Positions 1-47,434 of a DNA stretch of 47,434 nt are shown piece by piece. Origin of the DNA: Desulfobacteraceae bacterium (GTDB lineage: Bacteria; Desulfobacterota; Desulfobacteria; Desulfobacterales; Desulfosalsimonadaceae); NCBI GenBank assembly GCA_003597945.1, contig QZJS01000058.1, forward strand, positions 1 through 47,434, given 5' to 3'. Within the stretch, counting starts at the first letter, position 1; each line of letters opens with the position of its first letter. The position numbers were made by a program, and so were the translations under genes. A model generated the notes under the pieces. The model did no database searches and had not been told where the DNA came from. It saw nothing but the letters and a program-made list of their open reading frames with translations.

Positions 1-789
1 CTTCCGCAGATTTCCGGTAAATGCGGGTTTTCGTTTTTCGAGAAAGGCCCGGGTGCCTTCCGCCGCGTCGCTGCTGGCAAAACAAAGGGCGAATGCATCA
101 ATTTCAATTTCACAACCCGAAGCGATGTCCACTTCCGTTCCATGATTGACGGCGTGTTTTGCGGCATTGAGGGAGACGCGGCCCTTGGAAACGATGCCGC
201 CGGCGGTTTTCATGGTTTCGGCCATGAGCTGATCCGGTGCGATGACCCGGTTGACGATGCCCATTTGAAGCGCATCTTGGGCGGAAAGCATTTTACCGGT
301 AAAGATCAGTTCCCTGGCCTGGTTTTTCCCAATGATGCGGGCCAGCCGCTGAGTCCCCCCGAATCCGGGTATCAGACCGAGGGTGATTTCCGGGAGCCCG
401 AATTTCGCGGTCTCGGACGCGTAGATGAAATCACAGGCAAGGGCGAGTTCAAGGCCGCCGCCAAGGGCGAACCCGTTGACCGCGGCAATCACCGGGATCG
501 GCAGTTTCTGAAAGGCGGTCATGGTCATGTGCCCGCGGGCCGCGAAGTATTTTGCTTCCAGCGCGTTAAGCTGGGCCAGCTCGGTGATGTCCGCGCCTGC
601 CACAAATGCTTTTTCTCCGGCACCCGTCATTATCAGGACGCGGATTTCCTCGTTTGCCGCGATTTCTCCGGCGGCCTCGTAGAGTTCCTGTAGAAGGGCC
701 GTATTGAGTGCGTTAAGGGCTTTTGGGCGGTTGATGGTCAGTATCGCGGTTCTATCCTGGATTTGGATGGTAAGGGATTCATATGACAT
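1..789 (-). CDS. Enoyl-CoA hydratase/crotonase family protein (3' end cut by window edge)
   Basis: The reverse strand reads as 263 uninterrupted codons from an ATG at 789; the stop lies just outside the window, so the protein is almost complete (family members are about 260 residues). It should hydrate 2-enoyl-CoA esters in the cytoplasm, in beta-oxidation or butyrate-type metabolism. Visible crotonase signatures are the oxyanion-hole segment FVAGADI (residues 62-68), the second oxyanion segment GGGLELALACD (110-120) with Glu114, and PEITLGLIPGFGGTQRL (133-149) with Glu134. The two glutamates sit where the catalytic pair of true hydratases lies, which favours hydratase over isomerase or dehalogenase activity. 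An AGGAGG ribosome site lies about 8 nt before the ATG. The exact substrate cannot be read from sequence; a 3-hydroxybutyryl-CoA dehydratase (crotonase) role is the usual one. Confidence 0.92.
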   Translation of the reverse strand, partial: MSYESLTIQIQDRTAILTINRPKALNALNTALLQELYEAAGEIAANEEIRVLIMTGAGEKAFVAGADITELAQLNALEAKYFAARGHMTMTAFQKLPIPVIAAVNGFALGGGLELALACDFIYASETAKFGLPEITLGLIPGFGGTQRLARIIGKNQARELIFTGKMLSAQDALQMGIVNRVIAPDQLMAETMKTAGGIVSKGRVSLNAAKHAVNHGTEVDIASGCEIEIDAFALCFASSDAAEGTRAFLEKRKPAFTGNLRK

Positions 790-876
790 GGAATACGCCT
801 CCTGCTTTGATTTATTGATAAAAATTATTTTTTACGGCGATCCTGTTCGCTCTCGGATTTTTATAATTTTATCATA

Positions 877-911
877 CTGACGGCTTGGTAAAAAGATGGA
901 TTGTCCGTCAG
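877..911. repeat. Short inverted repeat, possible remnant of the 23.1-kb repeat family
   Basis: CTGACGG (877-883) is repeated inverted as CCGTCAG (905-911). The left side continues as GACGGCTTGGTAAAAAG (879-895), which differs from the arm of the large repeat at 23129 (GACGGCCTTGTAAAAAG) at two positions. It is probably a solo or eroded copy of the same element, or a weak hairpin. Confidence 0.4.
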
Positions 912-1012
912 TCACCCCATAGATGATCCGCAAGGTTTTGTCAAACGGAAGCATTCAACTGTGCAGGGTTAAGACCATGCAAATGATCTGTTAACATGAT
1001 CTGTTATTTAAC

Positions 1013-1042
1013 TTGACATATCGTCGATATTAATTTTATCTT
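1013..1042 (+). promoter_or_regulatory. Candidate sigma-70 promoter of the pmtA-like gene
   Basis: A perfect -35 box TTGACA lies at 1013-1018. A TATCTT -10 (four of six consensus bases) follows after 18 nt at 1037-1042. A near-palindrome ATATCGTCGATAT (1018-1030) overlaps the end of the -35 box and the spacer, so a repressor could act here. The same 13-mer recurs inside the gene at 1155-1167. Confidence 0.45.
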
Positions 1043-1128
1043 TATATTTTTAAAATCCAAAGCATGTGAACCTGATCGGCATCATTGTACCAAATATCTG
1101 ACATTTTCAAATCAGCGGAGTCGCAATC

Positions 1129-1770
1129 ATGGACGAAGCCTCCATATTGAATGCATATCGTCGATATGCGCGAAATTACAATCGGTTTTTCGGTAAGATT
1201 TTTGAACAAGGCCGCAGGCAGGTGGTGCGGTACATGAATTGTCAGCCTGGGGACCGCACCCTTGATGTGGGCATCGGTACGGGATTGTCGTTAAATTTTT
1301 ATCCCAAAGATACCCTTGTGGTGGGCATTGATATTTCTCCGGAGATGCTGGCCATGGCCCGCGAGGCAATTCATCGCAGTGATTCCCGTAATGTCTGCCT
1401 GTCGCTGATGGATGCCCAGAAATTGTGTTTTCCGGATGATACCTTTGACAAGGTGGCCGCTATGTATGTGGCATCGGTGGTTCCGGATCCGCAATCCATG
1501 ATTGCCGAGATCAAGCGGGTGTGCAAGCCCGACGGTGATATTTTCATTCTCAATCATTTCAGCAACGGCCATCTGCTGCCCAAGATGATCGAGAAAATAT
1601 TTGCGCCATTTGAAAATGTCATCGGTTTTCGGCCCCATTTTCCCCTGGACCACTTTATCGACAACGCGGCGCTGAAAGTGGTCTCCTTGTCGCAGGTCAA
1701 TCTTTTCGGATATTGGACGCTGATTCATGCCAAAAACGAAGAGCCGGATTCCAATCGTATCGCATCATAA
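1129..1770 (+). CDS. pmtA: PmtA-type phosphatidylethanolamine N-methyltransferase (class I SAM methyltransferase)
   Basis: This 213-residue protein would transfer methyl groups from S-adenosylmethionine to phosphatidylethanolamine on the way to phosphatidylcholine, at the inner membrane surface. It has the SAM-binding motif I LDVGIGTGLSL (45-55) and the acidic end of strand 2, VVGIDIS (64-70). The N-terminal AYRRYARNYNRFFG pattern and the C-terminal HFSNGHLLPKMIEKIFAPF...GFRPHFPLDHF region resemble bacterial PmtA proteins rather than generic UbiE enzymes. The start is the first ATG after the candidate promoter. It is monocistronic. The methyltransferase fold is secure; phospholipid specificity is by resemblance only, and a small-molecule methyltransferase is the alternative. 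Confidence 0.75.
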   Translation: MDEASILNAYRRYARNYNRFFGKIFEQGRRQVVRYMNCQPGDRTLDVGIGTGLSLNFYPKDTLVVGIDISPEMLAMAREAIHRSDSRNVCLSLMDAQKLCFPDDTFDKVAAMYVASVVPDPQSMIAEIKRVCKPDGDIFILNHFSNGHLLPKMIEKIFAPFENVIGFRPHFPLDHFIDNAALKVVSLSQVNLFGYWTLIHAKNEEPDSNRIAS

Positions 1771-2012
1771 GTCAACTTACCGCAGCATTCCGGGGCCGTT
1801 TACACCCACACTGATACAGGCGTGTCGCCTTCACCCATCTTAAAATCTTAAAATCAGGTTTTTCGAACCCCAAAATCAGGTTTTCCCCGATTGCTTTTTG
1901 CGCCGGGGACATGTACAAAAAATACAAACAGCAAAACAGTGTTTGCGCCAATGAATAGTGTTGTGGCATAAAATCAGTTACTGCGGTTGATGTTTCATCC
2001 TGAGTTCGGTTT

Positions 2013-2088
2013 ACCAGAAAAAGCCAAATCTGCCGCGAGACAGAGACGGAAAGCCACGGGTCTCACTGAGACAGCCGGGTTGCCTGCA
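2013..2088 (+). ncRNA. GEMM-I class cyclic-dinucleotide riboswitch aptamer
   Basis: The RNA has the landmarks of the GEMM (c-di-GMP-I) family in order: a GCCAAATC segment (2023-2030) leading into a stem TCTGCC/GACAGA (2029-2034 with 2039-2044) capped by a GCGA tetraloop (GNRA); then GACGGAAAGCC (2045-2055), matching the family's GACGCAAAGCC; then a second hairpin with arms GTCTC (2060-2064) and GAGAC (2068-2072); and the 3' strand GCCGGGTTGCC (2074-2084), matching the family's conserved GCCGGGTTGCC-type end. Hand alignment to the Vibrio Vc2 aptamer puts G at the guanine-contacting position and swaps the neighbouring G-C pair to C-G, which favours c-di-GMP, but a cGAMP-binding relative is not excluded. 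It would sense the second messenger and control the SGNH lipoprotein. Confidence 0.8.
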
Positions 2089-2109
2089 AAAAGGTTCCCG
2101 GCTTTTTTT
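2073..2109 (+). terminator. Riboswitch-linked intrinsic terminator
   Basis: AGCCGGG (2073-2079) pairs perfectly with CCCGGCT (2097-2103), followed by a run of seven T (2103-2109). The left arm is also the conserved 3' strand of the GEMM aptamer, so aptamer folding and the terminator compete for the same bases. This is the usual design of a transcriptional ON switch; the direction is inferred. Confidence 0.8.
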
Positions 2110-2154
2110 GCGTGGTCAGGCATTCACAATTTTATAAAAACCAAGGAGATCGAA

Positions 2155-2907
2155 ATGAAAAAGAGGATTTTTCAAAAAAAATGGATTTTGCTTGCCCTGG
2201 TTCCGTTTCTAGTCGTCACCATCAGCGCGTGCAGCCTGATCACCAAACCTTACATCACCAATGCAGGCAACAACAAAATTGTCAACCTCGGGGATTCCAT
2301 TTTTGCATTGTCCGGTAGAATCAGCGATTACCTTCACAGCTATGCCGGCAAGACCTTCCGCCGGTATGCCACTTCCGGCGCCGAACTCAACGGCGGCCTG
2401 ATCGAGCCCTCGGTCTATTCCCAGTATACCCGGGCCAAAAATGATTACCGGACCATCGACACCATTTTTATGGACGGCGGTGGAAACGACATCCTGATTC
2501 CGGCCACCATGTATTTTGATCCCTACAACTGCAAGGTGGACTGGTGGGAGTCCGGGCTGTCCACCAAATGCAAGAATTTCATTAATGACATCTATGTTGA
2601 GGCCGTTACCCTGTTCAACCAGATGGGCCGGGATGGTGTTAAGAACTTGATTTTTCTTGGTTATTACAATATTAAATTTGGTGTTATCGGAACCACCGCG
2701 TTAAATCCGGCCGTGGCCTATGGAAACGGCAAACTTTCTCAGGCGATCGCAAACGCCACCGCGGGGCCGGGTTATCGGGTTTTTATTGATCCAAGATCAT
2801 CGATTACCAACAGCGACATCATCATCGACGGTGTCCATCCCAGCGACTCGGGATCCAAGAAGCTGGCGACGTTGATCTGGAATAAACTGAAGTATCTTCC
2901 CTATTAA
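2155..2907 (+). CDS. SGNH/GDSL-type hydrolase lipoprotein under riboswitch control
   Basis: The start is the ATG at 2155, preceded by AAGGAGATC; the longer in-frame reading from 1987 crosses the riboswitch. The 250-residue product has a lipoprotein signal peptide ending in TISAC (Cys26). SGNH blocks are visible: block I NLGDSIFAL with nucleophile Ser48, block III GGGND with Asn111, and block V DGVHPSDSG with Asp225 and His228. It should be a lipid-anchored, periplasm-facing or surface esterase, lipase or acetyl-hydrolase; the substrate is unknown. It lies just downstream of a GEMM riboswitch and terminator, so expression probably follows cyclic-dinucleotide levels, as for surface and biofilm functions. 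A strong terminator follows at 2948. The family is confident; substrate and localisation side are not. Confidence 0.8.
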   Translation: MKKRIFQKKWILLALVPFLVVTISACSLITKPYITNAGNNKIVNLGDSIFALSGRISDYLHSYAGKTFRRYATSGAELNGGLIEPSVYSQYTRAKNDYRTIDTIFMDGGGNDILIPATMYFDPYNCKVDWWESGLSTKCKNFINDIYVEAVTLFNQMGRDGVKNLIFLGYYNIKFGVIGTTALNPAVAYGNGKLSQAIANATAGPGYRVFIDPRSSITNSDIIIDGVHPSDSGSKKLATLIWNKLKYLPY

Positions 2908-2947
2908 TCCTTCCTGGTCGACCTGGTCGGTTGACCTTTTGACGCGA

Positions 2948-2982
2948 GGGGCTTCAGGCACGGACTTGAAGCCCCTTTTTTT
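2948..2982 (+). terminator. Intrinsic terminator after the SGNH lipoprotein
   Basis: GGGGCTTCA (2948-2956) and TGAAGCCCC (2967-2975) form a perfect 9-bp stem with a 10-nt loop, followed by seven T (2976-2982). It separates this gene from the convergent gene at 3154. Confidence 0.9.
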
Positions 2983-3153
2983 ATGGCCGGGCGGGTTCGG
3001 TCTCGAATGCATCGATTCTGAATTGGCTCTGAGCAGGCCAGTGGGCATTGTCCTGAAATAAATATGATATTATGATATACGGTGCTTATAGGGCCAGTGC
3101 ATCTCGAACGGCGCATGATGATGCGTTCGGTCTCGGCTGCTTTGTGAGTGGGA

Positions 3154-4254
3154 TCAGTTTCTTCCATAAACCCGGGGCCGCAGGAAGCGGTAAAAACCGT
3201 CATTTTCCTCCAGTTCAATGGTGCCGGCCTCGTCATTGAAATATTTTTCCCTTGCCGCCTTAAGCTTTTCTTCCAGTTCCGGACCTTCAAACCGGGCCGC
3301 CAGCGCATCCCGCTCTTCCATGTAACGATATCCGGTTTCCCATCGCTGATTTCGGATGGCGTCATACTCAGTCATTTTTTCGACCTGTTCTTCGGTAAAT
3401 CCCATCTGCCGCCGGACTTTGTTGATTTCCCACTGGCGCTGTTCCGGACTCATCTGCTGAAGTTCTTCCTGGACGGATTCAAGGCTTAAAAATACCTTTG
3501 CCGACATGTCCTTGTATTCCAGTACAAATTCTTCCGCTGTGTTTTCATATGTCTGGAGCAGCGCATTGTGAAACATGTCCAGTTTTTCATCAATGGTGGT
3601 ATCATAGGATTGCTCCAGCAAAGCCATGGTGTCCTGCATGGCTTTTTTGCGCGCATCCGTTGCCAGCATTTCGCCGGACCAGATTTCCATGGCGTCCTCA
3701 CCGAACATGGATTCTCTCATCTCCCAGAGAAAAAGTTTTTTTTCGGCCTCCGACATTTGTTCCAGCAGCGCCGCGTTTTCGTCCAGCCAGGCATGATAGG
3801 CTTCCAGTTGGGAAAGAGTGTCGAAAATGGCGTCCGCCTGGTCCGGAAAGGCGCGCCGGATGACGCGGACAAACAGATTTTCGCCGTCTTCTCCGGGAAA
3901 CAGGGAAAGGATGTAGCGTTTGACATTGAGCAGGCTGGCCTGGGTGCTTTTTTTTGCGATGGTTTTGCCGTAATTTTTTTGCAGTTCCTTTACCACCTGA
4001 TCCTCGAATGCCTTTTTTTCAATTTCTGCGGGCGTTTGGGTTCCATCGTTTTCGTTTGCGGATAACCCTAACCCCTTTTTTGCCCTGTCGATGGGAGAAG
4101 TCAGCGCGGGTCCCCCTGAGGAGACGATGCCCCCGGCATCAGAGGTCGTCTTTTCATCGGCAACGCGGAGGATGAAATAACCAAAGACCATCATCAACGT
4201 CAATCCTGCCGCGAGAACCGCCAGTTTAATCTTGTTGCCCGTGGTGATTTTCAT
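3154..4254 (-). CDS. Lipase-chaperone-like (LifO/Lif) membrane-anchored protein
   Basis: This 366-residue protein has one N-terminal membrane segment (about 9-29) and then a polar, mostly helical, Glu/Gln/Arg-rich periplasmic domain. The pattern EMRESMFGEDAMEIWSGE followed by helices rich in EEL, EEQ and EKL resembles the Lipase_chap family (LifO), steric foldases that stay in the inner membrane and fold a secreted lipase in the periplasm. Typical family features (an N-terminal anchor, a Pro/Ser-rich linker about 45-60, an extended helical scaffold, about 340 residues) agree. The family's RxxFDY-type motif is not clearly seen, so this is a family-level guess. No classical GxSxG lipase gene lies next to it; the nearest esterase is the convergent SGNH lipoprotein. 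It is downstream of the amidohydrolase gene, 22 nt away, and probably co-transcribed. Confidence 0.5.
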   Translation of the reverse strand: MKITTGNKIKLAVLAAGLTLMMVFGYFILRVADEKTTSDAGGIVSSGGPALTSPIDRAKKGLGLSANENDGTQTPAEIEKKAFEDQVVKELQKNYGKTIAKKSTQASLLNVKRYILSLFPGEDGENLFVRVIRRAFPDQADAIFDTLSQLEAYHAWLDENAALLEQMSEAEKKLFLWEMRESMFGEDAMEIWSGEMLATDARKKAMQDTMALLEQSYDTTIDEKLDMFHNALLQTYENTAEEFVLEYKDMSAKVFLSLESVQEELQQMSPEQRQWEINKVRRQMGFTEEQVEKMTEYDAIRNQRWETGYRYMEERDALAARFEGPELEEKLKAAREKYFNDEAGTIELEENDGFYRFLRPRVYGRN

Positions 4255-4276
4255 CTTTTCTCCGTTTTTTTTGTTT

Positions 4277-5206
4277 TTAAAGCCGTTCCGGCCGGCCGGC
4301 CGATTGATCTATCCCGAAGAAATCCGCGGCGTTTTTCCACAACACCCGCTCCAGCAGGCACGGGTCAAAGCCGCCGGCACGGATCCATTTGAGTTCCCGG
4401 TCCCAGGCATAGGGGATATTGGGAAAGTCGGAGCCGTACATGACGCGGTCGATTCTCAGGTCGCTCAGTTTTACGGGATTGACGACGGGGAAGTAATCCG
4501 TAAGCGCCATGGCGGTATCGAGCCAGAGGGTATCATATTTTTCAATCAAATGCTGGTAGGGGACAAACTCATCTACTCCCAGGTGGGGAACGCATATTTT
4601 CAAGCGGGGAAAATCCACAAGCACCCGTTCGAGTTTGTCGGCGCCGCAAAGCAGATATGGATCGCATTTATACGCGGGGCTTTTGGGTTCCCGGCTCACA
4701 TGCATGACAAGGGGCTTTCCCGCCGCCTGGCATGTCTCATAGATCTCGGTCATTTCATCGGCGTTTGTGTCGAAGCACTGGACATGGGCATGCAGTTTGA
4801 CGCCTTTCAGCCCCATGCTGAAGGCATTTTCCAGGATACGCCCGGCGTTTTCCTCGCCGGGAAATACCGTGGCCATGCCGGTGACCCGTCCCGGATATTT
4901 TTCGCAGAGGCGTTTCATGTATTCATTCAAAAAATCGGCCATGCCGGGCTTGTGGGCGTACTGAAAGGCCACCACATGGCCCACGCCCCTTGAAAGCAGA
5001 TAATCAATGACCTCTTTGGAACCGAACCGGTAGCGTATGGGCCAGGCGAACTGATCGAACCATTCCCGTATGGCGTTAAATATCGCGGAAGGAAAAACAT
5101 GAACATGGGCATCCACGATAAAGGGAAGATCGTCCGGGACGCGATTGTCCTCGGGATCATTTAAGGCCGGAAGTCTGATGTGCCGCTCCTGCTCCTGGTA
5201 TTCCAT
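4277..5206 (-). CDS. Amidohydrolase family metal-dependent hydrolase (ACMSD-like TIM barrel)
   Basis: This 309-residue cytoplasmic protein has the Amidohydro_2 pattern: the metal-binding HxH motif in VDAHVHVF (His34, His36), a strand ending in VKLHAH, LVMHVS, the CVPHLG histidine and the terminal Asp in MYGSDFPN. Relatives include aminocarboxymuconate-semialdehyde decarboxylase and gamma-resorcylate decarboxylase, so a decarboxylase or hydrolase of a small carboxylic acid is possible; the substrate cannot be told. It is the first gene of a likely two-gene minus-strand unit with the lipase-chaperone-like gene and diverges from the yyaL-like gene. Confidence 0.85.
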   Translation of the reverse strand: MEYQEQERHIRLPALNDPEDNRVPDDLPFIVDAHVHVFPSAIFNAIREWFDQFAWPIRYRFGSKEVIDYLLSRGVGHVVAFQYAHKPGMADFLNEYMKRLCEKYPGRVTGMATVFPGEENAGRILENAFSMGLKGVKLHAHVQCFDTNADEMTEIYETCQAAGKPLVMHVSREPKSPAYKCDPYLLCGADKLERVLVDFPRLKICVPHLGVDEFVPYQHLIEKYDTLWLDTAMALTDYFPVVNPVKLSDLRIDRVMYGSDFPNIPYAWDRELKWIRAGGFDPCLLERVLWKNAADFFGIDQSAGRPERL

Positions 5207-5288
5207 GAGATAACCTTTGATTCTGATTTTATGGTATAAAATATCGGAATATAAAAATGGAACCCATGGTTTTCAAATGGTTCCCGTG

Positions 5289-5317
5289 TTGCGTTGTCTC
5301 TTTTTCGGTCCTATATT
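5289..5317 (+). promoter_or_regulatory. Candidate promoter of the yyaL-like operon
   Basis: TTGCGT (5289-5294) and TATATT (5312-5317, five of six consensus bases) are 17 nt apart and precede the ATG at 5353. The -35 match is weak. Confidence 0.35.
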
Positions 5318-5352
5318 GATAAAACACACAAGGTGGAAAGGAGATACGGTAC

Positions 5353-7440
5353 ATGAAAACCAACCGGCTGATCAATGAAAAAAGTCCCTATTTGCTTCAG
5401 CATGCTCACAATCCCGTGGACTGGCATCCCTGGTCCGAAAAGACGTTTGAAAAGGCCGCGGATCAGGACAAGCCGGTCTTTCTTTCCATCGGGTATGCCA
5501 CCTGCCACTGGTGCCACGTCATGGAAAAAGAATCCTTTGAGGACGAAGAGGCCGCCGCCTATATCAACGATACGTTCATCCCCGTCAAGGTGGACCGCGA
5601 AGAGCGGCCCGACGTGGATGCCGTCTACATGGCGGTCTGCCAGATGCTGACCCGCCGGGGCGGCTGGCCCCTGACCATCCTGATGACGCCGGATAAAAAA
5701 CCGTTTTTTGCCGGTACCTATATACCAAAGGGCGGCCGTTTCGGCCAGGGCGGTCTCATTGATCTCTGCCTGCAGGTCAAGCATCTCTGGAACCAGGACC
5801 GGGAAAAGATCTTAGAATCGGCTGCGTCCATTTTCGGCCATCTTGACGGCGCGTTTTCCTTTACTGCCGCCGAAGAGATCGGCGAGCCGGTCCTGCGGCA
5901 GGCCTACGACATGATCCGCGCGGATTATGATCCCCGATCCGGCGGGTTTGACCCGGCTCCCAAATTCCCAACGCCCCATCGGCTTTCTTTTCTGCTGCGT
6001 CATTACCATCGTACCGGCGATGAAAACGCCTTAAACATGGTCCGCCATACCCTTGAAGCCATGCGGCGCGGCGGGATCTGGGATCATGTCGGTTTCGGGT
6101 TTCATCGGTATTCCACGGACGCGCGCTGGTTGCTTCCCCATTTTGAAAAGATGCTCTATGACCAGGCCCTTCTGGCCATCGCCTATCTTGAAACTTTTCA
6201 GATCACGGGGGATCGGTTTTTCGCCGACACCGCCGAAGAGATTTTCACCTACGTGCTTGGAGATATGACCGCTGAATCCGGCGGGTTTTTTGCGGCCGAA
6301 GATGCCGACAGCGAAGGGGAGGAGGGGAAATTTTACGTCTGGAGTCGATCGGAATTCATCTCGGTCCTAGGAGCTGATGAGGGGAATTTCTGGGCCGATA
6401 TTTTCAATTTGACCGCCGAAGGAAATTTCACCGATGAGGCCACAAAGAAGAAAACCGGCGCCAATATACCCCATCTCACGATGTCGTTGGACAAATGGGC
6501 GGAAAAAAGCGGCATAACCGGCCCGGAAACGGCATCCCGATGGGAAGCGGCCCGGCAAAAGCTGTTTGATCATCGTAAAGAGCGGATCCATCCGCTTAAG
6601 GATGATAAGATCCTTACGGACTGGAACGGACTGATGATGGCGGCCCTGGCCTACGGCGGCCGGGTGCTCAAAAAGCCGGAATACGCGGCGGCGGCCGAAA
6701 AAGCCGCAAAATTCATTGAGACGCATCTGGAAGATCCGGAGGGCCGCCTGCTTCACCGGTACCGGGACGGCGAATCCGGGATTGCGGCCCATGCCGATGA
6801 TTACGCCTTTATGATCTGGGGACTTTGCGAGCTTTACCGGACCACCTTTGATTCGGCCCACCTGGCCCGGGCCGTGCGGCTCCAGGAACGGATGCTCACC
6901 GATTTCCGGGACGCGGGCAACGGCGGCTTTTTTATGACCGCCGGGACCAGCCGGGATCTGCCGGTCCGCCCCAAATCCCTTTACGACGGGGCCGTGCCTT
7001 CGGCCAATTCAGTGGCCCTGCTCAACCTGCTCCGGTTGTCGCGGATGACCGGCCGGACCCAATGGGCCGACGAAGCGGCCGCCCTCGGCCGGAGCGTCTC
7101 CGGTTCGGTAAAAGCCCATCCCTCCGGCTATACCCAGCTTCTTGTGGGAATTGATTTTGCCCTGGGAAATCAACTCGACGTGGTGCTCGCGGGAGATCCG
7201 GACGACCGCTCTTTCCGTGAGATGCTCTCGATATTAAATGACGGATTTTATCCCCATCATGTGGTATTATTAAAATCATCTTCCGGCGGCGACGCCCTGG
7301 CCCGGGTGGCCGGGTTTACCGAATCGATGCAACCCGTGGACGGGAAAACCACCGCTTATGCGTGCCGGAATTTTGCCTGCGGCCGGCCCATAACCGACGC
7401 GGGAGAATTTTCTGAAATGATTGGTGAAAAGAACCCATAA
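5353..7440 (+). CDS. YyaL/DUF255 family thioredoxin-domain protein (SPATA20-like)
   Basis: This 695-residue protein has the hallmark start [17 protein letters not shown] (11-27) and a thioredoxin-like active site CHWCH (Cys51-His55). A long alpha/alpha-barrel region like N-acylglucosamine 2-epimerases or glycosidases follows (for example the [11 protein letters not shown] and [11 protein letters not shown] segments). The family runs from bacteria to human SPATA20; its biochemical role is not established. No secretion signal is visible, so it is cytoplasmic. The start has an AAGGAG site 9 nt upstream. It is followed after 17 nt by a rhodanese-ferritin gene, so the pair is probably one operon, with a redox or sulfur theme. 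Confidence 0.9.
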
Positions 7441-7457
7441 AGGAGCGCAGTCCGGCA

Positions 7458-8288
7458 ATGGAAAATCAGGAAATTACCCCCCTGACCCCTGATGAATTGA
7501 GACGCTACATCAATGCCAGCGCGGAAAAGGATTATCTGCTGGTGGATGTGCGCCAGCCCTCGGAATACGTCGGCGCCCATATCCCCGGCGCCATGCTGCT
7601 CCCCCTGCCGGACCTGGAGTCGAAACTTTTTTCACTGCCGTCGGACCGGGACCTGGTTTTTTACTGCCACGTCGGCGGGAGATCCCTTGCCGCGGCGGAT
7701 CTGGCCGCCGGGGCTGAGGTGACCGACAAGCGGGTTTTTCATCTCCACGGCGGCATCATGGCCTGGGATGGGAAGGTCCTTCCCGGATTTCCCCGGGTCC
7801 AGGTGTTCGACAAAACCGCCGGGCATGACGCCCTTCTGATGACCGCCTTGGACCTGGAAAAAGGCGCTTTCCGATTCTACGGGCATTTGCAGGATAACTG
7901 GCCGGAGGCTTCCTTTTCAGAGACAGTGGCGGAACTGGCCCTGGCCGAGACGGCCCACGCCCGGGCCATTTACCGGTTCTGGCGGCAAACCGTCCCTGAT
8001 CCGCCGGTTTTTGAAGACCTTTTCGACAGCCTGAAGGGCGATATTATAGAAGGCGGCGAATCTGTTGCCGATGTGCTGGACCGCATCCATAATGCGGGGG
8101 ACAACCCCTGCGTTGTTGTGCTGGAGACGGCCTTAAGCATTGAATATGCCGCCTATGATCTTTATCGGACCATGGCGGAGAAGGTGGCGTCGGTCGAAGC
8201 AAAAGAAGCGTTTTTGTCCATTTCCCAGGCGGAAAGGGCCCATATGCGAAAACTGACGGCAGCCATTCCCGATTGTCCGGAGACGTAA
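7458..8288 (+). CDS. Rhodanese-ferritin-like (rubrerythrin-type) fusion protein
   Basis: Residues 1-115 form a rhodanese domain with active-site Cys70 in the loop CHVGGR (70-75) and the family's VDVRQPSEY and HIPGA motifs. Residues 125-270 form a four-helix bundle with the di-iron pattern E134, E164-x2-H167, E229 and E259-x2-H262, as in rubrerythrin or ferritin-like proteins. The protein could move sulfane sulfur and handle iron or peroxide in one polypeptide; that coupling is inference. It has no C-terminal rubredoxin domain, so it would need an outside electron donor. It sits 17 nt after the yyaL-like gene and 106 nt before the HACL2-like gene. Confidence 0.88.
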   Translation: MENQEITPLTPDELRRYINASAEKDYLLVDVRQPSEYVGAHIPGAMLLPLPDLESKLFSLPSDRDLVFYCHVGGRSLAAADLAAGAEVTDKRVFHLHGGIMAWDGKVLPGFPRVQVFDKTAGHDALLMTALDLEKGAFRFYGHLQDNWPEASFSETVAELALAETAHARAIYRFWRQTVPDPPVFEDLFDSLKGDIIEGGESVADVLDRIHNAGDNPCVVVLETALSIEYAAYDLYRTMAEKVASVEAKEAFLSISQAERAHMRKLTAAIPDCPET

Positions 8289-8394
8289 TCGGTAGACCCG
8301 GATCGCATGATCCCCGGTGGCACAGAAAAAATATGAAGATTCCACCATGGAGTCGACCCTTGATCACTTGAAAATACGCGGAAGGAGATATCTT

Positions 8395-10128
8395 ATGAAC
8401 GGAGGCGAGCAGATCGCGCGGGTGTTGCGGCATCAGGGGGTGAGGTTTCTGTTTACCCTTTGTGGGGGGCATATTTCCCCCATACTGGTGGAAGCCAAAA
8501 AACATGGCATCCGGGTCATCGACGTGAGGCAGGAACCCACGGCGGTGTTTGCGGCCGATGCCGTGTCCCGGCTCACCGGGATTCCGGGCGTGGCCGCCGT
8601 TACGGCCGGACCCGGGGTCACCAATGCCGTCACCGCCGTGAAAAACGCCCAGATGGCCCAGTCGCCTCTGGTGCTCATCGGCGGGGCTCCGGCCACGGCA
8701 TTGAAAGGCAGGGGCGCGCTCCAGGATATCGATCAGATCGGGTTGTTTAAAACCCTTACCAAATGGTCGGCCGCCATCCGTCGGGACTGCGATATCGCCC
8801 CGGTCCTGGAAGAGGCATTTGACGCGGCGGTTTCCGGGGTGCCCGGTCCGGTCTTTGTGGAATGCCCCGTGGATCTGCTCTATGATCCGGCACTGGTGCG
8901 GGAGTGGTATGCCAAAGAGATCGGAAAACCCCGGAATCTGAGGGATCGCGCCATTCAGTGGTATCTGCGCCGCCATGTGGACAAGATGTTTGCCTGTTCG
9001 CCAAAAAGCCTTGAACTGGCCGCAAAGGAGTCCATTGTTCCGTTTGCGTTAGATACCGATGCCGTGGCAGCGGCCGCTTCCCGGATCCGGGCCGCGAAAA
9101 AGCCGGTCATGATTATCGGCAGCCAGGCCCTGCTCCGGGTGGACAGGGTCGGGGAACTTGCCCGTAAACTGGCCGACTTCAACATGCCGGTTTATCTGGC
9201 CGGCATGGCCCGGGGCCTTCTGGGGGCCGATCATCCCATGCAGTTCAAACACGGCCGGTCAAAGGCCCTGAAGGAAGCCGATCTGGTGCTGATTGCCGGA
9301 ATGCCGTGCGATTTTCGGCTGGGCTATGGCAAAAGCATCGGCAAAAAAGCGTTTTACATTGCGGTGAACCGGAGCGCGTCGGATCTGAAGAAAAACCGGA
9401 AACCGAACCTGGCCGTGGCGGCGGACCCGGGCACGTTTCTGCTGGCCTTAACCGCTCAGGTCCGGCTGGAGCAGCATCGCCTGTCGGAATGGCTGGACCG
9501 GCTGAGGGCCGGAGAACAGCAGGGGGAGGAAAAAATCACCGCGTTCGCGGCCGCGGATACGCAATACGCCAACCCGCTTTCCCTGTGCCGATCCATTGAC
9601 GCAGCCCTGGATGACGACAGCGTCCTCGTGGGCGATGGTGGTGATTTTGTGGCTACCGCATCCTACATCCTCAGGCCGCGATCCCCGCTCTCATGGCTCG
9701 ACCCCGGGGTATACGGCACCCTGGGGGTGGGGGCCGGGTTTGCCCTGGGGGCCAAGCTGGTCCGGCCGGAAGCCGATGTCTGGCTGCTTTACGGCGACGG
9801 CGCCTCGGGATACGGCCTGATCGAGCAGGATACCTTTGTTCGCCACAACACACCGGTGATTACCGTTATCGGAAACGACGCGGGCTGGACCCAGATCGCC
9901 CGGGACCAATCGGTGATCCTGGGGGATGATGTCGGCTCGGTTCTTCGATATAACCGGTATCATGAAATCGCGGAGGCCCTGGATGCAAAGGGATATCTCA
10001 TTGACGGCGAAAACGGTGTCGATGATATTCTCCGGCGTGCCATACAGGACAGCCGCGAAGGCCGACCCGTGCTGATCAATGCCCTGATCGGTAAAACCGA
10101 TTACCGCAAGGGATCGATTTCCATGTAG
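8395..10128 (+). CDS. ILVBL/HACL2-like thiamine-diphosphate enzyme (2-hydroxyacyl-CoA lyase type)
   Basis: The start is the ATG at 8395, with AAGGAG 8 nt upstream, rather than an in-frame GTG at 8317. The 577-residue protein has the three-domain acetolactate synthase layout. Glu in [14 protein letters not shown] would activate ThDP, and [15 protein letters not shown]...[10 protein letters not shown] (about 466-500) is the ThDP/Mg site. Many segments match animal ILVBL (HACL2) closer than Ilv[50 protein letters not shown] and [24 protein letters not shown]2 cleaves 2-hydroxyacyl-CoA to formyl-CoA and a shortened aldehyde. The bacterial protein could do this, or the reverse condensation, in fatty acid or C1 metabolism. 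A true acetolactate synthase is unlikely because no ilvN is nearby and the match is to ILVBL. Confidence 0.85.
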
Positions 10129-10263
10129 GCCAAGATAGAACAGACAGAGAATATATGGAGTCAAGGGAAATCGCCGCAGGATATTCTGGAATTAGAAATT
10201 GCACTTTTACAAAGAAAATGGTAATTTTATCCAAAATGTTAGATTCACATGAGAGGTGTTTTG

Positions 10264-10578
10264 ATGGATGCCACTTTGGATATGAAATTTGCGGAAAATA
10301 CCGAGGCGATTGTGACGCAGTTCGGATTCAAAGACCTGCGATCTTTTGTAAAAAATCAGGCATTATTTCTGTTAATGTCCAAAATCGAAAAATATGAATC
10401 TGAAATCCGGCGCTTTGAGGCTAAATACAAAACGTCTTTTGACGCGTTTCAGGAAAAACTCAGCTCATTGAAAAACAACGAGGTATTTATTCAGGAAGAT
10501 GATTACCTGGACTGGCGATTTGCCAACGAGGTCCTGGAAAAACTGAGCCGACAAAAACAGGAATTGGAAAATGCTTGA
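10264..10578 (+). CDS. TumA-type antitoxin
   Basis: This 104-residue, highly charged, helical protein (coiled-coil-prone segment about 40-75, then a short helix rich in Lys and Glu) overlaps the start of a TumE-type toxin by 8 nt. Position, size and the pair overlap identify it as the cognate antitoxin of a TumE/TumA type II module. The ATG at 10264 follows GAGGTG by 6 nt and is preferred to the in-frame ATG at 10249, which lacks a ribosome site. The segment is AT-richer than the genes around it, as expected for a transferred module. An upstream TTGCAC (10199) could be part of its promoter. Confidence 0.7.
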   Translation: MDATLDMKFAENTEAIVTQFGFKDLRSFVKNQALFLLMSKIEKYESEIRRFEAKYKTSFDAFQEKLSSLKNNEVFIQEDDYLDWRFANEVLEKLSRQKQELENA

Positions 10579-10906
10579 TCTGATCGTCCGATACAAGCAT
10601 TTTATAAAAAAATTCCGCGTCCTCCTTTATGAATACGAAGAAAATATCCTCCGAATGAAGGTTAAAATAAACTGTACAGACGACTCCACCCTTTTCATCA
10701 AAGAATATCTTTTCGGAAATAAAGAAAGAAAATATTCCTATCATTGGGCAAATCCCTCTGATGTCATGATTTGTCGATGGGATAATTCCGGCCACTGGCC
10801 AGATATTTCAACCTATCCGCATCATAAGCATATTGATAATCAGGTTATTGAATCCACGGAAACCTCAGTAGCCGATGTGTTGAGCCTTATCAGTCAAAAA
10901 ATGTAA
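10571..10906 (+). CDS. TumE-type toxin (DUF6516 family)
   Basis: This 111-residue basic protein has the TumE/toxin_6 pattern: an N-terminal strand-rich domain (YKHFIKKFRVLLYEYEENILRMKVKI), then ICRWDNSGHWPDISTYPHHKH with the conserved RWDN...PHHKH signature (about 72-92). TumE toxins are thought to act as ribonucleases or translation inhibitors held in check by TumA. Its ATG lies inside the antitoxin gene's last codons, so translation is coupled. No other gene of the module is present. Confidence 0.8.
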   Translation: MLDLIVRYKHFIKKFRVLLYEYEENILRMKVKINCTDDSTLFIKEYLFGNKERKYSYHWANPSDVMICRWDNSGHWPDISTYPHHKHIDNQVIESTETSVADVLSLISQKM

Positions 10907-11123
10907 GGCTTAAAGTCGCCCCGGTTTAACGGATCTATCAAGAATCACATCTCACCCGATCCGCTGCATCAAAGCGGGAAACGCAAATAAAGAGATGGAC
11001 CCGGGAAAAGAAACTGGCCTTGATCCAAGAGCAGAAATGAACGATAGCGACCAGCATATCCGGACGGATGAATGTAAATCAAAAGGGGGTCGGCAGGGTT
11101 TAAGAAATACCGGGCTGATATAT

Positions 11124-13721
11124 TTAAAAAGAGTTATCAAACATGGGCTTGCACGTCAGCCTTCGGCCGTCGCTGATGATGCGTACGGCACCGTGGTTGT
11201 CGGTGCGAAGAACCTCGATTCCCCTGTTTTCATATCGATTCATGACTTCCGTTGCCGGAAAGGTAGCGGGACGGCCCGATGAGACGATAACCACCGTTGG
11301 ATTGACGGCATCTAAAAACGCGGGAGTGCTCGAGGTCCGGCTGCCGTGATGGGGCGCGATCAGGACAGCGGCCTCCAGTCCGTCCGGGTGCATGGTAATC
11401 AGCTCATTTTCCGCGTCGGCCGTGATATCGCCGGGAAACATGACGGCATGCGGCCCGTGGGTGACCCAGACGACCAGGGAGTTATCGTTGGGATTTTGCC
11501 GCGGCTGGGCGGCATCCGGGTCCATGAAATCATCCGGCGGATAAAGAAGGTCGAAGACGACGCCGTTAACGGCAAACGATCGCGGCCGGCTGCTGAAATC
11601 CGGATGCGGGATGTTTTTATCGCGGATCAGGTCGATAAATTCCATATATTCCTGGTGATCGGCGGGTTCATGCGTGCTGATGACCCGGCCCACCCGGAAA
11701 TGTTTTAAAATATAGACCAGCCCGTTGACATGATCGGCATCCGGATGGGACAAAATGACCGTGTCCACTGTCCGGATCTTGTTGCGCCACAGATACGGGG
11801 CCAGGACCCATCGGCCCATGTCGAAAATCGTGTTGTCCGAAAACCCGCCGCCATCGATCAGAACACAGGGCCCCCGGGGCAACTCTAACAGAGCCGCGCT
11901 TCCCTGACCCACATCCAGAATCGTCACCCGAAGGGAATCATCGAAAAACCGTTTGTGGACCCAGTAAGCCGTATCCGCCGCCGCGATAATGAAGGTTATC
12001 AGAAGGACCGGCAAAACGGGGTTGCCGCAGCAGATCAACAGCTTATGCCGGCGCTGATGCCGGGCGGGTTTCAACTGGTGAGCGGGTGTGTCCGTCGCCG
12101 CCGGTATTGATCCGCCGGGAGCGCCGCCGGGCCGCCGGATATTGAACAGGCACCATAAAAACAGATAATAGCAGAGGATTTCCGGAAGAGATGGGGTGAC
12201 GGTCTTAACGGCCGAATACGGGCACCGGGCGATCAGATCGATCAGCCGGATTGACCCGTCAAGAAACCATGCGCTCAGGCGAAGTCCCAGAACGGCGGCC
12301 TCAACGGAAAAAAGATTTAAGACCAGGATGGAAAACAGTCCCACGGGCACACTGATAAAGCCGATGAGGGGGACAATGGCGAGGTTGGCCAAAACCCCGA
12401 AAACCGGCAGTTGGTTGAAATAATACATGACCACCGGCGCCGTGCCCAGGATGGCCAGACACGTGACCCAGATAAACCCGATAACCGGTTTTGCCGTTTT
12501 CGGGAGCGGTCTTGTAACGTGATGGAGGCCTTTTGGGGATTTTTCAAGTCCGTAAAGGATGGCGGCGACCGCGGAAAACGAAAGCTGAAAGGAAACGGAA
12601 AACAGGGCCGGCGGATCAAAGATGAGAATGACCAGCCCCGCCAGAGCCAGGGTATTGAAGATTTCGTGTTCCTTTTCCAGCAGATAGGTCATCAGAAACA
12701 CTGATATCATGATGACCGCCCGCTGGGTGGAGGGCGACATCCCGGCCAGCAGGCCGTAAAAAATAACCGGCATGACGGCAAGGATCGCGGCTCCTTTGCC
12801 GACCCACCCCCGCCAGAGCAGAGGGGGTAGAAAAGAAAGCAGCCATTTGAAAGCAAAAAACGCGGCCGTGGCTACGATGCCCACATGGAGGCCGGAAATG
12901 GCCAGGATGTGGCTCACTCCGGCCCGGTTGAATGCCTCCCGGAGTTCATCCGGGATCTGCCGGCGTTCGCCCAGGAGCAGGGCCATGAGAACGGCCCGGG
13001 CGTTGGTGTCGGCTGCCCGCTGGATCCGGCCCGATAAAGCTTCCCGGATCGACTGTATCCGCCATGTTGGTCCACCATCCTCCCCATCCGGTATCACCTG
13101 GATTTTATGGGTGTCGGTGTAAGCCGTTCCCCATATGAGCCGGAACCGCATATATTCCCGGTAATCGAACGCGCCGGGATTCTTGAAGTTGGTAAACGGA
13201 CGGATACTGGAAAAAAAGGCGATCCGGTCTCCGACCTGCACCATGGGCTCGGTTCCGTAAATGCTGACGCGGATTCTGCCCCGGACCTGCTGATACGGAT
13301 CACGCCTGGCCCCGGTGATTTCAATGTCATCAATGACGCAGGTCTGCCGTAAACGTGAGCCGCCCGGCGTTTCAATAACGGTTCCGGAGATATGATATCG
13401 CCGTTCGTCCATATAGCGCGATACATGATCGGGAAACCATTGTTCGGCGGTCCAGGTGAAAAGCAGCAGATATCCGAGGCATGCGTAGAGGATCAGGGAG
13501 GAGATTTTCGCGTTGCGATTCCGGATGAGGGCAGTTAATGAAACAATTATGGCCGCGACGCCGGCGGTTCCGACGGGCCATGCCAGCCATTCGGGGCCGT
13601 ATCGTGCCCCCATGATTCCGGCCATGAGAGCAAGCAGCAGGGGGATGACCGGCCGGAAATAGGCGGGCTTGTCTTCAACGGGAATATCGTCGGGCCGCGC
13701 GTGCATCCCTGCTTCCTTCAA
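11124..13721 (-). CDS. comEC: ComEC/Rec2 DNA-uptake channel protein
   Basis: This 865-residue inner-membrane protein has the three usual ComEC parts: N-terminal membrane helices with a DUF4131/OB-like periplasmic domain (about 25-200), the multi-helix Competence domain (about 230-520, with LLGERRQIP and HILAISGLHVGI), and a C-terminal metallo-beta-lactamase domain with LSHPDADHVNG (about 655-665) and APHHGSRTSS. It moves single-stranded DNA across the inner membrane, and the C-terminal domain may degrade the other strand. The length is normal and no frameshift is seen, so the gene is probably functional. It is 63 nt downstream of murA on the same strand. No other competence genes are present here. 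Confidence 0.94.
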   Translation of the reverse strand: MKEAGMHARPDDIPVEDKPAYFRPVIPLLLALMAGIMGARYGPEWLAWPVGTAGVAAIIVSLTALIRNRNAKISSLILYACLGYLLLFTWTAEQWFPDHVSRYMDERRYHISGTVIETPGGSRLRQTCVIDDIEITGARRDPYQQVRGRIRVSIYGTEPMVQVGDRIAFFSSIRPFTNFKNPGAFDYREYMRFRLIWGTAYTDTHKIQVIPDGEDGGPTWRIQSIREALSGRIQRAADTNARAVLMALLLGERRQIPDELREAFNRAGVSHILAISGLHVGIVATAAFFAFKWLLSFLPPLLWRGWVGKGAAILAVMPVIFYGLLAGMSPSTQRAVIMISVFLMTYLLEKEHEIFNTLALAGLVILIFDPPALFSVSFQLSFSAVAAILYGLEKSPKGLHHVTRPLPKTAKPVIGFIWVTCLAILGTAPVVMYYFNQLPVFGVLANLAIVPLIGFISVPVGLFSILVLNLFSVEAAVLGLRLSAWFLDGSIRLIDLIARCPYSAVKTVTPSLPEILCYYLFLWCLFNIRRPGGAPGGSIPAATDTPAHQLKPARHQRRHKLLICCGNPVLPVLLITFIIAAADTAYWVHKRFFDDSLRVTILDVGQGSAALLELPRGPCVLIDGGGFSDNTIFDMGRWVLAPYLWRNKIRTVDTVILSHPDADHVNGLVYILKHFRVGRVISTHEPADHQEYMEFIDLIRDKNIPHPDFSSRPRSFAVNGVVFDLLYPPDDFMDPDAAQPRQNPNDNSLVVWVTHGPHAVMFPGDITADAENELITMHPDGLEAAVLIAPHHGSRTSSTPAFLDAVNPTVVIVSSGRPATFPATEVMNRYENRGIEVLRTDNHGAVRIISDGRRLTCKPMFDNSF

Positions 13722-13784
13722 TGGTTTATACAGCCGCTTGATGGTGTTTTAAGTATTCGAATTTAAATTTAATACAATATTTCT

Positions 13785-15047
13785 TCAAGGATTTTGAGCC
13801 CGCACCCGGGCGATGTCGGCCCCGAGGGCGGCGAATTTTTTCTCCAGGGACTCATACCCGCGGTCCAGGTGATAGATCCGGCTGATGCGGGTGACGCCCC
13901 CGGCCGCCAGTCCGGCCAGCACCAGGCAGGCCGATGCCCGCAGATCCGAGGCCATGACCGGCGCGCCGGAAAGCGAGGGCACGCCCTTGATCATGGCATG
14001 GCTGCCGGATATGTTGATATCCGCGCCCATGCGTTTGAGTTCGCTGACATGGATGAACCGGTTTTCAAAGATGGATTCGGAAATCACGGAAAATCCTCTG
14101 GCAACGGACATGAGCACCATAAACTGGGCCTGCATGTCCGTGGGGAATCCCGGATAAGGCATGGTCTTGACGTCCTGGCTCAGGATTGTTTCGCCGCCTC
14201 TTACCCGCACGCTGGTACCGGATACATCGATTTTCGCGCCGGCCTGTTCGAGTTTGTGCATGAGAGACTTGAGATGGGACGGTTCACATCTGGTGATATG
14301 GATATCCCCATGGGTCAGTGCCGCGGCAACCATGAAGGTGCCGGCCTCGATCCGGTCAGGGATAATGGGCGCTGAAACGGGTTTGAGTTCCCGTACCCCG
14401 TGGATGGTGATCATGGGCGTGCCGGCGCCTTCGATATCCGCGCCCATCCGGTTGAGAATATCGGCCAGGGCCGTGATTTCAGGTTCCCGGGCCGCGTTGC
14501 GCAATATGGTGACCCCCTCGGCCAGGGCGGCGGCCATCATGATGTTTTCCGTTCCCGTGACCGTGGGGATGTCGAAATAGATTTCCGCGCCCTTAAGCCG
14601 CTCGGCCGAGGCTTCCACATATCCGTGTTCAAGGGTGATATCCGCGCCCAACGCCGCCATCCCTTTGAGGTGCAGGTCAATGGGCCGTGCGCCGATGGCG
14701 CACCCTCCGGGCAGAGAAACCCTGGCCCGTTTCATTCGGGCCAGCAGCGGCCCCAGCACCAGGATGGAAGCCCGCATTTTACGGACTTCTTCATAGGGGG
14801 CTTCATACTGGCAGAGGTTGCCGGTGTCGACAAACATCGTATGCCCCTCTCTTTGGATATCGGCGCCCATCAGCCCCAGCAGGTTCTGGATGCTGGTGAT
14901 ATCGCGCAGCATCGGCACGTTGTCGAACTGAAAGCGGCCGCCGGTCAAAAGCGTGGCCGCCAGAATGGGCAGAGCCGCGTTTTTGGCGCCGCTGATCACG
15001 GCCTCACCCGCTAAGGGTTTGCCGCCGGTGATGATGATATCGTCCAT
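13785..15047 (-). CDS. murA: UDP-N-acetylglucosamine 1-carboxyvinyltransferase
   Basis: This 420-residue cytoplasmic enzyme adds enolpyruvate from PEP to UDP-GlcNAc, the first committed step of peptidoglycan synthesis. It has the substrate lysine in SGAKNAALP (Lys22, Asn23) and the loop [19 protein letters not shown] with Cys116, the residue fosfomycin alkylates in sensitive enzymes. Length and repeats of the two EPSP-synthase-like domains are typical. The ATG follows AAGGTG. A hairpin that looks like a terminator for the upstream qrc operon ends about 10 nt before this ribosome site, so murA may need its own promoter or read-through. Confidence 0.97.
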
Positions 15048-15057
15048 GATACACCTT

Positions 15058-15100
15058 GAAAAAACAAAGCGTTGCCGAACCCAGAGGCCGCGGCAACGCT
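15058..15100 (-). terminator. Terminator after the qrc operon, in the murA leader
   Basis: On the minus strand AGCGTTGCCG pairs perfectly with CGGCAACGCT (15091-15100 and 15068-15077, 13-nt loop), followed by a T-rich tail TTGTTTTTTC. It ends just before the murA ribosome binding site. Confidence 0.75.
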
Positions 15101-15141
15101 AAGCGTTTTAAAAATTATGTGAGCGACGTTACCCGAAGGGT

Positions 15142-15309
15142 TCAGTGATCTCCGTGGCCGCCGTTTTCCTTTTCCTTCATGGTGTCGATAACCGTTTTGA
15201 CGACGCAGAACCCCACGCCCATGCCGATGATCGACAATGCATACCAGAGCCCGCCCATGAAGATCAGCCGGTCGATGGTCCATGTCCATTCAAAAACAAA
15301 CGGAAACAT
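15142..15309 (-). CDS. 55-residue single-pass membrane protein, putative Qrc-associated small subunit
   Basis: A short open frame begins with ATG at 15309, 18 nt after the qrcD stop, behind a strong AAGGAGG site, and ends with TGA at 15142. The product starts MFPFVFEWTWTIDRL, has one hydrophobic helix (about residues 16-39, LIFMGGLWYALSIIGMGVGF) and ends in a charged, His-containing tail KEKENGGHGDH. I do not recognise a named family. Its position as the fifth gene of the qrc operon, before the operon terminator, and its single helix suggest a small subunit or assembly/stability factor of the Qrc complex, by analogy with small membrane subunits of respiratory complexes; that is inference. Confidence 0.75.
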   Translation of the reverse strand: MFPFVFEWTWTIDRLIFMGGLWYALSIIGMGVGFCVVKTVIDTMKEKENGGHGDH

Positions 15310-15327
15310 TAGAAAGCCTCCTTGCCG

Positions 15328-16587
15328 CTATTTTGCCGATCCGCCGACCGGGTTGAGTTCCTTTTCCTGGGGGAATACCGGCAGGTACCGGTATGCCAGC
15401 GAGAGGACAATGATGCCGAAGGCAACGGGAATGATGGTGGTGGCCACTTCCTGCCAGCTCGGGGTGTACATGACCCAATCCTTGAAGGTAAAGAGCGGGA
15501 CGGCCATGACCTGAAGCACCATGACCCAACGGTTGATGCAGACGCCGATGACCGCCAGCACCACGGCCAGCATCATAAAAAATGAATTTTCCCGGCCCTT
15601 TTTAGTAATGAGAATCAGTGCCGGCAGAAATCCGCAGACCACGATTTCAGCAATTAAAATCCAGATGCCGTAAAGGGGATTATTGGAATAAAAATCCATC
15701 ATCGCAAACCCTTTGCTCGGGGCCGTGACCATGGCCCAGTAAAGGGTGTCGGCGGTTTTGGCGATGATGTAGGTCAACAGCATCCATCCCGATATTTTGG
15801 CCAGGAGTTGAAGCACATCCTGTTTGACCAGTTTTTTACGGGTGATTTTTTCCGTGAGCCAGGTCACCAGGATGGTGAAACAGGGGCCGCAGGCGGCCGC
15901 TGACCAGGTAAACAGAAAAAAGGTCCACGGCCAGATGAAAATTCCTTCCCGGAAAGCAAAGGGCCGGCCGAACAGGACGCCCGACACGCCGCCTAATGAA
16001 CCCTGGTGAAAAAACGAGAGGAACACGCCGGTGGCGGCAAAGACAGCCATGACCTCATGCATGTTATGGGAAAGATGGTGCAGAAAGGGCTTGGCCTGGA
16101 GTTTGGGGTTTTCAAGGATCAGGGGGATAAATTCAATCACCAGGACCGCGAAATAGCAGGACAGACAGAAGGCCACTTCCGTTAGCATGGAATGGACATT
16201 GGCGTGCCAGAAGATGAACCATCCCCGCAGCGGCTGGCCGATGTCGATGGCCAGAATCAACTGGGCCATACTGTAACAGATGAACCCGATGATCACCGCG
16301 TAATTGATGATGGCCTTGAGTTTTTTCTGGCCCATGATATAGGTCAGAAACCCGGTGAAAAAGGCCCCGCCGCCAAGGGCGATGACGGCCAGATCGGCCC
16401 AGATCCAGAGGGCGAACCCGTAGGCGTCGTTCATGTTGGTCTGGTTGAGTCCCTTCCACCAGATCAGGATCATGGCGTAAACACCCCATGCCAGGACGGC
16501 GGCCGCCAGGCCGATCCACACAACGAATTGCCATGTCGGGCAGCGTTTCACACCCGGCGGGATCAATGGTGCTTCAGTTGCCTTCAT
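15328..16587 (-). CDS. qrcD: Menaquinone reductase integral membrane subunit QrcD (NrfD/PsrC family)
   Basis: This 419-residue polytopic protein has about ten membrane helices of the NrfD/PsrC family and lacks cofactor motifs. QrcD is the quinone-binding membrane part of Qrc, which passes electrons from periplasmic cytochrome c3 to menaquinone and helps build the proton-motive force in sulfate reducers. The start is ATG at 16587, 25 nt after qrcC. A strong ribosome site of the next small gene lies just behind its stop. The identity rests on the fold plus the conserved order cytochrome, molybdopterin-like, FeS and NrfD-like. Confidence 0.9.
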   Translation of the reverse strand: MKATEAPLIPPGVKRCPTWQFVVWIGLAAAVLAWGVYAMILIWWKGLNQTNMNDAYGFALWIWADLAVIALGGGAFFTGFLTYIMGQKKLKAIINYAVIIGFICYSMAQLILAIDIGQPLRGWFIFWHANVHSMLTEVAFCLSCYFAVLVIEFIPLILENPKLQAKPFLHHLSHNMHEVMAVFAATGVFLSFFHQGSLGGVSGVLFGRPFAFREGIFIWPWTFFLFTWSAAACGPCFTILVTWLTEKITRKKLVKQDVLQLLAKISGWMLLTYIIAKTADTLYWAMVTAPSKGFAMMDFYSNNPLYGIWILIAEIVVCGFLPALILITKKGRENSFFMMLAVVLAVIGVCINRWVMVLQVMAVPLFTFKDWVMYTPSWQEVATTIIPVAFGIIVLSLAYRYLPVFPQEKELNPVGGSAK

Positions 16588-16612
16588 TAGACGTGCTCCT
16601 TACACATTGCGA

Positions 16613-17419
16613 TTAGTGATGATTTGCGGCCGCGCGCTTGATGCTGCCCGTTTCCTCGTGGGACAGATAATTGTCGCCCGCGCGTCTGACCCATTCCCGG
16701 CTGGAAATGTAATAGACTTTCGGGTTGGTCTGGAGCCTTTCCAGGAGCCGGAACGCATGAGGGTTTTTTTTGAGCGTGTAGACCGCGTGTTTGGGGTTGT
16801 TCAGGTCGCCGAAGGTCATGGCGCCGGCCGGACAGGATTCCACGCAGGCCGGCTGGTATTCGTTTTCCCCCAGGGGCTCTTGATGACGGCCTTCGTGATA
16901 GGCCCTGTCTTTGGCCAACTGGTAGCGGTGAAAACAAAACGAACATTTTTCCACCACGCCCCGCATCCGGGCCGATACATTCGGGCTTAAGTATTTTTCC
17001 ATATCGCCGGGCCAGACCGGGTCCCACCAGTTGAATTTACGGGCATGATACGGGCAGGCGGCCATACAGTAACGGCAACCGAAGCAACGGGTGTAGATCT
17101 GGCTGACAATGCCGGTGCTGTGATCATAGTCCGTGGCCGTTGCCGGGCAGACCGACACGCACGGCGAATGTCCGTGGTCGCCGATGCCGCCGCAGTGCAT
17201 GCACGGCATGGGCAGATAGCATACTTCGGTATCCGGATACGGCTTTCGGTTGGATATTTTAAATACCCGGATCCAGTTGATGCTGTCGAGCTTGTTGCTT
17301 TCGTCTTTTTTAAACGGCACGTTGTTTTCCGAATAGCATGCCACCATGCAGGCCCCGCATCCGGTGCATTTGTCCAGATCGATCACCATGCCGTATTTTG
17401 TCGCGTTTGTTTGTGTCAT
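16613..17419 (-). CDS. qrcC: Menaquinone reductase iron-sulfur subunit QrcC
   Basis: This 268-residue ferredoxin-like protein has four cluster-binding sets: CTGCGACMVAC near the N-terminus, CMHCGG...CVSVCP, CFGCRYCMAACP and CSFCFHR...CVESCP. It would wire electrons from QrcA and QrcB to the quinone site in QrcD. The ATG at 17419 (MTQTNATKYGM), with GAGG upstream, is preferred to an in-frame TTG six codons earlier. No signal peptide is seen, so it is probably exported with the Tat-targeted QrcB, as for related NrfC/PsrB-type subunits. It overlaps nothing and is 25 nt before qrcD. Confidence 0.9.
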   Translation of the reverse strand: MTQTNATKYGMVIDLDKCTGCGACMVACYSENNVPFKKDESNKLDSINWIRVFKISNRKPYPDTEVCYLPMPCMHCGGIGDHGHSPCVSVCPATATDYDHSTGIVSQIYTRCFGCRYCMAACPYHARKFNWWDPVWPGDMEKYLSPNVSARMRGVVEKCSFCFHRYQLAKDRAYHEGRHQEPLGENEYQPACVESCPAGAMTFGDLNNPKHAVYTLKKNPHAFRLLERLQTNPKVYYISSREWVRRAGDNYLSHEETGSIKRAAANHH

Positions 17420-17490
17420 GAAAACCTCGCCAATCAAAAGATCTTATCGCATCCGGGCGATTTTCGCCATCGGGTTCCGAAGATGACGGA

Positions 17491-19779
17491 TTATACCCGG
17501 GTCAACTGAGCCCGGATGCCCCATGCCGTGTCGAGCCCGGACAACGGATCCGGACGCGGGCCGATCAGGTCGTTGAAATTGACCCCTTTATCGTTGATGT
17601 ACCAGTCGTCAGGGAAGCCCCATCGGCCGAGTCCCCGGGGCATTGAAAGCAGATCCGGCTGGATTCCTTCCTGCAGATGGACACGGACCACGGCTTTGCC
17701 TCTGGGGGTGGACAGTTCGGCGGTATCGCCTTCCCCAATGCCGAGACGTCCGGCCGTTTGCGGATTGACTTCAACCGAAACCAGTTGCTTTTTAAGAATC
17801 GTGTCATCGATGATTTTAGTCATAAAGGGCGCGTTGGCAATGTTTCGGTTCGCCAGCCGCATGGAATCATAAGGAATCAGCACCAGCGGAAAGCGTTGGG
17901 CGTCTCCTTCGATGGGTAACGGCGCCGACTGGGGCCACGCTGGCAGCTTATCATCTCCGGTGTCGGTTCCGGTGGAGGGAAGGAATTCAAATTTGGCGGA
18001 TGCCGTGGCAAATTCATAGGGTGCGAGTTCGGACGACGGCTGCCGAATTTCCACAAACCCCTTGCCGTTGAGTTGGCGCCAGTGGTCCGCCAGCGCATCC
18101 TTTAGAAAGGATTCATAATCGTTCCAGGGAAAAGCGTCCGCCACGAAACCGCCCAGGGTTTTTGCCATTTCAATGACCACATCGCCGATGTGACGGGTGT
18201 CGTAGAGCGGCTTGACCGCGGGCTTGGCCAGGCCGATGACCGTATACGGCAGTCCTTCCGGGGAAGGAACGTCCTGGAGGCGTTCCAAATACGAATGATT
18301 CGGGAGAATATAATCCGAGTAAGCGGCGGTCTCATCCATAAAGGTTGAAAAATTGACGATCAGCGGGATGCGGTCAAAAGCTTTTCTGGCCGCGGCCGTA
18401 TCGGGCAGGGTATAAAGCGGATTGGCCTCGGATACCATCAATGCCTTGATGGGGGCGTCGCCGGACGCGGAATTGATGATTTCCGGCAGTTGCGTCATCA
18501 GATAACGGCTGTAAGGGAAAGCATCGGTGCCGGCCCCATCGATGCGGGGTTGCTGGCGCCCCTGGGATGCAGTTTCATCAATGCTGCTTTCCGGCCATTT
18601 GGCAAAATCAGGATCAGACACCACCGAGACCCCGCCGGGTTGATGAATGGCGCCGACTAAGGCGTTTAACGCGTGAACGGCAAGTCCGTCACTCATGCTT
18701 CCCGGAAGCGAGCCCTGGCCCCGTCCGAAAATGGCGACCTTTTTATCCGCCCTGGCGAAACGACGGGCCAGGTCTTCGATGGTCCGCGCCGGCACTCCGG
18801 TGATCCGGGAAACGCTTTCCGGCGCGTAATTTTCGATCACCATGTCACGGAAACCCTGCCGGGTTTGTCCATCTTTATCCGCTCCGCCGGCAAAACCGGT
18901 CGCGGCGTTTTCGATAAACTCCATATTATAAAGGGATTCTTTGATGATCACATGCGCAAGGCCCAGGGCCAGCGTCCCTTCAGTGCCGGGGTTGATGCCG
19001 ATCCACTGGTCGGCCTTGGCGGCCGTATCCGACAATCGGGGCTCAATCTGAACGATGGTCCGGCTCTTGTCGCGTTTCCCATGGAGGTGGAGCATGCGCA
19101 CGGGCGCCCCCCATCCTTCCAGGAGACCGGCGCCGAAACTTAAGATAAAATTTGTATTTTCAAGATCATAAGCCACGGTTCCCAGTTGGCCCTGGGTAAG
19201 GTAGACGGCTTGTTCAAGGGTGTCGGCGGCCCCGGCGGGCCGGATGAAATTGGGGGACCCGTAGGCGGACAGGAACCGGTCGATGAGCCTGGGTATGGTT
19301 CCCCGGTCGGAACCGGCGATCCACGCAACGCCCTGGGGATTGTTATTGGCGCGAAGATCGGCGAGCTGACCGGTGACCGCGCTTAGTGCCTCGTCCCAGC
19401 CGATTTCTTTCCATTTGCCTTCGCCTCGCTTGCCTTCCCGCTTGAGCGGCGTCTTGACCCGGGCGGGGCCGTAGAGATACTGAAGGCCCGAAAGTCCCAG
19501 AGGGCAGATGCCGCCGCTGCTGACCGGATGATTTTTCATGCCTTCGATGCGCACGGCCCGGTTGTTGACTTTGCGCACCATGATGCCGCAGGCGCCGGGA
19601 CATAGCGTACAGACCGAACGGACATAAGAGACTTCGCCCCGCTCCGGGACCGGAGTCCACGGCCAGTTCTGGGTCCAGATGGCAGCATCATCCATCAGTT
19701 TCCAGGGGGCCGGCGAAATGTGGATGCCGACGCTTGCGCCGATGCTCAACGCGATAAAGCTTCTACGATCAATTTTCAT
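17491..19779 (-). CDS. qrcB: Menaquinone reductase molybdopterin-oxidoreductase-like subunit QrcB
   Basis: The start is the ATG at 19779 (MKIDRRSFIALSIGASV), giving a twin-arginine signal and a 762-residue protein; a longer in-frame reading upstream overlaps qrcA and has no ribosome site. It has the fold of the molybdopterin oxidoreductase family, with an N-terminal CTLCPGACGIM...GGICPLG cysteine set that could bind a [4Fe-4S] cluster, and the C-terminal molybdopterin-dinucleotide-binding-like domain. The characterised Desulfovibrio Qrc is reported to contain no molybdenum, so this subunit is thought to be structural or electron-conducting, not a catalyst. Whether the cofactor site here is intact cannot be judged by eye. 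It sits 61 nt after qrcA. Confidence 0.88.
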   Translation of the reverse strand: MKIDRRSFIALSIGASVGIHISPAPWKLMDDAAIWTQNWPWTPVPERGEVSYVRSVCTLCPGACGIMVRKVNNRAVRIEGMKNHPVSSGGICPLGLSGLQYLYGPARVKTPLKREGKRGEGKWKEIGWDEALSAVTGQLADLRANNNPQGVAWIAGSDRGTIPRLIDRFLSAYGSPNFIRPAGAADTLEQAVYLTQGQLGTVAYDLENTNFILSFGAGLLEGWGAPVRMLHLHGKRDKSRTIVQIEPRLSDTAAKADQWIGINPGTEGTLALGLAHVIIKESLYNMEFIENAATGFAGGADKDGQTRQGFRDMVIENYAPESVSRITGVPARTIEDLARRFARADKKVAIFGRGQGSLPGSMSDGLAVHALNALVGAIHQPGGVSVVSDPDFAKWPESSIDETASQGRQQPRIDGAGTDAFPYSRYLMTQLPEIINSASGDAPIKALMVSEANPLYTLPDTAAARKAFDRIPLIVNFSTFMDETAAYSDYILPNHSYLERLQDVPSPEGLPYTVIGLAKPAVKPLYDTRHIGDVVIEMAKTLGGFVADAFPWNDYESFLKDALADHWRQLNGKGFVEIRQPSSELAPYEFATASAKFEFLPSTGTDTGDDKLPAWPQSAPLPIEGDAQRFPLVLIPYDSMRLANRNIANAPFMTKIIDDTILKKQLVSVEVNPQTAGRLGIGEGDTAELSTPRGKAVVRVHLQEGIQPDLLSMPRGLGRWGFPDDWYINDKGVNFNDLIGPRPDPLSGLDTAWGIRAQLTRV

Positions 19780-19840
19780 AAATGTTCCCTCTTTGCGTAT
19801 ATCAAAGCCGTTGGAATCCGGATGGTTTCGATATCGGCCG

Positions 19841-20533
19841 CTACTTGTGGCATTGAAAACAGGCGCCTTTGTGTCCGGTTTCAGCTTGATGACACCGGGC
19901 GCAGTCATTCATTTTCATGGTTTTGGGCTCGCCTTCGGCGGGTTTGCCCAGCCGGGAAATGCTGTATCCCCAGATATCGCGGCTGTAGCCGGAGAGCCTG
20001 TTTTCCTGGTAGACCCTGGACTCGGTGCGTTTGCTCACGTCGCCGTGACACTCCGCGCAATCCATGCCCGCGCCCTTGACGTGGGCCGCGTGGGAGAAAA
20101 AGACGCAGTCGGGCTGCCGCGGATGGCTGAGCCAGGGGACTTCCCGGTTCTGATCCACATATTCCGTGACGTATTTTTCCTCATCTTCGCTGACGCCCAT
20201 GGCGACCTGGTGGCAGTCGATGCAGCTGCTGTTGTCGGGCAGTCCGGAAAAACTGCCGTCATCACGAAAATAATGGCAGGATGCGCACCCGTCATAGACC
20301 AGGTCCATGTGAACGGCATGATTGAAGCTGATGGGCTGCTGTTTTTTGGAATAGAGCAGTTCGGGAAAGATGATCCATCCAAAGATGAGACTACCCACGA
20401 GACCGGCGACAAAAAAGAAGCCGATGATCCATGGGGTATTTTCATCTGCGGTGGGTTTCGGTTCGGCAGGAGGCAAAGGGGTCTTATCCTGTCCGGTTTC
20501 AGCGGCGGCGTGATGTTGATCCGTGGTGCTCAT
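19841..20533 (-). CDS. qrcA: Menaquinone reductase multihaem cytochrome c subunit QrcA
   Basis: This 230-residue protein has an N-terminal membrane anchor (about 34-60) and a periplasmic multihaem domain. Five CXXCH motifs are present: C83-H87, C104-H108, C159-H163, C211-H215 and C225-H229. A lone Cys143 in DCVFFSH lies where a further haem might be bound. It accepts electrons from periplasmic type I cytochrome c3 and passes them into Qrc. It is the first gene of the operon and lies directly after the cytochrome maturation gene ccsB. The characterised QrcA is described as hexahaem, so the count of five standard motifs is worth noting. Confidence 0.9.
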   Translation of the reverse strand: MSTTDQHHAAAETGQDKTPLPPAEPKPTADENTPWIIGFFFVAGLVGSLIFGWIIFPELLYSKKQQPISFNHAVHMDLVYDGCASCHYFRDDGSFSGLPDNSSCIDCHQVAMGVSEDEEKYVTEYVDQNREVPWLSHPRQPDCVFFSHAAHVKGAGMDCAECHGDVSKRTESRVYQENRLSGYSRDIWGYSISRLGKPAEGEPKTMKMNDCARCHQAETGHKGACFQCHK

Positions 20534-20587
20534 GAGATCTCCATGATTTCGGCTGTTGGTGGTAAGTTTTAAAAAAATGAAAAAAAT

Positions 20588-20616
20588 TTATTATCGGCTC
20601 GTCAAAAAAAAGTCAA
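20588..20616 (-). promoter_or_regulatory. Candidate promoter of the qrc operon
   Basis: On the minus strand TTGACT (20616-20611) is followed after 17 nt by TAATAA (20593-20588), or after 15 nt by GATAAT (20595-20590). The AT-rich segment lies in the 96-nt gap between the ccsB stop and the qrcA start, so qrc can be expressed apart from resB-ccsB. Confidence 0.5.
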
Positions 20617-20629
20617 TAAAAATGTAAAA

Positions 20630-21457
20630 TCACTGGTAGCTGTGAAGCCCGGGGAGCAGGTTCACCCCGAAGTAGGTAAACATCACGGCCATAAAGCCGA
20701 CACACGACAGAATGGCGATGCGTCTGCCCTTCCATCCACGCATCAGTCGGGCGTGGAGCAGCGTGGCATAAATCAGCCACGTGATCAAAGACCATGTTTC
20801 CTTGGGGTCCCATCCCCAGTAGCGGCCCCAGGCCTGGTTGGCCCAGACTGCGCCGGTGATGATGCCGATGGTCAGAAACAGAAATCCGAACATGACCAGT
20901 TGATGGGTGAGTTCATCAAGAACATCGGTTTCCGGTATCATGGACAGGATGCCGGTCTCCCCCTCCTTGTTTTTGAGTCGGGCCAGAAACAGGAGACTGA
21001 CGCCGAAGGCCACGGCAAAGGCCGCATAACCGAAAAAACAGGTCATGACATGGGCGATGAGCCAGTTGCTCTGCAATGCCGGGATCAGGGGCATGATGGC
21101 ATCGCTGACTTTCGGCAGGGAGGCATATGCCATGGACAGAAACGCCAGGGGAGCGGCGACTACCCCGATGATGCGAATTTTATACTTAAAAGCCACGTAA
21201 AGATGGGTCACCGCGATGCACAGCGCAAAAAATATCAGGGACTCATACAGGTTTGACAGGGGAGCTCTGCCGAAACCCATCTGGTGGGATTCGACCCATC
21301 TCAGCACGAAACCGCCAAGGTTGCCCGCGGCGCCGACCGCCATGACCCCATCGGCCACACTCCAGGCTGATGGTTTTTTAAATATCCAGGAAAACAGGTA
21401 GAGGAACACGGCCAGCCCGTATATAAAGGTGACGATGGAAAAGAGTTGCGCGCTCAT
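20630..21457 (-). CDS. ccsB: System II cytochrome c biogenesis protein CcsB/ResC (haem handling)
   Basis: This 275-residue inner-membrane protein has about eight helices and the tryptophan-rich WWD signature WGRYWGWDPKETWSLITWL (about 209-227), flanked by histidines that ligate haem. With ResB it exports haem and joins it to CXXCH motifs of apocytochromes in the periplasm. It follows resB by 70 nt and precedes the qrcA cytochrome gene, a logical functional neighbour. Nomenclature varies (CcsA, ResC or CcsB); in deltaproteobacteria this member is usually called CcsB. Confidence 0.92.
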   Translation of the reverse strand: MSAQLFSIVTFIYGLAVFLYLFSWIFKKPSAWSVADGVMAVGAAGNLGGFVLRWVESHQMGFGRAPLSNLYESLIFFALCIAVTHLYVAFKYKIRIIGVVAAPLAFLSMAYASLPKVSDAIMPLIPALQSNWLIAHVMTCFFGYAAFAVAFGVSLLFLARLKNKEGETGILSMIPETDVLDELTHQLVMFGFLFLTIGIITGAVWANQAWGRYWGWDPKETWSLITWLIYATLLHARLMRGWKGRRIAILSCVGFMAVMFTYFGVNLLPGLHSYQ

Positions 21458-21527
21458 ATTTGTATTCCTTGTTTGTTTAAGGATTCTTTTCGGCCCGATT
21501 TCATCGTATCACAGCCTCTAAATGGGG

Positions 21528-22958
21528 TTAATCCGGACGCGCCGGCGAATGGTCCGCGGGCGCAAAAGATTGTCCGGCGATCTTTTTGAGCCGGCGGGTC
21601 AGCCGGTCCACTTTCGATGTCATGCCCTGCCGGGTTTTCCCGGCCACGCCCGCCACGATCACCCTGGTGTGACCGGCCTCCGGAATCAATTGAATGCAGA
21701 CGGTCTGGTGAAACATGAAAAACGTGATATAGCAGCCGATGATCATCAGGAGGAACCCGGCATACACCACCGGCACGCCGGGATCACGGGTGACCTGGAG
21801 TCCGGTGAAATAGTTGAATTCCACATCGGAGACGGCGATGACGAATTCGCCGCCCCGCATCCGATCGAAGCGGGGATGATCCATTGCCAGCAGGATTGGT
21901 CGATCCTCGCCCTCGCCCTCGCCCTCGCCGGATATGATCCGGCCGATAAAAACATTGTGGATGGACATGCCGCCGGGGAAACGGAAAGAGGGCGTGAAAT
22001 TTTCAATCACCACGGATTTGCCGCCGCCGGGCATTTCAACGGCCTGGCCCATCACTCCGGATTTTTGATGCACCATGCCGGTGTCTTCCTCGGTGAAGGT
22101 CAGTGTGAAGCTGTTTCCGGGGTTGCGGCCCCAGCTTGACTGGTAGAGGTTGATTCCTTCAAACGCCAGGGGCGCGTTGACCCGGATATCTTCAGTCATC
22201 AGGACCTGGTCGTCCCTGATAATGGAAAGATTCGACCGGTATTCTTTCGGAAGCCCGGACTCATAATGGGTGACGCTGAAATCATTGCACCGGATGCCGA
22301 AAGGAAGTTTTTTTTCGCCTTCATCAAAATTGAGACGAATGACCTGTCGGGTCTCCCCCACCGGTATGCTGACATGTCCGTCAAATCCATAGATGGAGCC
22401 GATCAGCCCTCCTAGTACCATCAGCACGACGCTCAGGTGAACGGCATAAACGCCCAGGCGTGTCCAGCGGCCCTTTTCTCCGAAAATCACGAAGCCGTTC
22501 TCATCCGCGTCCGCGCGGTGGGTTTTGAATTTTTTGCGGATATGGTTGGAAAAGAGTTGGTTCAGGTGATCCGGCGTCCCGGGGGTTGTCCATTCCATCC
22601 GGTGTCGGGCTGATCGGAACCGGGCCTTGGAAAAAGCCGGTCTGTCCGGGAACAGGACCTTCCATGTGGTCTGCAGGCGATGGGCGGAGCAGATGATGAT
22701 ATTGATCAGCAGCAGCGCCAGCAAGAGCTGGAACCAGACGGAACGGTACATGTCGAAGATGCCGAGCCGATACATCATGGTGTAACCCGCCTCCCCGTAT
22801 TTTCGGACATACAGGGCCGGATCCGCGTTCTGGGGCACCACGGTGCCGATAATGGATGTGGCTGCCAGGGCCAGCAGCAGGAACACCGACAGCTTCACCG
22901 AAGCGAAAAAATTCCACAAATTTTCGGCAACGGAATTTGATTTTGAGCTATTTTTCAT
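21528..22958 (-). CDS. resB: Cytochrome c biogenesis protein ResB
   Basis: This 476-residue protein has the ResB layout: a pair of N-terminal membrane helices (KLSVFLLLALAATSIIGTVVPQ, then a helix at about 65-80), a third helix at about 170-190, a large periplasmic domain and a C-terminal helix (GFLLMIIGCYITFF). It forms the system II haem ligation complex with CcsB. The periplasmic loop contains a Gly-Glu repeat (GEGEGEGED) encoded by four exact CCTCGC hexamers (21905-21928). The gene starts a likely resB-ccsB operon. Confidence 0.92.
   Translation of the reverse strand: MKNSSKSNSVAENLWNFFASVKLSVFLLLALAATSIIGTVVPQNADPALYVRKYGEAGYTMMYRLGIFDMYRSVWFQLLLALLLINIIICSAHRLQTTWKVLFPDRPAFSKARFRSARHRMEWTTPGTPDHLNQLFSNHIRKKFKTHRADADENGFVIFGEKGRWTRLGVYAVHLSVVLMVLGGLIGSIYGFDGHVSIPVGETRQVIRLNFDEGEKKLPFGIRCNDFSVTHYESGLPKEYRSNLSIIRDDQVLMTEDIRVNAPLAFEGINLYQSSWGRNPGNSFTLTFTEEDTGMVHQKSGVMGQAVEMPGGGKSVVIENFTPSFRFPGGMSIHNVFIGRIISGEGEGEGEDRPILLAMDHPRFDRMRGGEFVIAVSDVEFNYFTGLQVTRDPGVPVVYAGFLLMIIGCYITFFMFHQTVCIQLIPEAGHTRVIVAGVAGKTRQGMTSKVDRLTRRLKKIAGQSFAPADHSPARPD
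21905..21928. repeat. Hexanucleotide microsatellite inside resB
   Basis: Four exact tandem copies of CCTCGC (GCGAGG on the coding strand) encode alternating Gly-Glu. Copy-number change would add or remove two residues without a frameshift. Confidence 0.85.
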
Positions 22959-23377
22959 TATATTGGCCTGTTATGATGTTATTTTATAATTGGGGATGTT
23001 TCATATCAGATAAAATCCTCCTGCGCAAACAGATAAATGCCGTTTAAGGTACGTTTAAGGTATGGCTTGCAGTGTCGGAGATTTTCGGCTAAAGTGAGGC
23101 ATGATAGTCTCGTAAAAAGTCGCCATTGGACGGCCTTGTAAAAAGTTCAAGATCAAGGCTTGCGCAATATCGAAGAATGCAGCGTACTTAGCGTACGCGA
23201 AATTCTGAGAGATTGCGCGTAACACAGATATTGGACTTTTTACAAGGCCGTCAGGCTTAAATTTTTGCCGGTCGGGCTACGCGACACGGCCACCCGGCCG
23301 GCCATGGCAATCCGTGTTCCCGTGCGTTGGTAAGCCCTTTCATACGGTATCACCAATTATTATTCAGGAGAATAAAA
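22959..23377. other. Intergenic region with a large fold-back repeat
   Basis: No gene is visible between the divergent resB and lpoB genes. An AT-rich stretch (22960-23000) probably holds the resB promoter. The centre (23107-23252) is a fold-back repeat, listed separately. The remainder is a GC-rich leader of lpoB without a clear promoter match. Confidence 0.6.
23107..23252. repeat. Fold-back (MITE-like) repeat element
   Basis: The arms at 23129-23150 and 23231-23252 are inverted copies of a 22-bp sequence beginning GACGGCCTTGTAAAAAGT, with one mismatch. Inside are shorter inverted pairs (TTGCGCAAT near 23160 and ATTGCGCG near 23213; GCGTAC/GTACGC near 23172-23197). A related half-unit GTCTCGTAAAAAGTC precedes it at 23107. 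No transposase is encoded, so it is a non-autonomous or structural repeat. Confidence 0.8.
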
Positions 23378-23998
23378 ATGAGAAAACAATTTCATGTGAT
23401 GGGTATGCCGCTGGTTCTTGCGATTCTGGCCGGCATGATGATGGCGGGCTGCTCGGCCACCACCAGGGATTTTGATCCCACCGACACGATACATTATGAC
23501 GCAAGCTACGATTTTTCCGACAAGAATAAAATCGTGGACGCACTGGTGGAGTCCCTGAGTCACCGGTCGCCCCTTGCGGCCCGAAACGACCGTCCCGTGG
23601 TGATCGTCTATGATGTCGCCAACCGGACATCCGAGCATATCAGCACGGATCTGATCACCGACGATATTCGTCAGCGCATCTTGGAAACCGGAAAAGCGCG
23701 GTTTGTCAACAAGGTGCAGCGGGACAATATTCAAAAAGAGCTTTCCTATCAATATGGCGGTGATGTCACGGCGGACACCCGGGCTCAGCGGGCCCGCCAG
23801 GTCGGGGCCGAATATATGATTTCCGGGACCCTTCGCTCCATTACAAAGAAAGAGCCCGATCAGGTCCGCCTGAAAAAAAGGAAGCTCCAGTATTACAGCC
23901 TGACCCTTGAGCTGACCGATCTGGAATCCGGCCTGATCGAATGGGCCGACAGCGTGGAGATCGTCCGTGAAGAAGCCAAGCCGATTATCGGCTGGTAA
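23378..23998 (+). CDS. lpoB: LpoB-like penicillin-binding-protein activator lipoprotein
   Basis: The start is the ATG at 23378 after CAGGAG; an in-frame GTG further upstream lacks a ribosome site. The 206-residue product has a lipobox MAGC (Cys25) and the LpoB domain pattern PVVIVYDVANRTSEHISTD...IRQRILETGKARFV...GAEYMISGTLRSI. LpoB is an outer-membrane lipoprotein that reaches through the periplasm to activate the bifunctional peptidoglycan synthase PBP1b. In many non-enteric bacteria, as here, it is paired with a COG3014 lipoprotein gene. The next gene starts 29 nt later. Confidence 0.85.
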   Translation: MRKQFHVMGMPLVLAILAGMMMAGCSATTRDFDPTDTIHYDASYDFSDKNKIVDALVESLSHRSPLAARNDRPVVIVYDVANRTSEHISTDLITDDIRQRILETGKARFVNKVQRDNIQKELSYQYGGDVTADTRAQRARQVGAEYMISGTLRSITKKEPDQVRLKKRKLQYYSLTLELTDLESGLIEWADSVEIVREEAKPIIGW

Positions 23999-24027
23999 TG
24001 GTTAGCGGCCTGACGACGGGTATGTAA

Positions 24028-25296
24028 ATGATTCATCTCCGGAAGATTTTTCCGCCGGCCGGGTGGCGGAGTTTTTTATTGTGCGGGCTGATGCTGTTTT
24101 TTGCCGGATGCGCGTCCGCGCCTTTGAAGCAGGCCCGGTCGGATTTTTACGGGGGCCGTCTTGATCGCGCCACCCAGACCCTGGCCGAACCATCGGATGT
24201 TTCCAAACGGGACCGGCTGCTGTTTTTCATGGAAAGGGGTGTCATCCTCCACCATGCCGGCCGGTACGAGGAGAGCATCGCCGCGCTGCTCGAGGCCTCC
24301 GCGCTGATCAAGGATCAGGAACGCATCAGCGCCGCCGAGCAGGCCGGTTCCATGGTCACCACCGAGTGGATCACCGAATACAAGGGCGAATATGCCGAGC
24401 GGCTTTTGGTGCATACCTACCTGATGATGGGGTTTCTTCTGGCCGACCGGCCGGAAAGCGCCCTTGTGGAAGCAAAACAGGCCCTTGAAATTTTTAACGC
24501 CTTTCCCAAAGCAACAGCCCGGGATCATTTCACCCGGGCACTGATCGCCCATTGTTTTGAAATCAACGGAGAAATCAACGGGGCCTATATCGAATACAAG
24601 AAGCTGGCCGAGCAGATGGCCGATCCCGCGCCCGTTGCCGACAAGCTCGCTTCCATCGCCGGCCGGCTCGGTTTTTACGATGACGTGGAAACCTGGCGGC
24701 AATACCTGGAACCGGCCGAGATTGGGCCGGAGCAACCCATGGACGCGGAACTGGTCCTGTTTGTCGGTCAGGGGCGAGGGCCCATCAAAATTCCCCGCAA
24801 TATCGTGCTTCCGCCGTCGATCCGGTTTTCTTTTGCCACTTATGAGGACCGGACCCGGTATTTTTATCAGCCGGCCGTTACCATCGCTTCCAAGGCCGGA
24901 CCGGTCCGGATGGTAACTACAAACCTGGGAGCGGTGCTCAAGGATTCCCTTAATGAACGGCTGACGCGCATCCTTGTCAAGGAAACGGCCCGGGCCGCCG
25001 CCAAGGAGGTCATCGCCCAGCAGATCGACGATCCTCTGGTGGAAGCTCTGGTGCGTGTGGCGTTTTTTCTCATGGAAGAGCCCGACACCCGTGCCTGGGA
25101 GACCCTCCCGGCATATCTGACGATGGTCCGCATCCCCGTGGGAGGGGCCGGGCATGAATTGGCGGTCCGGATTTCAGGCGAATACGGCGGGACCGTGCGA
25201 CTTCCTCCGGTCAATATCATCCCCCACCGGCGTTTTTATCATTATTCCGTCCGGGACGGTTTTGCCGAAACGCCCGGGGATGCAGCCGCGCCGTGA
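24028..25296 (+). CDS. COG3014 family lipoprotein with TPR-like repeats
   Basis: This 422-residue protein has a lipoprotein signal ending in FFAGC (Cys28). The first 200 residues are TPR-like helices (RDRLLFFMERGVILHHAGRYEES, AERLLVHTYLMMGFLLADRPESALVEAKQAL). A conserved strand-rich C-terminal part (VLFVGQGRGPIKIPRNI, then a helix EALVRVAFFLMEEPDTRAWETLP) is typical of COG3014. Its function is unproven; the constant pairing with LpoB suggests a role in cell-wall synthase activation or its scaffold. It is cotranscribed with lpoB. Confidence 0.82.
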   Translation: MIHLRKIFPPAGWRSFLLCGLMLFFAGCASAPLKQARSDFYGGRLDRATQTLAEPSDVSKRDRLLFFMERGVILHHAGRYEESIAALLEASALIKDQERISAAEQAGSMVTTEWITEYKGEYAERLLVHTYLMMGFLLADRPESALVEAKQALEIFNAFPKATARDHFTRALIAHCFEINGEINGAYIEYKKLAEQMADPAPVADKLASIAGRLGFYDDVETWRQYLEPAEIGPEQPMDAELVLFVGQGRGPIKIPRNIVLPPSIRFSFATYEDRTRYFYQPAVTIASKAGPVRMVTTNLGAVLKDSLNERLTRILVKETARAAAKEVIAQQIDDPLVEALVRVAFFLMEEPDTRAWETLPAYLTMVRIPVGGAGHELAVRISGEYGGTVRLPPVNIIPHRRFYHYSVRDGFAETPGDAAAP

Positions 25297-25339
25297 CGGG
25301 TTTATGATGCGCTTTCAAAGATCTTGCGGCAAGGCAAGC

Positions 25340-25496
25340 GGTCGTGGACATAAATACGGCGGCATTCGATGGCCGATGCATCCCGTCCCGGCGGCGTTGC
25401 TCGGCGCTCAAATACGCCTGGTATTCTCGCTTCTCGCGCCTTGCTGAACAGGCGCCTCAGCCATCTCGGTGCGTCACCGTATTTGTGCCCACGACC
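25340..25496. repeat. Second fold-back repeat element (upstream of the MscS gene)
   Basis: GGTCGTGGACATAAATACGG (25340-25359) returns inverted at 25477-25496 with two differences. The interior is GC-rich with further short inverted pairs and no open frame of note. It fills most of the gap between the COG3014 gene and the MscS gene. Confidence 0.75.
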
Positions 25497-25516
25497 ACTA
25501 AGGAAAAAAAGAAAAT

Positions 25517-27592
25517 ATGAAACGGTTACTGATCGCCTGGATACTGTTGTTGATGATGGCCCCCGGCGCAATGCCGGCGGAGACCGTCGTCGGGGAAGAA
25601 AACGATCAGCCGGCGTCGGAAACTCCGCTTAAGGTCGGATTTTTTGATGACGTGACCGGCGCCATGAAGCGGGAAGCGACACAGGTTTCCGATGAATTAA
25701 GGGGCCAGGCCGTATCCCTGTTCGCCCATACCCCCCTTGGATGGGACACGGATACCCTGTTCTATGCTTATCGTCAGGCAGTCTCCCTGCCGGGAAAGGC
25801 GCCGGAATTCGTGGAAACGGTGTTGGAGCAGAGCCGGGTCCTGGGATTTGCCGGTTCCATGATCATGCTGATCTTTCTGGTGGCGGTGCTCTACAGCCTC
25901 ATCGGCAGGAAACGGGTGCTCGACAAGACCCGCAAGGTGGCTGATCCTTTATTTGCGAAACTTCCCGAAGAACTGCAGCCCTATTTTTTTCTGGCCCTGC
26001 TGTCGGTTACTGCGGCTCTGATCCCCCTGATCCTGCTGGGCGGCTTCAGTCTGGTCAAGGGGTTTGTATCTTATGGCGCGCCCTGGTTTCTGCTCATCGG
26101 CCGGCTTCTGGGCCTCTGGGCCGCCGGGGCGCTGCTGATCAGCATTTTTCGGGGGATTTTTGATTACGGCATTCTGGAAATCCGCACCGATTATGGAACA
26201 ACCGCGGTTCGCGCGCTGCGCCTGGTCGTATTTTACGTGCTGACCGGCATTGCCGTGATCTGGGGCGCCGAGGCATTCGGTCAGCGCGAAGATTTTCTGG
26301 CATTTTTAAGGTTTCTGATCTTTTTTTCCATTAACATTGTTTTTCTCCTGTTTTTTCTTCAGAAAAAACTGGTCCTCTCCCTGGTGCCCCAGCTTCCTTT
26401 TCCCAGTTACCAGACATTTTTAAAAAATCTGGACCGGTTTTATTATCCGGTGGTGGTGATCACGTTTTTAACCGGGATCTTGTGGTGCTTCGGGTTTAAG
26501 CAGTTCAGCGTGGTGTTCTGGACCAAGACCTGGGCCGTCGTCGGGGTTTATATCGGGTTTTCCCTGGTCTATCACCTGCTGATCAAGCGGCTGGATAAAT
26601 GGGCCGAAGCATCCGGCGCCAAGGACGAACACACCCGGTTTTTCATCAAATCCCTCAAGGGCCTGATTCTTTATGTGGCCGTTATCGTCACGGGACTGGT
26701 CATGCTGGATCTGCTGGGAGGGCTTGATCCCCTGCGGCGGGTCATGTCCTTTCCCCTGCTGACCCTCGGGAACTCGGTGCTGTCGATCTGGGTCATGGCC
26801 AAGGCAATGCTGATCTTGCTGGCCTTTATCTATGCCTCCCGCCTGATCTGCGCGTATCTCAACTACAAGGTCTATCCTTCCGTGGGGATCGAGCCCGGCC
26901 TGGCTTACGCCATTGATACGTTTTTAAAATATTTCCTTTTGTTTCTCGGCGGGCTTACCGTTTTACAGGTGGTGGGATTCGACCTGAGGGCGCTGCTGGT
27001 CTTTGCCGGGGCCATCGGCATCGGCGTCGGCCTTGCCATGCAGGGCATGGCCGCCAATCTCATCAGCGGTTTTTCCATTATTTTCGGCGGTAAGCTCCGC
27101 AGGGGCGACTGGATCGAAACCGGCGACACCGTGGGCGAAGTCACCGATATTTATCTGAGAGCCACCAAAGTGCGGACCCGGGACAACATTGAATATATTA
27201 TCCCCAATGCCAATCTGATGTCTGAAGTGATTGTTAATTATTCCCTGTCAGACAGCCTGATCCGGATCAGCGTTTCTTTCGGCGTCTCCTATGCCGCCGA
27301 TCCCCACGAGGTGGCCCGGCTGGCCGAAGAAGTGGCGAAAAAGGAGCCGCTGGTAGCGGATTCTCCCGGCCCGGCAATCCGTTTTGTGGGGTACGGGGAC
27401 AATTCCATTGATTTCCAGTTGCTGGTCTGGATCGACGTGCGCCGGGTCGCCAGGCGCAATGTCCGCAGCCGGATTTATTTTGCCCTGTTCGACGCCTTCA
27501 AGCAGGCCGGCATCGAAATTCCCTTTCCGCAGCGGGACCTGCACATCCGCTCCGGCATTCCGGAGGTCTGGCAGCAGCCGAAACCAGTCTGA
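25517..27592 (+). CDS. Large MscS-family mechanosensitive ion channel
   Basis: This 691-residue protein has an N-terminal signal peptide (about 1-20), a short periplasmic region, about eight to ten membrane helices and the MscS pore and beta domain at about 490-610 (GAIGIGVGLAMQGMAANLISGFSIIFGGKLRRGDWIE as the pore helix and linker, then KVRTRDNIEYIIPNANLMSEVIVNYS). A C-terminal domain ends in IEIPFPQRDLHIR. It releases solutes on hypo-osmotic shock. The extra N-terminal helices place it with the larger MscK/YbdG/Ynai-like members rather than the short MscS. It stands alone, following a fold-back repeat. Confidence 0.92.
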   Translation: MKRLLIAWILLLMMAPGAMPAETVVGEENDQPASETPLKVGFFDDVTGAMKREATQVSDELRGQAVSLFAHTPLGWDTDTLFYAYRQAVSLPGKAPEFVETVLEQSRVLGFAGSMIMLIFLVAVLYSLIGRKRVLDKTRKVADPLFAKLPEELQPYFFLALLSVTAALIPLILLGGFSLVKGFVSYGAPWFLLIGRLLGLWAAGALLISIFRGIFDYGILEIRTDYGTTAVRALRLVVFYVLTGIAVIWGAEAFGQREDFLAFLRFLIFFSINIVFLLFFLQKKLVLSLVPQLPFPSYQTFLKNLDRFYYPVVVITFLTGILWCFGFKQFSVVFWTKTWAVVGVYIGFSLVYHLLIKRLDKWAEASGAKDEHTRFFIKSLKGLILYVAVIVTGLVMLDLLGGLDPLRRVMSFPLLTLGNSVLSIWVMAKAMLILLAFIYASRLICAYLNYKVYPSVGIEPGLAYAIDTFLKYFLLFLGGLTVLQVVGFDLRALLVFAGAIGIGVGLAMQGMAANLISGFSIIFGGKLRRGDWIETGDTVGEVTDIYLRATKVRTRDNIEYIIPNANLMSEVIVNYSLSDSLIRISVSFGVSYAADPHEVARLAEEVAKKEPLVADSPGPAIRFVGYGDNSIDFQLLVWIDVRRVARRNVRSRIYFALFDAFKQAGIEIPFPQRDLHIRSGIPEVWQQPKPV

Positions 27593-27714
27593 TGCATCAA
27601 CTGATTTCGGCAAATTAAATCGAAGCGGTGTTGATTCTATCTTTGCGTTTGCGGCGCCTGTGGCCGGACCAGGCGGCAGTCCGCCGCCGCCGAATTTTTC
27701 GGGAGGGGTGGGTT

Positions 27715-28107
27715 TTATTTTACCGTTACCACGGGGCAGTGGGCATTGAGGATAACGTGCTGCGCGGTGGAGCCGAAAATTCGCTTGCCCGTTTTCGACC
27801 GTTTCCGGATGCCGATTACAATTTTATCCACATCTTCCTCATTGGCAAAATGGACCAGATCTTCATCGGGCGTAAATCCGCGCACAAGCAGGCGGGTTTC
27901 ACAATCGATCCCTTCGTTTTTAACCGTTTCCAGGGCCTCTTGATGAGCTTCTTCGATTCTGGTAATTTCTTCCAGCTCCCCGGCGGTTCCCTTTTTCATG
28001 GAGGCCACCAGAAATATTTTGGCGGTAAATATTTTCGCGTGCTGAATCGCCAGTTCCAGTGCCCGACGGGAAGATTGAGACCCTGTGTAACATACCATTA
28101 TTTTCAT
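27715..28107 (-). CDS. Universal stress protein (UspA family)
   Basis: This 130-residue cytoplasmic protein has the single Usp domain: MKIMVCYTGSQSSRRALELAIQHAK at the start and the nucleotide-binding pattern VIGIRKRSKTGKRIFGSTAQHVILNAHCPVVTV at the end. The G-x-x-x-x...G-S loop fits the ATP-binding subgroup, but the first spacing is slightly changed. It overlaps no neighbour and is 20 nt downstream of the lipoprotein gene at 28128 on the same strand. Confidence 0.88.
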   Translation of the reverse strand: MKIMVCYTGSQSSRRALELAIQHAKIFTAKIFLVASMKKGTAGELEEITRIEEAHQEALETVKNEGIDCETRLLVRGFTPDEDLVHFANEEDVDKIVIGIRKRSKTGKRIFGSTAQHVILNAHCPVVTVK

Positions 28108-28127
28108 GCGGGGATCTCCAGGTGCGT

Positions 28128-28784
28128 TTAATTTCTTTTATCCTGAATTTTGCCCATTTTTTTGCCGATCCAATCTTTTAAACGATCCGTGACAGAAGGT
28201 TTGTTGATCGTAAGCGTTGTTTCCGCCGTCTGGTCCGAAAGCATGCCGGTTGCTCTGGCGGTATAAACCCCTGCCGGAACGGGCTCCTGGGTAATAACGA
28301 TGGACTGGCCGTATTCCGCGTCTTCGGAATAGGTGTCAATGGCCATGTCCGCTCGCAATATCCCCGTAATTTTTCCGAGACCTTTTACGGCGGTATTGAA
28401 CGTCCCATCGGGATTCACCTTGCTGTCGGCAACGACCAGCCCCGTGCTGTCGGCTCCCCCGGGGCCCACAAAAGTGGACGTTCCGTCCGGGTTTACTATT
28501 CTGGTGGTAACGGCCCCTGTTGCGGCGTCTTGTCTTACAAGGCTTATAAACACGGAATCACCGGGTTGAAACCCGGCCCCTTCAAAAACAATGTCCGTGG
28601 CCATGAGGGTGGCCACGCCAAGACTTATGGCGTCGGGATTAACGACAACCTGGGGACCGGTGTCGGCGGGATTGATGGTAGCCGCGCGGTGCGCGCAACC
28701 GGAAAACACAAAGCCGCATCCGGTCATCACGACAACCGCCAGAAAAAGTATTTTTGGAAATCCGTTTTTTTGTTTTCGAATCAT
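28128..28784 (-). CDS. Lipoprotein of unknown function with an IPT-like domain
   Basis: This 218-residue protein has a signal peptide with two possible lipidation cysteines (Cys23 in VMTGC, Cys30 in VFSGC). The rest is beta-rich, with repeats like FEGAGFQPGDSVFISL and VPAGVYTARATG, resembling Ig-like/IPT surface domains, and a short basic helix at the C-terminus (TDRLKDWIGKKMGKIQ). The function is unknown. Its ribosome site lies in a run of eight G (28794-28801 as C on the plus strand), 9 nt before the ATG, so expression could vary by slippage. Confidence 0.7.
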   Translation of the reverse strand: MIRKQKNGFPKILFLAVVVMTGCGFVFSGCAHRAATINPADTGPQVVVNPDAISLGVATLMATDIVFEGAGFQPGDSVFISLVRQDAATGAVTTRIVNPDGTSTFVGPGGADSTGLVVADSKVNPDGTFNTAVKGLGKITGILRADMAIDTYSEDAEYGQSIVITQEPVPAGVYTARATGMLSDQTAETTLTINKPSVTDRLKDWIGKKMGKIQDKRN

Positions 28785-28793
28785 TTGCTATAG

Positions 28794-28801
28794 CCCCCCC
28801 C
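28794..28801. repeat. C8/G8 homopolymer at the ribosome site of the 28.1-kb lipoprotein gene
   Basis: Eight consecutive C on the plus strand give AAGGGGGGGGC on the coding strand just before the start of the lipoprotein gene. It contains the Shine-Dalgarno sequence. Confidence 0.85.
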
Positions 28802-29201
28802 TTATTTTGAATAGCATTTTCTATTGCGTGGTGATGAGCTGATCAGGATTTGAAGCGAATCCGTATAGAAGGATCTGCCGCGGAAACCAAGAGTCTGAAA
28901 TTTTAAAACTAACGTCAAGGAAGTCAGTCTCTTTTTAATGGGGTTAAAGCGCTTCTTGTTCTTTTTACAGGGTTTCGGGTTTATGCCACTAATGCTGTTA
29001 TATCTCCCAAGGTTATTTCCGCTGAAAGAGTCGCTTTTATCATAAACAAGGAGGGTATTTCCTGCTTTTACCGTTAATAAACTTCGGTTCAGCACGGCAG
29101 GCCGCATTTATATGACACGCGGCGCATACATTGGGCGAAAGTATAAGAAGAACAAATTCATATGTCAACACATTTTGCCCGGCTCTGATTTCCTATATTC
29201 C

Positions 29202-29231
29202 TTGACAGGAGCGTCAAACTGTGTTTATAGA
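29202..29231 (+). promoter_or_regulatory. Candidate promoter and operator of the liv operon
   Basis: A perfect TTGACA (29202-29207) is followed after 18 nt by TATAGA (29226-29231). The -35 box is part of an inverted repeat TTGAC-AGGAGC-GTCAA (29202-29217), a possible regulator site. The leader to the livM ATG is about 120 nt. Confidence 0.5.
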
Positions 29232-29356
29232 AGAAAACCTTGTTTATGAACAAATTCCCCGTGCGTGATTTTCCCCCGCGCCGGGAAAAACGCGCCCCTT
29301 TGATCTTCCATATCAACGCAGGACAACCATCTGCATACAGGTTAAGGAATATCCAT

Positions 29357-30406
29357 ATGGATATGAAGCGAGACTATTATGAGGATGTTAAACATTTTTC
29401 ATCCGGCGTGATGCTCTTCTGGTTTGCCGCGCTGATGATTTTTTTACTGCTCTACCCGTTTTTATTTAAAAATTATTATGTATACGTGGCAAATTACATT
29501 GCCATCAATATTATCGTTGTCGTGGGGTTAAATCTCCTTGTCGGGTATACCGGGCAGATATCTTTGGGCCATGCGGGATTTTTCGCCATCGGGGCATACG
29601 GAACGATATCATTGATGACACTGGCGAATTTTCCCTTTTTCCCCGCATTGATCTGCGCGGGACTGATCGCCGCGTGCTTCGGTTTTCTCCTGGGCCTGCC
29701 CGCGCTCAGGCTGGAAGGCCCTTACCTGGCCATTGCCACGCTCGGTTTCGGGCTTACCATCACCACCATTATCGGCAGGATCGATATCCTCGGTGGGAGA
29801 CAGGGCCTTCATGCGCCCGATCTGATCATCATGGGGCATCACCTGAACACGGACCGTCAGTTTTATTACCTGGTCATGGCCATTGCGGTGCTGCTTGTCT
29901 TTTTCGCCCGCAATATTACAAAGACGAAAGTCGGAAGGGCTTTTGTCGCCATACGGGACGCCCATATCGCCGCCGAAACCATGGGCGTCAACCTCGTGCT
30001 TTACAAAACCATGGCGTTTGCGCTCAGTGCTTTCTACGCGGGGGTCGCGGGGGGATTGTTCGCGTTCGTGCTTCGGTTTATCGAGCCCGAACTCTTCGGT
30101 TTCTTTCTGTCGGTATTTTTTCTGACCATGGCGGTGGCCGGCGGCCTGGGCACAATCGCCGGGCCCATTGCCGGCGCCATCCTGCTCTCCTTTCTTGACC
30201 TTGAACTGCGCAACATCCTCAATATCCCGTACGTCGGCGAATGGCTGAAGGCCCTTTCCACCAGTTACTTCTCCTTGACCGGCGTATCCAATATCCAGTT
30301 CATCGTTTTCGGTGCCATATTGATCGCCATCATGCTTTTTGAACCGCTGGGCCTTTACGGCCTCTGGATACGGATGAAGAAATACTGGATGACATGGCCG
30401 TTTTAA
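29357..30406 (+). CDS. livM: Branched-chain amino acid type ABC transporter permease LivM
   Basis: The start is the ATG at 29357 (MDMKRDYYED), with AAGGA upstream. The 349-residue permease has about nine helices and the family signature LLVGYTGQISLGHAGFFAIGAYG, plus the EAA-like loop AIRDAHIAAETMGVNLVLYKTMAFALSAFYAGVAGGLFA. It forms the membrane channel with LivH. The operon order livM-livH-binding protein-livG-livF-acyl-CoA ligase differs from the common livK-first order. It overlaps nothing; livH starts 15 nt later. Confidence 0.9.
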   Translation: MDMKRDYYEDVKHFSSGVMLFWFAALMIFLLLYPFLFKNYYVYVANYIAINIIVVVGLNLLVGYTGQISLGHAGFFAIGAYGTISLMTLANFPFFPALICAGLIAACFGFLLGLPALRLEGPYLAIATLGFGLTITTIIGRIDILGGRQGLHAPDLIIMGHHLNTDRQFYYLVMAIAVLLVFFARNITKTKVGRAFVAIRDAHIAAETMGVNLVLYKTMAFALSAFYAGVAGGLFAFVLRFIEPELFGFFLSVFFLTMAVAGGLGTIAGPIAGAILLSFLDLELRNILNIPYVGEWLKALSTSYFSLTGVSNIQFIVFGAILIAIMLFEPLGLYGLWIRMKKYWMTWPF

Positions 30407-30421
30407 GAGAGGATTTATTAA

Positions 30422-31297
30422 ATGATTGATTTCATACAGATGGTGATCAGCGGCATTGCCGTGGGAAGTTCCTATGCCTTGATGGCATTAGGAATGGTGC
30501 TGATATACAAGGCATCCGAGGTGCCCAATTTCGTCCAGGGGGAAATGGCGCTTCTACCGGTTTTTATCGCCTACATGATGATTTATTCTTACGGCTACTC
30601 CGTTTTTATCGCGTTTTTCGGGGCGCTGTTTTTCGCCATGATCCTGGGATGCTTTCTTGAATTTGCCGTGGTGCGAAGGGCCAAAAACCCGAATATCTTA
30701 GGATTGATCATCGTTACCATCGGGCTTGAGATGATACTGCTGGGTCTGGTTTCCTGGAAGTTCGGCGCGGATCAGCGCATCATGCCGTTTCCCATCTCTT
30801 CGTATTCAAGCGTGATGATCGGTGATCTCTACATCAGCACCATGGACCTTGTCACACTGTTTGTGGCCCTTGCCATTATGATCGTTTTGTTTCTGTTTTT
30901 CCGGTTTTCAAAGTTCGGCGTGGCCATGAAGGCGACCCAGCAGAACCCGACCGCCGCACGCCTGATGGGTATCCGGACCAATCGCGTGAAAATGGTGACA
31001 TGGGGCATTTCCGCAACCGTGGGCACCGTGTCGGGCCTTTTGCTTGCGCCGGTGATCATGGAACCCTACATGATGTGGAACCCGATGCTCAAGGGGTTTG
31101 CCGGGGCCGTGGTCGGGGGGATGACATCATTGCCCGGGGCGGTTTTCGGCGCCTATATCGTGGGCGTGGTGGAGCACCTTTTCGGGGGTTACGTATCCAT
31201 GGATTTCAAGGCCGTGGTGGCCTTTGCGGTCATCGTGATCGTCTTGTGCGTCAAGCCGAGCGGTCTGTTTGCGCGGCATTACGTGAAAAAAGTCTGA
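30422..31297 (+). CDS. livH: Branched-chain amino acid type ABC transporter permease LivH
   Basis: This 291-residue permease has about eight helices, the N-terminal GIAVGSSYALMALGMVLIYKASEVPNFVQGEM signature and the cytoplasmic loop FSKFGVAMKATQQNPTAARLMGI characteristic of LivH. It pairs with LivM. The binding-protein gene follows after 67 nt. Confidence 0.92.
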   Translation: MIDFIQMVISGIAVGSSYALMALGMVLIYKASEVPNFVQGEMALLPVFIAYMMIYSYGYSVFIAFFGALFFAMILGCFLEFAVVRRAKNPNILGLIIVTIGLEMILLGLVSWKFGADQRIMPFPISSYSSVMIGDLYISTMDLVTLFVALAIMIVLFLFFRFSKFGVAMKATQQNPTAARLMGIRTNRVKMVTWGISATVGTVSGLLLAPVIMEPYMMWNPMLKGFAGAVVGGMTSLPGAVFGAYIVGVVEHLFGGYVSMDFKAVVAFAVIVIVLCVKPSGLFARHYVKKV

Positions 31298-31364
31298 CCG
31301 GGGGCATGGTCCCTCTTTAGTGCCCGAAACAAAAGAAAGAAACAGAGCCCAAAGGAGAAGCAAA

Positions 31365-32609
31365 ATGAAAAAAACATTATTTGCCGTCCTGTTCGGCGCC
31401 CTTGTTGTATTCGGTATGTTATCGACGGGATATTGCGAAATCGGCGTCACCGACACCGAGATCCATATCGGCCAGTGGAGCCCCCAGAGCGGTCCGGCGG
31501 CGGCCTGGGGCGCGGTTGCCCGGGGTACGGACGCCTATTTTAAATGGATCAACGCCAACGGCGGCATCCACGGCAGAAAGCTGGTGCACCATTATTTTGA
31601 TGACGGATACAACCCGGCCAGAACCATTGCCGGGGTAAAGCAGCTCCAGGAGCAGCGGGGCATGTTCGCCTGGGTCGGCGGGGTGGGAACCGCGCCCGGT
31701 CTTGCCGTAAAAGAATACCTCATGCAAAAGAAGATCCCCTGGATCGGCCCGGCGGCCGGTTCCTGGCACTGGGTCACCCCGCCGCAGAAATATCTGTTCA
31801 ATGTTTATCCCCTGTATCTCGGAGACGCGCAGTTGCTGGTCGAACATGCCGCTAAAAAAATGGGCAAGAAAAGCATCGCGGTGGTCTACCAGGAAGATGA
31901 TTACGGCGAGCAGGGACTTGCGGGCACGAAACACATGCTGGAAAAGTATAATATGGAGCTTGCCGCGGCGGTTCCCGTGGCAATGGGCGATTCGGACATG
32001 CGCCCCCATGCCATGCGGCTGAGCCGTTCCAATGCGGATGCCGTATTGCTGTTTATCTCGCCGGTGGCGGCTTCGAGAATCATCGGCATCGGCAAGGCCA
32101 TGAATTACGCGCCCCAATGGATGAGTTCCTCGACCTGCGGAGACTGTCCGTTGATGATCGATATCACCCAGGGGCTTTACGAAGGCGTCATAACGTCAAG
32201 CTTCGGCATGCTTGAGACCGGGGAAAAAGTCGGGGATCTGCAGCACATCAATGATCCCAAGCACAAGCTGGTGGCGGAATACAAAAAAGATGTTTACGGA
32301 AAGTTTGCCGCGCGCGATGAACGATGGGGATATACCTTTGTCGTGGGCATCGGGCTGGCCGAACCCCTTGTGGAGGCCATCAAAAGGGCGGGGCGTGACC
32401 TGACCAGGGAAAGGCTGGTGGAAGAACTTGAAAAAATGGAAAATTTCAGGGGAGTCCTCGGCCGGATCACCTACGGGCCCCTTGATCCCAACAACCCTCT
32501 TACCCGGATCGGTCAGCAGGAACTGTTTCTTCATCAATGCACGGCCGACGGCGGCTCCCGGATTCTGACCAACTGGATTGAAACCGAATACATCCCCATG
32601 GGCCATTAA
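31365..32609 (+). CDS. ABC transporter periplasmic substrate-binding protein (LivK/peripla_BP_6 family)
   Basis: The start is the ATG at 31365 behind AAAGGAG; an in-frame GTG 45 nt upstream is not supported by a ribosome site. The 414-residue protein has a signal peptide (MKKTLFAVLFGALVVFGMLS) and the type I periplasmic-binding fold (IHIGQWSPQSGPAAAWG, YFKWINANGGIHGRKL, KSIAVVYQEDDYGEQG). Such proteins bind branched-chain amino acids, but many in deltaproteobacteria bind aromatic or aliphatic carboxylates. The ligase at the end of the operon suggests a carboxylic acid ligand; this is inference. Confidence 0.9.
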   Translation: MKKTLFAVLFGALVVFGMLSTGYCEIGVTDTEIHIGQWSPQSGPAAAWGAVARGTDAYFKWINANGGIHGRKLVHHYFDDGYNPARTIAGVKQLQEQRGMFAWVGGVGTAPGLAVKEYLMQKKIPWIGPAAGSWHWVTPPQKYLFNVYPLYLGDAQLLVEHAAKKMGKKSIAVVYQEDDYGEQGLAGTKHMLEKYNMELAAAVPVAMGDSDMRPHAMRLSRSNADAVLLFISPVAASRIIGIGKAMNYAPQWMSSSTCGDCPLMIDITQGLYEGVITSSFGMLETGEKVGDLQHINDPKHKLVAEYKKDVYGKFAARDERWGYTFVVGIGLAEPLVEAIKRAGRDLTRERLVEELEKMENFRGVLGRITYGPLDPNNPLTRIGQQELFLHQCTADGGSRILTNWIETEYIPMGH

Positions 32610-32693
32610 TCGTTGCCTGAACAGGCAGCGGCATTTTCGGAGCATTTTTGAAAATATAAAATACAACGCCGATTTCCCCGGAGAATCATATCG

Positions 32694-33488
32694 ATGACCT
32701 TTTTTGCGGTAGAAGATCTTTCCATGACCTTCGGGGGGCTAAAGGCCCTCGACAAGGTCTCGTTTGAAATCACCAGGGGGGAGATATTTGCCGTCATCGG
32801 CCCCAACGGCGCGGGGAAAACTACCCTGTTTAACTGTATCAACGGCATTTATCCGCCCACCGGCGGGGATATTGTTTTTAAAAACAACAATATCCGCGGT
32901 CTCAAGCCGGACAGGGTGGCCAAAGCGGGCATTGCCCGGACGTTCCAGAACATCGAACTGTTTTCCAACATGAACACCATGGAAAACATCATGATCGGCC
33001 GTCACCTGTTCATGAAAACCGGCCTGTTACGGGGCGGCCTGATGTGGGGGAGGCGTTCTTTTGCCGGCAAGGAGGAGATTGAAAACCGCCGGAAGGTGGA
33101 GCAGATTATCGACCTGCTCGAACTTCAGACGTTCAGAAGCAAGTTTGTAGGCGGCCTGCCTTACGGCATCCAGAAAAAAATCGAACTCGGCCGGGCCCTG
33201 GCCGCCGAACCCGAACTGCTGCTGTTAGACGAACCCTGCGCCGGCATGAACGCCGAAGAAAAGCAGGATGTGGTGTTCTGGATAAAGGATATCCAGGACG
33301 AGCTCGGCATCACCATTTTGCTCATCGAACATGACATGAACATGGTCATGGACATATCCAACCGGATTCTGGTGTTAAATTTCGGCAGACCCATTGCCAT
33401 GGGCGTACCCGATGAAGTGAGCGTTCACCCGGAAGTGCTCAAGGCCTACCTTGGCGAAGACGATGCGGACGATGCTTCCGGGCCATAG
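32694..33488 (+). CDS. livG: Branched-chain amino acid type ABC transporter ATPase LivG
   Basis: This 264-residue ATPase has Walker A GPNGAGKTT (36-44), the LivG-type signature PYGIQKKIELGRAL, Walker B ELLLLDEPCAGMN, and the conserved IEHDMNMVMDISNRILVLNFG end with the switch histidine. The start ATG follows GGAGAATC. It works with LivF on the cytoplasmic face of LivHM. Confidence 0.93.
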   Translation: MTFFAVEDLSMTFGGLKALDKVSFEITRGEIFAVIGPNGAGKTTLFNCINGIYPPTGGDIVFKNNNIRGLKPDRVAKAGIARTFQNIELFSNMNTMENIMIGRHLFMKTGLLRGGLMWGRRSFAGKEEIENRRKVEQIIDLLELQTFRSKFVGGLPYGIQKKIELGRALAAEPELLLLDEPCAGMNAEEKQDVVFWIKDIQDELGITILLIEHDMNMVMDISNRILVLNFGRPIAMGVPDEVSVHPEVLKAYLGEDDADDASGP

Positions 33489-33601
33489 GAAAATGATCGG
33501 TTGAAGGCGCAAAACAGTGATGCAAAATGGGGACTGTGCGAAGGGTTACCGAAAGGCGATGATGTTAACCGCAGGATAGACCATAATGATCGGAGCTGCC
33601 A

Positions 33602-34378
33602 TTGGGCGCGTTACTTGAAATAAAGAACATCGAGACCTACTACGATCTGATCTACGCCATCCGGGGGGTTTCCCTGTCCGTTGACGAAGGCAGCATCACC
33701 ACCATCCTGGGAAACAACGGCGCGGGTAAAACAACGATTTTAAAAACCGTGTTGGGGCTTATCGACAATCAGCCCGACAAGGGGACCATCGAATTCATGG
33801 GCCGGCGCATCGACGGCCTTGATACCGAGAAAATCGTCCGTCTCGGCATATCCAGCGTTCCCGAGGGCAGGGAAGTGTTTGAAGAGCTTTCCGTCAAGGA
33901 AAACCTGATGATGGGGGCCTACACCCGCAAGGACAAAAAAGGCGTAGCCCAAGATTATGAACGGGTGTTTTCTTATTTCCCCATCCTTTCCCAGCGGATC
34001 AACCAGTGGGCCGGCACCCTGTCCGGCGGGGAACAGCAGATGCTGGCCATCGGCCGAGCCCTCATGAGCCGCCCGAAGCTTCTTTTTCTCGATGAACCCT
34101 CCCTGGGGCTTTCCCCCCTTCTGGTCAAGGAGATTTTCCAGATCATACGAAAAATAAACGAAGAAGGCGTGACCATCCTTCTGGTGGAGCAAAACGCCAA
34201 AAAGGCCCTGGAAGTTTCGGACACCGCCCTGATTCTGGAAACCGGCCGTTTTGTCATGAAGGGCAAATCAAGCGATCTGTTAAAAGATGAAAATGTAAAA
34301 GAATTTTATCTCGGCGTCCGGTCCCAGGAATCCGCTAAGGGATACCAGCGATGGAAACGCAAAAAAGTATGGCGGTGA
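33602..34378 (+). CDS. livF: Branched-chain amino acid type ABC transporter ATPase LivF
   Basis: This 258-residue ATPase has Walker A GNNGAGKTT (37-45), signature LSGGEQQMLAIGRALM, Walker B KLLFLDEPSLGLSP and the switch region LVEQNAKKALEVSD. The start is a TTG at 33602 with GGAG about 7 nt upstream; no ATG fits the conserved N-terminus. The gap to livG is 113 nt, longer than elsewhere in the operon. A basic C-terminal tail (YQRWKRKKVWR) extends past the usual end. Confidence 0.92.
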   Translation: MGALLEIKNIETYYDLIYAIRGVSLSVDEGSITTILGNNGAGKTTILKTVLGLIDNQPDKGTIEFMGRRIDGLDTEKIVRLGISSVPEGREVFEELSVKENLMMGAYTRKDKKGVAQDYERVFSYFPILSQRINQWAGTLSGGEQQMLAIGRALMSRPKLLFLDEPSLGLSPLLVKEIFQIIRKINEEGVTILLVEQNAKKALEVSDTALILETGRFVMKGKSSDLLKDENVKEFYLGVRSQESAKGYQRWKRKKVWR

Positions 34379-34442
34379 GCGCGCTGCATAAAACCGGGCT
34401 GAAAAAAACAAGGACACTCCCCGACAATCCGGAGGAAAAATA

Positions 34443-36233
34443 TTGATCGCCACCACAACACCCGCTGTTTTTGAAAAAACGGTCAGGGCATGCGGCGACC
34501 AGGTCGCCATGCGTTATAAAGAACTCGGCCTCTGGCACGATATTTCATGGCGCCGGTATTACGATACCGCGCAAAATATCGGCGCGGCCCTCATGGACAT
34601 GGGCCTTGAAAAGGGCATGAGCGCCGCCGTTATCGGCGACAACTGCCCCGAGTGGGTGATGATCGACATGGGGATACAGTTCGCCGGCGGCGTTTCCGTG
34701 GGCATTTACACCACCAATGCCTGGCAGGAAGTGGAATACGTGGTGTCCAATTCCGACGCGCTTTTCCTGTTCGTGGAAAACGAGGAACAGCTTGACAAAT
34801 GGCTTAATTTCCGCGACAACGTCCCCCGGCTCAAAAAGGTCATCGTATGGGACACCAAGGGGCTCCGGGATTTTCAGGACCCCATGCTCATGAGTCTTGC
34901 GGACCTGATCGAAAAAGGGAAAAAACTGGATAAGGCAGCGCTCGATCAGCGCATGCGGGAGGTTACGCCCGATGACATGAGCGTGTTGATTTATACTTCC
35001 GGGACCACCGGGCCTCCCAAAGGCGCCATCCTGACCCACGGAAACGTCACCTGGATGGCCGAGGCCATTGCCGGGCTCAATCCCATGAAAGAAGGCGACG
35101 AGGTGCTTTCCTTTCTGCCCCTGTGTCATATTTTTGAGCGGCTGTTTTCCGTGTTCGCCCATATCCGGCATGCCTACGTGGTCAATTTCGTTGAAAAGCC
35201 GGACACCGTCACCGACAATATGGTGGAAGTGTCTCCCACGGTGGGCTATGCCGTTCCCCGCATCTGGGAAAAATACTTTTCCGCCATCCAGATCAAGATG
35301 TCCGAGGCCACCCGGCTCAAACGGCTGGCCTATCACCTGGCCTTTAAAGTCGGACAGCGCCGGGCCGACCTGATGATGAATTGCAAGCAAATCCCGGTCT
35401 GGCTGGAACTTTTTTTCGTCCTCGCCCATTTTGCGGTATTTCGGAAATTAAAGAAAAGACTCGGTTTTGAACGGATTCGCGTGGCCTATTCCGGGGCCGC
35501 GCCCATATCCCCGAAGGTGCTGCATTTCTATCAGTCCATCGGGATGAATCTCATCGAAGGATACGGCCAGACCGAAGGCACCGGCGTTACCTGCACATCG
35601 AGTCCGGGAAAGGCCAAGTTCGGGACCGTGGGCGCTCCCATACCGGGCACCGAGGTTAAAATCGCCGAAGACGGCGAAATCCTGGTGAGATCACCAGGGG
35701 TTTTCGCGGGTTATTATAAAAATCCGGAAGGAACCGCCGAAACCCTGCGCGACGGCTGGCTTTTTTCCGGCGATGTGGGCGAGTTCGATGAAGACGGGTA
35801 CTTAAAAATCACGGACCGCAAAAAAGACATCATCATCACCGCCGGCGGCAAGAATATCTCGCCCCAGTACATCGAAAACATGCTCAAGGCCAGCGTCTAC
35901 ATCAACGACGCCGTGCTCATCGGGGACCGGCGCAAGTTTCTGTCGGCCCTGATCATGATCGATGAGGACAACGTGGTGAAATTCGCCCAGGACAACAAAA
36001 TCCAGTTCTCCACCTACGGCGACCTCGCCTGTCACCCGAAAATCAACGCCCTGATCCAGTCTGAAATCGAAACAGTCAACAAGACCCTGGCCCGGGTGGA
36101 AAATGTCCGCAAATTCAAGATTCTTCCCAAAAAGCTCTACGAAGAAGACGGCGAAGTCACCCCCACCATGAAAGTCAAACGCAAGTACGTCAACAAGGCG
36201 TTTTCAGACATCATTGAGGAGATGTATCGCTAA
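34443..36233 (+). CDS. AMP-forming long-chain (or aromatic) acyl-CoA ligase
   Basis: This 596-residue enzyme activates a carboxylic acid to its CoA thioester through an acyl-adenylate. It has the P-loop YTSGTTGPPKGAILTH (about 184-199), the adenylate motif YGQTEGTG (about 374) and GWLFSGDVGEFDEDGYLKITDRKKD with the hinge aspartate. The insertion and C-terminal pattern resemble FAA1/FadD-type ligases of deltaproteobacteria. The start is TTG at 34443 with GGAGG 7 nt upstream. Its place as the last gene of the transporter operon implies uptake coupled to CoA activation. The chain-length class is uncertain. Confidence 0.9.
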   Translation: MIATTTPAVFEKTVRACGDQVAMRYKELGLWHDISWRRYYDTAQNIGAALMDMGLEKGMSAAVIGDNCPEWVMIDMGIQFAGGVSVGIYTTNAWQEVEYVVSNSDALFLFVENEEQLDKWLNFRDNVPRLKKVIVWDTKGLRDFQDPMLMSLADLIEKGKKLDKAALDQRMREVTPDDMSVLIYTSGTTGPPKGAILTHGNVTWMAEAIAGLNPMKEGDEVLSFLPLCHIFERLFSVFAHIRHAYVVNFVEKPDTVTDNMVEVSPTVGYAVPRIWEKYFSAIQIKMSEATRLKRLAYHLAFKVGQRRADLMMNCKQIPVWLELFFVLAHFAVFRKLKKRLGFERIRVAYSGAAPISPKVLHFYQSIGMNLIEGYGQTEGTGVTCTSSPGKAKFGTVGAPIPGTEVKIAEDGEILVRSPGVFAGYYKNPEGTAETLRDGWLFSGDVGEFDEDGYLKITDRKKDIIITAGGKNISPQYIENMLKASVYINDAVLIGDRRKFLSALIMIDEDNVVKFAQDNKIQFSTYGDLACHPKINALIQSEIETVNKTLARVENVRKFKILPKKLYEEDGEVTPTMKVKRKYVNKAFSDIIEEMYR

Positions 36234-36255
36234 GCGGAAGTGCAAAAATGCGCCA

Positions 36256-36283
36256 TTGACAATTTTTCCCGCCTTGCTAAAAT
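36256..36283 (+). promoter_or_regulatory. Strong promoter of the Phd-type antitoxin gene
   Basis: A perfect TTGACA (36256-36261) is followed after 16 nt by TAAAAT (36278-36283, five of six consensus bases). It runs straight into the operator listed next. Confidence 0.65.
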
Positions 36284-36308
36284 GAGTTAAGCAGTTAACT
36301 CATGAGTT
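36282..36308 (+). promoter_or_regulatory. Palindromic operator of the Phd-type antitoxin
   Basis: ATGAGTTAA (36282-36290) and TTAACTCAT (36295-36303) form a perfect 9-bp dyad around GCAG. The second half also belongs to a perfect palindrome AACTCATGAGTT (36297-36308), so three half-sites lie in a row across the expected transcription start. This is typical of autoregulated antitoxin operators. Confidence 0.65.
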
Positions 36309-36325
36309 CATGAAAGGACCCTCCC

Positions 36326-36607
36326 ATGTTGGAAGCACCCATGACTAAATTAATCGACGCGCTTTCCGCCCGAACCCGCTTCGGGGAATTGATGGAAAGC
36401 GTTGAAAAAAAGAATGTTCGTTACCTGGTAAGCCGCAGGGATAAAGCCAAGGTGGTTATTTTGAGCGTTGAGGATTATCTCCGCAATATTTTAAAAAAAC
36501 CGAATCTCTTGGATAAAATCCAGCTTGACGCCCAAAAAGCCGGCCTGGACCGGATGACCGACCAGGAAATCCTGGCTGAAATCCGTTCCGCCGGTGCCGA
36601 GCAATAA
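36326..36607 (+). CDS. Phd/YefM-type antitoxin (toxin partner deleted)
   Basis: This 93-residue protein has a Phd-like N-terminal DNA-binding domain (LIDALSARTRFGELMESVEKKNVRYLVSRRDKAKVVILSVEDYLRNI, residues 8-55) and a charged helical tail that would wrap the toxin. The ATG at 36326 follows AAGGA. The gene has its own strong promoter and palindromic operator. The following sequence encodes only the last ~32 residues of a PIN toxin in another frame, so this antitoxin is an orphan. It may still repress its promoter or neutralise a related toxin elsewhere. Confidence 0.72.
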   Translation: MLEAPMTKLIDALSARTRFGELMESVEKKNVRYLVSRRDKAKVVILSVEDYLRNILKKPNLLDKIQLDAQKAGLDRMTDQEILAEIRSAGAEQ

Positions 36608-36692
36608 ACGCCATTTCCCATTCAAGAAATTTCATGAAACCAGAATCGTCACTCCGACCGAATTTTTAAGCCTGTTAACGGATATTTTTTGA
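36594..36692 (+). pseudogene. C-terminal remnant of a PIN-family toxin
   Basis: Read from 36594 in the frame ending at TGA 36690-36692, the DNA encodes a 32-residue tail beginning VPSNKRHFPFKKFHETRIVT and continuing PTEFLSLL. This matches the usual end of PIN_3-family toxins (TGNKRHFP...RIVTPxEFL), the partners of Phd-like antitoxins. The first ~100 residues, with the catalytic acids, are missing. The remnant overlaps the last codons of the antitoxin, which points to an internal deletion joining the two genes. Confidence 0.7.
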
Positions 36693-36734
36693 TTATTGTC
36701 CTATGTCGTTTGTCGCTTCATCTCCTCATTTTCC

Positions 36735-37034
36735 TCAAATGGCTGCTTCGGCAACGGAAAACTCAATTTTTAACGGCACGCCGATCGCAATGCTTGCGCG
36801 CGATAGCGTGGCTAATGTGACGCTGGTATCATCTTCATCAAGCAGCCGGTTGACAACCGCACGGCTGGTGTGCATCCGCGATGCCATCTCGGTTTTTGTA
36901 ATACGCCTGGATTTCATCAGGTTTTCCAACTGCCACGCAATGACGCGCTTGATGGCTGCCGCGGTCACTTCTTCGCGGATTCCTTCTTCCTGAAGGAATG
37001 TATCGAAATCACTTCCTATATGTGGATTTGCCAT
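36735..37034 (-). CDS. HigA-like XRE-family antitoxin
   Basis: This 99-residue protein has a helix-turn-helix of the Cro/CI type (IAWQLENLMKSRRITKTEMASRMHTSRAVVNRLLDEDDTSVTLATLSRASIAIG, residues 32-84). It follows the HigB-type chimera by 9 nt on the same strand, the toxin-first order typical of higBA. It should bind the toxin and repress the operon. The start has AGGAGAC upstream. Confidence 0.82.
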   Translation of the reverse strand: MANPHIGSDFDTFLQEEGIREEVTAAAIKRVIAWQLENLMKSRRITKTEMASRMHTSRAVVNRLLDEDDTSVTLATLSRASIAIGVPLKIEFSVAEAAI

Positions 37035-37043
37035 AACCGTCTC

Positions 37044-37466
37044 CTAAAGTTTTGCCTTGCGGGACCTTGCGGTAACGAGATCGGACTTTGGTATTTTTTG
37101 AGCTTTTTTAATAAACGCATGCAGTAAAACAATATGCCCCTCTGATACCGTAAATAATACTCTTGCTATCCGCCCTTCAAGATGACTGCGAACTTCCCAC
37201 AGGTCCTTTTCCAGTTTTCGAACAAGCGGCATGCCCAAAGGCCAGCCAAATTGGACCTCTTTGATATCCGTGCCGATGATTTTTCGGTCCTCGGATGATA
37301 ATTCCCGGAGCCCGGCGCTTTCCTTGGCGTGTTCAATAGTCATGCTTACGATGTTGCCCCCGTCATCGATATCGATATTTTCGCTGATTTCCCTGGTTTC
37401 ATGAACGTTGTTGTTCGTGAATTCAGCATGGGCGGTATCGGTATCGGTAAAATATTTTACTTTCAT
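37044..37466 (-). CDS. DUF2283-HigB chimeric protein (Gp49/RelE-type toxin with foreign N-terminus)
   Basis: This 140-residue protein joins two families. Residues 1-50 (MKVKYFTDTDTAHAEF...REISENIDID...IVSMTIEHAKE) are a DUF2283 protein, normally free-standing and about 65-75 residues long. Residues 53-140 (LSSEDRKIIGTDIKEVQFGW...LWEVRS...RIARVLFTV...VLLHAFIKKAQKIP) are a HigB/Gp49-like toxin lacking its usual first ~20 residues. The reading frame is open across the joint and has a good GGGGGA ribosome site. It is likely a deletion fusion. Whether it is toxic is unknown; the fold's core and the C-terminal catalytic helix are present, but strand 1 is replaced. Confidence 0.75.
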   Translation of the reverse strand: MKVKYFTDTDTAHAEFTNNNVHETREISENIDIDDGGNIVSMTIEHAKESAGLRELSSEDRKIIGTDIKEVQFGWPLGMPLVRKLEKDLWEVRSHLEGRIARVLFTVSEGHIVLLHAFIKKAQKIPKSDLVTARSRKAKL

Positions 37467-37574
37467 ATTCTATTCCCCCTTATATGATCTGTCGAAAAAG
37501 GCATTATGAACCGTCTCGCCGTCTCCGAGCAAGATAACTCTCAAGTATTTAACTCCTTTCCTGGCATTCTGTTT

Positions 37575-37874
37575 TCATACCCGATCTTTCCAGATTCGAG
37601 GACTCCGCTTTGCGTGGATCACTCCAATAACGGCAATCGTTCGTTCCCCTTCGACAAAAAAAACGGCGTAAGGAAATCGTCGCGTCAGCGCGCGCCGAAT
37701 GACGTTTTTATAAACAACCGGATAAGGTTGAGGATTCCTTTCTATTGAAGCCATGACCGCATCCACGCAAAGCAGAAGCTGGGCGCTTAATCCAGGAACT
37801 TGCTGTTCATACCACCGGCAGGCCTCGACAAGATCGGCTTCCGCCTCTGCTCTGATGATCAGGGGTTTTTTCAT
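37575..37874 (-). CDS. ParE/RelE-family toxin
   Basis: This 99-residue protein matches ParE-type toxins: IIRAEAEADLVEACRWYEQQVPGLSAQLL, RNPQPYPVVYKNVIRRALTRRFPYAVFFVEGERTIAVIGVIHAKRSPRIW, with the conserved RRFPYAVFF and V.HAKR segments. It overlaps its antitoxin gene by 4 nt (ATGA), so translation is coupled. It probably targets gyrase or mRNA; the two cannot be told apart here. It lies 108 nt before the DUF2283-HigB gene on the same strand. Confidence 0.88.
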   Translation of the reverse strand: MKKPLIIRAEAEADLVEACRWYEQQVPGLSAQLLLCVDAVMASIERNPQPYPVVYKNVIRRALTRRFPYAVFFVEGERTIAVIGVIHAKRSPRIWKDRV

Positions 37875-38095
37875 GATTTGGAGAGGCTGAGAATCCGTTC
37901 TCTGACTTCGGCCCAGGGGGACCCGGCGTCGGGGTTGAGGTGATAGGCTTCCAGCCGGCGATCCAGTTCTCTTCTATGGCCTTCGCTGAGCGGAACAGCC
38001 TCTGGCACGGCGGCGATGCTGTCCCAAATGTCTTCCACCATCTGAATCCGCTCGGCAACGCTCAATTCGAGAATATCCGCGGTTTTTATAGCCAT
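37871..38095 (-). CDS. RelB/ParD-like addiction module antitoxin (PF09720 type)
   Basis: This 74-residue protein has the addiction-module pattern ILELSVAERIQMVEDIWDSIAA followed by LSEGHRRELDRRLEAYHLNPDAGSPWAEVRERI. It is the cognate antitoxin of the ParE-like toxin that overlaps its stop codon. A decayed copy of the same gene lies about 150 nt upstream (38215-38330). Confidence 0.88.
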   Translation of the reverse strand: MAIKTADILELSVAERIQMVEDIWDSIAAVPEAVPLSEGHRRELDRRLEAYHLNPDAGSPWAEVRERILSLSKS

Positions 38096-38214
38096 TAATG
38101 CCCTCCCATAATCATGTTCGCGGAATGTTTACGGCCCCGTGACAAAGCTCTCTTCAACCTGTTTACGGCGGGTAACCTCATGCAATGAAATAAGTTTGAT
38201 TTTCAATCGTTTAT

Positions 38215-38330
38215 TCCGAGATGTTTGGGGCTATATCCCATCGTTCGGCTTTGAAGCGGAACGGCCGCTGGTAATGCGGAAATACAGTCCCAGATGTCTT
38301 CCGCGATGATAATAGGCCATATCAGCACTA
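38215..38330 (-). pseudogene. Degenerate second copy of the PF09720-type antitoxin
   Basis: On the minus strand the DNA reads IIIAEDIWDCISALPAAVPL, which aligns with IQMVEDIWDSIAAVPEAVPL of the intact antitoxin at 38040-37980. Nucleotide similarity is plain (AGCGGAAC, CTGG, GTCCCA.ATGTCTTCC in the same order). Upstream the match (SADMA versus TADIL) continues in a different frame, so there is a frameshift. After PL the frame runs into unrelated codons and stops. No start or ribosome site remains. Confidence 0.7.
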
Positions 38331-38358
38331 TTTTCAAGAGTCATTCAAAAGGAGAAAT

Positions 38359-38404
38359 TTGACTCAACAGCAATTAACGCATATGTTATTAATAAATTAT
38401 GCGT
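38359..38404 (+). promoter_or_regulatory. Promoter with inverted repeat upstream of the 83-residue protein gene
   Basis: TTGACT (38359-38364) and TATGTT (38382-38387) are 17 nt apart. ACGCATA (38377-38383) and TATGCGT (38398-38404) form a perfect 7-bp inverted repeat across the -10 and the start site, a likely operator. Confidence 0.5.
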
Positions 38405-38430
38405 AAACCACTTAAACTAGGGAGGATGAT

Positions 38431-38682
38431 ATGATTTCTAAGGAAGAATTATGCAAAAAAATCAGCGAGATCTATCCGGATATCGGCCAATGCGGAATCG
38501 ATGTTAATGTCGATTATGATGCCGAACAGGCGCGTTGGGTGGTGGACTTAAAAAAGGATAGCCATCAGTTGAAGACTTTTCTGGAAGATGGCGATGCCGA
38601 GCTGTGTCTGTCCGGCAAGCAATGCGTGAGCCTGGGCATTGAAATCGCCCAGTTGCGCGACAATATCGATAGAATGCCCTGA
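38431..38682 (+). CDS. Small conserved acidic protein of unknown function
   Basis: This 83-residue protein begins MISKEELCKKISEIYPDIGQCGI and ends LGIEIAQLRDNIDRMP. It is acidic (many Asp and Glu), has four cysteines (residues 8, 21, 60 and 66) and no membrane segment. I do not recognise the family. It has a strong AGGGAGG ribosome site and its own promoter with a dyad. It is unrelated to the toxin-antitoxin genes by sequence and stands alone between them and the kinase. Confidence 0.7.
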   Translation: MISKEELCKKISEIYPDIGQCGIDVNVDYDAEQARWVVDLKKDSHQLKTFLEDGDAELCLSGKQCVSLGIEIAQLRDNIDRMP

Positions 38683-38809
38683 AAAACGTTTACTGTAGCG
38701 CCGGATTTCGGGCAGTTTCCGCAAAGCGATTTATGTTTTTGCGATTCCATCGCATCCAGCCGGCCTATCTTGACTTCCGGCAGGAGGGAAAACAGGCGGA
38801 ACCTGCCCG

Positions 38810-40390
38810 CTATCGGTTCAGCCGCCGGTAGATGCCGCGGTTCTTGCGGTAGATGGCGAGAAAGGCATCGTATAGGCGCTCATAGCAGCGATGCTGTTTC
38901 GGGTCGGGGTCGAAGATCATTTCGTGTTCGATGAGATCCGGGATATCGTCAAAAGTGATGCGGCCCAGGCCCACGGCAGCGATAAAGGCCGCGCCCCGGC
39001 AGTTGGCTTCAATGGGATCGCGCACCCGCATCACCCGCCGATTCAAGACGTCGGCGAAGATCCGGCACCAGAGATCGGATCGGGCCCCGCCGCCGATAAA
39101 ACTCAACGCCTCCATTGGATGGCCGATGAACTTTTCCACGTATCCCAGGCTCCAGCGGGTGTTGTAGGCCACGCCTTCCAGCACGGCCCGGGCGATATGA
39201 TCCGCGGTGGTGCGCATGGACAGGTTGTGGAACCCGGCCCGCAGGGCGGTGTCGTCCACGGGGGTTCGTTCGCCGTTTAGCCAGGGCGTAAAAATCAGGT
39301 TGTCGCTTCCGGCCGGCGCCCGGCCGGCCATGGCATTGAGCTTTTCATAGGGGTCGTCCGGCTCCCTGCCCACAAAGAATTCGTTTTCATGCAGAATGAT
39401 GTTGTTGAGCAGAAACGACAGGCATCCTCCGGCCAGGTCCTGTTCGTTGACGCACTGATATTTTCCGGCAATGGCCGACGGCAGGGAGGCGATGCTGTGG
39501 AACATGTCGGTTTTTTTAAACGGCACGATGCATTCGATCCATGAGGAGGTGCCGATATAGACGTGTCCCTCAAAATCCCGCACTGCGCCGGAACCCACCA
39601 GGGCCGCCTGATGGTCCGGTGATCCCGCCGTGACCTTGACGTCTTTTCCCAGCCCCAGATCGGCAGCCACTTCCGGCTTTAGGACGCCGATGACGTCCAC
39701 GGAACGATACAGGTCCGGCAGTTTGTCCCGGTCGATCCCCGCTTCCCGGATCAGGGCGTCGCTGTAAGCGATACGGTTGATGTCCCGGGTATCGGTCACC
39801 CAGAACAGCATAACGGAATCATGGGACGCGGCAAATGTGCCGGTCAGCCGTAGATTCAGATAGTCTTTGCTTCCCAGAAACTTATACGTCCGTTCATAGA
39901 TATCCGGAAACCGCTTTTGAATCAGGAGCACATGGGCCAGATCGTCTTTTCCGGAAAGCTGTGGTCCGCCGCCGGTGATGCGGATCCATTTGAGGACCTT
40001 GAAGATATTGTAGCCGGTGATAGTCGGGAATTTGCCCATCAGTTCCCTGACATACGGCGCGGCCCGGGAATCCATCCAGGTAAGGCAGTTCATCAGGTGG
40101 TTGCCGTCCCGGTCCACGGCCACGGTGCTGGAAAAGGTGCTCGACACGGATACCGCGATAATGGATTCAGCGGGGACCGTCTTTTTCCCCAGAAGACGTT
40201 TGGCTGCCGTCAGGAAGGCCCGCCACCAGTCTTCCGGGTCCTGCTCCGCGCCGTCGCCGGGCAGATAATGCGTCGGCGTGGGTTCGAATTCAAAGTCGAC
40301 CACCCGGCCCAGGCTGGTCACCAGGGCCACTTTGAGCCCGGATGTGCCGTGATCGACGGCCAGTATGTATTCATCGCGGCTGGTAACCAT
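38810..40390 (-). CDS. FGGY-family carbohydrate kinase
   Basis: This 526-residue cytoplasmic kinase (start ATG at 40390, MVTSRDEYILAVDHGTSGLK; an alternative in-frame start at 40441 adds 17 residues) has the actin-like ATPase phosphate-1 motif VDHGTSGLK, TVAVDRDGNHLMNCLTWMDSRA and the ATP-binding GVAYNTRWSLGYVEKF...LSFIGGGARSDLWCRIFADVLNRRV region. It resembles xylulokinase-like members but the substrate is not predictable. It is preceded on the same strand by a fold-back repeat and a saccharopine-dehydrogenase-like gene. Confidence 0.88.
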   Translation of the reverse strand: MVTSRDEYILAVDHGTSGLKVALVTSLGRVVDFEFEPTPTHYLPGDGAEQDPEDWWRAFLTAAKRLLGKKTVPAESIIAVSVSSTFSSTVAVDRDGNHLMNCLTWMDSRAAPYVRELMGKFPTITGYNIFKVLKWIRITGGGPQLSGKDDLAHVLLIQKRFPDIYERTYKFLGSKDYLNLRLTGTFAASHDSVMLFWVTDTRDINRIAYSDALIREAGIDRDKLPDLYRSVDVIGVLKPEVAADLGLGKDVKVTAGSPDHQAALVGSGAVRDFEGHVYIGTSSWIECIVPFKKTDMFHSIASLPSAIAGKYQCVNEQDLAGGCLSFLLNNIILHENEFFVGREPDDPYEKLNAMAGRAPAGSDNLIFTPWLNGERTPVDDTALRAGFHNLSMRTTADHIARAVLEGVAYNTRWSLGYVEKFIGHPMEALSFIGGGARSDLWCRIFADVLNRRVMRVRDPIEANCRGAAFIAAVGLGRITFDDIPDLIEHEMIFDPDPKQHRCYERLYDAFLAIYRKNRGIYRRLNR

Positions 40391-40490
40391 ATTCCCTGTT
40401 CCCCCCATGGCTGAGGTCAGACGATGGAGCGATGCTTTCATCAGCCTGCGCCTTGCCCTTAACCTGATCTGAGGTTTTGAAACAGCTTCT

Positions 40491-40677
40491 GATCATTCGT
40501 TGCGCGTCGGATTATGAGCGAGATTATGGATTTCGGGGGAGAAAGCGATTTTCGCGGATGCGTTAAGAACGGCAAACTGTTTGAGGCGCTTGCGCCGAGT
40601 TTTTGCCGTTCAGCATCCGGGAAAATCGCGCCCCGAAAGACTCTCGTAGCGCATAATTCGACGCGCAACGAATGATC
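40491..40677. repeat. Long fold-back repeat element (~190 nt)
   Basis: The outer arms 40491-40519 and 40649-40677 are inverted 29-bp copies (beginning GATCATTCGTTGCGCGTCG) with two mismatches. Nested inside are GCGATTTTC (40544-40553 region) with GGAAAATCGC (40619-40629), AACGGCAAAC (40568-40577) with GTTTTTGCCGTT (40599-40610), and GGCGCTTGCGCC (40585-40596) as the tip. The whole segment can fold into one long hairpin. It encodes nothing and ends 10 nt before the stop of the next minus-strand gene. Confidence 0.88.
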
Positions 40678-40686
40678 CCGGAATTG

Positions 40687-41931
40687 TCAAAAAATTCCAA
40701 ATTGGGAAATATCTATAGGGGTAATCACCCCGTTTTCATCCACCGATTCCAGCAGGATCCGGCCGCTGGATTCCGGGTCCTTGTGATTGCTGCCGCTCAA
40801 ATCATAGACATCGCCCGTGGTTTTGAGGAAATCCAGCGGCGCCACCCCGGCTTCCGGCGGCATGACCCCCGTGCCGCGAACCAGTCCCCGCTTCATCATG
40901 ATGGCCCCCACGGCGGCCGGAATGCCGGTGCCTTCGCCCAGGCCTTCGCTTTCCGACAGCAGGTGGAATCTGTATTCCTTGAATCGTCCGTCTTTTTTTC
41001 CTTTGGCGATTACCGACACGCAGCCGCGGGGTTTTTCCAGTCCGGCTTCGGCGATCATCCGTTCCCGCTCCTTTAAAATATAGGCCACGGCAAAATCATA
41101 AGGCGTTACCGTCTGTCCCTTCACGTTGACCGGGTTCCGGCTGTTAAAGCCCAGGCCGCACAGGTCCCGGGTCAGGTCGTAATAGACTTCGGGAATGACC
41201 GATCCCTTGTTGGTAACTCTTTGCAGGTTGATGTGGCGGGGCAGGGTGATCTGTTCGGGATGGGGATAGGGGTAGATCCGGGTTGTGCCGATCACCGGAA
41301 AGTCAAAGGTCTGCCGCAGGGCTATGCCGTCTTCCTCGAAATACTTGACGTAAACCAGCTTCCCATCGAGAAACATGGGGCAGGGGATGGTCATGCAGTG
41401 GAACCGGTGAGCAATAACGCCTTCGCCTTCGATTTTTTCGCCGCCGTGGGTATGGAAAATGTCGATGGATTCGGTTTCGTCCAGGAGCAGGTCCGCGGCC
41501 AGCTTTCCCAGCATGTTGGTGATCCCCGGCGAGTTGCCCATGCCCAGCAGCACCTGAACGCCCTGCTGCCTGACGGCGTCATCCATATCGAGGATCTCAA
41601 GGGTCACGTCCACGTCGTCGCAGACATCCACGTAGTTGATTTTCTTTTCCAGAACGGCTGCTAAGATCGGCTTGACCGTGCGGTAAAAGGGCCCCACGCA
41701 GTTGAGCACGATATCGGCGCCGTCAATGGCTTCCCGGATGCCGGCCGGATCCAGGGCATCCACGAACCGGGCCGATACCCCCGGCGCACCGATATCTGTT
41801 GTCAGCGCTTCCGCGGCCGCCAGGTTGTAATCGCCGATGATGATGGATTCAAAATCCCCGCTTTTTACCAGGGTTTTAACGGCCACGGACCCCACGGCCC
41901 CGGCGCCTCCCAGCACGATAATCTCGGCCAT
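40687..41931 (-). CDS. Saccharopine dehydrogenase family NAD(P)-dependent oxidoreductase
   Basis: This 414-residue protein has an N-terminal Rossmann fold with GGAGAVG (8-14) and an Asp near the ribose site (IIIGDYN, 35-41), followed by the C-terminal saccharopine dehydrogenase-like domain. Such proteins reduce or oxidise lysine-pathway intermediates or related C-N bonds; many members have other or unknown substrates. The ATG follows AAGGGGA. Its neighbours give no pathway clue beyond the FGGY kinase. The family is clear; the substrate is not. Confidence 0.88.
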   Translation of the reverse strand: MAEIIVLGGAGAVGSVAVKTLVKSGDFESIIIGDYNLAAAEALTTDIGAPGVSARFVDALDPAGIREAIDGADIVLNCVGPFYRTVKPILAAVLEKKINYVDVCDDVDVTLEILDMDDAVRQQGVQVLLGMGNSPGITNMLGKLAADLLLDETESIDIFHTHGGEKIEGEGVIAHRFHCMTIPCPMFLDGKLVYVKYFEEDGIALRQTFDFPVIGTTRIYPYPHPEQITLPRHINLQRVTNKGSVIPEVYYDLTRDLCGLGFNSRNPVNVKGQTVTPYDFAVAYILKERERMIAEAGLEKPRGCVSVIAKGKKDGRFKEYRFHLLSESEGLGEGTGIPAAVGAIMMKRGLVRGTGVMPPEAGVAPLDFLKTTGDVYDLSGSNHKDPESSGRILLESVDENGVITPIDISQFGIF

Positions 41932-42010
41932 GTTTATTCCCCTTCATTGGGTTTATTGTTTATTTTAATGTTGTTTCAGATCGTTATAATAAATAATAAA
42001 ATAATTCATT

Positions 42011-42037
42011 TTGTCATCATAGCCGCCATGATATAAA
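42011..42037 (+). promoter_or_regulatory. Candidate promoter giving a near-leaderless transcript
   Basis: TATAAA (42032-42037) lies 15 nt after TTGTCA (42011-42016). A start near 42044 would leave only about 8 nt before the ATG at 42052, which has no Shine-Dalgarno sequence. Confidence 0.3.
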
Positions 42038-42051
42038 ATGGCCATAAAATT

Positions 42052-42735
42052 ATGGACGATATATCAACATCATCGAAAACATCATCGAAAATTCAACATG
42101 CCGGCCCCGTCGCGCCAAGAATCGCCGCGGCCCTGCCCGATTTGATCACCGCCGGGGTGTTCCTGTGGGTCTGGCTGGACCCGAGCGACTGGCGGCATGA
42201 CCTGGTTTCCCAGGGCATGCTCGTGATGCTGGTGGAGTTTATCCTTATTCATTCCTCGCCGTTTCTCGGAAGCGCCGTCATCGCCTATGAACAGCCGCTT
42301 TCCCGGCGTCTTTCCATGGTAGGGGGCCTGGGGGTTTTTTATCTGCTTTTTGTGGGCGGGTGGGCATTGACATTTAAATCCTGGTGGCCCGTCATTGCGT
42401 TTGCCTGGCTTTTTAGCGCGAAGTTCATCGCCGTTTTGTCCGGCCGCCGGCTTGACGAGGAAGGAAAAGCCCGGCAGCAGGGTTTATGGGCCATGTCGAT
42501 TTTATGGTACCTGATGGCGGTGTTTGCCACGCTTTTTCTGCCTATGCCGGAGTTCGGCGTCACCGGTCACGGGCATACTTACGGCATTCCCGGATCCGGG
42601 GAATGGGTGAGCCATCCGCATATCGTCATCGCCGCGGGATTTCTTTATTTTTTCCTGCTTGGTTTTTCCAAACTCAAGGGATGGGATTACGCCACGGGCC
42701 GCCGGGCGGCCCGCCAGGGCGGATCATCGGCATGA
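42052..42735 (+). CDS. Multi-pass membrane protein of unknown function
   Basis: This 227-residue protein has about six hydrophobic helices (roughly 28-44, 52-72, 88-107, 112-130, 144-164, 190-207) and a basic C-terminus. It has no recognised catalytic motif; HGHTYG near 178 and SHPHIV near 190 are histidine-containing loops. The ATG at 42052 lacks a ribosome site. A strong terminator follows at 42796. The function is unknown. Confidence 0.75.
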   Translation: MDDISTSSKTSSKIQHAGPVAPRIAAALPDLITAGVFLWVWLDPSDWRHDLVSQGMLVMLVEFILIHSSPFLGSAVIAYEQPLSRRLSMVGGLGVFYLLFVGGWALTFKSWWPVIAFAWLFSAKFIAVLSGRRLDEEGKARQQGLWAMSILWYLMAVFATLFLPMPEFGVTGHGHTYGIPGSGEWVSHPHIVIAAGFLYFFLLGFSKLKGWDYATGRRAARQGGSSA

Positions 42736-42795
42736 ATTGAGTGATTCGGGGGTCGATGCCGTGTCGTTCAAGATTTCCCTTTTCAGATATGAAGG

Positions 42796-42830
42796 AAACG
42801 GCGTTGATGACAGTTTTATCAACGCCGTTT
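42796..42830 (+). terminator. Intrinsic terminator between convergent genes
   Basis: AAACGGCGTTGAT (42796-42808) pairs perfectly with ATCAACGCCGTTT (42818-42830), a 13-bp stem with a 9-nt loop, followed by TTCATTT. It serves the plus-strand membrane protein gene and could stop minus-strand transcripts as well. Confidence 0.88.
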
Positions 42831-42857
42831 TCATTTCATGCCCGGCAACGCGGCATC

Positions 42858-44708
42858 CTAAAACAGATGGACATGCACGGTATCGGCGGTCAGGGTGGCC
42901 GCGGGTTCGTCGAACTCGCCGAAGGCTTCGATTTTCCAGATCAGCGCGCTGTTTTCCAGGCGGGCTTCCAGGTCCGCCGCAAATGCGACGAAATCCGTGA
43001 ATACTGTCCGTCCGCGCCGGCCGTGGATGTTGTAGAACCCGGTTTTTCCGACGGCTGGCACGATCACCGGCGCATCCGGCAGCGTTGTTAAATCCGTGAT
43101 GACCCGACCCTGAAAGACATGGTGAAAACGCGCCGCGCCTTCCAGGTCAAGGGTCAGCGCGTCAGACGCGATGTCGACGGCATACGCGGATGCCGGCCGC
43201 CAGTGAACCTTTAACACCGAGGGAACCTGTTCCACATTAACAATGGTCCGGGCCTGGAAATCCGGCGGGTTGGCGCCAAACGGCGCCATATGGCCCATCA
43301 CCCGGACCGGCGCGCCCGGGGCCAAAGATGAAATATCCAGGGCCCCCGTGGCGATTTCATAGTTTGCGGGATCGGCCCCGGCGGCGGTGAAATCAAAAAT
43401 CGACACATCCCGGTTGTCGATGGACCGCAGGTCCACCACCAGGGGCGCTTCATCGGCCGAATAGGGATCCGCCGACACCACCACGCCGCTGACGGTGGTC
43501 ATCAGTAATGTGACGGCCCCGTCAAGGGCATCAATGACGGCGCCGTTGTCCGGATCGGAAGACAGGGTCCCGAACACGATAACCCCCTGTCCGATGGATA
43601 TATCGTCAATGGTATACGGATCCTCGGATAATTCGCGCCGCACTTTTGTGGTTTCCCCCAGCAGCACCGTGACATCGTCGTTAAATGCGGCCCGGCCGTC
43701 GGTCCGTTTCAAGGTGGCGCCCTTGAGGGTCAGCACGTCGCCTTCCCGGGACGCCACGTTTCCCGCGGCCGTATCCTGATCGCCGCCGGGCACGCTTGAA
43801 CCCGCCGTCACTTCCGCGGCGACAAAACGGTAAGGCCTGAATTTCAGGTCTCCCATCACCACCACCGCGCTGAACGGCTCCAGTCCGGCCAGGGTCGTCA
43901 GCCCTTCGGCGCCTTTATAAATCTGGCCGTTGATATCATAGGTGGTGTCATCGTCGGTCAGGATCGTCAGGGCGCCGAAGCGGGGTTCTCTGTTTAAAAG
44001 GGAATGGCGGAAGGGTTTTACGACTATTTCAAAACGCTCTGTTTCAACATCCACGGACTTCAAAGGCCCTCGGATGCGGTGGGGCTTGGGGTCCTCGGGC
44101 TGAATATCGGCGATCAACGTGGGGTCCACCGTAAGGATGGGGTCCCCGGATATATCGAAATCAACGGTGTTTGAGGCGTTAAGATCAAAGTCGAGCATCA
44201 GGTAGGCGGGCGTTCCCGGCGCGACCACCAGGGGCTTGTCGCCGGCGAGCTGAACGGAAACGGTCAGCAGTTCCAAGGCGTTTCCGTCGCCGTCGAGAAT
44301 CGTCGTAACCGAGGCCGCGTCACCCGATTCGGTTTCCACCTGGATATCGGCGTCCCGATAATCGAGCACCATGGTGACAGTGTCGTAAACCCCGCCGGGT
44401 ATGGTGCGGATCATGAAAAATTCGGTCAGATCGACATACTGGGCGAAATCCACCCGGGTGGAAAGGGGCAGGGTGTCCACCACGGCGCCGTTTTTTTTGT
44501 GAAGGGTCAGGGAAACCACGTCCACGGTGTAGGTGGCGAAATCGCCGGCCGCGTCGGTCAGGCCGATCATCACGTCGCCGTTTGCCGCGCCCGCGGCGGT
44601 TTCGGCATCCGAAGAGTCGCCGTTGCACCCGTACAGCCCGGCTGTGATTAGGGCAGTCAGCAACACGCACGTAATGAGAAGTCTTCTGTTAAACGCTGGG
44701 AATTTCAT
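42858..44708 (-). CDS. DUF4382-domain lipoprotein, predicted ECF-controlled
   Basis: This 616-residue protein has a signal peptide with a lipobox ending GLYGC (Cys28). The next ~150 residues (VMIGLTDAAGDFATYTVDVVSLTLHKKNG...VDLTEFFMIRTIPGGVYDTVTMVLDY) are a DUF4382 domain, found in surface or periplasmic lipoproteins. The remaining ~430 residues are beta-rich with repeated segments about 80-100 long (RFEIVVKPF..., VLTLKGATLKRTDG..., AVTLLMTTVSGVVVSADPY...) that suggest tandem OB-like domains (DUF5666-like). The function is unknown, probably envelope structural or binding. A bipartite promoter at 44820-44849 matches that of the ECF sigma gene. Confidence 0.82.
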   Translation of the reverse strand: MKFPAFNRRLLITCVLLTALITAGLYGCNGDSSDAETAAGAANGDVMIGLTDAAGDFATYTVDVVSLTLHKKNGAVVDTLPLSTRVDFAQYVDLTEFFMIRTIPGGVYDTVTMVLDYRDADIQVETESGDAASVTTILDGDGNALELLTVSVQLAGDKPLVVAPGTPAYLMLDFDLNASNTVDFDISGDPILTVDPTLIADIQPEDPKPHRIRGPLKSVDVETERFEIVVKPFRHSLLNREPRFGALTILTDDDTTYDINGQIYKGAEGLTTLAGLEPFSAVVVMGDLKFRPYRFVAAEVTAGSSVPGGDQDTAAGNVASREGDVLTLKGATLKRTDGRAAFNDDVTVLLGETTKVRRELSEDPYTIDDISIGQGVIVFGTLSSDPDNGAVIDALDGAVTLLMTTVSGVVVSADPYSADEAPLVVDLRSIDNRDVSIFDFTAAGADPANYEIATGALDISSLAPGAPVRVMGHMAPFGANPPDFQARTIVNVEQVPSVLKVHWRPASAYAVDIASDALTLDLEGAARFHHVFQGRVITDLTTLPDAPVIVPAVGKTGFYNIHGRRGRTVFTDFVAFAADLEARLENSALIWKIEAFGEFDEPAATLTADTVHVHLF

Positions 44709-44819
44709 GTTGGATTCTCCTTTTTTCTTTTATTATGAATGGCGATTCGTCCCGCCGAGGCCGGCGCGGCGGATTTGAACCGGTGGCGTCATATCCATGG
44801 CGTCGCGGCATTTACCTGT

Positions 44820-44849
44820 TTAAACCCCCGGCCTTCGGAAAAGTTTCAC
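44820..44849 (-). promoter_or_regulatory. ECF-type promoter of the DUF4382 lipoprotein gene
   Basis: On the minus strand GTGAAACTTTTCCG (44849-44836) is followed after the same spacing as at 46271 by GTTTAA (44825-44820). TGAAAC is a known -35 pattern of ECF sigma factors (as for Bacillus SigW). The leader to the ATG at 44708 is about 105 nt. Confidence 0.65.
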
Positions 44850-44872
44850 GGAGAATGAAAAAAAGAGTTTTC

Positions 44873-44902
44873 TTGACTCCACAAAGCGTTTAACCATATG
44901 AT
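44873..44902 (+). promoter_or_regulatory. Sigma-70 promoter of the outer-membrane protein gene
   Basis: TTGACT (44873-44878) and TATGAT (44897-44902), 18 nt apart, each match five of six consensus bases. They lie about 47 nt before the ATG at 44949. Confidence 0.6.
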
Positions 44903-44948
44903 CTTTATTAATTTTCAGTCGGATAAACCGGTTTAAGGGAAACGGGCG

Positions 44949-46235
44949 ATGCGCGGACGGAAACCTTGGAGACCCTGGAAATCATGGATGCCGGCATTCC
45001 TGCTGCTGATGCTGGCGGGTTTTGGTGAACCCGCGCATCCGGTGGAATATCGGTTCAACGTCGACGTGTTTGAGGGTCTGTTTTATGAGGAAAATTTGTT
45101 TTCCGAAAGCACTCGGACCTTTGATCAGGATGACCGATACAATATTATAGGCGTCTATCCGGGCCTGCGTCTTGATTTTGAAAATAATGCCCATGCTTCG
45201 GTTCTCGGGGAAATGGAATGGATCCATTCGTGGGAGGCCGCTTCGGACGAGCGGCTCACCGAAGATGAGACCAGGGTCGGAATCGCTCATGCGTTTGTTG
45301 GCTGGACGTCCCCGTTGTGGTCGGTTGAGGCGGGCAGGATGCCGTTTCGTATGGGAGACGGCAGGATTTTATCCAACGATGAACCGGGCGCATCATTTGC
45401 CTATGGCGGCCGTGCGAAAACCTATTGGCAAGGCGATTTCCTCCTGGCCTTTGATGCATGCCCCATGGCGGCCCTGACATGGGGATTCCGGCCGGCGTTT
45501 TATGAAACCTTCGAACTCACAGCGATCTGGTTCAAGGACCGGGAAAATCGCATGGCCGGGCTTTTCCGGCCCTGGTTTGTCGACGCCGGCGTGAAAAGTT
45601 CCGGCGATCTTTACTGGATCGGCGGGGACGCGGATTTTTTCGCGGGAGACGTCTATCTGTCGGTGATGGCATTCTACCAGTTCGGCGCCGTCAGGGTGGA
45701 TTTTCCCAACGCGGGGACCCGCATGGATGTTGCCGCTTACATGGCCGACCTGGAGGCATCCTATAATATAACGGATCGGATGTCGGCCGGAGGGTTCCTT
45801 TTTCTGGCCAGCGGCGACCGCCGCCCCCTGCGGGGGAACGTGGAGGCGTTTTTATCTCCCATGCCGTTTCATGACCGTTCCCCCATTTTTTTCTCCGGCG
45901 GTTTTGAAAGATACGACCGGAGCGAATCGTTCCGGCTTGGCGGGGTCACCTGGGCCGGGGTGGCGACGCCGGGGCTGACTCTTTCTTTTTATGATCCGTC
46001 CGGCTTCAACGCGGTATTTTCCGGGGCCGTGATGTTTCCGGACGGCGAACTTATGGATTTCGACGACTGGATCGGCTGGGAAACCGATATCGACCTGTCG
46101 TTTGAATACGGTCCCCATTGCCGTTTCTTTGCCGAAGGCGGTGTGTTTTTCCACGGCGATCATGTTCGAAACATCAGCGGAACCCGGCCCGATCCGGCAT
46201 ACCGGCTTGCCGGAGGCGTTGTGTTGTCCTATTAG
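44949..46235 (+). CDS. Outer-membrane beta-barrel (porin-like) protein of unknown substrate
   Basis: This 428-residue protein has a signal peptide (about 1-28, with a hydrophobic core WMPAFLLLMLAGFG) and then alternating amphipathic strands rich in aromatic residues (YRFNVDVFEGLFYEENLF, HSWEAASDERL, FSYGGRAKTYWQGDFLLAFDA-like stretches), ending in YRLAGGVVLSY, a terminal Tyr typical of barrel proteins. It should be an outer-membrane porin or channel; the substrate is unknown. It is divergent to the DUF4382 lipoprotein gene and upstream of the ECF sigma gene, 74 nt away. It has its own housekeeping-type promoter. Confidence 0.7.
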   Translation: MRGRKPWRPWKSWMPAFLLLMLAGFGEPAHPVEYRFNVDVFEGLFYEENLFSESTRTFDQDDRYNIIGVYPGLRLDFENNAHASVLGEMEWIHSWEAASDERLTEDETRVGIAHAFVGWTSPLWSVEAGRMPFRMGDGRILSNDEPGASFAYGGRAKTYWQGDFLLAFDACPMAALTWGFRPAFYETFELTAIWFKDRENRMAGLFRPWFVDAGVKSSGDLYWIGGDADFFAGDVYLSVMAFYQFGAVRVDFPNAGTRMDVAAYMADLEASYNITDRMSAGGFLFLASGDRRPLRGNVEAFLSPMPFHDRSPIFFSGGFERYDRSESFRLGGVTWAGVATPGLTLSFYDPSGFNAVFSGAVMFPDGELMDFDDWIGWETDIDLSFEYGPHCRFFAEGGVFFHGDHVRNISGTRPDPAYRLAGGVVLSY

Positions 46236-46270
46236 CGCCTTGTTTCTGAATGGGTGAAAAAAACGGCGCG

Positions 46271-46300
46271 GGTGAAACTTTTCCGATTTTTCGGAGTTTA
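46271..46300 (+). promoter_or_regulatory. ECF-type autoregulatory promoter of the sigma factor gene
   Basis: GTGAAACTTTTCCG (46271-46284) is followed after 10 nt by GTTTAA (46295-46300); TGAAAC to GTTTAA spacing is 17 nt. The identical bipartite motif occurs before the DUF4382 gene on the other strand. The expected start site is about 46307, so the ATG at 46310 would be nearly leaderless. Confidence 0.65.
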
Positions 46301-46309
46301 ATGTCATAG

Positions 46310-46885
46310 ATGAAGACGGATCCGGAAATCGAACTCATGCTGCGGTTTAAAAACGGGGATGAAGGCGCATTCCAGCGACTGTTCAACTTGTACCGGAAGC
46401 CGATGGTCAATTTCTGTTACCGGTTTTGCGGGGACCGGGCCGCGGCGGAAGACCTGGCCCAGGATGTGTTCATCCGGGTCTACCGGGCCGCCGGCGGGTA
46501 TGAGGCAACAGCCCGGTTTTCCACATGGATTTACCGGATTGCGGTGAATGTTTGCTTGAATGAATTCCGGAGCCGAAAACGCAAACCCGTGATCACGTCC
46601 ATGGATCAGCCGGCAGTGGGAACCGGCGACCGGCCGGCCGAATATCCGGATCATCGGACCCCGTCCGCCGACGAGGCCCTGGCGGCCGGTCAGCGGGACG
46701 AATGGCTCCGCGCCGCGTTTCAGCGCCTCCCGGAGCGGCAGCGGATGGCACTGATGCTGCGGACGTTTCATGAATTTTCTTACGATGAAATCGCCGGACA
46801 GATGATGATCTCGACGGCCAACGTAAAAACTCTTATTTTCAGGGCACGGGAGCAGTTGAAAGAAATGCTGGCCCACCCGGTGTGA
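46310..46885 (+). CDS. ECF-family RNA polymerase sigma factor
   Basis: This 191-residue protein has sigma region 2 (AAEDLAQDVFIRVYRAAGGYEATARFSTWIYRIAVNVCLNEFRSRKRK, about 44-92) and region 4 (FQRLPERQRMALMLRTFHEFSYDEIAGQMMISTANVKTLIFRAREQLKEML, about 136-187), joined by a short linker without region 3, which defines the ECF group. It directs RNA polymerase to envelope-stress or surface genes. The next gene encodes its zinc-finger anti-sigma factor. An ATG at 46337 is an alternative start. It is likely autoregulated through the promoter at 46271. Confidence 0.93.
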   Translation: MKTDPEIELMLRFKNGDEGAFQRLFNLYRKPMVNFCYRFCGDRAAAEDLAQDVFIRVYRAAGGYEATARFSTWIYRIAVNVCLNEFRSRKRKPVITSMDQPAVGTGDRPAEYPDHRTPSADEALAAGQRDEWLRAAFQRLPERQRMALMLRTFHEFSYDEIAGQMMISTANVKTLIFRAREQLKEMLAHPV

Positions 46886-46984
46886 TGGATGTGATCAACG
46901 ATTATGTGATCATGAATTGATGGCATTCCGATGACCCGGCCGAAAGAAACGGGGCGGAAAGGGATATAAAAAAAGGACAAAAGA

Positions 46985-47434
46985 ATGAAACGGATTTGCG
47001 GCGATAAGGAACAAATTTCGACGTTTCTGGACGGGGCACTGCCGGAAAGGGAGGCGGCCGCCGTAAAGGCCCACCTGGACGATTGTCCCGAATGCCGGAA
47101 GGAAATGGCGGCCTATGGGAAACTGACCGATCTGCTGTGGGGCATGCCGGCGGTCGAGCCTTCCGATGGGTTTAACCGGGAATTCTGGCGAAAAATCGAG
47201 GCGGAAAAAACGCGCCAATCCCGATGGCGCATTTTTCGCCCCGGAACCTGGGGCTGGCGGCCGGCGGCGGCGTTTGCGGCGGTGCTGCTGGTTGTCGGCG
47301 GCATCGCCGTGTACCGGGCCATGCCGCCTGCCCGGGTGATTGTCGTATCCGACGCCGGCGTGGCGGAAACCATGGATGCCGCGGGAATGTCCATTGCCGC
47401 TGACCTGGATTTCTATCAGGACATGGACCTTGTC
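46985..47434 (+). CDS. Zinc-finger anti-sigma factor (3' end cut by window edge)
   Basis: From ATG 46985 (after AAAGGAC) 150 codons are open to the edge. The N-terminus has the ZAS zinc motif HLDDCPECRKE (His30, Cys34, Cys37) in a helical domain that would clamp the ECF factor, then a linker and one membrane helix (about 93-111, PAAAFAAVLLVVGGIAVY). The periplasmic part is only begun. It would sequester the sigma factor at the inner membrane until released by a signal. The pairing with the sigma gene 99 nt upstream is typical. Its periplasmic sensor domain is outside the window. Confidence 0.88.
   Translation, partial: MKRICGDKEQISTFLDGALPEREAAAVKAHLDDCPECRKEMAAYGKLTDLLWGMPAVEPSDGFNREFWRKIEAEKTRQSRWRIFRPGTWGWRPAAAFAAVLLVVGGIAVYRAMPPARVIVVSDAGVAETMDAAGMSIAADLDFYQDMDLV

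Follow-up and report, generated by a model that had tools for sequence, protein, structure and literature searches.

Class I c-di-GMP (GEMM-I) riboswitches are typified by Vc2 of Vibrio cholerae, the type example of Rfam family RF01051, which has a three-helix fold, a GNRA-capped P2, an interhelical C44-G83 pair and a ligand pocket of G20, A47 and C92, with G21-C46 pairing at the bottom of P2. The Geobacter GEMM-Ib RNAs (such as Gmet_0970 and pilM) carry A20 and respond to cGAMP, and an A20G change in Gmet_0970 shifted selectivity from cGAMP to c-di-GMP (PMC6456294). Position 20 has been termed a selectivity factor and not a hard filter, and changes in lower P2 can also alter selectivity (PMC9262584). 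The pilM riboswitch was described in the same work as an ON switch in which the terminator is made from the 3' strand of the aptamer (PMC9262584).

The RNA analysed here lies in a 47,434-nucleotide stretch of DNA from an uncultured Desulfobacterales lineage (the window). It has the three-helix fold, GNRA-capped P2, C44-G83 pair and G20/A47/C92 pocket of Vc2 but differs from it in having C21-G46 at the bottom of P2, a short P3 and a terminator that uses an aptamer strand. With the Geobacterales GEMM-Ib RNAs it has the C21-G46 scaffold in common, and the pilM layout of strand sharing (which bears on architecture and not on the ligand) is also found in it. However, the window RNA has G20 where those RNAs have A20, and its C22-G45 pair replaces U22-G45, so that it corresponds to the published c-di-GMP-selective A20G mutant of Gmet_0970. 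We consider it likely that this RNA is a class I c-di-GMP riboswitch acting as a transcriptional ON switch, with both the ligand and the direction of switching predicted from sequence and from analogy with the Geobacter systems.

Aptamer identity and fold

A covariance scan with Rfam returned a single RNA in the window, at positions 2014-2088 of the forward strand (on which all features described below lie), where RF03167 (c-di-GMP-I-GGC) matched with 70.6 bits (E 8.2e-15) against a threshold of 59. The first-pass annotation had called a GEMM-type riboswitch here and had proposed a search with RF01051. In the genome search, this c-di-GMP-I model matched at the same place with 62.3 bits against a threshold of 35, so that the assignment to class was confirmed, but the top Rfam model is RF03167 and not RF01051.

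Vc2 numbering was placed via the conserved landmarks given in PMC3764141, putting G14 at 2017, G20 at 2023, C21 at 2024, C22 at 2025, C44 at 2047, G45 at 2048, G46 at 2049, A47 at 2050, G83 at 2074, C92 at 2083 and C93 at 2084. The predicted fold consists of P1 (2015-2017/2084-2086), P2 (2024-2025/2048-2049 and 2029-2034/2039-2044, capped by a GNRA tetraloop, GCGA, at 2035-2038) and P3 (2052-2062/2070-2081), with the interhelical C44-G83 pair present as 2047 C with 2074 G. The landmarks of the class follow in the order that had been read from the letters, namely the GCGA-capped P2 (2029-2044), GACGGAAAGCC (2045-2055), P3 and GCCGGGTTGCC (2074-2084). In the window copy, the P2 pair 30-37 is replaced by a C-A mismatch.

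Searching the window's genome and related ones (60 genomes) gave 98 aptamers, and pair covariation was counted over the 92 distinct aptamer sequences. P2 and P3 positions were paired in 89-92 of the 92, many of them with two-sided changes, C44-G83 was invariant, and P1 pairing was weaker (65-71 of 92). The pocket bases of the window aptamer are canonical. G20 (2023), the predicted base-selecting contact to the ligand, is retained as the first-pass annotation had claimed; 94 of the 98 aptamers have G here and the other 4 have A. A47 (2050), which stacks between the bases of the ligand, and C92 (2083), its predicted Watson-Crick partner, are invariant among the 98. Taken together, the window RNA is, as judged from its letters, a well-supported further member of a known riboswitch class and an ordinary example of it.

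Lower P2 and the choice of ligand

The C21-G46 pair (2024 with 2049) is swapped relative to G21-C46 of Vc2, a difference that had been put forward as a possible covariation. The covariation is genuine: the 21-46 pair is C-G in 73, G-C in 23 and U-G in 2 of the 98 aptamers, and it is paired in 92 of 92 distinct sequences against a mean of 58.5 in shuffle controls that ignore kinship among the sequences. Because 69 of the 82 aptamers in the window's own Desulfobacterales family carry G20/C21-G46, this form represents a common sub-type there; it is widespread in the family and not peculiar to the gene studied here. A pattern scan over GTDB found the scaffold, among the matches listed, in Desulfobacterota, Sulfurovum and other Campylobacterota, Methylomonas, Halomonas and others. 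Copies outside Geobacter were mostly G20/C21/C22 and those of Geobacterales mostly A20/C21/U22 among these matches, with the pattern parse of named genomes placing a few Geobacter copies one base off.

From G20, the ligand is predicted to be c-di-GMP rather than cGAMP, because the window RNA resembles a natural counterpart of the Gmet_0970 A20G mutant on the same scaffold. The genome, which is 88% complete, has 14 GGDEF matches; 13 of these cover the motif, and all 13 keep D at the position where, in our alignment, the cGAMP-making Hypr enzymes have S, so c-di-GMP is the likely available ligand. The swapped C21-G46 pair sits exactly at lower P2, which would count against a firm c-di-GMP call.

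One proposal built on this pair is that Desulfobacterota RNAs with G20/C21-G46 make up a functional sub-class of their own on the cGAMP-riboswitch scaffold, in which the lower-P2 pair would shift ligand selectivity (e.g. to both c-di-GMP and cGAMP) and whose members would jointly run a secreted-hydrolase regulon; we think this unlikely. Another is that the window RNA resembles GEMM-Ib in function and naturally senses 3',3'-cGAMP, or responds to both dinucleotides. The effect of lower-P2 changes on selectivity would favor it, as would the C21-G46 pair, the CGGAAAGCC..GGGTCT..AGCCGGGTTGCC letters and the aptamer-strand terminator that Geobacterales A20 RNAs have in common with the window. However, position 2023 is G where GEMM-Ib has A20, this single change was enough to move the Geobacter RNA to c-di-GMP, and no Hypr-type GGDEF was seen in the 13 of 14 matches that could be read in the 88% complete genome, making the cGAMP reading quite improbable. 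Four aptamers with A20, the base linked to cGAMP selectivity, occurred in relatives (L011 and L100 in genome G002, L026 in G055 and L032 in G053), and two of them share a single genome that belongs to the same family as the window. The natural occurrence of one scaffold in both G20 and A20 forms offers a ready comparison for ligand change in GEMM-I riboswitches.

Strand sharing, switching direction and the Rfam variant model

An intrinsic terminator is predicted at 2074-2109, in which GCCGGG (2074-2079) pairs with CCCGGC (2097-2102) ahead of seven T residues (2103-2109), with a computed energy of -19.2 kcal/mol for the terminator region. The left arm is the 3' strand of P3 including G83, in agreement with the earlier suggestion that the terminator borrows the conserved 3' strand of the aptamer, and C92/C93 (2083-2084) are able to pair with GG at 2093-2094, extending the stem to include the predicted ligand partner. 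A permissive folding test for terminators that overlap the aptamer was dropped because 59% of shuffled controls passed it, and it was replaced by an uninterrupted-helix test and by covariation at position 88. Of the C21-G46 family copies, 62 of 70 showed 6 bp or more of unbroken pairing between the aptamer 3' strand and the strand just before the T-run, versus 34% of shuffles (mean length 9.5 bp versus 5.1 bp); of the G21-C46 copies, 1 of 11 did so. The terminator of the window is among the weaker ones, with a 6-bp core that is reached by 11% of shuffles, and the terminator claim therefore rests on the family evidence. The strongest sign of strand sharing is that aptamer base 88 and the terminator arm change together in relatives: 32 of 35 copies with A88 have T opposite it, 18 of 25 with G88 have C, and 56 of all 60 have a pair of some kind.

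The minimum free energy fold of the whole 100-nucleotide leader formed neither the aptamer nor the terminator state cleanly. It uses a pairing of the 5' strand AAAAAGCC (2018-2025) with GGCTTTTT (2100-2107), which spans the right arm of the terminator and the U-run, and this pairing may represent a third state or simply follow from the conservation of these letters. A consensus sigma-70 promoter was looked for upstream of the riboswitch and not found; this and the leader fold count against the proposed switch.

We reasoned that ligand binding should oppose termination, because aptamer and terminator compete for the same nucleotides and cannot coexist. Without ligand, the aptamer 3' strand (G83-G88 and C92/C93) would pair with the newly made CCCGGC, and the resulting hairpin with its U7 tract would halt RNA polymerase ahead of the gene. 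Binding of c-di-GMP at G20 and C92, with stacking on A47, would let the P2/P3/P1 aptamer retain the strand, no hairpin would form, and transcription would run on into the lipoprotein gene.

Class I switches of both signs are known (Cd1 is OFF and pilM is ON), and the G21-C46 copy on contig 24 of the same genome has no shared terminator and looks translational, so one might suppose that the ligand lowers expression here or that the terminator goes unused. Such an OFF or translational switch is very improbable given that aptamer and terminator are mutually exclusive at this locus and that the Shine-Dalgarno site is outside the terminator, 33 nucleotides downstream of it.

Least credible is the view that the RNA belongs to the Rfam variant c-di-GMP-I-GGC and that its pocket has changed to accept some unknown ligand: RF03167 is the top-scoring family (70.6 bits against 59), but the conserved G of its consensus at model position 37, the Vc2 A47 position, is A in the window (2050) and in all 29 fetched loci inspected among the best RF03167 matches from 198 genomes of the phylum. 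The name "GGC" would denote G20/G47/C92, going by the consensus of the model. Because the Desulfobacterota matches carry canonical A47, the RF03167 label alone is no sign of an altered ligand in this phylum and gives by itself no reason to read a variant ligand there.

The lipoprotein gene and other copies of the riboswitch

The gene under the predicted ON switch encodes a GDSL/SGNH-hydrolase lipoprotein of 250 amino acids (2155-2907), starting at ATG 2155 after the Shine-Dalgarno sequence AAGGAG (2143-2148). The identity of this target, as first annotated, was borne out by a PF00657 (Lipase_GDSL) match of 30.5 bits (cut-off 23.6), by an N-terminal signal with the lipobox ISAC (C26), and by blocks I, II, III and V (GDS 46-48 with S48, G75, GxND 109-112 with N111, and DxxH 225-228 with D225 and H228), whose catalytic residues show little or no variation across an alignment of 22 proteins. 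Neither an NCBIfam model nor an informative PDB relative was found for the protein. It is predicted to be a membrane-anchored lipase-like enzyme of the periplasm or surface. A longer in-frame reading frame from TTG 1987 runs across the aptamer and was judged to be spurious leader read-through, because the ribosome site and the signal peptide belong to the 2155 start. Downstream of the gene, GGGGCTTCA/TGAAGCCCC followed by T7 (2948-2982) probably serves as a terminator, which makes 2155-2907 a likely single-gene unit.

Among 21 homologues of the lipoprotein found in relatives, three have an aptamer directly upstream (the second copy in G022, and those in G028 and G005:C107), one each in three further genomes of the family. 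Counted over the 22 lipoprotein-family genes examined, 18 have no aptamer upstream, excluding the riboswitch as a fixed partner of this lipoprotein; the link is either recent or often lost. In G022 (C39:14440-16402) the lipoprotein gene occurs twice, adjoining, with a riboswitch only between the two, before the second copy.

The window's genome (G000) has four aptamers. Two on contig 59 are of the C21-G46 type with long shared terminators and precede a second GDSL-like protein (below the Pfam cut-off) and a pectinacetylesterase-family protein (PF03283, 73.2 bits). On the same contig, a response-regulator/GGDEF gene (G000:C59:8632-9567) lies about 1 kb upstream of a c-di-GMP aptamer (10609-10683), with one secreted-protein gene between them. 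The fourth aptamer, on contig 24, is of the G21-C46 type and precedes the gene of a secreted FN3/CBM96 protein. This copy, L002 (G000:C24:7032-7121), and its homologues L015, L101, L110, L116, L126, L127 and L132 are G21-C46 aptamers that all stand before members of a single family of such proteins, and a CTCCTT-like stretch just 3' of the aptamer complements the AAGGAG ribosome site in most. This suggests that translational control by the G21-C46 sub-type may exist beside the transcriptional type.

In relatives, such aptamers precede proteins that carry N-terminal signals and match the penicillin amidase, alkaline phosphatase and endonuclease/exonuclease/phosphatase families. Head-to-tail arrays of nearly abutting c-di-GMP-I aptamers also occur in several genera of the order, with six copies in L275 (G044:C109:690-1206), five in L276 (G052:C75:11273-11672), four in L277 (G052:C79:7082-7405) and L278 (G055:C1:232183-232510), and three in L279 (G026:C121:730-1017). 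They precede similar small secreted proteins of about 150-170 amino acids, several with a motif like AQAGI..YxDDDG, and no terminator between the array copies was seen by eye. A 2022 survey of the c-di-GMP-I class counted 347 doublets and 12 triplets (PMC9481103).

The target is unremarkable in kind and the predicted mechanism is coherent. The sister copies before the GDSL-like and pectinacetylesterase-like proteins suggest that some of the secreted hydrolases may follow c-di-GMP, and any effect of the switch on the envelope is one that we infer. If the predictions hold, a lipase-like envelope enzyme would be under direct c-di-GMP control in this uncultured Desulfobacterales lineage.
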